Assembly: GCF_010093535.1 (NCBI RefSeq)
Contig: NW_022985170.1
Coordinates: 1,531,278-1,595,277 of the forward strand
From: Lindgomyces ingoldianus
Lineage: Eukaryota > Ascomycota > Dothideomycetes > Pleosporales > Lindgomycetaceae
Direction: 5' to 3'
DNA: 64,000 nt
Made by a program: the position numbers and the translations under genes
Notes under the pieces: generated by a model
Told to the model about the DNA's origin: nothing
Seen by the model: only the letters and a program-made list of their open reading frames with translations
The model's database searches: none
Part shown: one piece after another, positions 1 through 64,000 of the stretch
How the letters are laid out: the number at the start of each line of letters is the position of its first letter
Numbering within the stretch: position 1 is the first letter of the stretch

Positions 1-299
1 CGCATACTCGTCACTACCTTGATCGCGATCCCGAGCTTGCTATGACTCCAGCCAATATTCTCTTTGGCACTCAAGAAGACTTCAATTTCGATGCCATTGC
101 AGTGTTTACGTTCATCGATAGGGCGCATTGGGAGAGGTTCTGGGAGAAAGTTTCGAGGAAGGAGGCAAAGCAATTGCTAACCGAAGACGACGAGAAGTTT
201 CAAGACAAAGAGAAGTTGAAGGCGGTGTTCATTGGGGATACCAAGGCTACGGGACGGGATGGGGGCGCTGTGGGGTGGCGTTTTGTTGGCAGCGTTTAG
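1..299 (+). CDS. EthD-domain protein, C-terminal part (cut by window edge)
   Basis: The frame is open at base 3 and runs to a TAG at 297-299, so the 5' end lies outside the window. The visible part begins HTRHYLDRD and contains FNFDAIAVFTFIDRAHWERF, the usual second half of a small dimeric alpha/beta-barrel EthD protein, ending in KLKAVFIGDT. The EthD family (about 100-140 aa) is named after a protein of ethyl tert-butyl ether degradation; most fungal members have no known substrate. The second EthD gene at 2.07-2.48 kb on the other strand has the same layout (HT-RYL, DFDFDDIAEMTF, KMRAVAVGET), so the two flank the nitrilase gene. Family assignment is fairly safe; function is unknown. Confidence 0.7.
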   Translation, partial: HTRHYLDRDPELAMTPANILFGTQEDFNFDAIAVFTFIDRAHWERFWEKVSRKEAKQLLTEDDEKFQDKEKLKAVFIGDTKATGRDGGAVGWRFVGSV

Positions 300-582
300 G
301 GAGATATCACTTCCTGACCGGGCGGCCTCGAATTTTGGAGCTCTGGGCCGTGCGATTGGTCGCTTGAAGAATTTGAAAGCTCGCATGTGCAGCAATGGCT
401 GGGCGCTCATACATAACATATGTGAAGTCGTTTTGTCCAATGAGAAGTGCTATATTAACTCCGTGACCTAACCTAACCCCGATCACTAGAGCTGCAGATT
501 TTGGATGTCTTGCCTCGCCTTCGATTTCAGGCTACTGTCACTTTCCAAATCAAGCCAATTTCAGTTTCCCGGTCCTAAAAAA

Positions 583-1888
583 ATGGCGCCTATAGTAAAA
601 GTTGCAGTAATCCAACTCTACCCCGAAGTCTGCCTCCCCCTCAGCCTTCCCACCCCTACATTCTATATCCTCGCCTCTTACACCACTCTACAGTGTGTGC
701 TGACATTCCCTCTTTCGCCAGCCTTTACAGCCTGAACAAAACTTCGCAAAAGCCTGCACCTTCATTCGATCCGCAGCCTCACAAGGCGCTGACCTCGCCG
801 TGCTGCCAGAATATCACCTCACGAATTGGCAGCCGAAAGAACCTTCTTTTGCCACTTTGTGCGAACAATGGGAAGTCTATTTAAAAGGGTATCAGGCGTT
901 GGCGAAAGAGTGCGAGATTTGTATTGTTCCTGGGACGATTGTGGAGAGTCATCAAGGGGAGGGGGAGGGGGAGGGGGAGGGCGATAGATTGTTGAATGTA
1001 GCGTATTTTATTGATGGGGCTGGGGAGGTCAGGGGGAAGTATGTTAAGAAAAACCTTTGGTAGGTGTGGTTATTTTTTTTTTTTTTCCTTCGGCTTCTTG
1101 GATGTGTATACGTACTCATCTAAGCCTTTTCATTGGGCGTCTCTTTGTTCAAGTAACTTCTCTCCACCATGGCTTCCTTTAACCTTTTGCTAAGCACTGC
1201 CTACTCACTGTCGAAATCTTTAAGAGTCCCTTTCCATATTATGCCACTCTTTCAGCCTTCAAATACCAACAAGACACCCCTAACTCCTCGCTGACCTAAA
1301 CAACTAGGGGTCCCGAACGCGACCATCTAACTGGGTCCGGGCGGGACGACCACCCCGTCTTCGACACACCCTTTGGCAAAGTCGGAATGCTAATATGCTG
1401 GGATTTGGCGTTTCCGGAAGCGTTCCGGGAACTGATAGCACAAGGCGCGAAAATTATCATTGTCCCGACGTTCTGGACACTAAAAGATTGCAACGAGGCG
1501 GGGTTAGCGCTGAACCCGAGTTCGGAAGTACTGTTCTTGGATAGTATTTTGACGGCGAGGGCGTTTGAGAATACATGTGGTAAGCCTCTGTTCACCTCTT
1601 CTCAGTTGTTCTTGGATTCAGGATGTTGTGGTGCTAATGGAAATTGTAGCGATTGTGTTTGCGAATGCTGGTGGCCCTCCTGGACACGGTTACGCTGGAT
1701 TATCTCAGGTTACGGTGCCTTTTGTAGGAGCGTTGACTAGGCTCGGCAGCTGTGCGGAGGGAATGAGTGTTGTCGGTGTGGATATGCAGATCTTGGAAGA
1801 TGCGGAAGAGAACTACAATGTAAGGGGTGATTTGGCGAGGGATGATTGGCATTATGATTATCGACACTCGACTAGAAAGGAAAGCTAG
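583..1888 (+). CDS. Carbon-nitrogen hydrolase (nitrilase superfamily)
   Basis: Four exons: 583-627, 722-1059, 1308-1579, 1650-1888, giving 297 aa. The second exon starts after CGCCAG so that PLQPEQNF continues the N-terminal strand VAVIQLYPE. The Glu-Lys-Cys triad is visible: Glu45 in LPEYHLTNW, Lys124 in KYVKKNLW and Cys158 in MLICWDLAFPEAFREL. The family hydrolyses nitriles or amides (for example N-carbamoyl compounds); the exact substrate cannot be read from sequence, and an amidase is as likely as a nitrilase. A purine run at 957-982 encodes a short Glu-Gly repeat in a surface loop. It sits between two EthD-domain genes. Probably cytosolic, since no targeting signal is seen. Confidence 0.85.
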
Positions 1889-2068
1889 CAATAACAAAGG
1901 ATAGCTTGAGGCTCCATTCAAACATCTACTTGCATGACTCTGATATGCCTATGCTGCAGCATTCAGCGTACTCCGAGTCTCAAACATGCTTTGCTCAATG
2001 GTCCTTTTCGGGTGTCTAGTCCTAGAAACCATCATGTCGTCAACTATGTTAGAAATATCTCGCTTTCT

Positions 2069-2475
2069 CTATGTTATCGTAATCATCGTTTCTCCAACCG
2101 CGACAGCTCTCATTTTCCCACTATCAAGAAATTGCTCTTTATCTGCTGCTAGTTTCGCTGCCTTGCCGGTTTCACAGATGGTTTTGTAGAATTCTTCAAA
2201 GGCCCTCTCATTCTTAAAAGTCATCTCTGCAATGTCATCGAAATCGAAGTCTCCAGGGCTTCCTCTCAAGTTAAGTGGCGGATGGATCGGATTAGCTAAG
2301 CTTCCAAACCCTTTCCGTCCCGTTCGAGCGAGATAGCGGGGTGTATGTTTGAGAGGGAATAGTGGGTCGGTGAGCGACTTAAGAAGCGGGATATGTTTAT
2401 TCTCCCAATGTTCTTGAGCTGACCCGAAGTAAGAGGTAGCTTTCGCGTGACGAAGAGAATAACTGTATACGTCAT
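2069..2475 (-). pseudogene. EthD-domain gene with a one-base frameshift
   Basis: Read on the minus strand, translation from the ATG at 2475 gives MTYTVILFVTRK and then LPLTSGQLK, the normal EthD start. The continuing EthD sequence (EHWENKHIPLLKSL, then DFDFDDIAEMTF) is in another frame. The two frames meet at about 2411-2420, where one base seems to be missing after CAGCTCAAG. The rest of the frame is intact to the stop at 2069. No intron borders fit the join. It is either a recently broken gene or a sequencing/assembly error. An unbroken 137-codon frame exists only if a TTG at 2482 is used, and it loses the conserved N-terminal strand. Confidence 0.65.
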
Positions 2476-3025
2476 GATACAAATACTACGGCACCGAGGA
2501 GAGTGAGGTATGGGGGACGACAAGATTAGACGCTCTCTAGACAGTACTTAAAAGTTCGACAGACAAGATATCAGACACTGGCAATTATGCAATATGGTAA
2601 TTGCCATTCATAAATTAGAGAAGTGGATTGCAGATGCAGATATGCTTTCGGACAGCATACCACTGGCCTTTTGTTCGTGCCTGAGGCCATAGTGCGGTGA
2701 GGAACATTCTCCCCAACTTTGCTGTGCAACGCCGGAGCTCAACGTGGACTGTCGGCGGACTTTGTGTGGAGTAAATGAGCATTTGGGAAGGTGTTAGGGA
2801 AGTTGGAGCATGAATCAGGCATGAAGCAGAGCCGCGCAGTGGTAGTAGAGGTGAGGTCATTTGCAGCCCCTCGCAAGCCACGATTCCTTATCGATAAGTC
2901 GCGCCAAGCAAACCGGGCACAAAGCTGCATGGGGGGTTCGAAAATTGAAAGTGCGATAGTGGACAGCAAGCTCGAACACTCACTCTGTCCGCCCACCACC
3001 GCTACTGACTGCAAGATTCGAAAAG
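2476..3025. other. Intergenic: upstream of eIF3l and of the EthD gene
   Basis: Divergent 5' flank of about 550 bp between the EthD gene (minus) and the eIF3l gene (plus). I see no convincing gene in it. The short open frames on both strands have no recognisable motifs. Confidence 0.6.
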
Positions 3026-4563
3026 ATGAGTCTGCGAGATCGTGTTCCACCATATCAGCATGGCGAGGCGCCCATCCGCCCCCCGGCGGACGAATCAGAC
3101 GCCGAAGAGGAGGCCCTCGTGGCCGACTACCGGGAGCAAGTGCAATATGATACCATGGAGGACTTGGACAGGATGCCATCTATCGCAAGTAACCAGGACA
3201 TACACGCGCAGTTACAGGCCGCTGCGACGCCACTGGAGTTCCAGGCTAGCCTCGAGGTGAAATTTGCGAGCTACGATAACTACTGCAATTTGTTCCACTA
3301 CATCCTGAACTCAGACGGCCCTGTGGATCTGGAGGTTCCTAATGTAAGAGCAAGATGTGGCATGTACAATACGACGGCTAATGTGGAGCAGTACTTCTGG
3401 GCTTGGGATGTCATCGACGAATTCATCTACCAGTTCAACAGCTTCTGCAGCTATCGACAAAAAGTAGCACTGAAGGCTGAGAACAGCGAGGAGATACAAC
3501 TTCTGCGTGAAAACCCGAACACGTGGGGCTGTTACAGCGTCCTCAACGTTCTCTACTCACTGATCCAGAGGTCGCAGATTAGCGAGCAGCTTGAGGCTAT
3601 GAAGCGAATGGAGGACCCAAACGCGTATGCGGGGGAATACGGCTCACGGCCCTTGTATAAAATGCTGGGATACTTCTCCATCATCGGTCTGCTAAGAGTG
3701 CACTGTCTGCTTGGAGACTTCAGCTTGGCACTCAAGACCTTGGACAACATCGAACTCAACAAGAAAGCTATGTTCGCCCGTGTCATGGCCGCCCATTTCA
3801 CGACCTACTACTACGTCGGCTTCTCGTACATGATGATGCGACGGTATGCGGACGCCATCCGCATGTTCAGCCACATCCTGATTTACGTTTCACGGACGAA
3901 GAACTTTCAGAAAAATGCACAGTATGACTCGATCACTAAGAAAAATGACCAGATGTATGCTCTGATTGCTATCTGCGTTGCCTTCCATCCCACGAGGCTG
4001 GATGACACCATCCACACTGCCCTGCGCGAGAAGTACGGCGAGCAGTTCAACAGGTTGCAGCGAGGTGGACCTGACTCCCTTCCTCTCTTTGAGGAGCTGT
4101 TCCGGTCTGCGTGTCCCAAGTTCATTAACCCTACCCCCCCAGACTTCGACAACCCAGAGGTCAATATCGACCCGGTTGAGCACCACCTCCGCATCTTCAT
4201 GGATGAGGTCAAGACCAACATGTGGTCACCAACAGTGAAGAGCTATCTCAAGCTGTATACGACTATGGACTTGAAAAAACTTGCTGGTTTCTTGGAGGTA
4301 GACCCAGAGAAGCTAAGGTGTTGGCTCCTAGTCAACAAGCAGAGGAGCAGGCAAGTTAGATGGAGCGAAGGTGGATTGCTAGAGGGTGATATCACTAATA
4401 GCAGCGATCTCGACTATGCTATGGAAGGCGTAAGTTTATCACTAGTCGCAGTTTTGAGTTGATGATGCTAACACGGTCCCAGGATCTCATCCATGTTTCT
4501 GAGGCTAAGGTGGGCAGGAGATTGGTAGATTGGTATCTCCGCAACTTGGCTAGGACATACTAG
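3026..4563 (+). CDS. Eukaryotic translation initiation factor 3 subunit L
   Basis: Three exons: 3026-3343, 3392-4429, 4483-4563, giving 478 aa, the usual size of fungal eIF3l. Diagnostic stretches are YWAWDVIDEF-like (here YFWAWDVIDEFIYQFNSF), NTWGCYSVLNVLYSLIQRSQ, GYFSIIGLLRVHCLLGDF and MMMRRYADAIRMFSHIL, followed by the PCI-type C-terminus. The last exon restores DLIHVSEAKVGRRLVDWYLR. eIF3l is a peripheral PCI subunit of the eIF3 complex that binds the 40S ribosome in the cytoplasm. The first intron (3344-3391, 48 bp) has no stop and keeps the frame if retained, so automatic annotation will tend to read through it; the borders GTAAGA...GGAGCAG with a CTAAT branch site and family conservation argue for splicing. 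Confidence 0.93.
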
Positions 4564-5286
4564 ATGGCAAATCAAGCCGGGAATAAATTCTTGATATCGA
4601 GCGTAGGGCCTCTCAGAGTCACGATAGAGCATTTGCGGGTAGGAGTTGGGGCAAGGTTTCTCGGGTGCGTGAAAAGCATTTGCTTCAGCAGATTTGACGA
4701 TACTATCCTGTAGTAGAAGGAGAGGTTATAGCTAGGGATGTCATATTGACGGTGAGAAAACCAGTCAAGAGCCCGATGCCGCAAGCTTTGATCGTATTAG
4801 CATATGGGGAATAGCAACAAACCAGAATCCCAGTTTCGACCAATCGGAGCTTGTTATCAAAGAAAATCTTTGGATATTTGCGGAATGCTAAAGCGTGATT
4901 GGTGTAGAGAGAATTTGAATTCCCAGGCTTGTTGGAAGTGGAAATTAGCGTCTGATGTTGATGAGATCCTGGTGAAGGATGATGACGTGAGTGGACGACA
5001 TGTCTTTGACCGGAGCCGGCCTGCACTCCCATTGACCACCTCGACGACAACGCACTCGCCCAAGCAAGGTCAACAAGGGCTGGACAAACCGCCGCGATTC
5101 CGGGCGAACAGTCATAAGTAACAAAACAATGGCAGCAGAGTGATCTCGACTGCCCCCTTCACGTCGGTTGCCGGTGCCTGCACTGATCGCTCCCCACCTC
5201 AGTGCATTCCACGTCAAACTCACCCAGTGCTCTTTCCTCGCAGCTTTGGATCGCGGTCGTGCGAGGCAGTCCTAGAAAGAACTATC
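4564..5286. other. Intergenic: eIF3l 3' flank and leader of the next gene
   Basis: About 720 bp. It holds the 3' flank of eIF3l and the 5' leader of the coiled-coil gene. The frame at 5140-5286 is open upstream of the chosen ATG but has no conserved look. No other feature is seen. Confidence 0.5.
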
Positions 5287-6352
5287 ATGGCGCCAGACCT
5301 CAACTCCGTGCCAGCTTCCCCTCGAAATGCCACGGCCACGTCCATGAGCATGCAGCAGACACCTTCTGGACAACACGCTGCAACACACTCTACTTCCCGA
5401 CAGTCATCAACTCCCGCGTCTCGACGCGCTTCACAGATATATCCCATGAGCCCGCCGCCGCTTCCCCTTGCCTCGCCTGGTGGCAATATACCTCCCAGTG
5501 CTCAGCATGGCCATCCGTTCCCGCCGCTGAGCCCCAGCCTGGGGGGCCATATGTCGAGTGTTGATGCCCAGGGCGTGCCGATGCGTCATCCAAGGCCCTT
5601 GACAGCAGCGGAGTTGCATTTGGAGTTGGAGAAGGAACAAGAGGCTGTGGTATGTCTAGTTCTTTCCCCACCTACCCCTTATTTGATACTTCTGTATCAA
5701 ATAGGAATTCTGTTTTTGCTTCACGCAAGAATGGCAGCTGATATATGGACAACAGGTTAACCGCCTAACTCGCGAACTCTCTGCCCTCCGCGCACACTCT
5801 GCGTCAGTGGCTTCCACTGCCTCGAGCGCAGCCTCAGGTGTGCTCCTCGACCCCGCAGATGCCGCCCATACAGGCTCCTTGACGGGCCCTACCCATCCCA
5901 CCTCCGCCCGCCGTCACCGCAGCTCGTCCAGCGTGTCTCGCAGCAGCATAAGCAACCCATATGGTGGACCGGCTACCTTCTCCACTGGCATTCCGCTCAC
6001 GCCTGCTACGGCTGGCATCCCACACTCACATCATCGATACTCGGTGTCTTCGCAACCAGCGACTGGTGATCCATCTAGTGCACAACAAGCAAGGAGCGCG
6101 AGTGTGGTAAGTACGCCTAGGTATGAGGAGGTTGCGCACTTTCGACAAGAGTTGGAGGAGGCGAAGAGGGAAAATGAAGTGCTCAGGAGAAGGATCAGGG
6201 AGTTGGAGAGGATGATTAGGCGAAGTGGAGACACGGGTACAGATGCACAAAGAGGAAGGCGAGGTCCTAGTGCGCAGGGTCAGGTGCAGGTTAATGGATC
6301 GAATGGGGAGGGGGCGGCTACTGGGATTCCACACGAGGGAGAGACTTCGTAG
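5287..6352 (+). CDS. Low-complexity protein with C-terminal coiled coil
   Basis: Two exons: 5287-5649 and 5756-6352, giving 319 aa. The N-terminal third is rich in Ser, Pro, Thr and Gln and looks disordered. A first helix runs across the splice junction (ELHLELEKEQEAV followed by VNRLTRELSALRA). A second Ser-rich linker follows, then a strong coiled coil (VAHFRQELEEAKRENEVLRR and RIRELERMIRR, about residues 223-260) and a short polar tail. I started at MAPDLNSVP because the frame upstream looks like leader sequence. The two helices bracketing a disordered linker suggest a scaffold or regulatory protein. I do not recognise a named family and assign no function. Confidence 0.75.
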
Positions 6353-7262
6353 TTTGAAGAGAATGTGCCAGAGGAGTGGGTGGATTTGCACTCTAATGCC
6401 GAAATGGGAAGGATGCTTCCCAAGGTTCTTCTGTGGGAGAATCATCGTCCACATCTCACTCGATATGGGAGTAGAAAGGAGCATCCTTCTTTCTGGCCTA
6501 TCACAATAACGACATAAACGGTAACGGGTTTCTTCGATAAAAGAAGGAAGGGCTTCAACTTTGACTATCCAATGCCTATGAAATGAAGCGAAACATTCCA
6601 CGATACAAATTATTAAATCCTTTTCTCTTTCGTGTTCTCTAACCCCCTCCAAAACAACTTGTTTTTGGACTACAGAATCTCATTTGAGGAAGACCCTGAT
6701 CGGCAGGGCCCATACCCGGGGCGGTGACATGCTCGTTTCCATGTATCGCGTGGATCTTGATTTTCCAATCGTCGCCAAGCCGAAGATCTTAGATTTACGG
6801 TCAGGGCGTCCACTTCAGCACTATCCTTGTATCTCTCGACTCTTCTTTTTCCCGAGACTGAATGGGCGTTTCCTGCTGCAGCCATCTCACTATTTCAGTC
6901 TCACCAAGTAGCCATAGTGCTACCAGAATACTCTGCGGATGAGCTTGAGGGATCTGATGATCGATGTTATACGGGAAGAGAGCTGTAAAAAGCAAAGACA
7001 CGATGGAGAATGATGAAATTTCAACATATATTGCGTGGAATACGTGCTCGTATTCTTCTAGCATATGAGGATCACCATTGGGGAGTCGGTGGGTGGGGTA
7101 TAAGGTTTGCGGGTGCGAGATTATGAAGCTGAACGTGTGCTATTTGATTGCTGGTCGATGGCAGGAAAGACTTTAGATATAGTTGACATATTTCTACCTT
7201 TCATCATCGCATTCACATCAGTCCATTTGAATCAACCCTTCAAAACGTCTCTTATTCCCGGA
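6353..7262. other. Intergenic
   Basis: About 910 bp between the coiled-coil gene and the small candidate gene. Only short overlapping frames without conserved motifs are present; I see nothing else. Confidence 0.5.
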
Positions 7263-7610
7263 ATGGGCTCCATCCTAACCCGCCTCTCAATCCCCCTCCT
7301 ACGCCCCTCAAGTTCATCACGCTCACTCTCCTCCTCCTGTCCATCCCCCGGCCTTGACTTTGGTATGTACTTACACCTTCCACCCTCTTCCTTCTGCCGG
7401 ACTTTCGGCCGCTAATATACCCAAGCATCATCAATAAGCCAACCCATATCCCACCCCGTATCCCAAGAAATAATCGACGCTACGGAACGAAGATTGATTG
7501 CCGAAAGTATGCTGTTTGCTGGAAATTGGCCTTTGATGGATGGCCAGGGTCCCTTGTCGGGATCGGAAGCAGAAGCAGAAGCGGGAGGGGAGGGTAAAAG
7601 AGGAGGGTAA
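7263..7610 (+). CDS. Candidate 94-aa protein, possibly mitochondrial
   Basis: Two exons: 7263-7362 and 7426-7610. The intron has GTATGT at the donor, CTAAT as branch site and CCAAG at the acceptor, and the frame closes at TAA 7608-7610. The product starts MGSILTRLSIPLLRPSSSSR, which is rich in Arg, Ser and Leu without acids, like a mitochondrial presequence. The middle (SQEIIDATERRLIAESMLFA) looks like an amphipathic helix, and the tail is Glu/Ala/Gly-rich. The tail is encoded by a purine-rich stretch with a small tandem repeat. I do not recognise the family; the gene is supported mainly by clean splice signals and protein-like composition. Confidence 0.45.
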
Positions 7611-7906
7611 AAGAGGAGAGGAAGTAGACAGTGGGGAAGAGGTGGAGGCGGAGGTGAGAGAAAGAAGGGGTATGTGGGGTGGGAATTGGAGGGGAGCATA
7701 GGAGTGCCGTTTTCGGGCTGCTTGTTAGAAAGGGATAGACTCAAGCATGCAGGAGGGATAGAGGTAGACAAACGGTGATAGATATAGAAGTTAAACAATA
7801 TATACAGTATAGAAAAACGCCAAATCAACATTACACAGTCTCTTCAACAGTCATTATTCCATTCGTCTCCAAACCGCATGTCTCACCAACTCCAAAGTAG
7901 CCGCGC

Positions 7907-9763
7907 TCAACCAACCCTCCGTGTCCCAGTAATCTTCCTATTCTCCCTTAACCTCTTCGACTTCAACCCCTCCCGTCTTCTCTTCTTCCATGCTCGATTG
8001 TTCTCGCCTCTGTTCTCCCAGAACCATTTCTGGAACTCGCTTTCCTCTTTCTCGCCTTCGACTCCATTGGCCCCTTTCTTCTTGCCAAGAAGTGTTGAAT
8101 TAGCGTCGACGTCGGGATCGCTATTCTCTTCATCCTCATTCTCTTGGTCCGAGTTAGCACCCTCATCCTCATCCTCTTCTTCTTCGGCAATAGCGTCTGG
8201 AACGCGAGAACTCGAAGCGTTAATCTTCGTGTTTGAGCTAAGCTGCTTTCCAGCCTCAAGATCATCATCCTCATCCTCCTCGTCATCATCAACTTCGTGA
8301 CTACCCTTTCGCCACGGGAAGGAGAATCGCCGGCCAATAGCCGCGGTGTCTGGTGTCGGCGCTGCGCTTCGCAGACCTCTCCATTCTAAATCTTGCTTAG
8401 TGAATGGTGTGACTGGTGGGTTATTAGGGCCACCTCCATCGACACTCATAGTGTCTTTGTCGAAGAAGCTGAAGGAGGTGTTGATGGGTGCGAGGCCTTT
8501 GGCTGGAGTTGCAGTAAGGTTTGAGCCAGAGGTGGACGGGGGACTTAGTCTAGGTCGCTTGAAGAGGGCTTCGAGGGGGTGGATTTCTTTCTTGTCTTCG
8601 GGGGATGATGGTATGACGGTCATGGAGGGTACATCGGGAGCCAGAGCAGGGGAGGAGGCGGAGGATTCTGCGGAGGATACGTCATCATCGGAGGGTGAGG
8701 AGACATCAGAAGATTCTTGGACGTCTGAATCGGGTTCAGAAGAAGATAGCAGAGGCGTTGGCTTCTTCGTCTTGACGATCTTTTGCGCCTTTGATTTGGC
8801 TGTTGATGGTTCAGGATCGGGTGTCGCTGAAGGCTTCTTTTCCGTGGTAGGCCGTGGAGATTTGCTAGCCCTTGAAACCTCTTCCTTTGGAGGTGCGTCT
8901 ACTAGCTCTAGTACTCTTCTGTTTCTTGCTTTTCCGGTCTCAGGCTCCACCACATTGCCGTCTTCGTCAACCCATCCCTTTCCATCTACATACTCGGTCG
9001 CAGGCTTCTTCATCGTGGATACTGCGACGCTCTTGAGAAAGCTAGGCTGCTTGGTACTTTTCTCGAATTCGTGCACCACGACCTCTTTAGACTTCTTCTT
9101 ATCCTTCTTATCCTTCTTTTTCTCTTTCTTCTCCTTCCGAGCTACCTCAGTAGCCGCGACAGGTATCAACTTCGCCTTGAACAGCATTTCCGGTTCCTTT
9201 GTGTATTTGGAGGGCTTCTGTTCCTTCTTCTCTTTCTTGCTTTTCAGCGGCGGTTCCGTCCATCCTCTCTTGACTTTTCTCCCACCCTCCAATTCCGCGC
9301 CTTCCAACACACCCTGCTCCCTCTTTCTCTTCTCTTTCCTTGCACGCTTCGCCGCTCGAATTTCCTCTCCCCCTACCTCCTCCGCGCCGTCAGCAGCCTT
9401 GCGCTTCTCCGGCTTCGCATCCTCAATTCGGACTTTGGATCCTTTCAGCGTCGAGCCATTGAGCTTCTTCTTCAACTTCTGAGCTTCCATAGCGGGTAGC
9501 TCTAGATATCCGAATCCCTTCTCTGGAAATACTTCGACGGTATGGTAGGAGACGTTCTTTGCCAAAGGCAGAACGGGGGGCGCAAGATAGGCTTTGAGGA
9601 GGGTGGGAGTGAATGGCGTGATATGCAATCGGACAAGCTTATTCTCTTGACCTGGCGCCAACTGCGCAGCACTTAATCCAATATTTGTAGTCGAAGGGGG
9701 AGTTGAGTCTGAGGCTGTCGTAGCTCCAGGCAGCTTATTCTTACGCGCTGATGTGGCTGGCAT
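7907..9763 (-). CDS. Acidic, Ser/Lys-rich nucleolar-type protein with RRM-like N-terminus
   Basis: Single exon, 618 aa from the ATG at 9763; an earlier in-frame ATG at 9871 would add 36 residues of leader-like sequence. Residues about 40-120 (KLVRLHITPFTPTLLKAYL, then VSYHTVEVFPEKGFGYLEL, then LKGSKVRIEDAKP) look like a divergent RRM. The middle is a series of Lys/Glu blocks and Ser/Asp/Glu acidic tracts. The tail is basic (FQKWFWENRGENNRAWKKRR). Fungal proteins with this layout are usually labelled SRP40-like suppressor or compared with Nop8/NOL8, which act in 60S ribosome assembly in the nucleolus. The layout is seen directly; the role in ribosome assembly is inference. The opposite strand carries a long open frame that is a composition artefact. 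Confidence 0.8.
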   Translation of the reverse strand: MPATSARKNKLPGATTASDSTPPSTTNIGLSAAQLAPGQENKLVRLHITPFTPTLLKAYLAPPVLPLAKNVSYHTVEVFPEKGFGYLELPAMEAQKLKKKLNGSTLKGSKVRIEDAKPEKRKAADGAEEVGGEEIRAAKRARKEKRKREQGVLEGAELEGGRKVKRGWTEPPLKSKKEKKEQKPSKYTKEPEMLFKAKLIPVAATEVARKEKKEKKKDKKDKKKSKEVVVHEFEKSTKQPSFLKSVAVSTMKKPATEYVDGKGWVDEDGNVVEPETGKARNRRVLELVDAPPKEEVSRASKSPRPTTEKKPSATPDPEPSTAKSKAQKIVKTKKPTPLLSSSEPDSDVQESSDVSSPSDDDVSSAESSASSPALAPDVPSMTVIPSSPEDKKEIHPLEALFKRPRLSPPSTSGSNLTATPAKGLAPINTSFSFFDKDTMSVDGGGPNNPPVTPFTKQDLEWRGLRSAAPTPDTAAIGRRFSFPWRKGSHEVDDDEEDEDDDLEAGKQLSSNTKINASSSRVPDAIAEEEEDEDEGANSDQENEDEENSDPDVDANSTLLGKKKGANGVEGEKEESEFQKWFWENRGENNRAWKKRRREGLKSKRLRENRKITGTRRVG

Positions 9764-10077
9764 CGAGTCTCCGACGTGTGCCTGTGTACCACACAACCTG
9801 GCTTCCTCAGGAGCAGGATGCGCAGAGTTTGGAAGACATTGAGTGCGGAGAGTGTATATATAGATAATCAACTAAGCAACAGTGGTTCTGGATAAGCGTG
9901 CGGGCGTGCGTGCGTGCGTGGATGTGAGAGAGGTGGTGGGGAAGGATGGAATGAGAGCTTAGCGCCGGCAGATTGGTCGAGGGATCGGCTGGTGGACCGT
10001 GTGGCTGGTTCACGATCACAGCGAAGAAGCTTCGAGGCTGATCAAGCCGACCACTTGGGACATCACGACGGGCAGAG
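9764..10077. other. Divergent promoter with a short tandem repeat
   Basis: 314 bp between the divergent starts at 9763 and 10078. Around 9897-9920 there is a short CGTG-unit microsatellite. No other gene is seen. Confidence 0.5.
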
Positions 10078-10721
10078 ATGAAGAGACAAACTTCTTGGTT
10101 GTTGGTGCTGGTGGCATTTGCCACTTTGCTCTCATCTACTCTCGCTGCTTGTAAGTTGCCCTCCTACGTCAGTCCCGGTTTCGTGCTTACTAGTGCATAG
10201 CACCCACGTCTTTCTGCAAATGTACATGCTTCGGCAACAGCACCATTGTTGCCCTTGATTCTCCCGTTTCTCAAAAGCCTTCCCCAGGATCGCCAGTGGA
10301 CCGTGCCGCCAAGAAGACGTGTAGTGATTGCAACCGACAGTTCTGCTTGAGCTATCCGTTCTGCAAAAACGAGAAGGAGGAAAACGTCTTCACTACTTGC
10401 TTTCGTAAGTGGGGAAGTGCTGTGATGGAAGATGGCGCGCTGGGACAGAGAAATCGCTGACGCTTTGTAGAGAGGGACTCCGCAAAGGACCAGGCAGTGG
10501 TGTTCATATTCATCATTGCGACTGTGGGGCTGTTGAGCTATGCGGCAGTGAGACCTTGGATAGAGCAGTGGGCAGAGGTGAGGAGAGGTCATTTCTATCT
10601 TCCATGAATGATTTAGTGTGGAGGGGAAGGTGTCTACAGCATCCTATGGGTACTGACAATGACACAGAGATCGCGACAACGACGAAGCTATATTCCCGTG
10701 TCAGGTCAGGCAGATCAGTAA
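10078..10721 (+). CDS. Small Cys-rich single-pass membrane protein with signal peptide
   Basis: Four exons: 10078-10150, 10201-10404, 10471-10577, 10668-10721, giving 145 aa, all joins in frame. The protein begins with a signal peptide (MKRQTSWLLVLVAFATLLSS). It continues with a compact Cys-rich luminal domain (FCKCTCFGNST, then CSDCNRQFCLSYPFC and TTCF, nine cysteines) and one transmembrane helix (VVFIFIIATVGLLSYAAV). It ends with a short basic cytosolic tail. It was missed as an open frame because each exon is small. The topology suggests an ER/Golgi or plasma-membrane protein with disulfides. I recognise it as the kind of small conserved fungal membrane protein usually labelled hypothetical; function unknown. 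Confidence 0.8.
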
Positions 10722-10959
10722 CGAACCCTATACTGTCATGGTTGGCGCTTGGTTGTTGGCGTTTGGTGGGAATGCCGTTCATCAATTCGAATTTGGAAGA
10801 TACCCAAAAATATCTATAGCCAAAAAGATGTTCCTCCTCAACTCCGTGATTTGTACATCTAATCTTAACACCGCGGTGTACAGGCTTGGAGATTAGTTAT
10901 GATACAAAGAGCAGAACAGAGCCTGCTCCTGGGTCCTTAGTCATGTCGCTTTCAACGTC

Positions 10960-11824
10960 TTATTCGTCCTTAGATCCACCAAATGCCCAGCCCAGCCAGC
11001 CTTTGCTCACTTTCTGTGCGTCGCTAGCTACATTCGCAGCAGCTTGATCTAATGACCCACCGACCGGGGATTGCGTTGAAGCATTTGCCCTCGCTTCCTG
11101 TACTGCCTGGGTGACCCCTAGATTCTGCCCGGCCTCCTGCTCTCGCTTGAGTTCAAGTACAGTTTTCTTCCTCTGCTCTTTCAATTCCTTATCTTCCTTC
11201 CATTCACCGTGTAGGAACCACAGCAATTTTTTCCCAACGCCTCTTTCGGCCTTTTTCCTTTCCATGGCCTCTTCCTCTTCCCGAATGCCCTCGACTAACG
11301 CCGACTGCGCCGGTGTTGCGATTCCTTGTAGGACTGCCGACCGTGCCAGCTCTAGAATCCTGGCTTGCTCTTTTTCTTGTTGTTCATAGAATATTGCACG
11401 TTTCCGGCGGTTGTAAACGATCATGTCTCCTATTGAAAACACGGCCAGGACACCAACGCAGCCTACAACACGTTAGAGAAATGGTAGTTGTACAATTTTG
11501 TAACAGCAGATTTACGCCAAAGAGAACATTGTGGAATTGAAACAGCGTACCCGTAGCGAATATTATCCCATACACAGTAAACCTATGCGCCGCATCCGCT
11601 GCCATTCTTCCGTAGAAGTATGCCATATCCCACTTTGTCACTTGTGCCATCTTCGCTCTATTGGCCGCCTCTCGCAAACGCTTAACTTTCTGTTGGGGTG
11701 TTTCATTTTTCGGAGCCGGGTCTGCAAATTGGAGAGTTGTGGATCGACCGCCGGGTTTGGTATGTGCCCACACTCCTGTTGATGTGAAGCGGGTGGCATC
11801 TTTGGCAGATTTCCCACCAGCCAT
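10960..11824 (-). CDS. Mitochondrial COX14-type cytochrome c oxidase assembly protein
   Basis: Two exons on the minus strand: 11824-11551 and 11462-10960, giving 258 aa. The intron 11463-11550 runs from GTACGC to TCTAAC...TTGTAG. The join restores HRFTVYGIIFATG followed by CVGVLAVFSIGDMIVYNRRK, the single membrane helix and the basic segment typical of fungal proteins carrying the cytochrome oxidase c assembly (COX14) domain. Upstream lies the conserved TPQQKVKRLREAANRAK helix; downstream a long charged coiled coil and a Gly/Trp tail (GWLGWAFGGS). The role in complex IV assembly follows from the family label and was not shown for this longer fungal form. Confidence 0.82.
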
Positions 11825-12301
11825 TATGGAATTGTGGATTAGAGAGGGGGGGAGCGGAGGGGGGAGGGGCGGACGTGGAGCAGGTCGACTGAGCAAAAGT
11901 TGAAGATGCGGAGAATGCCGCCGTCAGCATGAGGGAGCTGCCGGGTCGGGCATTCTTTTCTCCAAGTCCGCTTCACTTCGTCTCATCTTCAACATTGTGA
12001 CAGCTAAAGTCTATGGTCGCCACAGTCACCATTATATCTTGAACTCAGGGCTCACTTTGAGCCTGTTGGAAATCCCAGGAGTCGACTTTTGTGGAGGGTT
12101 CAAACAACCTTTGGCTGTGACCTTTCACGGGGTGCTTTTACCGCATTTCTTCCGCACAGAGAGGACGCCATGTACTTTGTACCAGCTTTTCATCGATGAC
12201 CGCGCGGTTGAAGCTGGCTCCTTTCCCGCTTCTCTTTCGAGTTCTCGACACATTGCATTGACACCACATTGACACCACAAATCCTTGAAGTTGGATCAAG
12301 G
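11825..12301. other. Divergent promoter between the COX14-type and DUF2458 genes
   Basis: 477 bp separating the two divergent starts. No open frame with protein-like features and no clear repeat is seen. Confidence 0.5.
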
Positions 12302-13261
12302 ATGGCGGCACCAGCCGGTGGAGCCAATCTAGAGGACATCCTAAGGACTCTAGCCAGTTTGACTTCGAACCAAAATACTACACAGCAGCCACAGCCTGTT
12401 GCTCACACGTCATCGTTTTCTACCTGGCCTGAACCTGCTTCTCAACAGCATGCAGTCAGCCAAGACATTGGATTCTACATCAATAGTACTTCGCTAGACC
12501 CGAGATTGAATGGCCGTCCCCTCCCCCAACAGTATGAAACCCCGAAACCCCGAGCGCCTATCATCAATCCTGCTACCATTATTGAGTGGAAGTTCGCCAT
12601 CCGCTGCGTCACCAAGATTGGCCAACAGAATCCAGGTTTTGCCCAATCCATTCAAAAGGCATGTTTACACACAATTATTTCTCATTTGCCTGATACTGAC
12701 TAGTCTGTGCAGCTGATCAAGAACCAAGAGCAAAGCGTCAAGGGCTGGTGTGTTTCCTCGTACTCAACAAAGCTATTTCATTAATGGAAAGTAGGGGCCT
12801 TGGCCGGGAGCGCCTGATCGAGGAGCAAACGAAAAAAAGGGAGAACGAGCAGACAAACAGGGCAGTCTTGTATGTGCCCTTTTCTTCAACCTACATCAGC
12901 CCTCTTGTTCTGACACTAGATTTTGCACTTCAGGTCTCTTCCAGGAATGCTTGATGGCGTTGCACCACTTCGTGTAAGTGCGCCACACCCATGTCAGAGC
13001 CATACTAATGAACATTAGACACCTGAGTGCGATCAAGAAGAGCTCGATCACTATGATCGCAAAGTTTATCGGGCCTATCAAGCGATGGTTACACACCACT
13101 CGAGTGAACTCAAACAACTCGGCGTTCCCTTCTTCGGCGTTAGGCCGGACCTGATTCTTCCGGATGGTGCCGACCCCAAGCCCGAGATGATCACCAAGAA
13201 AGAACTTTTGGCATTGCAGCGGAAGATGTTGAAGCACCTCAAGGACATGTACGGGGAGTAA
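12302..13261 (+). CDS. DUF2458-family protein
   Basis: Five exons: 12302-12658, 12713-12747, 12795-12869, 12934-12973, 13019-13261, giving 249 aa. The N-terminus starts with LEDILRTLASLTS, a Gln/Pro-rich linker follows, and INPATIIEWKFAIRCVTKI is the family hallmark. The small exons restore LIKNQEQSVKGW, then GRERLIEEQTKKRENE and LSLPGMLDGVAPLR. The last exon gives HYDRKVYRAYQAMVTHHSSE and LKQLGVPFFG, ending in a helix. The first intron (12659-12712) appears to start with GC rather than GT (AAG|GCATGT), with branch CTGAC and acceptor TGCAG; the alternative GT three bases on breaks the frame. The family is fungal and of unknown function. Confidence 0.85.
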
Positions 13262-14341
13262 AGTGTCCCGTCGGAACCTTTAAAGCACTAGTTAGAGTTA
13301 AGCATAAGTGGGTTGAATGGATAGTAAGCCTTTTACGAATATACCCCCATATTGGCGTGGGTGTAATATACTTATTTCCACCCTAGTGGCCATAGATTCA
13401 ACTTGTGCTCAGGTTCTAATTCACTATCAACTCTAATTCAGAGTTTGTCAAAGAGGAATCTATATTAAGTTAATCAGATGTCATGACTAGAGACGACGAA
13501 GAGACAAGGGACAATCTACCGTTTCCTTGCTGTCATGATGGAGTTAGTCGGGTACGTATCTTTGGTTGTCTTCAATCCCACTACTAACTTGAACCTCAGG
13601 AACGGTTCTTTCGTATGCTTAAAAAATTGCTCAATGGTGAAGCTACAAGTTAATCCCTTTTCCACTACCTAACGTTTTTGCTCAGATAGTCTGGCATCAG
13701 TTCAGACACCGGGCCAGCAGATGGCGAGTCTCTTCGAAGATGTAGTCTAGAGACTACGAGGTATACGAATCTTATTTCATTAGTTATGGCGGTCTGCTCA
13801 ACGCAACAGTCAGAGTACTTCAACCCTCCCCCGGCTTGCGCAGTGGGCGGGGTCGCTAATGTACAGGGGCCAAATATCGACACCATTGGAGCGGGAAGTC
13901 TTCCAAGTTACTCCAGCTCATCTTAGAACCAGCTCGCTGGCACCCTTGTGAACCGTGACATGAGGTTCACACACTCGGATACTGCAGCCGAGGCGACACC
14001 GTTCGGTGATAATAATCATAATCACCTCGATCCTTCACCCTCGTAATTTTCACCCATAGAGACCAGGCAGAAGCGAGCTCGTTGCCTGGCCGCACCGCTT
14101 GTTTGGCTCGAAATTTTGAGGCCCCATCACACCGCCGCCAAGACCCTAGCGTCAACACAAAAGGTCTCATTGCCACCCTCTGCTGTCCTTTTCTCCTCTA
14201 CTACAACCCTCTTTTTCTCTCTGGTCACATACATTCCTTTAAAAACTCTTTTCTGTTTCCCTACGTTCCTTTAGTCGCACGACCGGTGGTCCCACCTCTC
14301 ATTTCAATACTTCCTTTCTTCACAATTGTCACTTAGACGCA
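13262..14341. other. Intergenic
   Basis: About 1.1 kb between the DUF2458 gene and the surface-protein gene. No convincing gene; only short frames. The last 200 bp are pyrimidine-rich, as is common in fungal 5' leaders. Confidence 0.5.
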
Positions 14342-16399
14342 ATGTGTTGCTCCAAGGTCGGCCTTGTTGCTCTGGCCCTAGCGCTGGGCTTCAGTGGTGG
14401 TGGTGGTGGTGGTGGCCATGGCCTGTTCGCACGTGCTGAAGAAGTTGATGGCGAGTTACCTGCTAGCCATAACTGTTATTATCCGCTCACGACGCTCTAG
14501 TGAAAGACTTGATGAGGTTCAATTATCCCACGGGCCCTGTGAACTGGAACACGTCCGGTAAGCAACACAACATCGATATCCTAGCATACGTTAACACTGC
14601 TTAGCTGCATCGACTCACGTGTCGTCTGTTTTAGTTACGGTCTCGTCGACCATCTTGTCAATGTCAACGGCCACAGACGCTATCCCAACTTCTTTCCATT
14701 TGACCGCAAATCCATCATCCTCTGCTAGCGGCTCTGTCATTCACCCCTCATATGGTGCGAGCAGCAGTCTTTCTACAGTTACAGATGCCATCCCAACCTC
14801 GTTCCTGGTTCCTACCAATATGTCATCCTCGGTCAGTGTTAATACTCACCCTTCTTACAACTTGGCGAGTAGTGGTGTCTCAGCCGTTACGGATGCCATT
14901 CCAACCTCGTTCGCCATTCTCACTGACAGCTCGACCTCCGTTGGCGTCTCTGTCACTTACCCAACCTACGGTGCGGCAAACAGTTCTCTGTTAACAACTA
15001 CGGATGCGATTCCTACATCATTCCCATTGACTACCAATATCCCGTCCTTGGCCCGACTGAACAGTACTCATCCACCCTGTGGTGCAAAACCCAGCGCCCT
15101 TTCAACGGTTACAGATGTGGTTCCAACTTCAATGCCAATATCCGTCAATGCCTCTTCCGCTGTCAGTTCGATAACCTCCAGCTTCCATGCTCTTACATGG
15201 TCATTCCTATCATTCAACACATCTTCGAATATAGGAGTCGCGACTGGCAACGGTAGCACTATCTCAACTCCATATTGTAAGTATGAAGTTCGACGAATAT
15301 AAGAATGTACCCATTTTGACGCTTCGCAGCAGCCATACCCTCAAAGACTTACCCAACAGTGCTCACCACCATGAACGGTACCACGGTGACTGAGACCAAG
15401 ACTGTCTATAGCAAACCCAGCGACTCCTCGGTGATGCTTTCATTTACATCGAGCTCTTCTCATGTCACTACGATTAAACAGACGTCTACGTATGCCATCC
15501 ATGTGAGTAAGACCATCGCGTCCGCGCCCTCCCATGCCCTGGCTTCGGCCTTGCCCACGCCTGTTCTGTCTTCGAAGTCGTCGGAGATAGCTATTCCCCA
15601 GGGTGTTTCATCGACTCCATCCGTAGTTGCGGCCCCTTCCCAGCCATCGCTCGATTCGTGCCCTATTATTTGCAAGCCCACTGTTTGTACCGATAATGTG
15701 GTGCTGCGAGGCACGCCGACTCTTCTGGTCTACCTGTGTTCCGGGACCAAGGCGCCGCACGGCGAGTCAACACCGGCTAGTGTCGCGATGGCAAGCAGCT
15801 CCTCGACTGTAGGCAGGTCGACAATGTGGTTTAGCTCTACGCCGATAGGTAGCTCGGAGATTGGATCTAGTTCCACGTTAGGAATCAGCTCTGCAATGCC
15901 AAGCAGCTCAAAGGTCCACTCAACCGTATTTGTTACTGTTACGGAAATCACGACTGTCACTCCCGTCTCGACGACCATCGCGACCCCGACGTCTATGGAA
16001 CTCACGACAACCATCACTCACCACCTCACAAGCACGCTGTTTAAGACACACACTATCTTCCCCCATCCAACTTCAATTCCATCGGGAGTCTTCTGGACTG
16101 GCTTCCCTAGCGGTTATTTTCCCACGCACCCTGCCGGACTCTCTGGTACTTACTCTGTCAATTCTGCTAGGATCGCTGCACGCAATGTTCTCACCGTCAC
16201 CGTGACGGCTCCGCCGTCGACCGTTTTTGAGAACATCACAGCGACGCCTACTCATCCCGTATCGGTTAGTACCGACAACGTTATGGGTCCGAGCGTCACT
16301 GTGACGCAGAATATGAAGAAGGGGGATGCCGCGGAGATTGCCGAAGTCTCTGTCATAGCCTTCTGCATGGTGATTCTGGCTGCTGTGCTTCTTCTCTGA
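14342..16399 (+). CDS. Mucin-like surface protein, Ser/Thr-rich, repeat-containing, probably GPI-anchored
   Basis: Proposed exons: 14342-14432, 14501-14557, 14605-15276, 15330-16399, giving 629 aa; the total closes exactly in frame. The last two introns are clear; the first (14433-14500) is less certain. The N-terminus MCCSKVGLVALALALGFSGG looks like a signal peptide followed by a Gly run. Residues about 70-220 hold five copies of a roughly 37-residue unit marked by TDAIPTSF (the last is TDVVPTSM). A central region has a few Cys (CPIICKPTVC), and long Ser/Thr-rich stretches follow (TVFVTVTEITTVTPV). The C-terminus is hydrophobic (VSVIAFCMVILAAVLLL) after a small-residue and charged stretch, as for a GPI signal. 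A cell-wall protein or adhesin is likely; no enzymatic domain is seen. Confidence 0.75.
14664..15140 (+). repeat. Five-copy protein-coding tandem repeat (TDAIPTSF unit)
   Basis: Five copies of an approximately 110-bp unit, each coding T-D-A-I-P-T-S-F (last copy T-D-V-V-P-T-S-M), spaced near 14664, 14782, 14892, 15001 and 15112. The copies differ mainly in the Ser/Thr-rich linker, so the repeat is old or under diversifying change. Confidence 0.8.
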
Positions 16400-19300
16400 C
16401 TCCTTCACATTTCTTTCCGTTCCAAAAGATGATGCCTGGTCATGTACGGTAGCTTCTCAGCTCTGGATAGGGAGGCGCATCATGGTGATTCCTAGGTGGG
16501 CGGTTTCAAAAGGGTTCTTTCTTCTTAACTGCATGAGGAACGAATGGTCTGAGTTCTCTGGTTCGTTCGTTGTTTTTCTTCCATAGCTTCCTTAATCAGG
16601 AATGAATGGTCCCTTCGTCAGTCCATGGCAAGGATGAGTGTACAAACTTCAAAACAACTGGTTCACTCTAGACTTCAAGTAGCATGAAAGCGCCTCCGTC
16701 TTCGCTGGGCTCCCACGACCTCGTACGGCATATTATCACATAATGAACGTGGGAGATAGCTAAAGTGCGGCCTATCTGCTAACCCTCTTGCTAGAATGGG
16801 AATAAGTATTAGCTAAATGCAAATTTCTGCGCTGAATTACTTGTCATGTTCCTTCTTAGGAGACAAGATGTAGTACAGGCAACACCCTCTAAGCCAAAAC
16901 AGGTACAGCCCCAACGCAAGCATCGGCCTTCACCCCTTCGTACGAGCTTGCTCGGCATCATGCAAGCTGTCAAATTTACAACCGCGAGCCGAGCCACACA
17001 AATCTCCAAAATCCCAACATCCCAATCCCCCGGCCTCAAAACCACAAACACCGAAGCTTTTCGGTCTTCAATCGTAGCCACTCGATATGACAAACCCCTT
17101 CCTAACGCATCTGAGTCTCGGTCAAGCCTCGGATCAAAACTGGACGTCGAGGTTTCTTCTCTGCACCTAGCTAGTGCCGTATCCGCATGGACAACGTTCA
17201 GTGGCCCGGTCTGATTAATTTACTGAGACTACGAGGAGAAGATACACAGCCTTGGAATACGCTGCGATATATCCAATTAAGCCATCACCTTTTACCTTGC
17301 CGATCTAGGGCCTTCTGTTCGCGCAAACCGACAGAGATCTAGCACACATTTGAAGAGAATATGGGTTCATGAGTAGCGCTTCTTTTCCATGGCAGTGAGG
17401 TATAGGGCGCAATTCGGACTCGCAAGCCTGAAGAGCGATCATCGGGACTCGCTGATGCTATTAAATACTATATCGTGCTCGCTCCCTCTCCTATCAATTG
17501 CTCATTTTTAGAGTCATGTCACGCTAAAAGTGTTGAGACTGGTGCGGTTGATGAAACGGGTGTGAGGCTAGGGAGCTAGGCCTGAAGGAGAAATCCTTCG
17601 GAGAGCGGAGTGGAGAGTGAAGTAACATAATGTGACCTCACAGAGGTATTTATTTGCGAGACACTTCAAGGTTTAATTCGAAGGTTTGCTTCCGAAAGGA
17701 GAAGTAGAAGAAGAGATCCTAGGCGTGCACTGAACTCAGCGCATATCGAGAGAGCAGCGATCGTTGCACGGGTATGTAGTATCTGCTCGCGTCATCAACA
17801 TGGGGAAAGGAGAATCGTTGTCGTGGTCGCTGTCTGATGAGCCCAGCAATTGCTAAAACCGCCGGCCTCTTGTTTGAGGATGGGTGACTTCGATTCGTGG
17901 GATTATAATCGGCACATAATTATAATTGGCGTCGGTCCCGAAAAAGCAAAACAAGAAAGGTCTTTTATCCGGAATAAGTAGTTTGATACGGGATAGGCAT
18001 GATTCCGTAACCAGGATTACTCATGTCTTTGTATGACTGATCCTCGCTATATTTGAATTGGGTGGGCAACGAGAGTACTAAATTTTGAACAAACTTATGG
18101 AAGTAGGGGCTGTTGCAGTGCATTGAAGATGGTGATGTTGTTATCCTTATCGGGCCCCTGGGAACAAGGTCTTGCATGCTCCGTACATTACATATTGCGA
18201 ATCCCTACTGATTACTCACAGTGTATTGATTTAGATTTCCTCAAATAATAATCAAGACTTTCCCAAATGCAGTAGTGTGTGTGAATGTGAGTGGGTCTGA
18301 CCAAACACTGGAATCCAGGAACGCCGGACTCCCGTGCATACTTGGACATGCAGACGTGCTGGCTTGGTGTTGGGGCTTTGTATTGAGCAAGGCGTTGTTT
18401 GAACCTTCGTTTTGATCATTAAGGTAACAAGATCAGGTATCAAGGGAAAATTTTCAACAGCTCTTTCGTGCGAGATGCGAGAGACGATGTGGCACCGATA
18501 CCCCGACTTTCGCACGAATGAAGGCACACAGAGATCCGGGCATCCGTCTTCGCCTCCCGCGAGCGTTGAAGAGGCACGTATCTCCGTTAAGTGCGAAATA
18601 CCGCCGCTCATTTACTCCAATGGCGAAACTGGGGTCTAAGTTTATGGGTAATAGCTTCGGTGGCAACGTGTATTGCGCGTTTCTAGAAGATGATGTGGTC
18701 ACCTCAATCACATACAACACCACTTACAATTGGAGGTGCGTTAGTCTAATAGCTGACAGCCTTGGCACTTTGGTCTTGTTGTTTGAGTCCGATCTCATCA
18801 GCGGTCTCATCACAAAATTCCGCCATCTCCACATCTTTGATGCTGAGTCCTTTAGGTAATGTGTGGATCACTTACAGTGGCTTCATTGTAGAGATTGTCC
18901 CAAGGTGGGTGGTGCCGTTTAATGTTGCATTCCTAAGCCACTATGCTCATAGAGCACCAGGCTGCGCTGTAGGAAACGTGAACTAACGGGTGAGCCCATC
19001 CTCGAGGTTGCAACAGTCCATGCTGTGAGAGTTGAGACACGGTCTGCTAACTCAGAGGGTTGATTTTCTGAGAAGATGATCGATGGCGATCTGCCATGTG
19101 CTGTACGAAGACTTGATGTCGCATGAGAAGTTTATGTTCTGATGTTTCCGAACTGGGTGGATCGGGCAAACATTGGGATGGGAAGTTTGGGGGAGATTTA
19201 CCCAGCACGATGAACGATCGAGGGGACCCTGGCGCAGCACTGATGCTCATTCGTTCTGGGGTACGGTGTATGCTGGACAGAGTTAAGTTCTGATGTAATC

Positions 19301-20954
19301 ATAGAAGTCCGGTGAGAGAAGGGAGAGGCTTGCAGATCCGTCGTATTGCCTGCAGTTGGAAACACGTACTGGAGCGCCTGAGACTGGCGCATGTACCGAC
19401 GAGGTATTGCAGAGTGTTGTGCCATTCTGTGGTTGGTGGCCATAGGTAGCATGATATTAACCCCATGAAGGGATGTTAGGGTGTGGTGAAGTGAAGTATG
19501 AAAACAGACCAAACGCTGCCAGGCTCAGCCAGCCATGCTCTTCAAGGACTTGATAAGAGATAAAGACGGAGGATTAAACGAAACCAATGGACAAAATTCA
19601 GGAGTGCGACGATTGGGTAGGATACTTGAAGTGCACAAAGGACGTTTGATGGTGCAGTCAGCCACAGGTCCGCCCTGCAGCAGATCCGCCCGAACTTAGG
19701 GCAAGCATGGATCGCATTACCGTCATACGGGGCACCGATTCGTCCGTATTTCTGTTTTGCTCTGCACTCTGTTGTTACGAGGCTGCTCTGACACATCTGG
19801 GAACATTTTGCGAGTTATTGTGCGGGACTCGATAAGATGTCCGTCAATCTGTCTACCGGCTGGCCTGCCAATAGCACCCGCTTAACCATGTCTCTAGCGG
19901 ACGGCTTCCACTGCCGGGGCAATCGAAGAGCGCCTCCAGATATTCCAAATGCGATAGGGTGGGGATTACCTCATCGCGAGCTCCATACCCAATAGAGCAG
20001 AAGTGCCTTTATTGCGGGTTTCACGGAGGGTGCGGATCAGGAACTTGGGCATCCCGTAATCCCTCCTAAATATCTCCTAGGCTGGCTACGCGCTCCTTTG
20101 CGGCCGCACTACTCGACGATAAAGGACATTCACAACACAAAACGGGTACCTCGGAAGAGAGGTCGTGATTTGCTAGGGGCGGGATGCTCGTGTCAAGTAC
20201 AGAGAAAGAACATTGGTAAGCAGGTCAGCTGGGCGCCAGGTACTGAGGAACGAGACTCAGTGAATGCAAAGCAGTACATAATCAAAACGACGCTGGCGCG
20301 CGCCGCCCTCTTGCCGAAGCCAGTAAATGGACACTATAAGCGGGACGCGATCAGGATTGTCGCAATTATTCATTGATACCGTTGAAGCACGCCTGGGTCG
20401 CCCGAGCGCGCGGTGACTGCAGTGATACGCCGTTTTTGTGAGGAGGGCTGGAAATCACCCGACAGCCGAGAGAGGCTTCCGCTCTATTTAAAAGCGCTCG
20501 CTCTCCCCCAAGCCTGACTCAGCTTTTACGAAGCACTCGCTCGACCTCGACCAACCCCCATCGCGAATCCAGGGTGAGTAGTCATCATCCGCACCTCTGC
20601 TTCAAAACCCAGTTGCTCGTGCGAACTGCGCTGCCCTGTCGTCTCCAGGCGTGTGAGCTGTCGCAGCCTCGCCCGCGCACATACAAGATGGCTGTGCTAA
20701 TCGATGTCGCCAGGCACTCTTTCCTTGCCGGCTCGACCGCAGCTACCCATCCTGTCAGCGGCGCGACTTGCGACTTCCTCATCCACATTGCTCAATAATC
20801 GGACGCCACCGCGCGCACCTCTCCAGAATCGCGATCTCTAGCCCTGAAACTGCCCTCGGGCGCGAAGAACGACTGAAGCGGGCTCGGCGCTCCCAAGCTC
20901 GATTTGATGCCGCACGGGTTGCCAACACTGTACCCCTCCATTCGTACATATAAC
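16400..20954. other. Gene-poor 4.5-kb region and leader of the kapC-like gene
   Basis: No open frame in this stretch has recognisable motifs or fungal splice structure that I can join. Short frames occur on both strands (for example 16846-17214 and 19198-19512) but look random. The last 470 bp are probably the promoter and leader of the kapC-like gene. They include a TATA-like TATTTAAA at 20485-20492, a splice-donor-like GGTGAGTA at about 20572 and a 36-codon upstream frame at 20688-20798. A long transcribed leader or a non-coding RNA could occupy part of it, but I cannot show it. Confidence 0.5.
20485..20493 (+). promoter_or_regulatory. TATA-like element upstream of the kapC-like gene
   Basis: TATTTAAAA lies 462 bp before the start codon and is followed by a CT-rich stretch with the look of a transcription start region. 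Motif seen directly; function inferred. Confidence 0.35.
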
Positions 20955-21939
20955 ATGCAACAGCCGGCTCAGGTAAGCTGAGCTCCCCAGCCTGGTACTA
21001 GGAGGCGCTGTTCGCCTGCTGACTCTTCCCAGGAGCACAAGCCCACCATAGAGATGAGTTAGTCAACACGGTCCCGCGACTTCCATGTCATGGAATGCTG
21101 CATTACAGCTGATTACTAACCCCCATCGCGATCTAGGTTTAAGAGAACACCTCCTCGCCGCCGGTGCTGGCCAACCTGCTGCTCCCCAGCCTCTGCCCCA
21201 GCACTCACACCCCGGCGGCAGCCCTCACCAAGCAATTGACCCGGCCATTGCCGGCACCCCGTACCAGATGAGTGCAGGCGACGGTGGTGATGGGCATCTG
21301 AGTGAGGGCAGGAAAGGACGACGCGAGCTCTCCACGTCGAAGCGAGCTGCGCAGAACCGTGCCGCACAGGTATGCCAATCCCAATTAACTAACGTGGCAC
21401 CTTACTAATCCGACCAGCGTGCCTTCCGCCAACGCAAAGAAGAGTACATCAAGCAGCTCAAGGACCAGGTAAAGGAGTTCGAGCAACTATGCGAGCTATA
21501 CAAAACCCTCCAGACCGAGAACTACCAGTTGCGCGACTACATCATCAACCTACAGTCACGTCTGCTCGAGACGCAGGGCGAGATCCCACCGGCTCCAGCC
21601 GGTGTAGACCTCACGCGCTCCCATGGCGAACCCTCGAACCACCCAGTGCCCCAACCGCCTCAACAACCACAGCCAGCTGAGGCTCAACAACAGAGCCCAA
21701 CCAACAACGGAGGTCTTTCGGAGCGACAAATTGGCGAGCTCCAAATGGCTGCCCAGGCAGCCGCGGCGGCGCAACATGGTCCGTCTGACAACAATGGCAA
21801 ACATCACATATCAGATGACTCATTTGTTGCAGGTGAATACCCCAACAAGCACCAGAAAGTCGACGAGTCACCCGCTTCAGGTCAGCAACCTTCGCCAAGC
21901 TATCCCAATTACCAGCCAGTTCCAAATGCTTATAACTAG
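20955..21939 (+). CDS. kapC: bZIP transcription factor, kapC-like (AP-1 family)
   Basis: Four exons: 20955-20972, 21034-21058, 21137-21369, 21418-21939, giving 265 aa. The two tiny first exons give MQQPAQ and EHKPTIEM and join to LREHLLAAGAGQP, matching the N-terminal layout of Aspergillus KapC. The basic region is KRAAQNRAAQRAFRQRKEEY (about residues 84-103), interrupted by an intron after AAQ. The zipper continues through QVKEFEQLCELYKTLQTENY, and the conserved LRDYIINLQSRLLETQGE ends it. The rest is a Pro/Gln/Asn-rich tail. NxxAQxxFR in the basic region places it with Yap/AP-1-type fungal factors that bind TTAC half-sites in the nucleus. The upstream leader is long and contains a small open frame, so translational control is possible. 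Confidence 0.88.
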
Positions 21940-24454
21940 CAGGCGGTCAAGTCGGCGACGGCTCCTCTGGTTCGACAAATGGCTTATAAAGACCACAGGC
22001 TCCTCACCTGTATATCCCTCTTTTCGTCAGCGAACTTCAACAACACCCCAACAGCATCAATAGGACTGCTTAATTCATAATTCGGATCTGGGTGCATGCG
22101 ATAAACCCTCCAGGCTGTCTTCTGGGGCCAAAAACTCTCAATTTGCTAGGACAGAGTGTTGTGTTTATTTTTCCTTGTTTACGATGTCATGCATGCTTTA
22201 GGCTCTACTGTTTCCCTATTTCTCTACCTTATTCCCCTAGGATTGCGTTATTCCGCAAGTACTGGCGTTCAAGGAGCAGCAAACATATCCCCTGTTTTCG
22301 ACACTTTGTCACTTAGGCACATCAATGGTGGGAATTTTCTCTGTTCGGCGGAGGTCGTCCGTCACGGAATGGCCCAACTCAAGGTAGCAGAGTTAGAGGG
22401 ATGCTGTACACATTATTTTTCTGATTCCCTGTCCTATCACAACACCCCCGTCTGCGAAATCTATATTGGTATGTGTACTTCTACAACTTGTTGCTATAGC
22501 ACTCGTCAAATGGCAGCAATATCAAAGTTCTATTCTTGCATGTTTTTGGTCGAAACCTTCCCTGAGGAGCTGAGGACATTTTCAATCTCAGCCCTGTGAT
22601 TAACAATCTTGATTATGCCGCAACGGAGCCCCGGCTCGCGTGCTCGGTACCATTTCTTGCGAGCTTTTTGTGCATGACTTGACTTGACCTAAATCAGTCA
22701 CTTTATGCGATGAGTGCCAAGAAGGGTACTTTCTGACTCGGTTGGTTACCTGTTAGGTAATCGAGGATAGACTTTTATTCGTTAGGTAATTGTGATGATG
22801 ACTGAGATGGACCGCGGATGATAAAGCCGCATTTTGGGTGAAAGGTTTTTGCGATTCAAGGGTAATTATGGACGGCCGGCTGATAAGGTTAAGGTTGTGA
22901 GATTGTGCTATTTTGGAGAGAAGAGTGGAATGAAACAGAGGAGTGTTGCTGCGGTTGAACCTAGCCGAGGCTGAAGGGGAGGAGCTGGAGGGGACTTAGG
23001 AAAGAGTTAAAGGGCTTCATATTCGGTCGTGCGGTATTGCCTTTGAGGATCTGTTCTAGATGCATGTATATTTCTGAATGTCTCAGAGTCTGTTTTTGAG
23101 ACTGGGAATGCAATATGAAATCCATTTATAAACTCGATGTCTCTGATAGAACCACAGTGATGCGTCCTTGCGTATATTCTTCGGAAACCTAGGTTCAAGT
23201 TAGGGTCGGGTGTTGGCCTTTGGAAAAAAGAAATTTACATAAATAAAACAGGTCTCAATTTTGTTCTCGTTGTTCAGGAGGCTTCGCAGATCCTTTAATC
23301 TCCTAGAGATGAGTATCAACCACAGAGTTCATAAGATGTCTTCGACGGTGTGCGTGCTTACTTTAGGAAACCGCTGCCCTATGGAGAAAAGAGAGCGCAA
23401 TAAATCTATGACAATTTCGGACTATCATATCCGTCTGAAGGAAGTTGGATCGATCTTGAGTCGTGCTTACATCCGTAAAATTCGCAAGATCTCTGTAATT
23501 CTTGCGTTTGAAGATGTATCTGAAGTAACTTCACTCATAGCTGATTGATGATGTGCTGAATTCACCAAATTTCCATTCGTGTCTGGCCGGAATGAAGCCC
23601 CTGGATGCTGGTAGGACTCCCTACAGTCTGTGTAGTTATTTGTGTCCACTGGGAGGCAAGTAGATTTAAATTAAGCATCTCAGGGACCTCTGGATCATCT
23701 TTCTCGGGATTTGTGTCGTAAAACGTGTTGCATTAGACAATGCGATCGATCACAGAACCCTATATGAATGTCTGCCTATCAAAGTGTTTAAGTAAATCTT
23801 TCGACCTTGTTCTCCAATCTGTCGATCCTCGCGTTCCTGCCCGGCGTAGGAAAACAATTCCATGCCGCGAGATACCTACCAACCTGGATGCGCAAAGGGA
23901 TTGGAAATCGAGGCGGATGAATAAGCACGCGGTGGCGGGGGTTGAATCCCTTTGCATTAGTAAACTCGAACGGAGCTCCGCTGTCATTGTATCTGAGCAT
24001 GTGGACTTTATCTGGAAAGGTTACTTAGGGGAATAGAAGAACAGAGATAGGACACTAAGTACTTGATATGGAGTTGGAATGGATGTGAAATCCCGCGGCC
24101 GTAACAATTGGCTAGAGAGGAGCTGTGAGTTACACGGCGCCCTTTCTGGGGAGAGTGGCGATATGAAAATATACTTAGATACGAAGCCACCCTACTTTTC
24201 AGGAAGCTAAGAGGGGAGCTGCGGGAGGAAGCTGACTTAGCTTAACATCAGAGAGACTGAACTGAAAAGAAGGATAAACAGTGAAAAGCCAGAGCCCCGG
24301 AAACCGATATCCTACATTTATTCCTCGATGTAACAATGGAAAAACGCCGATCCATCTATGCATATGCACCGAAGCCGCCGACTCATTATGCTTCCGGCTG
24401 AGCCCAGCAATACCAATCCAGATCCAACTTCATCCAAGAAAATACGTAGGACTC
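21940..24454. other. Gene-poor intergenic region
   Basis: About 2.5 kb between the kapC-like gene and the heme lyase gene. It should include both 3' ends. I found no exon with conserved motifs on either strand. One tRNA-like B-box lookalike near 23940 was rejected. Confidence 0.5.
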
Positions 24455-25535
24455 TCAAGATGACCATCTTGACTTGCCCCCTTCTTCCTTAGCCTTCTTC
24501 TCCGCCTCCATCCTCTTCACCTCCCTCACCACACCCCCACTAGCCTTCCACCAAACATCCGTCCCCCACCTAACCAACCTCTCTGCCGCACCCCTTGGGC
24601 TATCCACCGCAGGTCTCACATCTAGATAGAAAACCGGCTCACCAGTTGGCTCCGGATCCCCTTCATAATAATCAATCACATACCTCACCTCGTGACACCC
24701 CTCCGGCCCGCACCTCTGTATAAACCAATCGTGCCGATCAAACGGCGGACTTGTCGCAAACTTCGACGGCCACACCCAACCCAACCACTGCAAGATCTGA
24801 CTCTTGGGTGTCATATCCCCCGGCCTTCCCGTAAACCGCAGAAGCTTTGGTGGCGGGACTTCACGATCCCGCCACCTTGTGTCTAGGATGTCTTCCTGAC
24901 CGAGGTCTTGCGCTGCGTTTTCTTCCCCTCGCGCGCAGATCTTGTAGCCTTGGACAATACCGCGGGAAAATCGTTGTTCCCAGCCAATGATTTCGGCCCA
25001 TGCGCCTTCGTTGAGGAAGTTGTGGACTAAGACCATGGATTCAACGTGCTCGGCGGGGGTGTCGGTGTAGCCTTTTCGCAGCATGGCGTTGTACATTTGC
25101 TGGGGGGATGGGTATTCCCAGAGCGAGCCGTCGCCCTTGGGAATTGTGCTGGTTTCGCGAGATACGGGTAGATCTTGAGACTGAGCCGAGGATCGAGAGT
25201 TTGGCAGTTCGAAAGGCATGTTATTCAGCGGGTTGAGGCGCGAGAGGAGACCCTGCTTCGGCGGAGATTGGAGAGCAGTGGCGGAGGTGTAGGCAGGTGA
25301 TGGCGTATCAGGTGGGACATAGGGACAAGCACCTTGCGGGGTCGATGCATTTTCTGGGAGGCGAGAGGGAGGAGGCGTTGACTTTTCGTGCATCGGGCAG
25401 CCAGGCTGGAGGGTTGTTAGATGCACAATTTGATGTTGGAATGGATTATCATACTGGAGGCTCTACGCTTCCTCGAGGCATGCGATGCGGCGCGATCGGC
25501 GCGGAGGGCGCTGTTTCTGCCCAAAACCAACCCAT
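24455..25535 (-). CDS. CYC3: Cytochrome c heme lyase (holocytochrome c synthase)
   Basis: Two exons on the minus strand: 25535-25455 and 25405-24455, giving 343 aa. The short first exon supplies MGWFWAETAPSAPIAPH. Two heme-regulatory Cys-Pro motifs follow, at C30-P31 (GCPMHEK) and C54-P55 (GACPYVPP). The catalytic body carries IPKGDGSLWEYPSPQQMYNA, the likely axial heme ligand His155 in LVHNFLNEGAWAEI, and the conserved HDWFIQRCG and VRYVIDYY segments. The enzyme attaches heme to the CXXCH of apocytochrome c in the mitochondrial intermembrane space. It has two CP motifs and the body of a general CCHL; whether it serves cytochrome c, c1 or both cannot be told. Confidence 0.93.
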
Positions 25536-25851
25536 TGCTAGATTTATTGTAGAACGTAGATGGAAAAAAAAGGAATGGGGGGTTTTAAAGGTGTGGATAG
25601 ATGCGTGTGGCGGGGACTGTCGGGGGAAACGGAACAGAACTTTTTGAGGCACTCGGATATACCAGGATTGCTGCCGTCATAATCTCGCTGAACACTATTC
25701 TGATTGGCTGACCACCACCAAGGAAATAGCTCTCCGTATAAGTATGGATTGATGAATTGATATTGATTGTAGTCATAGTATCATGGTTTCGATGTCTTCT
25801 ATTCTATGAATAGTTCAACGGTGATGCATTTGTGCCTTTTTCCGAAATCCC
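25536..25851. other. Intergenic between heme lyase start and YIP1 end
   Basis: 316 bp holding the heme lyase promoter and YIP1 3' flank, both genes on the minus strand. Nothing else seen. Confidence 0.5.
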
Positions 25852-27049
25852 TCAAGCGCCTGCAGTGACCTTCGCTAGCTGGCCAGTGCCACGAGAACTG
25901 AAGATTGCCATTATCCCAAAGCTTCCATAGAAGAGGACCATAGGATATGCAACGAGACCTCTCATAGAAGTCATGCGACCTAGATATTACATTAGTATGG
26001 TTACTACAATGAACTGGGAAACTAGCAGACTCACCAACAATCGTGAACATCGAGCTGGAAGAATATGCACACCAAACGATCGCGAGGCTCGTCAGCAGGT
26101 ACCCAAACAGACCATCCATGGGCACGGCGATTCCAATGATGGATGTGAGAACCAAAGGAAGTAGACAGTAACCCAGGACCGAAGCAGACCGTGGGAAGGT
26201 TAATGAGGACGAGAAGTGCGAGTTGGCATGTGGATGGTCTTGTGCTGCAGCTGCTTCTGCAGCAGTGAGGGGCGGGGACATAAGGGAGAGGATGATGTGG
26301 AGGGAGATGCTGCCTAATAGTGCAAGACCTGTACCGGGATGAGTTGTCGTTCAAATACGTAAAATGATGTCAACCTACCGTAGATGTATCCAAAATGGAG
26401 CTTGCCAGAGAGCTACTTGATATCAGCCTTGCATCAAAAGCTTCAATTTTGTGTATAAATACCAGCAATGATGTCCCAAATATGAGAAAGAACAGCACAG
26501 GACCTGCGAGATCGCTGTCATCCATGATGTGCTGGTCAATCCTACCGAACGGATTCAAGACCGCCAGAGTCTGCACTCCAGGTCAGCAAAAAAGCTCTTT
26601 GCTTTGTCCAAACCCTTGTCATTACGGACCTTCATCTTGATATGCCCAAAGTTAACACCCAGCTCTTCCACTACGACATTGTTAGCAAACAGGTCGATTA
26701 CTCGTAGGACGTTCGCAACGAACGTAATGGGGGTTCTCCTTCATATCTATTCCTATTAGCATATATTCCACATCCTATATGCATCAATATACCCTTCTGT
26801 GCCAAACGCTGCTAGCCACCCTGTCCGTAACCCGGACGCACCAACGCCCATCTGCCCACTCACCCCCGGCGCCGAGAAGCCAGCGCCATATTGTGCAGGA
26901 TACGGTTGTGTCTGCGGTGCGCCATAGTTTGCTTGGAAGGGCGTTGAGTGCCCAGAAACGGGCTGGTTCGAGAACGAAGAGGGATAGAACTGGAGATTTT
27001 GTGGGGCGCCGCCGTATGGGGGACTCTGTCCGTAGCCGTACTGAGCCAT
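25852..27049 (-). CDS. YIP1: Rab GTPase-interacting membrane protein Yip1
   Basis: Seven exons on the minus strand: 27049-26793, 26746-26724, 26670-26630, 26570-26463, 26412-26379, 26328-26035, 25979-25852, giving 294 aa with every join in frame. The N-terminus is Gly/Pro/Tyr/Gln-rich ([14 protein letters not shown]). The small exons give [21 protein letters not shown] and then [20 protein letters not shown], the Yip1 hallmark. Membrane segments follow: [72 protein letters not shown] and a last one ending in [20 protein letters not shown]. Yip1 works with Yif1 and Rab GTPases in ER-to-Golgi vesicle budding. Because the exons are small, most of the gene would be missed by a simple open-frame search. 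Confidence 0.95.
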
Positions 27050-27745
27050 TGCGGCGAGGTAATTATCGCGGAGTTAGAATGAAGGCGGTATGAGTCGAGT
27101 GGGGGGTTGAGCGATGCCAGGTGGCTAGTCGAACGTGCGTTGTGGAAGCCTAGTTACTTCTCTGTTGCGACTGAGATATTACGTCGGCGCGCCGTGCAAG
27201 GTTGTTACAAGTTTGGACTTGTGAAGTGAAGCGAAGCAAGGATAAAGGAGAGATACCCTACGACCGGGTAGATATGAGAAGAGTCACCTTTAGTGGCCGT
27301 CTAAGTCAAGCAATTTTGAAAGCGGTGGAGTGCTGTAGCTCCAAAATGTGTGCCACTTGTTTATTTCGGAGGTTCAGCTAATCCGCCGATCCTCAAACAG
27401 GTCACGTGTCATCATGGGGCTTCGACTTCGTACTTGTTATTCCACAGGGATGAAGTGAAATGATAAACCTTATTGTTTCCTTGTTCTTACGTATAATAAG
27501 ACCTCACTGAACGAAATTAAGACAAGCACCAGGATGAGGAGGGTATCTTTGATTTAAAAAACCGCTATGAGCAGAGTGGTTGATAAACGCCAGGAAAAAT
27601 TCATGACAGTCGTAAGCAAGCATTACCCCGAAACTCTCATTGCATCCCAATAAAGTTCTTTCCAAGCGCCTACCGCTGTGCTAATCTAAAAAACTAAGCT
27701 TCCTCACGTCTTACGTGCGGGAAGGTTCATCGCTCCATCGCTTCT
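27050..27745. other. Intergenic upstream of YIP1
   Basis: About 700 bp of YIP1 upstream sequence and the 3' flank of the zinc-binding exons. No gene with recognisable motifs. Confidence 0.5.
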
Positions 27746-28031
27746 TCAATACATCTCTACCGTACGCCGTGATGTGTAGTTGCACCAATCACACTGTGGA
27801 CGAGGATTAGATAATGGTAGAAGCGAATAGCTTACGAATGTCCATACCCTTGTTGCTGAAGATGCGTCATTGTCTTCGACGCAATACTCATTCTGGCAGC
27901 TAACACATCGCCGGATATAGCGTTCTTTGCAACCGATGCACTGGACAATATTAGAACGGTGCTATCCTTAGAGACTTTAGATGTCATACCGTGTGGCCGC
28001 AACCAAAGCAATCACGTCGAACGCCGATGAT
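27746..28031 (-). CDS. Three phase-0 exons coding a Cys-rich zinc-binding tail (parent gene uncertain)
   Basis: Minus-strand exons 28031-27990, 27940-27848 and 27793-27746, all in phase 0, with good borders (TTATAG| and |GTATGA; GTCCAG| and |GTATGG; CCACAG|). They code GVRRDCFGCGHT, CIGCKERYIRRCVSCQNEYC and CDWCNYTSRRTVEMY-stop. This gives five CxxC pairs or half-pairs, as in a zinc ribbon. They lie directly downstream of the F-box-like gene on the same strand, so they may be an alternative C-terminus spliced from a donor upstream of that gene's stop codon (one phase-0 candidate is AAG|GTACAT at about 28308). They could also be the end of a separate small gene or a remnant. I could not find a certain upstream exon. 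Confidence 0.5.
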
Positions 28032-28230
28032 CTATAATCCAGCCATGTCAGCCTATTTCTAAATCACATCCTAAGCACATACCTTGGCGCGCCAGGATTA
28101 GGTTTCCAGTGCTGTTATCCGATAATTGGGCTCCACGGCCAGTCATGGAGACTGGGTTCCGGAATCCAACTACCTCGTAACCGCCTCATGGGTAGGACCA
28201 TTGCCTTTCGCGCGCCAAAGTGATTTCCTT

Positions 28231-29598
28231 TCATCCCCACATTCCGTTAGAACCTGCGCCGGCCATCATCTCGCCGACCGGGTAGTGATCAACGCAGAGA
28301 CCCATATGTACCTTGATGGTTTGCTTTGGAATGATATGGCTGGTTCCATTGGTCTGGACACTTTCGATGAATTCTGTCTGCTGGAGTTCAGTGCGTTTGG
28401 CGATTGCAGACCCGGCGTAGCACTCTTCATCCCACCACTTGTGACAGCGCTCGCACCAACGGCCTTTCAAACACTCCTCGCATCGTGCGAATAGTGGAGG
28501 AGGCCTGGAGCCATCGGTGGTGTGTGGAGATTGAGCAGCTCGAATTGAGGCTGAATGGAGCGGCAGTGGGCTCAAGAGAGGGAATTCGGAAGATGGTGAC
28601 TGTCCGTACATTGCAGGACCTTCTGGAGACGAATGGCAGGTCTCGCACCCAGATGGGCCTAACGCCACAGTAGCAATAGCAGGATTGAGATACGAGGCTG
28701 GGTTCGGAAGTCCGGTAGTTGGGCCCTCACTGATAAATGCTTTTGTCGGGTCATGCCGCGGTCCCCTGCAGAGAACAGCATCGAAGAAGATGATGCCTTC
28801 GCAAGCTTTGAGAGTCTCAGCCCATTCCATCGAGGGGCGTTTCGCAAGCATGCGCCCAGAACACCGATACCACTTGTCTTCCGTTCGCGCCAGTGCGGCG
28901 TTGAGTGCATCTGCTGATCTCTGGTTCCATTCGGCGCTAATTTGGGCTCCCTGAGAGTAAATGATCCCCTTGGGAGGGGATCTCATCGGGGGAGGCTTCT
29001 TCTTGCCAGGCGCGTCTTGGATGGGAGCAGGTTCGCGGGGGCCAAAGAGGTAAATACCCTTGATCCTCGGGGTACCCTCCGGCCGTGTGGGGCGCACCGC
29101 GAATCTCAACACCTGCCTGAGCTTCCTCTCGTTCAAGTTCCGAGCATCTCTAATAGAGAGGATGCGGACGTTGAACTTATCCTCGGCGATGATCTCCCGC
29201 ACGAGGTCTGCAGGTACGCTCAAGCCATCCAGCACCATTGTATGCACGTTACGGAGCAGGCATCGTCGTTCAAGCTTCGAGAAAATGCCTCGGAGCGGGC
29301 CGGAATAGAACTCATCTTCGGTGAGGGATTCATCCATGCGCTCGGCGCGCCAACGAATACCGCCGGAATCGAGAGGCTCATAAGGCACGACTGCTGATTT
29401 GACAGTGGAGAGATCGAGGTAGCGGAAGACTTCGGGAGACTGATGCACGATGTAGTGAAACGCCTTTGAGGTGGCTGCCAGGGCATATATGGCAGAAACC
29501 GGTAGATAAGGCGCCGTCTGCCGTAGCACCAAAGTGTTGGAGAGCAAATCCGCTAGAGTAATCGGGAGAGGGTCGTCAGGAAGAATAAGAGGCCCCAT
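28231..29598 (-). CDS. F-box-like protein with C-terminal Cys-rich segment
   Basis: Single exon, 455 aa from the ATG at 29598 (MGPLILPDDPLPITLADLL). An upstream in-frame ATG at 29823 exists, but the intervening sequence includes a poly-C/G tract and looks like leader. Residues about 12-60 (ITLADLL, LPVSAIYALAATSKAFHYIV and FRYLDLS) resemble an F-box helix followed by a first leucine-rich strand (VHTMVLDGLSVPADLVREII and VRILSIRDARNLNERKLRQV). The C-terminal part is Cys-rich (CEECLKGRWCERCHKWWDEE) and ends in AGAGSNGMWG. Such proteins are usually substrate receptors of SCF ubiquitin ligases; that role is inferred. Extra zinc-binding exons lie just downstream. Confidence 0.75.
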   Translation of the reverse strand: MGPLILPDDPLPITLADLLSNTLVLRQTAPYLPVSAIYALAATSKAFHYIVHQSPEVFRYLDLSTVKSAVVPYEPLDSGGIRWRAERMDESLTEDEFYSGPLRGIFSKLERRCLLRNVHTMVLDGLSVPADLVREIIAEDKFNVRILSIRDARNLNERKLRQVLRFAVRPTRPEGTPRIKGIYLFGPREPAPIQDAPGKKKPPPMRSPPKGIIYSQGAQISAEWNQRSADALNAALARTEDKWYRCSGRMLAKRPSMEWAETLKACEGIIFFDAVLCRGPRHDPTKAFISEGPTTGLPNPASYLNPAIATVALGPSGCETCHSSPEGPAMYGQSPSSEFPLLSPLPLHSASIRAAQSPHTTDGSRPPPLFARCEECLKGRWCERCHKWWDEECYAGSAIAKRTELQQTEFIESVQTNGTSHIIPKQTIKVHMGLCVDHYPVGEMMAGAGSNGMWG

Positions 29599-30574
29599 GG
29601 CGGATGGAGGGAGGGGGGGGGGGAGAGAGGATTCCAGCCAGGAGATGAATGCGATGAGGTTAGGGTGGCTGCCACTTACCGGGCACGCTTTAAAGGAAGT
29701 GCGGATTACTAGGCCTGAGACTGGGACAGGGCACGTGCTCGTGGCTTTACCTGGAGGAAGGGATGTGTAAACAAAAAGAAAGGGAGACGCCGCGTTGAGA
29801 CGTGTTGTGTGAGGATGCAGCAATTGTTGGCCTGGTTAATGTGTGGGATTGCTGGTCGCATCACTCTCGACCCACCAGTCCCTGTGGGAGATCGCCCGTG
29901 GGTTGGCAAGGGTCCATGACATCAAGGCGTGGCCAAGCGCCGCAGACGCAAGTGCAAATGAAGAGCCAAGGCGGTGTTTGCGGAGACCTGTCTCCTGAGT
30001 ACGGATCTGGCCGCTTCATCGCTGCGGCCAAGGCGTTTTGAGGGCCTTGTCTCCATGGAGAAAGAAACAAGATGCGACAGTGATGCGTGCGAGGTTCCGT
30101 CCGGGAAGGCTGAAAGCGGGCAAGCGAGATCTGGGGACTGAGGCCTGTCGTGGGGGGGGGGGGAGCGTGGCATGCTGAGCCAGCCATTTGTGAATGACAT
30201 TATGTACGCAATACCAAACGCCCACCACGCCAGGTCCGCATAGCAGCGACTTCGGATGAACTGATTATTTCACAAATGAAACCATGTAACGGATACGAAG
30301 CGTTCAATGCGGGGGCGGATGGGATTCACCGAATTCGCTGTCCGAGTAATACATCTTATCGATAAGAGACAGCACGTCACGCGCGTCCGTGCTAGGTTGG
30401 CGCCTGCCTGTTCGTGAAGCTTCGTGAAGCTTCGAGAAGAGCCGCAAAACAATATGTCAGCACATTTACTTTCACTCCCCGTGACGCCGAGTCTTTTCGA
30501 TACCATTTTCTTGAGTGATTACCTGCGCGCCGTTGTGATACCCACTCTGCATTTTCGTCGTCGAAACACTCACG
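29599..30574. other. Divergent promoter between the F-box-like and UFD1-type genes
   Basis: 976 bp. It contains long G runs on the plus strand (29609-29624 and 30151-30163) and, near the UFD1 side, a striking heat-shock element described separately. No gene is seen. Confidence 0.55.
30411..30438. promoter_or_regulatory. Six-unit perfect heat-shock element
   Basis: Alternating TTC and GAA triplets spaced by exactly two bases: TTC 30411, GAA 30416, TTC 30421, GAA 30426, TTC 30431, GAA 30436. This is six contiguous perfect inverted pentamer units, more than the three needed for a trimer of heat-shock factor Hsf1. It ends 137 bp before the start codon of the UFD1-type gene and about 810 bp from the F-box-like gene. 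Motif seen directly; Hsf1 binding is inferred from the well-known consensus. Confidence 0.75.
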
Positions 30575-32941
30575 ATGTCTTCCCCCGCAGACCCCGTTGA
30601 GTTGGCGTGGTCCGCGCAGTTCACGGTCGCGCCTGCGTCTCGGACCAGCCAGCTGTCTGGTGACAAGATTCTCCTTCCTCCATCGGCGTTAGAACAACTG
30701 CTTGCCGCTGCCCCGACCATAACGATAGACCCAGAGCGGCCCCATATTACCGCTTTCGATCCCTTCAACCCATACACCTTCTCCGCTGAGCGGCAAGCAC
30801 GAGCGCACTTCCAAGACCGCCTGCAACAGTTGCCGCATCCCCTCACGTTTCGGTTAGTAAATCCGGACAATGGCAGAGTCGTGCATGCTGGAATTCGAGA
30901 ATTCTCGGCCGAAGAGGGGGAGGTGGTGTTGAGCAGCTTCCTAAGGGAAACGCTAGGTCTGGAAGGCGCGTCTGCCGAATCGCCGCCCAATGGCGGTCCA
31001 GATGGTCAGGGCGACGCAACGGCCAATGGTGTGGATCGGCTCAGCGTAGACGGAGCGGCTCCGCCTAAGATCACTGTCCATGCGAAACAGCTCTCGAAAG
31101 GTACTTTTGCAAAGCTGCGTCCCCTCGAGGCAGGATACGATCCTGAGGACTGGAAGTCGTTGCTCGAGGAACAAATTCGGTCAAACTTTACAACATTGAC
31201 AAATGGGGAGGTCCTTGTGGTCTATGGTGGTCGAGGGCAAGATGGCAAGCGAGAAGAGTTCCGGTTCCTGGTCGACGGCTTCAAGCCCGAGGGAGACGGG
31301 ATTTGTGTGGTAGATACAGATCTTGAGGTTGATATCGAAGCACTGGATGAGGTGCAAGCCCGTGAGACCTTGAAGAAGATAGCAGCTAAGGCCCAGCGAG
31401 CGCCTGGTACGACGGAGGGAAGTTCAGCGGGGGGTAAAATGGACGTGTTCAAGGGTCAGGACGGACAGGTGCTCGAGGGAGAGTACGTTGATTATGAGCT
31501 CCGGTCGTGGGACAGATCGCAGGGTCTGGAAATTTCACTGAGCGGTGTGGATGAAGAGGGCGAGGTCGATATATTCGTGAGCCCCTTCTCACCACGGCAG
31601 CGAGCATGGCCGAGAGAGGACGAACACGTCTTTGCAGAGTTCTCATGTCGATACCCAAAGCGAATACGATTACAGCCCACAAATGTCGAGCTGGAAGACG
31701 CGGAAGCCATACGGGTCTCTGTACACGCCTATCCATCAGAAACTTCATCTGCTACCCCCAAGAAATACAGCCTCCGCGCCCTGATATTCGATCCGAGATC
31801 TCAACCTCTGTCAGACGACACGTCCCCCGCCGAAACCGCGCACAGCCCTGAAGACGTGCAATGCAAGAACTGCCACCAGTGGGTTCCCCTATCCTCACTC
31901 TTCCTCCACGAAAACTTCTGTCTCCGAAACAACATCCTCTGCTCTCATGGGTGCGGCCAAGTCTTCCAAAAGCGCTCCCAAGCCTTCCAAAACCACTGGC
32001 ACTGTCCCCACGACACTTTCAACGGAAACACAGTCCTCAGCCACCGAAAGCATGATGCACTCTTTCATACCGCACACCTCTGTTCCACATGTGGTCTAGA
32101 GTTCCCTTCAATCCCTACACTATCGCATCACAAGACAACCACCTGCCCTGGAAAGCTAATCCTCTGCCGATTTTGCCACCTCCAAGTCCCACAAGATGGC
32201 GACCCCTCGGAAGCTCCAAACCCAGAACTCCTCCTCTCGGGCCTCACACCCCACGAACTTGCAGACGGTGCCCGAACAACAGAATGCCATCTCTGCAACA
32301 AGATAGTCCGCTTCCGAGACATGGACACGCATCTCCGCCACCACAATCTTGAGCGCCTTTCTCGCCCCTCGCCGCGCATCTGCCGCAATATCAATTGTGG
32401 TAGAACCCAAGACGGTGCGGACAAGCTCGGCGATACTCGCGCAGGAATACGCAAAGGCCAGGGTCCGGGAAACGAAGTCGGACTTTGTAGCGTGTGCTTC
32501 GGTCCGCTATACGTCTCTCTCTACGACCCCGAATGCAAAGCTCTCCGCCGCCGCATCGAACGCCGCTACTTTTCCCAACTACTCACCGGGTGCGGGAAAC
32601 CCTGGTGTAAAAATGAGTTCTGTCGCACGGGCAAAAAGAACACGGGACAAGGCGATAAAGCCGTACCCACCAAAGACGCGATTCCCCTTGTAAAGCCATT
32701 TCTCCAGGAAATGGGTGGCGGGGTTTATACCACTCCGCTCCATTTCTGCACCGACGAAGCGAGTCAACATAGGAGAGGCTTTGCGGAGTTATTGAGTGCT
32801 GAGAAAGGCATTGATGGGAAGGGTGGATTTGCGATGGAGTGGTGTGTAGCCGCACTCGAAGCCGAGAATGGTGATCTAGGGAAAGCGAGGGATTGGCTGA
32901 AGGGCTGGGCTCCGGCGAGGAGTGAAGCCGGTTCTGGATAG
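30575..32941 (+). CDS. UFD1-type ubiquitin-pathway protein with zinc fingers, AZUL-like and UBA-like tail
   Basis: Single exon, 788 aa. The first 250 residues carry the UFD1 fold (LAWSAQFTVAPASRTSQLSG, then GDKILLPPSALEQLL, then LTFRLVNPD and EGEVVLSSFL). Residues about 165-255 give the second part (KITVHAKQLSKGTFAKLRPL and FTTLTNGEVLVVYGG). From about 427 there is a long array of Cys/His motifs (CKNCHQWVPLSSLFLHENFC, CSHGCGQVFQKRSQAFQNHW, CSTCGLEFPSIPTLSHH and CHLCNKIVRFRDMDTHLRHH). Around 655-680 IERRYFSQLLTGCGKPWCKN plus EFC resembles the AZUL zinc finger of UBE3A-type ligases. Residues about 752-780 (MEWCVAALEAENGDLGKARD) look UBA-like. It is larger than the canonical Ufd1 partner of Cdc48/Npl4, so it may be a dedicated quality-control adaptor. 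A perfect heat-shock element upstream fits that. Confidence 0.85.
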   Translation: MSSPADPVELAWSAQFTVAPASRTSQLSGDKILLPPSALEQLLAAAPTITIDPERPHITAFDPFNPYTFSAERQARAHFQDRLQQLPHPLTFRLVNPDNGRVVHAGIREFSAEEGEVVLSSFLRETLGLEGASAESPPNGGPDGQGDATANGVDRLSVDGAAPPKITVHAKQLSKGTFAKLRPLEAGYDPEDWKSLLEEQIRSNFTTLTNGEVLVVYGGRGQDGKREEFRFLVDGFKPEGDGICVVDTDLEVDIEALDEVQARETLKKIAAKAQRAPGTTEGSSAGGKMDVFKGQDGQVLEGEYVDYELRSWDRSQGLEISLSGVDEEGEVDIFVSPFSPRQRAWPREDEHVFAEFSCRYPKRIRLQPTNVELEDAEAIRVSVHAYPSETSSATPKKYSLRALIFDPRSQPLSDDTSPAETAHSPEDVQCKNCHQWVPLSSLFLHENFCLRNNILCSHGCGQVFQKRSQAFQNHWHCPHDTFNGNTVLSHRKHDALFHTAHLCSTCGLEFPSIPTLSHHKTTTCPGKLILCRFCHLQVPQDGDPSEAPNPELLLSGLTPHELADGARTTECHLCNKIVRFRDMDTHLRHHNLERLSRPSPRICRNINCGRTQDGADKLGDTRAGIRKGQGPGNEVGLCSVCFGPLYVSLYDPECKALRRRIERRYFSQLLTGCGKPWCKNEFCRTGKKNTGQGDKAVPTKDAIPLVKPFLQEMGGGVYTTPLHFCTDEASQHRRGFAELLSAEKGIDGKGGFAMEWCVAALEAENGDLGKARDWLKGWAPARSEAGSG

Positions 32942-33345
32942 ATAGACTCATCTAATAGGGGGATATGATTTTGGATATTAGATGACAAAACAGGGATAGA
33001 AAGTGATACTCGTTTGCAGCGTATTTAGATTCTCCTTAATTCCAGCAAGAGGTCGAGCTGGTGCAAACTGATCTATCAGTCCTTCTTGGTAACTAGGCGC
33101 GAATATGCTGAAGGATGCTATCACTATGCCAAAATCTAAAATCTAAAATCCAGATACTTAAAGTTACTAAACTATCGAGGTATCTATGCCAAACTGTAGA
33201 ATGGAAACGAGACTCGACTCATATTCTATAAAGACATTTTCCATTAATAGCCAAGCGCCTCACTGAGCAAGTATAATGGCTCTCCAATCTCAAAGCACCC
33301 AATGACCAAAAAGGACCAGATACGAGATCAACACCTCGCATTCCC
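32942..33345. other. Convergent 3' flanks
   Basis: 404 bp between the ends of the UFD1-type gene (plus) and PAF1 (minus). It contains a small perfect repeat of an AAAATCT unit near 33129-33150. No gene. Confidence 0.5.
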
Positions 33346-34747
33346 CTAAACAACCTCGGTAGCATGATACCTCTCCCTATACGCATCCCTCTTTTCAACC
33401 TCACCCACAGGATCCCTCGCCACTGTCTCAATAATATCAACCTTCGGCTGCTCATCATTCATCTCAATCTTGCCCGGCCGCCTCGGTCTAATGCTCGTCT
33501 TCTGCAAGATCGGATAAAAGTACGCTGCCTTCTGCAACTTGTTTGTGCGCAGAGGCTCCTCTTCATGACTATCTGGATCGTGCAAAGCAATGGCGATGTC
33601 GTTGTACGTGTTCTCCGGGTCCCCAGATTGCTGCGCTGTCTCGTATGTGCGGATGTGGTCGTATTTGAAGCATTTTCGCGGCCGGCCTTCTTCGTCGGCG
33701 CCGATGTCGAAGGGGATTGTGGATTCGTTGTCGGGATCGTTAGTTGTGAAGTTGCGTTTGATGCCCCAGACTTTCTCTCTGTCAGGGGGAAGGAAGAATT
33801 CGAATTGGTAGCGTGGAAGCGGGGACGGTGCTGTCGGGTCTTGTTTGTGCGCTTCGTATTCTTGGCGATAGAGCTCTTGGTCTTCGACTGTTTGGCCGAC
33901 AGGACGGAGCAGTCCGACATCCAGACGATCGTCATAGGCGGAGTCGTTGACAGGCGGTGCCATGAATTTGTATAACATGAAAGAGCCTGTGTCGGGAATG
34001 GCATCCCAGTCGGGGACGAGAGGGTAGCTGTCTACGATATGTAGGCCAGTCTTGCTAGGATGTTTGGGGTTCTTCCACGCCTGCTTCTCTTCTGGTGAAA
34101 TTTCTGCGCCTCGTAGCTGGGCAGAGGTTTCTGGGCCCGTGTATGCGTCAGAGGGATATGCAAGGTTCCAGCCTTTGATAATGTGCTTGATAATGTGTGT
34201 GGGATTGTCCTCCGAGGTCTCCCCCCTTCTTCGCTTTCCTCGCACACGCATTGTATTCGAGGAGTTGCTAGACTCAAAGCGCGAGCTGCTCGTCGTCATA
34301 GACGTGATATACTCGGTTCGGCGCAAGAAGGAGACTCCAGCAGACGATGCAGTCGGTTTGCCCAGCGCATTTGGTGGGCGCAGTAAGGCTCGATCCTGAG
34401 GGTGCAACTGTGGGTATGGCGCTGGTTGAATCGCTACACCATGTAAGCTCCTGAAAGAAACCTCAAGCTGTTGTCGAATGCTACATACTTGATTCATTTC
34501 CGTCAAAGACGCCCGGTAGACCAACCAGGTCAATGGGCATTCCTAACTCCGCATCCGCTTCTATATTTAATGACTGCTCTCGCGCAAGTCTTGACGCGAA
34601 GCCCGCTGAGGTGTATTGACCGCTAGAGAGGCCGGTATTCGGGATATCGAGGAGCTTGGGAGGGCATGGCGGTGGAGGTAGCGCGTTCGAATATCGAATG
34701 CGCGCAATGTAATCTTGATGGTACGTTGGTCTACCTGAGGAGGTCAT
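33346..34747 (-). CDS. PAF1: RNA polymerase II-associated factor 1 (Paf1 complex)
   Basis: Two exons on the minus strand: 34747-34489 and 34433-33346, giving 448 aa. The start MTSSGRPTYHQDYIARIRYS leads into NALPPPPCPPKLLDIPN, the Paf1 signature. The second exon contains QPAPYPQLHPQDRALLRP, SFLRRTEYITSM, HIIKHIIKGWNLAYP and the C-terminal core with PLPRYQFEFFLPPDREKVWG and FKYDHIRTYE. The protein is a core subunit of the Paf1 complex, which travels with RNA polymerase II and promotes H2B ubiquitination and elongation in the nucleus. The intron acceptor GTGTAG was chosen because it gives a continuous STIQPAPYPQ. Confidence 0.92.
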
Positions 34748-35104
34748 GATGGCTGGTTTCGAAGAATTTGGATCGTGGGAGGGTGAAGGTTCTTTGAACG
34801 AAAAGAGTTCCAGTTGAAAGTCGAAAGTGAAGCTTGGAACGCGCCAAGTGTTTGCGGGAAAACGAATCGCCTTCACCAGCTCGGACTAAGCGGTGCTCTC
34901 ACTTACGTTGAATTGCGACCTTGGAGTCTCAAAGGAGTTTATTTAAGAATTGCGTTAGTAGAAATGACCATCCTCATATATATTTCACTGAAGTGCTCTA
35001 ACACAGATGTTCGGTATGCCATGCCCAAGAAGGTTCACTTTACCCTGCCCTTCCTCCACCTAACCACTGTCGTACTTAGAATCCCCACTATGAGAAGGCG
35101 CTGG
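34748..35104. other. Intergenic: PAF1 promoter and ARP8 3' flank
   Basis: 357 bp between two minus-strand genes. Nothing else recognised. Confidence 0.5.
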
Positions 35105-37496
35105 CTACCACGGAAACATGCACTTATGAACAAGTATCCTGGCTCCGAGCTTTTCGTACTCATCCTGATTGACCCAGCTGTCATTGCCGCTTGGAGACAG
35201 CCTCCCAAAAACGCTTCCACCTTTCCACGCCACAACCTGCGGGTCAAACTCCCTTGGTGGAGGCCCGACTAATATCTCCTTCCCATAGAAAGGCCTCAAC
35301 TCCCTAAGCCGAGTCTCGAGGAAAGTAAGAAGCGCAGGTGTCTTACTGCCGCCTCCGACAAGCATGATCCCTCCAAACAAATCTCGAAGCTTGCGGTCAT
35401 CACCTCGGGCGCCCTGCGAAAGGCTTTCTAGAATGGCATGGTCCAAAGGCATGATCGGTACAACTTTGTCGCGCTCTTCGGCTTGCTTCGTTTTTTCTAG
35501 GACCGGGTCACGGAAGATCAAAGCCTGGTCAGAATCTCCTACGGGGGTGTCTCGGTCCGGATTTGGGGTACCCTCCGGCCCTGGTGATCCTGCTACAGAT
35601 GATCGAGGCGTAAGTTCAGCCTCGTCTTTCAGGCGGCTCAGAAGATTGAATTGCTGTGAGCGGTTTGGCGTCGAATTGAGGGCAATAGAATTGGACGATG
35701 AATCCTGTGTGCTATTTACGGAGGTAGATTTTCCTCCCACTGCTTCAATGACAGCTAATTGAGCGGATGATATAGGGTCGTTTGGGGATCCGTCATAAAG
35801 GTCAACAGAGCGAGGTATGACCTTCCTTCGGCCCTCTAACTTGCTAGATTGGTCGAAAATTGAGGGTTTAAACAGACCCTGCACAATGGTTAATAATGAC
35901 GACAGGCTTGCGGAGGGTCATCTTACCATGACCGAGAGCATAGTCTCATCGTAGGTCTTGAAATGATAAAGTCTTGTATCCTGTCCCGAAGCCCGTAAGT
36001 GGAACTCTGCCGGCTTTACGGTAACATCAGCCTCGTCCATGGAGCAGTACTTCTGCTTCAGCTCTTCCGCCAGCAAAAAGTCGTACCGGCGTTTCAGGTT
36101 TATCTCCGCGTACGGAAAGTGATCGTAGAGCATCATCTTGATGAAGGTTTCCGACACGTCCGCTCCACCGATTTTAATATTGATGCGTGACTCCTCAATG
36201 CAAAGACCTTCGTCAACGCAGCATATCGACGTCTTCTGAGCTCCAATATCGACAATGCAAGAAATTGAATACCCCGCGCCAAAAGTAGCTGAAAGGCTCT
36301 CTTGCTGTAGACACACTTTGCCTACCCCTAGATCCCGAATCAAGATGTCCAGCATCATTTCCACATATTTACGCTCATAAAGGTCAGGTATCAGGAAGAC
36401 ACACTTGTAGTTGGCCAGATCCTTTAGCCTCGTGATTCCAAGCTCCCGTTTGAAAGCCTCCTCGTAAATCTTAGAAATGTCGTGGTAGATTTGATTTCGA
36501 TCACGGTAGTCTTTCTCGTTGAGGGCGCCATTTCGTATGGGCCAGAACAACTTGTATCGAGGATTTGATGCCTCGGGTATTCGAAGCGCCGCTTGCCCAG
36601 TTAAAAATTCGGGTGCCTGCTTTGGATTCGGCGGCAATTCCGTCCACTCGATCCTATTCACGTCGTTGTGTTCCGAAATCTCTTCGTGAGGAGTGCGTCG
36701 ATTGAAGTTGATAACTAGCTCCTTGGAATTTGGAAGGACTCTGCGCTTGTTGTGACGCATCCTGGTCCGCAATTCCGAGCACATCGCTTGATATTGATTG
36801 GCAAACTAGACACACTGTTAGTTTCTTGCTAAGCGCGAGCCATACTGTAAGTGGGAGGTCACGTACATCTTCACCAAACCACTTCTCCGGATATGCAGAT
36901 GCAGGAACCACTCCGTCGACCTTTAGGCGTTTTGGGCTAGGCTCTCCCCCGTCCTCCTCTGCTTCGTTCTCCTTCCATTTTCGTGCGATAGCCATTGGAA
37001 CGGTCTTGGGTAAGGCATCGGTACCCAAACCTATCCTCAGATTCTGGCTGCCAGGGTGTAGGATAATGAGCTTTGAGAGGTACGCTTCTTTCGTCGCAAC
37101 TGAAGCTGTGGTCTCTTCCGCCACACCCTCTTCATTGACGGCCACGAGTCCTTGTGCTTGGACTCCTAGCGCTAGTGCGCGATCTTTATCTCTCGCTTCT
37201 TGGATCATGCGATTTCGGGCTTCTTCCTCCTGGGTTCGGAAGGCGAGATATTGATCTTCGCGCTTCATGAACTCTCTATTATGGGATTAGATAGATTTCT
37301 GGTCAAGAATGCCACGTTACGTACGTGTAGTAGTTTTTCTGGTTGATCGGGGCAACCTGCGGCCAGGATGTGGTTTCCATGTTGTTGTCCGTCCGCTCGA
37401 GACCTACATGCCATATCAATAGAGCTCAGCTTAAGTGGATTCCGCATTCTTACCTTCCTCTCTCATCAGAGCCCTCCCCGATTTCTTCCCAACCAT
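35105..37496 (-). CDS. ARP8: Actin-related protein 8 (INO80 chromatin-remodelling complex)
   Basis: Five exons on the minus strand: 37496-37454, 37403-37325, 37275-36867, 36805-35927, 35878-35105, giving 727 aa with all joins in frame. The first exons give MVGKKSGRALMREEG and TWPQ-like TSWPQVAPINQKNYYTEFMK; then REDQYLAFRTQEEEARNRMI, LIILHPGSQNLRIGLGTDAL, and the actin-fold parts YKCVFLIPDLYERKYVEMML, CIVDIGAQKTSICCVDEGLC and GGIMLVGGGSKTPALLTFLE. The end is VVAWKGGSVFGRL, with an Arp8-type insertion between. Arp8 with actin and Arp4 forms the nucleosome- and DNA-sensing module of INO80 in the nucleus. Confidence 0.94.
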
Positions 37497-38694
37497 TGTG
37501 ACGGACGGTGAACCTTCAACAGAAGAGTCTTTCACTTGGGAGTGTTTACTGCCAGCTCTGCCAGATCTACCAAAAGGCCCTACACGTCCTTCTTTGTGGT
37601 CTTCTCTGCCAGCACCCCCGAAGTAGCAAGAATATTTATCTTCGTTGCCTCTTTCCGCGAGTAGAGCCCCTGGCTACCCGCTACCTAAAGACCCCGATTT
37701 CCCTTGTTCTCAGTCTTCAAGGTCTGTTATGCCTAAGTTGATGCCGGCTTCGGCTTGGTATAGCCTTGCAAATGCCCAACGTCTCTCGAACAAAAGCGGT
37801 CGTCGTCAAACAAAGTGAGCGTCAAGTCGCAATCGAGGACGGATCTACTTTGTGTCGTTAGGTCAGAGCGCTTTGCCCTAGCTCAAGACAGTGGGTTTTC
37901 CGAATTCGGTGGCTGTCAAGGTCGAAATGCTGCGCAGAATCGGGAAGGGACGAGGGTAAGGCTCCTTGACGGTTTTTCGGTTGTTAGGGTAAAATGTACC
38001 GGCGTGGACAGGTGCGCTGGTTTCTTGGGTGGTGTGTGTGCCTCGTTGCTGACACAAATTATCGTGGGGTGACCATGGGAATCGTACGAAGCGCCGTTGG
38101 GATCATCAATGTGACTGTCAGGGTTGAGAGTGGAGAGGTGGTGCTTGCAGATGCTTCCGTTATTGTTCTTGAACAGATGGCCAGCTCCCCTACGATTGGT
38201 CCGCGGCGCCATGTTCGGCAACGGAACGATATCCACCCCAACCCACATTTGACAAAGTGGCAGTGGATGTAAAAGCCACTTCATTCTCTATAGCATAGCA
38301 AATATATTTCCTTTGCGTGAGTTTGGGTGGTAGTATAAACATTCATGGTTCAGGAGGAGTAATGGCTATGGTGGCTTTTGATTGGATGGACAGCATAGAA
38401 CATAGTTACGGCAAGGTCTACCTGTTAAGATTCTTTCTGAAATCAGGAAGAACTTCAAGAGGATGCAAGGTTCTGTCCTAATTTACAAATAGCCCCTCCC
38501 ATGTACGATATTAGATGAAAGTATGTGATGGTTTCCACATCACGTGATTTTGAGATTGTCAAGCAGAACATCACCCTAAGTGACGGAGCACGATGTGCGA
38601 TACCAGTACTAAAAGTTCTATATTACCCAAGATGAATGTTTATCAATGCAATGCACTCCAATGATCATCACGCAAGTACATACGAAAGCAAGCC
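37497..38694. other. Intergenic upstream of ARP8
   Basis: About 1.2 kb. It holds the ARP8 promoter and the 3' flank of the Zn2Cys6 regulator (both minus strand). Overlapping frames at 37916-38284 have no recognised motif and were not called. Confidence 0.5.
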
Positions 38695-40985
38695 TCAATC
38701 ACCAGACTCTCGTGTTAGGCCACAGCCTGAAAACCCGTGGAAGTTATATCCGTTCGGGAGATGTCTCATATCCGGCATCTCCAGATAAGATCTTGTCAGA
38801 TTTGGTGTGTTATGGTCGCTATACACAGCATCAATGCTGTTGATTTGCCCTGCACTTCCAAACCACAGTGGGTCGGCATTCCACTCACCACTAGCCGTAG
38901 CGTTTGGTGAAGGAGTTTCTCCAACCTGCTCTGGAGACCGGCCCTCGTAAGCCTCGGATTCAGATTGCTCATACATGATTGAGTGTCCTTGAGACGCGTT
39001 GTCTGAATGGATTTGTGGCGCGGAAGACGGCACGCTCATCATTCTGTGTCGGTGTCGATTCAAGATGAACTCCGGGTTTGGCTTCTCAGGTATTGCCTTG
39101 ACCAAGACACCGGTAGATGTTGCAAGCATGCTGATTGCTCGCTCAAGGAAATCGGCAGACTTTGACGACAACCGCAGGGTCCAACGATATTCGTCAAGTT
39201 TTGCTTTATACAGATCTGCCTCTTCTTTGTCTTGTGCTGTTGCCCATAGCAAAGATGTGAATGTTCCAATCAGAGCAAAGCAATACTTCGAGGCTGAATA
39301 CCAGAAGGATTGAAGGTGTTCAGGACGAAGGCTCTTCACAAACTCCATTGCCGATTTGAGGCGGGCATTGGCGGCTTGACGGCAGATTCCTCTGAGTGAT
39401 GGGTCGTCGACCGAAGAAAGGGAGCGAATGATCTGGCGATGAAGCGTTATTCCAACGGCATAATAGCCCAGGTGGAGATATCCTAGGATAATTATGAGCC
39501 TACCTTTCAGACACAAGGGATACTAAATATACCTGTTGAAGATAACTTTCTCATAGTAATGTCCTCCATCCTCAGAGAAGGTGGCAGATTGTCGAACCAG
39601 TGTTTGAGGGACGACTGTATCGGGTTTGCTTTTTCAAGCAACCAACGTACACCTTCCTGTGCACGTTGCCTAAACTCTTCCTCAGTCTTCAGAGTGTAGA
39701 AATTTGACAATATGGAACCAAGAATCTCAGTAAGCTGTATCATTTCGCAGAAAAGTGCGCGACCTTTCTCGACTTCGGTACTACCGTCTTCGTTGTCTTC
39801 ATCGGCCGCATTCTCGGGGAAATCGTCTTCATGAAGCGGTTGGACAGCCCAATCCGAAGCTATTATGTGTGATGGCCGACCATGCACAAGAGCTCCCCAC
39901 TTGTCCTGCATGAAAAGAGCCCACGCCAGTCGTTTCCGCAGTCCCCGCTCCCAGGATGGAATCCTCCAGCTTGAACAATCCAGATGGAGGCCAAGATCCT
40001 GCCCGATTCCCACTAGCTGTGTAGTTAAAGCCCAGGAGTCGCCTTCTGGCCGCTGAAGTAAAAGAAGGCCAGCTTGAATCGTCGAGAGTTTTGGTCGGTG
40101 TATTATGTCGTTCATCGTTTTGAAAGCCAACTTCTCCAGCCGTGGCACGTCGGGTTTTGGGAGCAAAGCCAGCTCACTGCTATACGTCCACCAGTTCAAA
40201 GCTAGGATGTAGACTGCAGCAAGTAGTGGCGGAGAGAATTCCCGATGCGTCCGCTGGTATTTTTCCAGAAAAACCCTCTTGTGCAAGATGGGAAAGCTGG
40301 GATGCACAATCCGGAAATATAAGTGTATCAAGGCTTGACCATGAGGAGCGACTAAGGTCTCGATTGCATCCAGGTCTAGGATCTCATCTTCATGGTTTCT
40401 CGTACCGTCGTCCGGAGACAAAACAAAAGCAGTGTCGAGAGCATTAACCTTTCGTAGAGCTGAAAGGCCAACCGGCACTTCCTCTTTGTTATGGTAGTCG
40501 TTAAGCTCCAGGAGTAGTTGTTCATATTGGGATGTCGAGCCTATTAGGCGGCTATGTCGGTGATTTTGCAATCCCAGCGTCTTCTTTAGAAGGGAGGGTC
40601 CTTTCAGATTGGCGTAGTTGTCGACTGGTTGGTCTTGACGAATCTTCGGGGCATCTGCAGGCGAATATCCCGGAACCCAAAGCTTTTCCTGTGTTGGAGG
40701 TGGAGCGCGGCGCGGAGCCTCCCCTTTCGAGTTGTGCTCTTCTTCACTCAAAGATGCCGCCTTCCGTTTCCTTGGCTGGGGATCTTCCAGAAAGGTACAC
40801 TCTTGGCGATGAAATCGACACAAGACGCAAGGAGGGGCGCCGTCCACTATCTCGCATCGCGATTTCCTGCGCCGGCACGAATCACAGGGGCGGCGGGACC
40901 TTGTTTTACTCGCCCCTGTAGCATCATTCGGGGCCGTATAAAAGTCGTTTGGAGAGATTGATTGAGTAGGACTGAAGTTCATCAT
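38695..40985 (-). CDS. Zn2Cys6 transcription factor, TamA/Dal81-like
   Basis: Two exons on the minus strand: 40985-39533 and 39482-38695, giving 746 aa. The 50-bp intron joins RKLSSTG to YLHLGYYAVGITLHRQIIRS; the earlier AG would give an intron of only 29 bp. The zinc cluster is C34-x2-C37-x6-C44-x8-C53-x2-C56-x6-C63 (RRPCDSCRRRKSRC and CVLCRFHRQEC), followed by the basic PQPRKRK. The fungal TF middle homology region includes LIHLYFRIVHPSFPILHK and DLGLHLDCSSW. The Zn cluster and the body resemble the Aspergillus TamA / yeast Dal81 co-activators of nitrogen-catabolic genes. It lies next to a permease and a nitrogen-releasing fusion enzyme, so a pathway role is likely. Two genes in the same strand (this and the permease) are tandem, with the hydrolase divergent. 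Confidence 0.85.
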
Positions 40986-42099
40986 TTCATTTGAGCTCTG
41001 TTATTCTGATTAGCTCCATAATATTACTATCCTTAAAGGAAGAAGGAGAAGAGCATGGATGGAACTGAGGTGAATGTGGAAAGTTCCATGTGAAAGTAGC
41101 AGCAAGCCATTCAGCCAGAATGAGGCTTCAAAAAGCAAGTGACCGGGCACGTCAGGGGGCTACCATGTGTCACCAAGCACTTGGGCGTGCGCCTATTCTA
41201 AAGAAAATATTTCGCGTCTCCAATGACATGCGGATAGGATGATCGCTGTTTAGGAGGGTTTACAGAAGAGGGTGGAAGGTAATTATCCTTGTGAGGAACT
41301 TGTGTGTGTTTAATGATTCCCTTCTTCTGCTAGATTCTAGCCAAAATTGACAACGGGGAAGTGTATTCGTTAAGACTTCATGTTGAGCTCAAGGCTCGAT
41401 AAAGTAACGCATACAAGAAGGTGGCCACTTACCTATTGCACGGAACCTGGTGATCTCGGGAGTGAAGATCATACGAAGCCTGGCCCGATCTGGAATAGGC
41501 GTGTCATGCTCAAACTGGTCTGCGTGGCGGTATCGGCAAGCTATAGGAGACGGTCGAATGATCTCGCTGGAGTGTGCCAAAAGCGGTGTTGAAGCGTCAA
41601 ATTTTCACAGGGAACAGGGCACTGATGAGGAATGTATTTGAAGAAGAATTGCAAACAAGGCGGAGCTTTAATGTGTATCCAGCCCCGTGGTGCTGGAAAT
41701 CTTTGGCTGGCTCGGTGATGTGGGGTGGGGAATAAGATACAAGCCAGATACGGAGGGAAGAGACCGGAGGCATTTGTGCAGGCCGGCCTTGGACATGGAG
41801 AAAAAACAGCGTGGTGGTGTCTTGAGGTAAAGATAAGATGTTGAATGACTGGACCAATCATCCAACTACATTAGCGAAAATTACATCAGCCACACTGCTA
41901 ATAGTAACATCTGACCAGCCTCTCGCCTGAGCCCTCATCCACCAGAAAGGTTACTGGACAGGGTTTAACTAAACAATAGTGGTCATTACAATCCCATAAG
42001 TCCTTACTAGACAACTCCTTAGCGTTAAACTTATTCCCCGTCGCATTCCTTCATTTAAACTTAGTCAGTCATGTTATTTACGCGGTAGTGTACGGCATC
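40986..42099. other. Regulator promoter and permease 3' flank
   Basis: About 1.1 kb. GATA-type motifs are present at 41397-41402 (CGATAA) and 41831-41836 (AGATAA), which could place the regulator itself under nitrogen control. Short open frames look random. Confidence 0.45.
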
Positions 42100-44270
42100 T
42101 CAAACCATAGTCGCAATCTCCTTCTCCTTCGTGACATAGCCATCCTTGGAATTAGAATTGGAATCGGTGTCCTCTCCTTTAACGACAGGGGTTGTCTCTT
42201 CACTGGTCTTTGGTGGATACGCAGCCTCTTCGACGAGGGATTCGGTCGGGACAGAGATGTAGGTGCAGATAACATAATGCACCAGGAAGGAAAGCGTGAA
42301 TCCAAAAATCCAGGCAAAAGTATAAATCTTCCAGGCGCCTCCCACATTAAGAGTGTTCTCGATGGATTTAGCGAATCCTGGCATAAGCGGGGCGAAGCCG
42401 ATTATGAAAGAGGCGTATGCACGCCAGTTAACGCCATGTTCATACCAGTAGATACCGCGGTCGGTATAAAGCTGATCAACATCGAGTTTCCTCTTCTTGA
42501 TGATGTAGTAGTCGCAGACCATTGTTCCAGCAAGAGGACCCATGAGGCAAGAGTAACCGGAGAGGAATGCAAGAAGTCCAGAGGCGTTCTTGATGATATT
42601 CCATGGTGTTGAGATTATACAGAAAAGGGAGATGAAGCAAGTTGCCCGAAAGATGTTGATGTACTTGGGCGCCATTCCCGTGATGTCGTTGGAGAATGGA
42701 TACGTTCCAGCGGCGATCTGGTTGCCAATTGTTGCCAGGATGAAGCTGGCCGCGGTGAAAAACTTAGCAGCTCTGCTATCGAACTTCGCGATGACCAAAG
42801 GCATGTACCATTGGAATTCGCCCCACAATACCGAGTGAGCACTGGTGACAAAAATAGGAGTGAGGGCACCCAGCGTTCCTTTGCAAATTTAGCCAGAGAG
42901 TTAAAACAATTCACAGACAAACGTACCAATAATCGGAAGCGCCATAAATTGGTGACCGCCTGCGAGATTGTTCTTCGAAAATCGTCCGAAGTCAGGCATA
43001 TTGACAGCAAGGGAGCTGAAAAGACCAATCATGACATTCAGACCCGTCAAGGCCGAGTAGGCGGTGTTCATATACGTAGAAGTGAGTTCAACCTTGCCGG
43101 TAACAAGTGGTCCGCCACTATCATCTCATCAGCATGTATGTTGCCGAGCCAGATTTAAGAACTTACCCCTTAGTGACAATGACGGCCCATAGGAACAAAG
43201 CTAGGAAAGTCGGGGGCACGACTACACCTTTGACCCAGAACAAGATTCGAAGCTTTTGGATAGGCATAAGAGCAAGCCCTGTCTGCATGAACCAATAAAG
43301 AAACACGCAAAGCAAGCCGGCGGCTGAGACTATATTAGACCAATTCTTCAGGGTTTTGCAGCAGACAGCATACAATCAATACCCGCGCTTTCGGGAAGAT
43401 GGTTTGGAAAGCTTATGAAACTAGGCCAAATGGCTTCAAGGCAGCGCTGGAGGAAGTTTCCAGCTTGGACGGTAAGGATCGCAGTCCACATAAGAGCGAC
43501 AAATGCTAATATTCGTATGAGTTTATGTCATTCTAATGGTTGTGGGAAACGATACCTCGAATACAGATAGCAGGAAACGACCCGTACATCCCGAAAACGG
43601 ATCGAACAATGACAGGGAACGGGACATGGTAGGTAGAACCTATTACTTGATTAATGTCCCCTTCGAGGGAAACGCTAAGGATCTTTGGAGAACCCAGTTT
43701 GACGCACCCATCTTGCCTGTCAAAGTAATCACCACACTACAGATGAGGAATCCAAAGAAAACAATGGGGATTGTCTCTCTAGCAGTGAAGCCCAAGCTCA
43801 TCACACTAGAAACCGTAGCCGCGAGAGGAGGGGCGAGCATATCAGAGCACCCTGATCCAGTAATTAGACACCATATCATTGAACTCTTTAGAGATTGAAG
43901 GAATTGCTTACAATATGCCCAGTAGTCGATGCCGCCCCATGTCCTTTCTGCAGGAGGAATCGGGTCAAGGTCTAATTACAAGTTAGCGGTTCCAAGACAG
44001 GTCGGTGTTAGGTAGTACAGCAAGTTATCAATTAACATAGAATATGATTAGGGTGGACTTAATCCGCTCAACCCCTTGCTGGAATCGAGGAGAATGTCAA
44101 TGGGATAAAAAACATATCCTGAAATGCCCGATTGTCATGTTCTCCATTACATGGCGAGATGTAGTAGCAGAAATCTTACCCTTGTTGGACCATCGAGAGC
44201 CATACTTTCCACTCTCAAACGGTACCCTCAACCGGAAGTGAGGAGAAAGCCTGGATTTGAGAACAGACAT
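42100..44270 (-). CDS. NCS1-family permease (uracil/allantoin/purine-type transporter)
   Basis: Eight exons on the minus strand: 44270-44180, 43971-43912, 43851-43708, 43639-43556, 43505-43383, 43329-43167, 43117-42927, 42878-42100, giving 544 aa with all joins in frame. The start is MSVLKSRLSPHFRLRVPFES; then DLDPIPPAERTWGGIDYWAY, the NCS1 entry motif, and WCSDMLAPPLAATVSSVMSL, STYHVPFPVIVRSVFGMYGS and VNMPDFGRFSKNNL. The last exon holds NQIAAGTYPFSNDITGMAPK and SGYSCLMGPLAGTMVCDYYI. About 12 membrane segments are expected. Fungal NCS1 members (Fur/Fcy type) take up uracil, allantoin, uridine, cytosine or purines with protons across the plasma membrane. The substrate cannot be fixed from sequence. 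Its divergent neighbour is a biuret/allophanate-type hydrolase, so a urea-like or ureide substrate is the working guess. Confidence 0.92.
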
Positions 44271-44805
44271 GGTTCGACTGGGTAAAGACTTTGCCCAGAA
44301 TCCAGAAGAAGCAAGGCCGAGCAAAAAAGACAAGTTCAACCAAGGGTTGAATTGCTCGATGGAATGAACATTGGTTTACCTGGGTCCCTTGCAGCTACAT
44401 ATACTCACGCATATTGAGCATACTGTCTCAAGTCATGTATGGAGTTGAAGCATTAGATATCTTTAAAAACAGAAGATAGGGGCCTACGGCGCCGCCTTAG
44501 CGCCGAGTCGAGTCCGTCTGGCTCTTGATATGCAAACACCTGTAGTGAGTCGCCTGCACTACCTGGCTCTCGACATGCACAAACCTGGTGCAGTTCCATC
44601 GAATAGCGTTCAGGGCTAAGCGAATGTGGCGAAATTTTCGTGGGGTAGGGCTTGAGCTGGAAAGCTGGTCGGAAGAGAATTGGTGTGGCCCGTGTGGAAG
44701 AGTGTTGATGTCAGACTGTCAGTTGCACGTGAGACAGCGCCATTCGATGAATTCATCCTAGTGCAGAAGCGCCCCAGATAAAGACCCTAAACCCCCTCAG
44801 TTTAC

Positions 44806-44832
44806 CCTCCGGCTACGGGCGGCGGCCGGAGG
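44806..44832. promoter_or_regulatory. Inverted repeat with CGG/CCG triplets, possible Zn2Cys6 site
   Basis: CCTCCGG and CCGGAGG are perfect inverted arms separated by 13 bp of GC-rich sequence holding further CGG triplets. Zinc cluster dimers bind paired CGG triplets, and the neighbouring regulator is of that class. Binding is inferred only. Confidence 0.35.
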
Positions 44833-44877
44833 CCAGCTGCAGCAGCAACGCGGGGGAGTTTTGATATCGTTGGAGCT

Positions 44878-44888
44878 TTATCTGATAA
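44878..44888. promoter_or_regulatory. Back-to-back GATA-factor site
   Basis: TTATCTGATAA contains HGATAR in both orientations (AGATAA read on the minus strand and TGATAA on the plus strand) sharing one T. Paired GATA sites are favoured by AreA/Nit2-type nitrogen regulators. The site is 154 bp before the fusion gene start and 608 bp from the permease start. Confidence 0.55.
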
Positions 44889-45041
44889 TTGTATCAAGCT
44901 CGTGTCGGCGAACAGTCGCTGCTGGGGTTTCAGTCTTTCCCATTATTTTCAGTCGTCACAGCTGCGAGTCAAACCCTCCTCCATCATCCAGAGTCTATCA
45001 TCTTTGTACCTATTTTAGAAACTCTTGTACTCGTTGCTAAT

Positions 45042-47292
45042 ATGTCTTCGACTAAAGATGTCCTTTCAGTCCTATCAATCGACGCGAAGCCATACATATA
45101 TTCCTTTCCCCTTCAACATACCGCACTCCTCGTGATTGATATGCAAAGAGACTTCTTGCTCGCAAAAGGCTTCGGGGAGATTCAAGGAGGTAATTTGGAG
45201 GCCGTCCAGGCTTCGATTACTCCTACCAGGAAGCTACTTGAGGCATGTAGAGGTGCTGGGATGACTATTGTACACACTCGTGAGGGCCACGTTCCCGACT
45301 TGTCGGACTGTCCGTCCTCGAAGCTTGTCAGACAAGCTGCTACTCCCAACAATACACAGCACAACCTCATCATTGGCGATAAGGGTGAGCTCGGACGACT
45401 TCTTGTGCGGGGAGAGTACGGTCATGACATTATTGATGAATTGAAACCGCTTCCTGGAGAGGTTGTGATTGACAAACCTGGAAAGGGCTCCTTCTGGAAT
45501 ACGGCCATCTTGCACAAACTAAAAGCTCGAGCAATTACCCACCTCATTGTCTCTGGTGTCACGACAGAGTGCTGCTTTGCAACTTCCATCCGAGAAGCTA
45601 ATGACCGTGGATTCGAATGCTGTGAGTTCCAACGACCTAACTGGCATGCCAAATCGCTGACAGCCTGTAGGTGGTATCGTGGAGGCTACAAGCGGTTACA
45701 ACGACAGCAATTTCAAGCAATGCAGTCTTGACATGATCCATTGGTCTCAAGGTCTCTTCGGCTTTGTCGCCAACCTCCAACCCCTCCTGGATGCCCTCAC
45801 ACCTCTTGGAATCCAAAGCGTCACCGGCAGTTCCACTCCTCCACAAACACCCCCAGACTTTGATGGCAACCTTACAATTTCCAGTCTCCAAAAAGCATTC
45901 AAGAACGGCCTTTCTCCAGTTACAGTTATCGAGGCGCTCTACAACAAAATCGAAGCCTACCATAGGGTCGATCCTGCCGTATGGATCTATCTCGAGTCTC
46001 GAGAGAACGCACTTGATGCCGCAAAAGCCCTCACAGTCAAGTACTCTGATAGAAGCGCCCTTCCACCCCTTTTCGGGGTTCCATTCAGTGTCAAAGATAG
46101 TATCGATATTACAGGCTTGCCTACCACAACTGCCTGTCCACCACTCACCCATGTCCCTTCAGCTTCTGCCGTCGTCTACGACAAATGTCTCGCTGAAGGT
46201 GCCCTTTTCATCGGCAAGACCAACCTAGACCAATTAGCAACTGGCCTTACAGGCTGCCGCAGCCCTTACGGTATTCCCCACTCTGTCTTCCACAAAGACT
46301 ACATCAGCGGCGGTTCCAGCAGCGGCAACGCCGTGAGCGTAGGCGCAAACCTCGTTTCCTTCTCACTTGCAACTGACACCGCGGGCTCCGGTCGCGTTCC
46401 GCCCGGATTCAATGGAGTCGTAGGCTACAAACCTACACGAGGCACGATTTCATTCCGTGGTGTAACGCCCGCTTGTCTGTCCTTGGATTGCATAGCACTC
46501 ACCACGCACACCATTTCAGACGCAAGATCTCTCTGGCAGATCCTTGAGGAATACGATCCCCTAGACCAGTATTCCAAACCCGTCATTTCCTTTGAACGAC
46601 ACATCAACTCCATCGGCCCACAAGCCCGAGCCTTCAAATTCGGGATCCCACCCCAAAAAGCCCTTTCTCTGTGTTCCTTCCCACATCGCCGCAAATTCAA
46701 TGAAACCGTCGCCACGCTGCAAAAACTCGGGGGTGTGCTCACACCTATTGACTGGTCACCCTTTCAAAACGCCGGAAAGCTTCTTTACGACGGGACATTT
46801 GTTTCAGAGCGGCTCGCCTCATTACCAGACGACTGGCTAGGCAAAAGCCGCTCATTACTACACCCAGTTATTGTGCAATTAATGGATGCTGTTGTTGAAC
46901 GGCAAAGCACCGCCGTGCAAGCATATCGCGATCTCCAGGCCAAAGCAATCTACACCCGACAAGCCGAACAAGTGTTCTCGTACTCAGCGACTGGGATTGA
47001 TGTCCTCGTTGTGCCTACTGCGCCTACACATTGGAAGATATCGGAAGTGCTTGCAGATCCGATTAAGAAGAATAGCCATCTCGGCGAGTTCACGCATTGT
47101 GGGAATGTGCTCGATTTGTGCGGGGTTGCTGTTCCTGCGGGTACTTACCCTGTCAAAGAGCTCAGTGGGAATGAGGCTGATGAAGGTGAACTCCCTTTCA
47201 GTGTGACTTTCCTTAGCGGGTCGAGGATGGATGCGGAGATGTTGGAGATAGCGAGGAGGTTTGAGGAGAGTATGAAGGAGAATGCTTGCTAG
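45042..47292 (+). CDS. Bifunctional hydrolase: isochorismatase-type (biuret-hydrolase-like) fused to allophanate-hydrolase-type amidase
   Basis: Two exons: 45042-45621 and 45671-47292, giving 733 aa. The 49-bp intron (GTGAGT...CTGTAG) is inside the first domain and the join FECC-GIVEATSGYND continues it, so this is one protein. Domain 1 (about 20-245): cysteine hydrolase of the isochorismatase superfamily with triad Asp33 (LLVIDMQRDF), Lys145 (DKPGKGSFWNT) and Cys178 (SGVTTECCFATSIREANDRG). BiuH and RutB are close relatives of this type. Domain 2 (about 260-730): amidase signature with Lys335 (GVPFSVKDSID), the cis-Ser in ISGGSSSGNAVSV and Ser433 in the allophanate-hydrolase mark ATDTAGSGRVP; NLDQLATGLTGCRSPYG agrees. 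Predicted reactions: biuret to allophanate plus ammonia, then allophanate to ammonia and CO2. The C-terminal domain of full-length allophanate hydrolases is missing. Divergent from an NCS1 permease. Fold assignments are firm, substrates inferred. Confidence 0.88.
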
Positions 47293-48502
47293 CATTTAGG
47301 TATTTATTTGGCCAAGCATTGGGAAGGAGCTCGATGACATGACGTTGCCTTTTGTTTCTGGTCGATACTTCCATGAATTTGTTTGACAGCCACGAGTGAT
47401 CATCCCTAGCAAAGCGACCAGTATAGTTAAGCGTATTTCTTTATTGATGCATATTGAACGAGCTGTCTATCTATTTTAGTAATGATGTAAATAGCATTCC
47501 ATTTAACTTTCAGTGCACATTAGAGAAGGCGCGACAATCACAACACGCCTGTTGCGCGCACTCTCCACCTTACATATACGTGAACTACTGTGCAACGTTA
47601 GTGGGACTGAATTGATTATTCTAACATCTTGCTAGGATCAGGGAGAACATAAACGGGATGCATACATCTGTTCAAGATCACCCCACTCCCCTGTCATGTT
47701 CTACGTTAGTACAATGCAGAAGAAACACTACATGGGTGGACTAAGATGAATGGAAGGCGGAGAGCGACTAGGGTTTTTAAAGAACGTATCTATTGCAGGT
47801 GACAGAGTAATTCCAGAGACTCGTGCCGCATAATCACATCCCATCCCAAGTATTCGCTCCCGAACGAGTTTCCACCTATTGCATCGCAGAAACAACTTAT
47901 CCTCCACACTTTTCAATTCAATAACCACCAACCTGAAAAAGGCTTCCTTTTTGACAACCTCTCTCCCCAACCAATACAACACTCACATCCAAACTCAAAC
48001 TCACAAGCCCTAATCAAAGAATAGAATGTGCTTCATAACTATGTCATATGCCATTATCACAAAAAGTGAAAAGCTGTTCTTTCAATGGTGTGATGAGGGT
48101 GTGCAGTAGGGTTTCGAACTCGAACCAACAAGGGAAAAAAAACGCCGTGTAGCTCCGCTGCCCGCCTAACCCCCACCCACCAACCCGGCTATCAATCCAC
48201 TTCAGCAGACCATCTACTTAGCATCATAACATCTAGCAAGGAAAGAGAGGATCGTAAGTAGGAAGACGAGACCAAAGAGCTCAAAAGCCGTGCCAAAGTA
48301 TCATCTGTAGCATACCTTCTGCACTCCATTCCCATTCATCCTTTCCGGCAAAGTCGGAACTTCCCGTGCTAGGTCCAGGTCTTTCTGCGAATCCGCCTCC
48401 GCCTCCGACGCTGAAATCAATGTCACCGATGCATCCAGATTCGAATCCCTGTACTCCCCCGTAAACCCGTGGTATATGGGAGTGAGTATATAGGCAACCA
48501 CG
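47293..48502. other. Convergent 3' flanks and intergenic
   Basis: About 1.2 kb between the fusion hydrolase (plus) and the SRPK kinase (minus). No convincing gene. A tRNA B-box-like string near 48110 lacks the rest of a tRNA and was rejected. Confidence 0.5.
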
Positions 48503-50604
<2,102 letters not shown>

Positions 50605-51883
50605 GGGCGACTTCCCCGCCACCGGCGACGAGACCGCCGGACTGCGAAAGCGACGAGGGTGTGCTACTAGGAGAGAGGGCGATCAGGAGATCGGGACGCG
50701 TCGGGCTGCGCTCATGGGACTTCGAGAAGGATAGCAATCAAGGGACTGTGAAGGCAAGGCCAGCGCTCGCGGCCGTGGTAGCAAGATGCGACGATTTCTC
50801 AATTGCTGGTGATCGGCTTAGCCGCTCGTCTCGTCTGGCCTATCCTGGCACGGACTCCCCTGATTGGCTCTGGTGGTCGTGTTTGTTCGACTGTGCTCTT
50901 GGACTCGTTGCTGCGTTGGGGGGCGGCTCTGGGCGGGGATCAGGCCGCGGTTTGTTCGATTGTTGCGGGAGGCGCGGGCAGACACTCGGTGCAAGATGCA
51001 AGACACTGAAGACGCCGGGGTTGCGAAGCTGGCGGGCGCTGAGATCCTGCTCGGAGGCGGTAAGCTGCTGCTACCAAGCTGGCCAACTCCAGCCAACAGT
51101 GGCAGACTATGATGCAACAGCCAGGACGTGAAACGACGAGGGCAGCGCCCGCCCCGCCAGTCTTTGGCTCTTTTCTTCCACCAGCAGCACGCCGTAAACT
51201 GCTTAGGGATGGAATTATTCACCGCGGCGTTGGCACTGGGTAGGCCCCCCTGCCATTCCCGCTGATTCAAAGCATAATGCTCGCTCATGATTTGGGCACC
51301 AGTGGCCTTGGAACCCTGGAATCGCATTCGGTGATAGTGCTAAAAACCAGATCGTCACCCAATGTGTCGCTCAGTCAATTCATCTGCACGACAATCTCAC
51401 TGCAGGCTGTGCCCTCTGCTGGGAAAGTAAGCCATCTACTTCATCATAAACAGCTTCCCACAACATGAACTCATCAAATCTAGATGCCATTGCGCATTCG
51501 CTAATCCGATCCACACAGGTCCAAAAATATCCATACATTCCTGATCCTCCATGTGTCCTATAATACAGTAGCAATATATGCGGCTGGAATTGTCTCGACC
51601 CATTGAACCGACTCTGCACGCAATCAATCTCATATGCTTAACCTAGGGGTTTCCGAACGTCTCACACTGTGAAACCGCACCTAGCTCCAACAAAGACTGA
51701 CATAGGGTGCTTGACCATCATCTTTGCACTACCGTCCACCTGTGTATTAAACATTTTGATAAACCCAGCACCGACCGCTTTGAGAATGCAAATCAGGGTA
51801 GACGAAATATTTGACCACAGTATGAAAGGGGACAGAAAACGCTTTCAGCAAGAGAGGTCGTAACTCGACAGGATTGACATGGC
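50605..51883. other. SRPK promoter and IMH1 3' flank
   Basis: About 1.3 kb, GC-rich near the kinase gene and AT-richer beyond 51.3 kb. Overlapping frames on both strands reflect GC content. No gene or clear repeat. Confidence 0.5.
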
Positions 51884-54800
51884 CTACCTGGCGGAGACCG
51901 CTGCCATCCATTTCTGTTCGTCTTTCCTGTTCACAGTTAGTAGTTGCTTTGAGATGGGTATGGTATGTACGCACTTGTCGAAGTGAAGAAGCATGCCGAG
52001 TACTGGGATCAACTGTTGTTGATATTTCTTGTCTCTTTGTTCGAGGAACTGCAAGAGGACATTCTTTAGATACACGTAGTCCACGCTGCCAGAGGCTCCG
52101 GCTTCTCCACTCTGGCCAGAGGGTGCCCGAGACTTTGGCGCAGGAGAAGCGAGTCGAGATCGCGAAGGGGACGATTCGAGTGACGTTCTTGAAGACTCCA
52201 CATTGGTGTCGAGAACTCGTGTTTTGGCCGCTTGAATCGCCCGAAGCTCTTCCGACATTGACTGTTCATTGTTAGTGCTTCACAAATCTAAATTCGTGGC
52301 ATTTCTCACCTTGCTAGACTTCTGAAGCTTTTCTAGCCGGCCCTGTGTCTCGTCGAACGCACGGCGGAGGTCGGCTTTCTCTTTCTCCAAGTCTCGCACT
52401 TGCCTTTCGCTATCGTCTAAGGCATCTCGAAGTTGGCCCATGGCCAATTTGACCTCAGCAACTTCTTCATTGGCTTGGATGGCGCGACGCTCCGAATCAT
52501 CCTTCTGTCTACGTAACTCTTTTTCAGCTGACGCAAGGTCGTCCTTCTCGTCGACCGCTCGTGTAACAGCACGCTCTGCGTCACGAATCTTTTGTTTCAG
52601 CTCCTCGAGCTCCCGGACGCGCCGTCGACCAAAAGTGCTTGCTTGCTCTTCCGCTCGTTCCCTCTCTTCAATAGCTAGATCTAGCCTTTCCTGTATTTCC
52701 CTTACTCTTGAGTCGGCTCTTCCTTGAGCATCTGCGAGTAGTCTCCTCATCGTTTCCGCCTCTCGGCTTCGCTCGCTCAGGAGTCGGTGCGCATCAGCAA
52801 GTTCCTCCTCCAAACTTTCACTTCGTGCGCGTACCTCTTTCATTTGAGTTCCCATCTCTTGCGTCTGATCTTGCATGCTGTTCATGAGATCTTGTGCGCT
52901 CGCGTACTGGGCGGATTTGAGATGAATCTCGTCCCTTAAACTCTCAGCCTCGCGCTTTAGTTTGGAGACCTCCTGTTCTAGGTCCTGAATAGAATTGCGA
53001 GAGTACTTGAGATCACCTTGCACCTTTGTAAGATCTTTCGAAAGTCTATCGCAACTCTCATTGGCATCGTTGCGGTCACTCTCGGACCTTTGAAGATCTT
53101 TCTGGATTTTTCTGTTTGTCTCCTCAAGGGCAAGTCTTTGGGTAGTCTCCTGTTTTATCTTTTCATGGAGGGTCCGTATGTCACTGTCCTTGTCGGATAC
53201 CTGTGATCGATGGGTCGCAATTTCGGACTTGAGGTCTTTCTCTCGGGCCTCCAAATGCCGTAGCTCTGCTGATTTTGCTGTAAGTTCATCTTTGGTTCTT
53301 CGCAGTTCAACAGCTTCGTTACGCAAGGAGATTAGTTCCGGCTGCGCCTTCTGGAGAATCTCTCGCATATCAGTGAGGTCCTTGAACCTCGATGCTGCAA
53401 GCTGTTGGGCGACAGAAAGGTCTGTCTGCAGAGAGTCGGCTTTGGATTTCAAGTCTTCGAATTCCGCCGTCAAAGTCTCTCCGACTTGTTCCGAGTCTTC
53501 ATGAGCGGCTTTCCCAGTATGGAGGTCTGTGACCTCTTTTTCCAGAGTAGCGAGGCTTTCCTGCAGTGCCGATTTCTCAGCTTGAAGCTCTTTGATCTTG
53601 TCCTTGGCCTCTACGTGCTCCTGTCCAACATGGATCAGATCATCCCTGAGACTCTCGATTTCTTCCTTCAAGTCGTCTTGATCCTTCAGTTTCTTTCGGA
53701 GAGACTCCATCGATGTTTCTTTTTCAGCAAGCTCGCCCTCCATTCTCTCGATAGCTGCAACCTTTGTCTCCATTTCATTATTGAGCTGAGAAATTGTTCT
53801 CTGTGCCTCCTCTAATTGAGGAGAGAACTCGGTATTGCGGGGACTGAGGGGCCCGTTGACACTACCCGCCTCGCTTGAATTTGCTTCCGGTGTGGCATCT
53901 GCAACTTTTCCGCCTTTCTTTCGGCTCCGATTCTTCCTCTTTTTAGAAGCCGCGGATTCTCCGGCATTTGTATTGGCGACTGGAGCTTCAGGCTCCGGAG
54001 ATGCTGTGGATTGGCTCGGTCTTTTCGCATTCGCTGACTCAAGTTCTTTTGTGGCTTGATCGAGGTTGGCCAAAGCCTTGTCCCTCTTCGATTCCGCATT
54101 CTTCAATTGCTCGCGTAGATTGTTGACCAATCCATTGAGTGTTTCATTCCGCTTCTCGCTTCTAGCTTGGATCTCGCGAAGCTGGGAAAGGTCCGCTTCG
54201 AGCTTTTCAACCTGGCTTCGGAGGGTATCCTGTTCATGGTCCTCAAGAAGTTCTTCCCCACGTGTAGCATGCATTTCCTCCAACTCCTTCAGTGCCGTTT
54301 CCAGTTTCTCTCTCATTTCAGTAATCGTTTTTTCATGGCGCTTGCCAACCTCTTTTTGCTCAGTAAAGTCTGATTCCGCAGTACCGAGCTTAGACTTCAA
54401 GTCATCGATTATAGCGTCAAGACTTTTCTGGCGCTCATTGGCTTCCTTCTGAGAGCGCTCGTGGGTGTCTTTGACCACATGAAGGCTATTCGTTGCTGCC
54501 TCTAAATTCTTCATAAACGATTCTGCAGATTCTTCGGCCACAGATAGCTCATTCTTTAAAGATTTGTTTTCTTCTTCCAATTTGCCTACTTTCTCCTCGC
54601 TGTTTTGGAGTTGAGACTGGAGCCTTGGGAGCTCGCTATCGTACGAGAAGAACTCTTCGGTGTCTTCAGTGACTTCCGTCTCCTTCGAGATCTTTGTGGG
54701 GGAGAATGCAGTAACTGATTCGGTCTGGGAGGTGGAATCATCCTGAGGCATGTCGTGGCCAGTTGCTACTTGCCCTCGTAATTTCTCCACCTCCTCTAAA

Positions 54801-55596
54801 GCATTCTGAGCCATTTTCTGAGACTCTCCGAGTTTCTTGTTGAGCTCGTCCCGTTCTTTCGACACTCGTTTGAGTTCTTCCATGAGCATGTCACCTTTGA
54901 CATTTAGCTGTCCGAGGTATTCTACAAATGCAGCAGGCTCGGTTATGGAAGTCAAGGGAGTATTTTCGCGTAGGGAGGCTTCGAATACTTCGATCGCGCT
55001 TACTCTTGCGTGGGCAATGCGGTAAGAACGAAGCAACTCTGTGACGAACGTTAGGTAAGCAGGCTAGAGATAGGAAGGAGCACCCACCAGAATACTTGGG
55101 TTCAAGTTTCTCGAGTTTTCGTAGTCGAGCTTGTACTTCTGGAGGTATTTCAGGCTGTGGAGCCGCCTTCTCTCCCTCTATGACTGACGCGCCATTGTCG
55201 TTCATGGATGTTCCAGTGGCTAGCGAGGATTCAAAGGTGTCTGCCTTCTCTTTTGGGCGAGGCGTTCCTGCTCGACTAGGCTCATCCTCTTCTCCTATAA
55301 CAAACTCGGGGTCAAACTCTGAGGGATCGGGGCCCTTTCCGGTCGGCGCTGCCTTGCCGCTAGTGTCCGCATCCTTCGCTCGTGCTGGTCGTTTTGAGGG
55401 AGACAGATTTCGGGAGCTCGATCGCCTAGGGGTTGAGCCTGACCGCGAGCGCGATGGCTGGACAGAAGCTCGCTGTTTAGCTTGCTCCTCTGCTATTCGG
55501 GCGTCAAGAGCGCCTTTGATGCGCTTTGGTATCCCCTGTCAGCAATGTAAACTGATTGTATGGGGGAAGGAGAAGTACCTGAAAGCCTTGAAACAT
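51884..55596 (-). CDS. IMH1: GRIP-domain golgin (Imh1-like)
   Basis: Five exons on the minus strand: 55596-55579, 55535-55088, 55038-52310, 52261-51975, 51926-51884, giving 1174 aa. The tiny first exon MFQGFQ joins GIPKRIKGALDARIAEEQ, the usual N-terminal amphipathic start of fungal golgins. A Ser/Pro-rich basic linker follows, then about 900 residues of heptad coiled coil with a Lys-rich break (KKRKNRSRKKGG). The C-terminal GRIP domain is VDYVYLKNVLLQFLEQRDKK, then YQQQLIPVLGMLLHFD and KKDEQKWMAAVSAR; it is assembled across the last two introns. The Tyr at the start of the GRIP domain is the usual Arl1 contact. The protein tethers vesicles at the trans-Golgi. Confidence 0.92.
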
Positions 55597-55849
55597 GTTC
55601 ACAGTATTTTATGCAATTTCAGATTAAGAATTGGCTTTGCGGGTATCTAGTGTGTTGCCATGGTCTACTGTGTAAGTGTCCACTTGCAACCAGTGACTAT
55701 TCTGAGACGTTTCTAGGGACCACGCTAAGGGCGAGGCGCAGGGCGCAGGGATCTCCGGATACCGGAGAAACCCCGGCCCGACATATCTCGAAAATAATTT
55801 CTGTTTCGCGGCCTTGCTGCTACCTGCATCCCTCGACCCCCCCTCGAAA

Positions 55850-57293
55850 ATGGCGTCAGTTCAGGTCTCTTTGCCTCTCCCAGTTCTTCCAGAAGGGTGG
55901 TCTGGTGAGAGGGATTTCAAGGCAATCGGACCCCTCAGTCATGCTACCGACCGAAACATCGAGCCGGTCGGCCCGCACTTCCTTGCCCATGCTCGAAGAG
56001 TGCGTTTGCTCCACAGTATCAGCCTCGTCGCCAGCTAACCATGCTTCCACTTGTAGAAGCGACATAAGCGCACATTCTCCGAAGATGATCGCATTCAAGC
56101 CCAGGTAAATGTCAAGAAAGTTGAGGACGATGACGCGGGCGAGATTAGCGAGTTGGAGGATCCCCTCATGTTGCAGCGAGAAGCCAAAGACTGGAAGGTG
56201 GGATTCTTTGAAATCGACCCTGAACCCAGATCGCTCACATTTTCTGCAGGGTCAAGACCACTACGCCGTGCTTGGAATTTCGAAATACCGATACAAGGCT
56301 ACGGAGGACCAGATTAAGCGAGCTCACCGCAAGAAGGTGCTGAAACACCACCCCGATAAGAAGGCTGCTGCTGGGGAAGCCCAAGACGATCAATTCTTCA
56401 AGTGCATTCAAAAAGCCACCGAGGTCCTCTTGGACCCAGTTCGGCGACGACAGTTCGATTCGGTTGACGAAGGTGCCGACGTGGAGCCCCCGACTAAGAA
56501 AGAGACACAAAAAGGCAACTTCTATAAGCTGTGGGGCAAGGTTTTCGAGTCTGAGGGTCGTTTCTCCAAGGTCCAACCAGTTCCCAAGCTCGGGAACGAA
56601 AAGAGCACCAAAGAGGAAGTCGAGCATTTCTACAACTTTTGGTACAATTTCGACAGCTGGAGAACCTTTGAATACCTCGACGAGGATGTTCCAGATGACA
56701 ACGAAAATCGTGATCAGAAACGTCACGTCGAACGGAAGAATCAGAATGCTCGCCGAAAGAAAAAGACCGAGGACACGGCCCGCCTAAGAAAGCTCGTAGA
56801 TGACGCACTGGCTCTTGATGAACGTATTAAGAAGTTCCGGCAGGCGGAACATGCCCAGAAGAACAAGCGCCGACTAGAAAAGGAAGCCGAACAGAAACGT
56901 CTCGCGGAAGAGGCCGCCAAGCAAAAAGAGCTCGAGGCCCAAGCCAAGGCCCAAAAAGAGGCCGCAGAAAAGGCCGACAGAGCGGATGCGAAGAAGGCGA
57001 AGGAAGCGGCGAAGAACGCTGCGAAGAAGAACAAGAGAGTGGTGAGGGCCGCTGTTAAAGAAGCCAACTATTTCCACAGCGGTGGAGATGCTCCTCCCTC
57101 TCAGATCGATCAAGCGTTAAATGACGTCGATCACATCATCACGAAGATTGACAACGAGGAGCTGGCTGATTTGACTAGCAAACTAAGTGGCAAGAAGAAT
57201 GCTGGCGAGATTACCCAGATCTTCAAGGATGAAGTGCAGCGGTTAGTTGGAGCAGGCAAACTGAAGGAGGGCGAAGCCAAGTCTCTTTCGTAG
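55850..57293 (+). CDS. ZUO1: Zuotin, ribosome-associated J-protein
   Basis: Three exons: 55850-55999, 56057-56197, 56250-57293, giving 444 aa (yeast Zuo1 is 433). Exon 1 codes MASVQVSLPLPVLPEGWSGE. The J-domain starts QDHYAVLGISKYRYKATEDQ and has the catalytic HPD in KKVLKHHPDKKAA. The zuotin homology domain follows (FYKLWGKVFESEGRFSKVQP and HFYNFWYNFDSWRTFEYLDE), then a highly charged rRNA-binding coiled coil and a C-terminal helical bundle. It partners an Hsp70 (Ssz1) in the ribosome-associated complex, helping new chains fold. It is divergent from IMH1 with only 253 bp between starts, so both promoters overlap. Confidence 0.95.
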
Positions 57294-58000
57294 TAGTGCT
57301 TTTAGAGAGGTCCGGGTTTATTAGGTAGTTCTCTTAGGTTTAGATGGAGTAGGACAATTGGAGCTCTCACCAGGTTTGGTTTGATGCCAAGGGTTATGTT
57401 TTTGCTTGTGATTTCGATTTGGCAGTGTTCACAGTTCTTTTCAAGGTTCCACAGTCCATTTCATGCTGCAAGAGCTGTAGAACATGAACATTGCATTCCA
57501 CTTGGCGTCATATAATAGCCGTCTTCCTGCATTTCCGCATGCGCTAGACCTGGATTCCAGTGGCGCACTTCCTTGGTCGGGTTCCCCACGAAGGCTGCCC
57601 AGTGTCCACCGCCCACCACCGTTGTTTGGCGGCGGTTTTGGTCGAGACAACCTTGTCATAGCAACCCACCCAGGCGCGACATGGCATCAAGCCAAGTCTG
57701 TGGTGCCCTAGATTTGGATGCAACTACGTTCAACGCCCATTACTACTTATACACTTCACGATTCCCTGCCAAGCACACAGTTTTCTTCCTTAACCCTCCC
57801 GTCGTCTACTCACCCTTCACGGCAATCACAGCAGCTCCCCCGCGCTAAGGCATATAGTCTACTAAGTACGACAGTACCTGCCGCCTGTGAGAGCGCACGT
57901 TAGGCGCAAGGATATCGCAAGCGGAAAAGGGTGCAATTGTATTCGTCTGTAGAGGGGCTCACCGGACGCCCTCGTGCCTCTAACTTGTCCAAAGACCAGG
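57294..58000. other. Intergenic: ZUO1 3' flank and promoter of the stress-domain gene
   Basis: About 700 bp. No other gene recognised. Confidence 0.5.
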
Positions 58001-59586
58001 ATGAGTATCTCCCCCACGTCGGCCGCACAACGAAACGGTTCATCACCAGTCCAAGCACCTGCATCTCGCCAGACGGTGAGCCCTCTGTCGCTGCCAGCGA
58101 CTGGCGCAGAGACACAAGTTGCACGCCGCTCATCCATTCAATTCCTGCCGCATTCTAATGCTGCGTTCCCCAAAGGCAGCCCAAAGGCAGGCCGCGAGAA
58201 GCGCCGCTTATCCTCACCTCCACCTCCACCGTGAGTGATGACCTCTCCATCCTTTGCTACCCCTCCCAAACCCACCACTCCACCATCCCCCCTCCATCTT
58301 TTCGCGTTCATGCCTCACGACCTGATGCCTATGGCGAGTCATTATGTCGGAGTATGCCTCACAGATCGCGGGTGGCGCCCGGAGCGAGCAAGAGACTTAG
58401 TTACCTTCTCATGTTCCTCATAGATACCCAGGACTGTATAGACCACGCACTGACTAGAGCTGTACAGTGTCTTCCAATCCCGTGTCTCATTCGATACGTT
58501 CGACAAGCCTGCTGATTTCATCGAAGAGAATTCATTTACCCTGATAGCAAAGCACAAGGACTACGAATACACTAAACGATCGCGCACGTTTCTCTGTGGG
58601 TGCGATGACAACGAATACTCCGAATATGCCTTGCAGTGGCTCATTGATGAGCTTGTGGACGACGGCGATGAAATTGTTTGCTTGAGAGTTGTCGAGAAGG
58701 ATTCCACACTTGCAGCAGACCCAAGTGTTGAGAAGAGACGTTATCGATCCGAGGCCGAAACTTTGATGAAGCAAATCCAGAACAAGAACCATGAGAATAA
58801 GGCCATCAACTTGATCTTAGAGTTTGCCGTTGGAAAGGTTAATATCGTGATTGACGAAATGGTAAACAAATCGATTTGTTCGTGTACGACTGTGGGCTAA
58901 TACACCTACAGATCAATCTGTACGAGCCAGCCATCCTTGTCGTTGGAACCAGAGGACGAAGTCTTGGCGGTTTTCAAGGCCTCCTTCCCGGATCCGTTTC
59001 AAAATACTGTCTGCAGCACTCTCCTGTTCCTGTCATTGTTGTCCGTCCATCTTCCAAGCGCGACAAGTCAAGGACCAAGCGTGCCCAGGACCCTGCTCGG
59101 CATGCCTACAAGGACCTCCTAGAGAAGAGTGGTCCGCAGGGTGGCCACATCCTGAATTCTGGTCACCGCAACAGCAGCTTCATCGCAGAAGAGGAAACCC
59201 AGCCTGCTTCTGATGACGAAGCGGTAGCAGTAGCGGCAGCTATTGGGCTCAGACAAAATCTCGATGCTAGCCCGCTAACCCAGGTTGAAACAACACCAGC
59301 AGATGTTGAGCCCTTCTCTGCACGTGTTGCCGATACAGGTTTCGTATCCGCACTAGAGGAACTGCGAAGTCCTAGCGTTGTCATGAAAAGCCCTGAATTA
59401 GGCAACCTAGACAGTCCTGATATCAGCGACATAAGCAGCAGCGAGGAGGATGACCAAGGAGGAGTATCAACCACACAAGCCATAAAACCGAGTATCGCAA
59501 TTGAGGGCACAGAGTCGACAATGCCTGCAATGGAAGTCGAGCCCGAGACAAAACCAGAAGAGCAATGGAACCCAACTACGGAATAG
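58001..59586 (+). CDS. Universal stress protein (UspA-fold) domain protein
   Basis: Three exons: 58001-58230, 58468-58861, 58912-59586, giving 432 aa. The first exon is Ser/Pro-rich and disordered, ending in a Pro run. The second begins VFQSRVSFDTFDKPADF, then SFTLIAKHKDYEYTKRSRTF and LCGCDDNEYSEYALQWLIDE, the fungal USP start. The third has the nucleotide-binding signature VGTRGRSLGGFQGLLPGSVS followed by HSPVPVIVVRP. The tail is an acidic, disordered extension (DSPDISDISSSEEDD). The domain binds ATP or related nucleotides in other members; role in fungi is unknown. The intron at 58231-58467 (237 bp) is longer than its neighbours. Confidence 0.88.
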
Positions 59587-60195
59587 AAGTAACGCCCCCC
59601 TTCTTGTCTCACTTACCAGACGTTCTACACTTGCACAGCAGGGAAAATTAATGCTATTATTCTTCGTCAAAGATGACATGTTCGTGCTTCATTTTTAAGG
59701 GTGGAGACGGCTTGGCATCTGAAAAAGTCTGACCTTTCGCGACAAGAGTGTGGGGGCCCTACTGGCTGCGGGACCGGGCAGATTCAAACCCGAGAGATGG
59801 CGATAGATAGCATTATCAGAGTTCGCTCAGACCGGCAGACGAGCGACTAAATTCACGATATCATGGTCCATTGCTAATATTGCTATTTCTGTCCTGTGTT
59901 TTGCCCCACAATAAACCAATCCTTCCTGGCACTGGTCAAAGCTCTCTGATCTGACATGACGTCCAAAAGTGGCGGGGGTTGGAGGCTTGGCGACGTGTTG
60001 CGAAACGCTTTCCGCGTGTTCGTCCTCAGGAACAAGCATCCTTTTCCTCTCTCCCTTAGGCACTGACATGACCTTTCGAGCCGTCCATTCGCTGCGGAGT
60101 CGATGGGAGTTGCATCCACAACCAATAACGCTTGAACCGACGAGTCTATAAAGCAAATATTCCGAACCTGATCCTGTTCCGACATTCTCAGCCCT
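59587..60195. other. Intergenic: promoter of the GPHR-type gene
   Basis: About 610 bp. A tRNA B-box lookalike near 59790 has no matching arms. Nothing else seen. Confidence 0.5.
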
Positions 60196-61834
60196 ATGGT
60201 TCCTTCCGACGGCTGCGATGAATGTGTACCTGACTGGGTGGTCAAACGACGACCATCGACCTTAGCGTTCTCGGCGTTGCCTTTTGTTCTTACCTTTATC
60301 ATTGTAGCCGTCGCTGTGTCCCATAAGCTCTTTCCTCTTCTGTCAGGCCCCACCCTACTTAAGGACCGCCGCGATGCAGGTTTACCGGCGGCATTCTCCC
60401 TGCGGGAGCGGCCCTCCATACACAACAACCTGCGGATTACGTCGCAGACTCTCGCCAGTGTCACATTCTCTACGAATATTGCCCTATCAGCAGTCCTAGT
60501 AGAGCTGATTCTGTGCGAAATATCGAACACAGTCAACCCAGCCACTCGCACACTCGCGCTGAAGATCACAGTCCCACTCCTCCTTTTCCTCCTCGTCATT
60601 GCAACGCCTGCGCTAGAAATACACTCAGTACTCGCAGGCGCGGGATGGGACTTTGGCGGCGGACAGCGAAGGATGGCGTGGATATTGGAGGCTGTAGGCT
60701 TGGTGATATGGCTGATTGGCTTTTGGTATCTCGGGAGGGCTCTCTTGGGGTCCTACCTCCATGAGGAGTCTTATATCCGCGATCACAGTATTTCAGAGGG
60801 GTGTCTGGAGAGAATTGGAATAATTGGAATAAGCTTGATGGCTTCTTTGGCTGGATTCGCTGCCGTCAGCTCTATGCGGCAGACTTTTGGGGCTAAATAT
60901 CGCCCTGTAAGTCATAATCTCCAAGCAACCAAACCCGCACTAACCTCAGTAGGTAACCGAGTCAGACCTTTCTCGAAAACAGGCAGGCTTGGATGCCACT
61001 AACGATATGCTTCTGGCGAAGGAAAGCCGTCTGCGTGCTCTTCAACGCAAGCTTTCAGACACCCCACAGGAAAGCTTCATGACTCGTATCATGGGCAGCA
61101 TTCGAGGAAATCCAGATATCCAAGAACGCAACACCCTTCAGCTCGAAATACAAGGGCTTGAGACCATGCGATCCTCCATTCAGAATTCTCTTATGGTCCT
61201 TCAAAATCGGCGTCAATCTCAAGTTCGCTCACATACCGCATATGGCCGCTTATTGAACGTGTTCTCTTTTATCTTTTCCCTCTATTGCTTTTATCGAATC
61301 GCCGCCACGACAGTCACAACCCTTCGCCGATTCTCATCACCAAATACCAGCTTCTCAAACAGCGACCCGATCAATAACTTCCTCGCTATCCTCGCAAAGC
61401 ATTGGGATCCCACCTTGGATCGCGTGGCCTGGAGTCGGACAATCTCTTTCCTTCTGTCTGGGGTGATGCTTCTCTTGTCCTTCAACAGCGTTCTCCAAAC
61501 TTTCCTCCTTTTTGCCCTGGTTCTTCCAAGTATACTCCAGCATGCTCGAGCAAATCTTGCCTTACTTATATCGCAAATATCGGCTACATATGTAATCAGC
61601 TCGGCTCTTCTTCTACGAAGTAATCTACCAACTGAGATGAAGAGTGCCATATCGGACGCCTTGGGTGCACCGCTTGAGCCTAGATTCACCGAAAGATGGT
61701 TTGAGGGATGGTTTCTTGCTGCGAGTGCATTGACCGTTCTTGGACTTTGGATTGGAAAAAGGATCAAAGGAGCTGGATGGGATGACGACGATGATTTAGG
61801 AGATTGTGACGTCGAAATGGGGAAAATGAGTTGA
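60196..61834 (+). CDS. Golgi pH regulator / ABA-GPCR-type membrane protein (GPHR family)
   Basis: Two exons: 60196-60906 and 60953-61834, giving 530 aa. The N-terminal part has four to five membrane segments (LAFSALPFVLTFIIVAVAVS, FSTNIALSAVLVELILC and LALKITVPLLLFLLVIATPA). GFAAVSSMRQTFGAKYRP, a GPHR hallmark, ends the first exon, followed by a cytosolic coiled coil (LLAKESRLRALQRKL and LEIQGLETMRSSIQ). The C-terminal half has the ABA-GPCR domain (FSFIFSLYCFYRIAATTVTT, SRTISFLLSGVMLLLSF and FFLAAS-like FLAASALTVLGLWIGK). Animal GPHR is an anion channel that acidifies the Golgi; plant relatives are GTG proteins. The fungal role is not established. Confidence 0.93.
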
Positions 61835-62469
61835 AGTTGATTGGCATTTTGATTGGAGTCATGTGGTCTTCAGATGGTCCCGGATATTGTATTATGGGGA
61901 TTACCGCAGCATTGGGGGTATCGAGGACTCTGTATTAGTACACTGTATCGAATAATTGCATTTATTTCAGATCCGAGTAAAGTTCCCTCTCTACGGAGTA
62001 TAGTGCATGTTGTTGGGTCTGAAGTCAATTAGGTAAAATTAAACAAGATTCCGCAAGTGTGTCAGCAAATCCATAAGCCATGCAAATGCATGTTACGAGG
62101 CAACTGGTATCACAATTGACGTAGATGCTGTGCATACATGCCCGATCAGGATGCCAAGGCCAGCCCTACAATGACGTCGTCGTGAGGCAAGAACTCTATG
62201 AAAAGCGCAGGGCATGGCGGAGCTGCTCATGTTCACCAACCTCATTAAAAGTTTTTGAGCTATCTGGTCCTCGAACTTAGTTCGTTTTCTTCTTCAGTAT
62301 TAGTATCAATTAGCCAATAGACATTTTAGAACCTCTATATTCCAGCAAACAACCAACCAGTATGCCTCCTTCTCTACCCTTAGCCCTTACCCAACTACCT
62401 CTCCCTCTATGACCTATACCTAGCCTCAAACCTAACAGCTCAAAGCCCCACGCAAACACAACCACCAAC
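61835..62469. other. Intergenic
   Basis: About 630 bp, AT-rich. Promoter and leader of the small gene at 62470 lie at its end. Nothing else recognised. Confidence 0.5.
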
Positions 62470-62685
62470 ATGTCCGCGCCAAACGCCGGCCGTCAATCCC
62501 CAGGCCCAGAAAGCCAAACCGGGGCCCAGCAGCAAGACCCGGTAGCTATGAATCCGAACGAGCAAGGGGGCGCTCCCTCTCAGTCGCACGCGAAAGAAGC
62601 AAGCGATGACCAGAAGGCAAATCTTGCAAGCAACCCGACGCACCCGCTTGCGAAGCATTCTGAGGAGACGACTAGTAAGAAATAG
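62470..62685 (+). CDS. Small conserved fungal protein, polar and disordered
   Basis: Single exon, 71 aa, start MSAPNAGRQSPGPESQTGAQ, end in ASNPTHPLAKHSEETTSKK. The composition is Gln, Ser, Pro and Glu-rich with no membrane or signal segment. Short proteins starting MSAPNAGRQSP and ending SNP-x-HPL-x-TSKK are familiar from other filamentous ascomycetes, which supports a real gene. No function is known to me. Confidence 0.7.
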   Translation: MSAPNAGRQSPGPESQTGAQQQDPVAMNPNEQGGAPSQSHAKEASDDQKANLASNPTHPLAKHSEETTSKK

Positions 62686-63246
62686 ACTCGTGAATGGCGG
62701 ATGGCGGGTTTCCTTTTGTAGTGTGGCATGAGAGGGTTTGTTATTCTGGGGAAGTTAAATGCGCAGTGTCTTTGCCTGAGAGGAAAGAGGAGGATTCAAA
62801 ACTGAGGAATGAATGGTAACAGGATTTGACGTCGTCCTGAGCATTTACTTCCTGTAGTTAACTATGTACGTGATTGCTTGTCAGACCACTCCCATAGATA
62901 TTATGCATTCGAGTTTTGCTATAAATCCGCCGCTGTCCTTCAACATGCACTACCAGTATTATCATAATATCTTTATTGTGGCTTTTTATTGACGTTCCGT
63001 GATGCGTTGCTTTTCTCAATTCCCCATGTATTTCGCCCCACCAATCACACCTCCCCCAACACCATAACCACGGATCATATCCGTTTCTAGCTATTTTCCG
63101 CTTGTCCCCACTTTATGAAGAATTTGACCCCTCTTTACTACGCGAAAATTCTTGTATTCGGACAGGAGGAGCACTCTTATTTCATACAAGGTTTTATTGC
63201 CACTATTATTTACTAAATAATTAACAATTTCTACACATCTGGTTAA
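62686..63246. other. Intergenic
   Basis: About 560 bp, AT-rich, between the 71-aa gene and the tRNA. No feature seen. Confidence 0.5.
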
Positions 63247-63334
63247 GGGCACTTGGTCTAGGGGTATGATATTCGCTTCGCATATGTCAATGTGTATTTG
63301 TGAATGGTCGTGGGTTCAATTCCCACAGTGTCCA
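63247..63334 (+). tRNA. tRNA-Ala (anticodon CGC), with a 16-nt intron
   Basis: Acceptor arms GGGCACT and AGTGTCC pair over seven positions, including G3-U70, the alanine identity pair, with A73 as discriminator. The anticodon stem is TTCGC (63272-63276) with GTGAA (63300-63304). The loop reads TT-CGC-A, giving anticodon CGC at 63279-63281. The intron 63283-63298 follows position 37, the canonical place. A T-arm of GTGGG-TTCAATT-CCCAC contains the B box GGTTCAATTCC; the A box is TGGTCTAGGGG. A pol III T run follows. An alternative pairing shifted by one base would give anticodon TCG, but leaves a four-base variable loop and pyrimidine at position 37. Confidence 0.85.
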
Positions 63335-63336
63335 CG

Positions 63337-63352
63337 TTTTTCGGGTTTTTTT
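63337..63352 (+). terminator. RNA polymerase III terminator of the tRNA
   Basis: Two T runs, T5 at 63337-63341 and T7 at 63346-63352, just after the tRNA 3' end. Confidence 0.75.
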
Positions 63353-64000
63353 GGAATATTTTTGGGCCATTGTTCGAGGTGTGTGCGAGTAAAGAGGTGG
63401 TCTTTCTTGCTGCTCTGTTCATGATGAACCTCCTCAACCTTCCCCGCTCAAGAAACTCGACGCCCCCCTTCTTAATCGATATAACGTCGATCTCAGAATA
63501 TTTTCAACATGGCAAGCTCCCTGCCCTTCTCTCAACTTAAGCGGGCTGAACTCTTCTGACCCCTGCTCCAATTAACATAATCACTGTGTATACTATGTTC
63601 TAACTACGCGCACGACATCTACGGCTGCCCCTACAACTTCGGCGCAGCTGCGGTGTCTGGAAAGGCCCCATCACTGGTCTCGCAGTCGGCCGCATGTGCA
63701 TTACACGCGGCGGTTGGGCTAAATTAGTCAGCTGCTTGAATTGCAACTCCCTCACGGGCATCAACCTTCAGTTACTAAAGACTTAGATTATTCTATAGAG
63801 TACTGGTATCCGATCAGGACGCTTCACTCACCTGCTGGAATCCTGACTCATCTATGTGCGTTCCTGTTGAGGGCGTGCCGTTGCTGTCATTTCTTTGGTC
63901 GGTACCGGGGAATTGGCCGTCTGTAAACAAGGCTGGGACGGCTTCAGTTACCAATACAACGGGATTCGTTTCTTCTTCGGCCACCTTATTTGGTACTACG
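63353..64000. other. Right end of window, no gene called
   Basis: About 650 bp. The last 75 bases are open in a Ser/Thr-rich frame (ending TGFVSSSATLFGTT), which could be the beginning or part of a gene extending beyond the window, but I see no start or homology that would support a call. Confidence 0.4.

Follow-up and report, generated by a model that had tools for sequence, protein, structure and literature searches.

One gene of Lindgomyces ingoldianus (Dothideomycetes, Pleosporales) was found to encode a single 733-aa chain in which a TrtA/BiuH-type cysteine hydrolase precedes an allophanate-hydrolase-type amidase. The gene lies at 45042-47292 on the forward strand of the 64,000-nucleotide stretch of DNA analysed (the window), and its product after removal of the intron was 100% identical to a predicted L. 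ingoldianus protein (P0001, 733 aa). The two-domain fusion is real. From its architecture, its catalytic and substrate-site residues and the relationships of its halves we infer a function to which we give an even chance: the triuret-hydrolase-like half and the allophanate-hydrolase-type half would remove ammonia in successive steps from a condensed urea, triuret being the likeliest. Condensed ureas are impurities of urea fertiliser and possible products of uric acid oxidation (PMC7948467). If the proposal is correct, filamentous ascomycetes would have a so far unrecognised way of obtaining nitrogen from these compounds, with a single protein for a task that bacteria usually divide among several enzymes.

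Gene structure and spread of the fusion

45042..45621, + strand: exon 1, residues 1-193 and the first base of codon 194, with most of the cysteine-hydrolase domain
45622..45670, + strand: intron, 49 nt, GTGAGT...CTGAC...TAG
45671..47292, + strand: exon 2, end of the cysteine-hydrolase domain, linker, amidase domain and stop
45069..45801, + strand: domain 1, residues 10-237 across the intron, a TrtA/BiuH-type isochorismatase-like cysteine hydrolase with Asp33, Lys145, Cys178 and a second lysine, Lys148
45573..45575, + strand: codon of the catalytic Cys178, aligned with TrtA C162
45742..45756, + strand: codons 218-222 (W-S-Q-G-L), a remodelled distal-pocket stretch with Ser219 at the place of TrtA Q202 and BiuH Q215
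45925..47241, + strand: domain 2, residues 279-717, an allophanate-hydrolase-type amidase with Lys335, Ser409/Ser410, Ser433, Gly385, Tyr566 and Arg574
46387..46389, + strand: codon of the nucleophile Ser433

The initial annotation had described one gene joining an isochorismatase-type domain to an amidase, and this architecture stands. Pfam found both domains in the spliced protein (Amidase, 3.6e-69; Isochorismatase, 2.9e-34) and no other, so that a urea carboxylase domain was absent from the 733-aa chain, and D33, K145, C178, K335 and S433 all occupied the positions claimed for them in the spliced translation. The intron had also been called in-frame, which was incorrect: its 49 nt are not a multiple of three, and with the intron retained the frame closes after 229 codons. 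Relatives supply support for the splice that is independent of the single gene model. With domain 1 as the query, the match ended at residues 190-198, at the same exon end, in 90 of the 120 aligned proteins (the best matches listed). Since so many of the listed relatives break off there, the position of the intron is widely shared.

Of 7,999 candidates scored in a protein search, 7,675 passed at E 1e-3, and the best 120 of these were listed, including the gene's own entry. Both Pfam domains were present in all 120 of these. The six named organisms that were looked up among the matches represented six Pezizomycotina classes (Dothideomycetes, Eurotiomycetes, Lecanoromycetes, Sordariomycetes, Geoglossomycetes and Coniocybomycetes), and the architecture thus recurs in other fungi; for many other rows of the 120, "fungal" was assigned by similarity. 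The alignment was also searched for loss of catalytic residues, which were kept in nearly all rows: D33 in 118 (2 gaps), K145 in 118 (2 gaps), C178 in 119 (1 gap), and K335 and S433 in 120 each. The linker between the domains was partly conserved in the aligned fusions. It is extremely improbable that the gene is an annotation artefact in which two genes were wrongly joined, given the same architecture in 120 of 120 listed matches, the common exon end and the partly conserved linker. An AlphaFold model of the whole 733-aa protein, built on a shallow alignment, had a pLDDT of 62.

The database names carried by the matches included "amidase signature enzyme", "allophanate hydrolase" and "glutamyl-tRNA amidotransferase subunit A", and such names leave out the function of the first domain. 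Fusion proteins among the listed matches included those of Stagonospora nodorum (P0043) and Bipolaris maydis (P0072), the latter presumably the same species as Cochliobolus heterostrophus. A 2011 survey reported an amidase outside urea amidolyase in three Dothideomycetes, including S. nodorum and C. heterostrophus, and its text makes no mention of an isochorismatase (PMC3073912). What that survey recorded was probably the fusion's amidase half. In the open literature, no paper was found whose title or abstract opening describes the fusion, an earlier mention by the TrtA group being possible; searches for an isochorismatase-amidase-allophanate fusion in fungi returned no paper, those on biuret use by fungi nothing relevant, and those on fungal cyanuric acid hydrolase nothing of use. 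The TrtA paper reports the occurrence of triuret genes "in some fungi and phytoplankton"; the words "fusion" and "fused" do not appear in it.

The amidase half

The amidase half fits allophanate hydrolase, as the initial annotation had proposed; NCBIfam scores, solved-structure matches, substrate residues and tree agreed on this. Domain 2 scored 440 and 411 bits with the NCBIfam allophanate hydrolase models versus 132 and 129 bits with those of AtzE. It missed the cut-offs of both pairs (487 and 511 for allophanate hydrolase, 461 and 426 for AtzE), the absence of the AtzF C-terminal domain accounting for at least part of the shortfall in the former case; the TIGR02713 match stopped at position 413 of 563. 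An AtzE identity was rejected on these scores. The top solved relatives were allophanate hydrolases, at 322 bits (4GYR) and 315 bits, and AtzE (6c62) reached 92 bits.

The Lys, cis-Ser and Ser catalytic set of AtzF was present in domain 2. Gly385, Ser433, Tyr566 and Arg574 correspond to G124, S172, Y299 and R307 of the Granulibacter enzyme, positions found by spacing, with the numbering reported for that enzyme by Lin and St Maurice 2013. Equivalents of all four were present in the three fungal sequences, three solved enzymes and six prokaryotic relatives checked, whereas three further amidases encoded in this genome lacked those of G124, Y299 and R307. In the aligned fusion rows, Tyr566 and Arg574 occurred in 120 of 120. 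The motif ATDTAGSGRVP, put forward earlier as an allophanate-hydrolase mark, was present as described but is not a general one: GTDTAGSGR stands in the native enzymes among the solved ones shown, and the "A" form also occurred in the actinobacterial AtzF of locus L047 and in bacterial AtzF-TrtA fusions.

Short AtzF proteins, with no more than 50 residues past the match, made up 16 of the 26 bacterial relatives encoded near TrtA (the AtzF of L079, cut by a contig end, was left out of the 26), and the haloarchaeal AtzF was short as well. An AtzF construct consisting of the amidase part alone stayed active (PMC3944691). In the tree, fungal domain 2 formed a separate clade (100/100) apart from the DUR1,2 domain of Kluyveromyces lactis, and its nearest relatives were two Rhizobium AtzF variants, with weak support (93/66). 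Derivation of domain 2 from fungal DUR1,2 was rejected by this placement, in which DUR1,2 was represented by the one K. lactis sequence.

The fungal genome held one clear allophanate hydrolase (412 bits); a second was rejected, the next score being 136 bits. A urea-carboxylase-like gene (G000 C70:2558-7420, L129) adjoined a LamB/YcsF gene, a neighbour that we take to indicate 5-oxoproline metabolism and that suggests this role, not urea, for the C70 gene. The carboxylase bears on the reading that the amidase serves a urea carboxylase and that domain 1 is an incidental passenger. Amidase and urea carboxylase do occur together in many Dothideomycetes, but Mycosphaerella graminicola is listed with the amidase, which may or may not be this fusion, and without urea carboxylase (PMC3073912). 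With the catalytic residues of domain 1 also kept in nearly all relatives, and the C70 gene placed as it is, a passenger domain is very improbable.

The cysteine hydrolase half and its distal pocket

The cysteine-hydrolase half is nearer to the triuret hydrolase TrtA than to BiuH. The initial annotation had called it biuret-hydrolase-like, which held as far as the BiuH/TrtA part of the family is concerned: domain 1 scored 217 bits with the BiuH model (NF050097, cut-off 370, missed) versus 87 bits with the RutB model (TIGR03614, cut-off 378, missed). RutB ureidoacrylate hydrolase was rejected on this comparison. The best solved match was TrtA, at 205 bits, with BiuH at 175, and the mean identity of fungal domain 1 was 49.9% to 80 bacterial TrtA rows and 43.0% to 36 BiuH rows (of 37; the incomplete L058_22 was dropped here and from the site comparison). 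At 13 sites that separate TrtA from BiuH in bacteria, the fungi had the TrtA letter at 5, the BiuH letter at 0 and neither at 8. The TrtA consensus residues F35, E160 and Y187, the Asp-Lys-Cys triad and the second lysine were kept. Two N-terminal strands (10-13 and 20-23) were predicted in a model of the relative P0121 (76% identical, pLDDT 88.9), which also served for the fold of domain 1; the TrtA paper describes an N-terminal two-strand sheet that is lost in BiuH. The earlier label "BiuH/AtzE-type" mixed unrelated enzymes, AtzE being an amidase and BiuH a cysteine hydrolase (PMC5806882).

Very distant outgroups blurred the tree of domain 1, and the outgroup-free tree of TrtA, BiuH and fungi was the clean one. 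It gave a fungal clade at 100/100 and a BiuH clade at 100/99. Forcing fungi and BiuH together cost 9.2 log-likelihood units (AU test p = 0.032, for a group chosen post hoc after the first tree). The fungal stem was long, and its link to TrtA, at 83/90 in another, unsoundly rooted tree, was not firm. The trees placed neither fungal domain inside one bacterial lineage, and both sat on long stems.

The pocket that grips the far end of the substrate appeared rebuilt. In TrtA and BiuH a glutamine (Q202 and Q215, respectively) enters the site of the partner subunit and holds that end (TrtA paper; PMC5806882), and N41 of TrtA is the hydrogen-bond partner of Q202. At the Q202 position, all 117 bacterial rows had Gln versus Ser in all 120 fungal-type rows; the next residue in the 120 fusion rows was mostly Gln (108), otherwise Glu (10) or Lys (2), and the N41 position was Gly in 114 and otherwise Ala, Ser or Asp. 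The TrtA set of Q202, N41 and I205 was thus replaced in the fungi by Ser, Gly and Leu. Further fixed fungal changes lay close by (39, 201, 203, 205), beside the catalytic Cys (161) and elsewhere (46, 89, 186, 188), with a fungal-specific insertion at residues 102-107. In the loop before the Ser stretch, the one extra residue of the window protein was missing from 11 of 17 aligned fusions, which by hand count showed no length difference from TrtA up to that stretch; a simple register error is therefore unlikely. Nearly all 120 rows retained the triad, the two lysines, Glu81 and Thr174. We read fungal domain 1 as a third class within the TrtA/BiuH family, one whose substrate specificity would be its own. 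Single mutations in TrtA left the specificity problem unsolved, and the fungal pocket would be a third natural solution to it, beside Gln in TrtA and BiuH and Glu in a guanylurea hydrolase.

"Biuret hydrolase" is not the closest label for domain 1. Given the greater closeness to TrtA and the replacement of the biuret-binding Gln by Ser, it is one option and not the default. Moreover, the Gln-to-Ala change in BiuH lowered kcat/KM from 149,742 to 357 (PMC5806882), so biuret use cannot be assumed. Domain 1 might nevertheless make allophanate from biuret for destruction by domain 2, the changes at W218, S219, Q220 and G50 then marking an independent route from a TrtA-like scaffold. Biuret alone would be turned into precisely the substrate of domain 2 by a single step, the fungal genome search found no other BiuH above the cut-off, and haloarchaeal BiuH-type and short AtzF genes in one frame show the pair as a unit. 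Agreement with BiuH at 0 and with TrtA at 5 of the 13 separating sites, the loss of Gln215, the 217 bits against a cut-off of 370 and the AU test, its group being post hoc, count against it, and we regard this reading as rather doubtful.

A further reading is that domain 1 acts on another ureide or carboxamide, the loss of both Gln and Asn signalling a different far end of the substrate, comparable with the Glu in guanylurea hydrolase. In line with this, fixed fungal changes affect both the lid and the distal part of the pocket (TrtA 39, 41, 201-203 and 205), and Glu stands at the aligned place in the pMET-2 cysteine hydrolase, which, judged by its plasmid and the deaminase beside it, is presumably the characterised guanylurea hydrolase BB_00025. 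We judge it unlikely, because Asp33, both lysines, Glu81 and Thr174, which form the proximal binding site, persist in nearly all 120 rows, and because the partner keeps its allophanate-hydrolase residues, a sign that the first step leaves a ureide with a terminal carboxylate.

The BiuH search of the fungal genome gave one other TrtA/BiuH-like protein, encoded at G000 C21:518519-519178 (L035:1477-2280, - strand). This protein of the BiuH family stands alone and shares 51% identity with the pMET-2 cysteine hydrolase of Pseudomonas mendocina. Like that enzyme it has Glu at the Q202 place, and it also has Arg at K132; it looks like a candidate fungal guanylurea hydrolase. Frames resembling a multi-pass permease lay near this gene. 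An isochorismatase-family match at G000 C24:196251-197018 lay within an open frame of 1062 aa that may encode another fusion.

Proposed route, bacterial pairings and comparison with known systems

42100..44270, - strand: multi-exon permease of the NCS1 type (cytosine/purine/uracil/allantoin family; Pfam PF02133), start and exon bounds tentative
39513..41000, - strand: open frame of a Zn2Cys6/Fungal_trans transcription factor beside the permease

The permease gene diverges from the fusion gene, its likely ATG lying about 770 bp from that of the fusion, and a urease gene was present in the genome. In the proposed triuret route, the permease would import the ureide, and Cys178, activated by Asp33 and Lys145, would attack a terminal carboxamide and free NH3. 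This step would leave a terminal carboxylate: carboxybiuret from triuret, or allophanate if biuret were taken. The amidase, with Ser433, the cis-Ser and Lys335, would hold the carboxylate through Tyr566 and Arg574 and cut the opposite terminal amide, and the products would fall apart to CO2 and ammonia or urea. Given the urease gene, leaked urea would be no loss.

The carboxybiuret that TrtA makes from triuret is short-lived: its reported half-life, with decay to biuret, is about 20 minutes. In Pseudomonas ADP, AtzE uses carboxybiuret directly, so that biuret is avoided as a dead end (PMC6219798). A fused amidase would be a natural catcher of the unstable product, with the caution that in the urea amidolyase of K. 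lactis allophanate diffuses freely between the fused parts (PMC5770610). No BiuH above the cut-off was found in the fungus; either domain 1 would take biuret or domain 2 would take carboxybiuret. We tentatively suggest, as a somewhat unlikely reading, that the chain is a complete triuret route that bypasses BiuH, in which the third-class domain 1 is followed by an amidase that catches carboxybiuret before biuret forms. The allophanate-hydrolase scaffold would then do the job of AtzE in the atrazine-degrading bacterium. The fused protein makes it testable how the pathway runs without BiuH, and the same logic, if true, would explain the reverse-order fusions and the actinobacterial genomes with TrtA and short AtzF but no BiuH described below.

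In bacteria the two activities had been described as separate proteins, which does not always hold. Fusions were searched with two neighbouring Actinomadura genes as the query, scored on the TrtA part only and among long proteins only. The 120 matches listed included five reverse-order AtzF-TrtA fusions (P0311, P0313, P0316, P0319 and P0320), and all four of those put in the tree fell inside Actinomycetota AtzF. Fusion of TrtA with allophanate hydrolase seems to have occurred more than once. Tandems of BiuH followed by TrtA, recognised by motif, numbered 40 among the 120 matches listed; they occurred in green algae and others, including Chlamydomonas reinhardtii (P0260, full sequence) and Micractinium (P0245). 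A carbamate kinase was fused to a TrtA-like domain in Cellulomonas (P0351 and relatives).

TrtA and AtzF also occurred together in bacterial operons. A genome scan kept 80 of at least 576 relatives, and an allophanate hydrolase was within reach in 27 of these 80 TrtA loci, 17 of the 27 being without a second BiuH/TrtA-like gene. BiuH was then sought genome-wide for the 14 actinobacterial loci of the 17 (that is, excluding L079, L112 and L114). No BiuH above the cut-off was found in 12 of the 14 genomes, some of which may be incomplete drafts, and one lay elsewhere in the other two; five of the ten loci with a second BiuH/TrtA-like gene served as controls, and all five gave the expected signal. 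Another gene separated TrtA from AtzF in L047 and L060, both among the 14. Urea carboxylase above the cut-off was present in five of the 12 BiuH-negative genomes, so AtzF may have a second use there.

Proteins of 531-610 aa with no Pfam match at 1e-8 adjoined TrtA in four BiuH-free actinobacterial loci, three of which had GntR/FCD regulators nearby; the L046 protein, with its many hydrophobic stretches, resembles a transporter. Two operons on Rhizobium plasmids carried, beside atzF, an isochorismatase-like gene that lacked the catalytic Cys (GLPTEG or GLPTDG), and the AtzF motif of L042 was NDAAGSGRVP. On a Natronorubrum daqingense plasmid, the BiuH-type and short atzF genes lay in the same frame, one stop codon apart, with a cytosine permease near the pair.

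L046:5709-7301, L111:5721-7394, L089:5549-7312 and L073:5498-7327: 531-610-aa TrtA neighbours
L042:5989-6627 and L045:4743-5345: isochorismatase-like genes without the catalytic Cys
L041:5800-8043: haloarchaeal BiuH-type and short atzF genes

Compared with known systems, domain 1 most resembles TrtA, the triuret hydrolase of Herbaspirillum sp. BH-1 (PDB 6XIX, 6XJE, 6XJ4), which has no fused amidase, unlike the fungal protein, and from which the fungal letters differ at Q202 (Ser), N41 (Gly), A201 (Trp), G203 (Gln), I205 (Leu) and V161 (Cys). BiuH of Rhizobium leguminosarum (PDB 6AZO, 6AZQ) is 44% identical to domain 1 and shares the triad and second lysine, but its letters Y/Y/D/T at separating sites and its Gln215 are missing in the fungi. 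AtzF (PDB 4CP8, 4GYR, 4ISS) has the same K-S-S catalytic set and the G124/Y299/R307 equivalents, with 322 bits between domain 2 and 4GYR; it carries a C-terminal domain, whereas the fungal protein lacks one and is fused to domain 1, and Pro/Ala-Trp in its Tyr-to-Arg segment is replaced by Thr/Ser-Phe in the three fungal sequences checked. The urea amidolyase DUR1,2 is likewise a fungal fusion with allophanate hydrolase, but its partner is urea carboxylase. The bacterial AtzF-TrtA fusions join the same two families in the opposite order, with TrtA after the amidase, at the place of the AtzF C-terminal domain, and they keep the TrtA letters, including the Gln.
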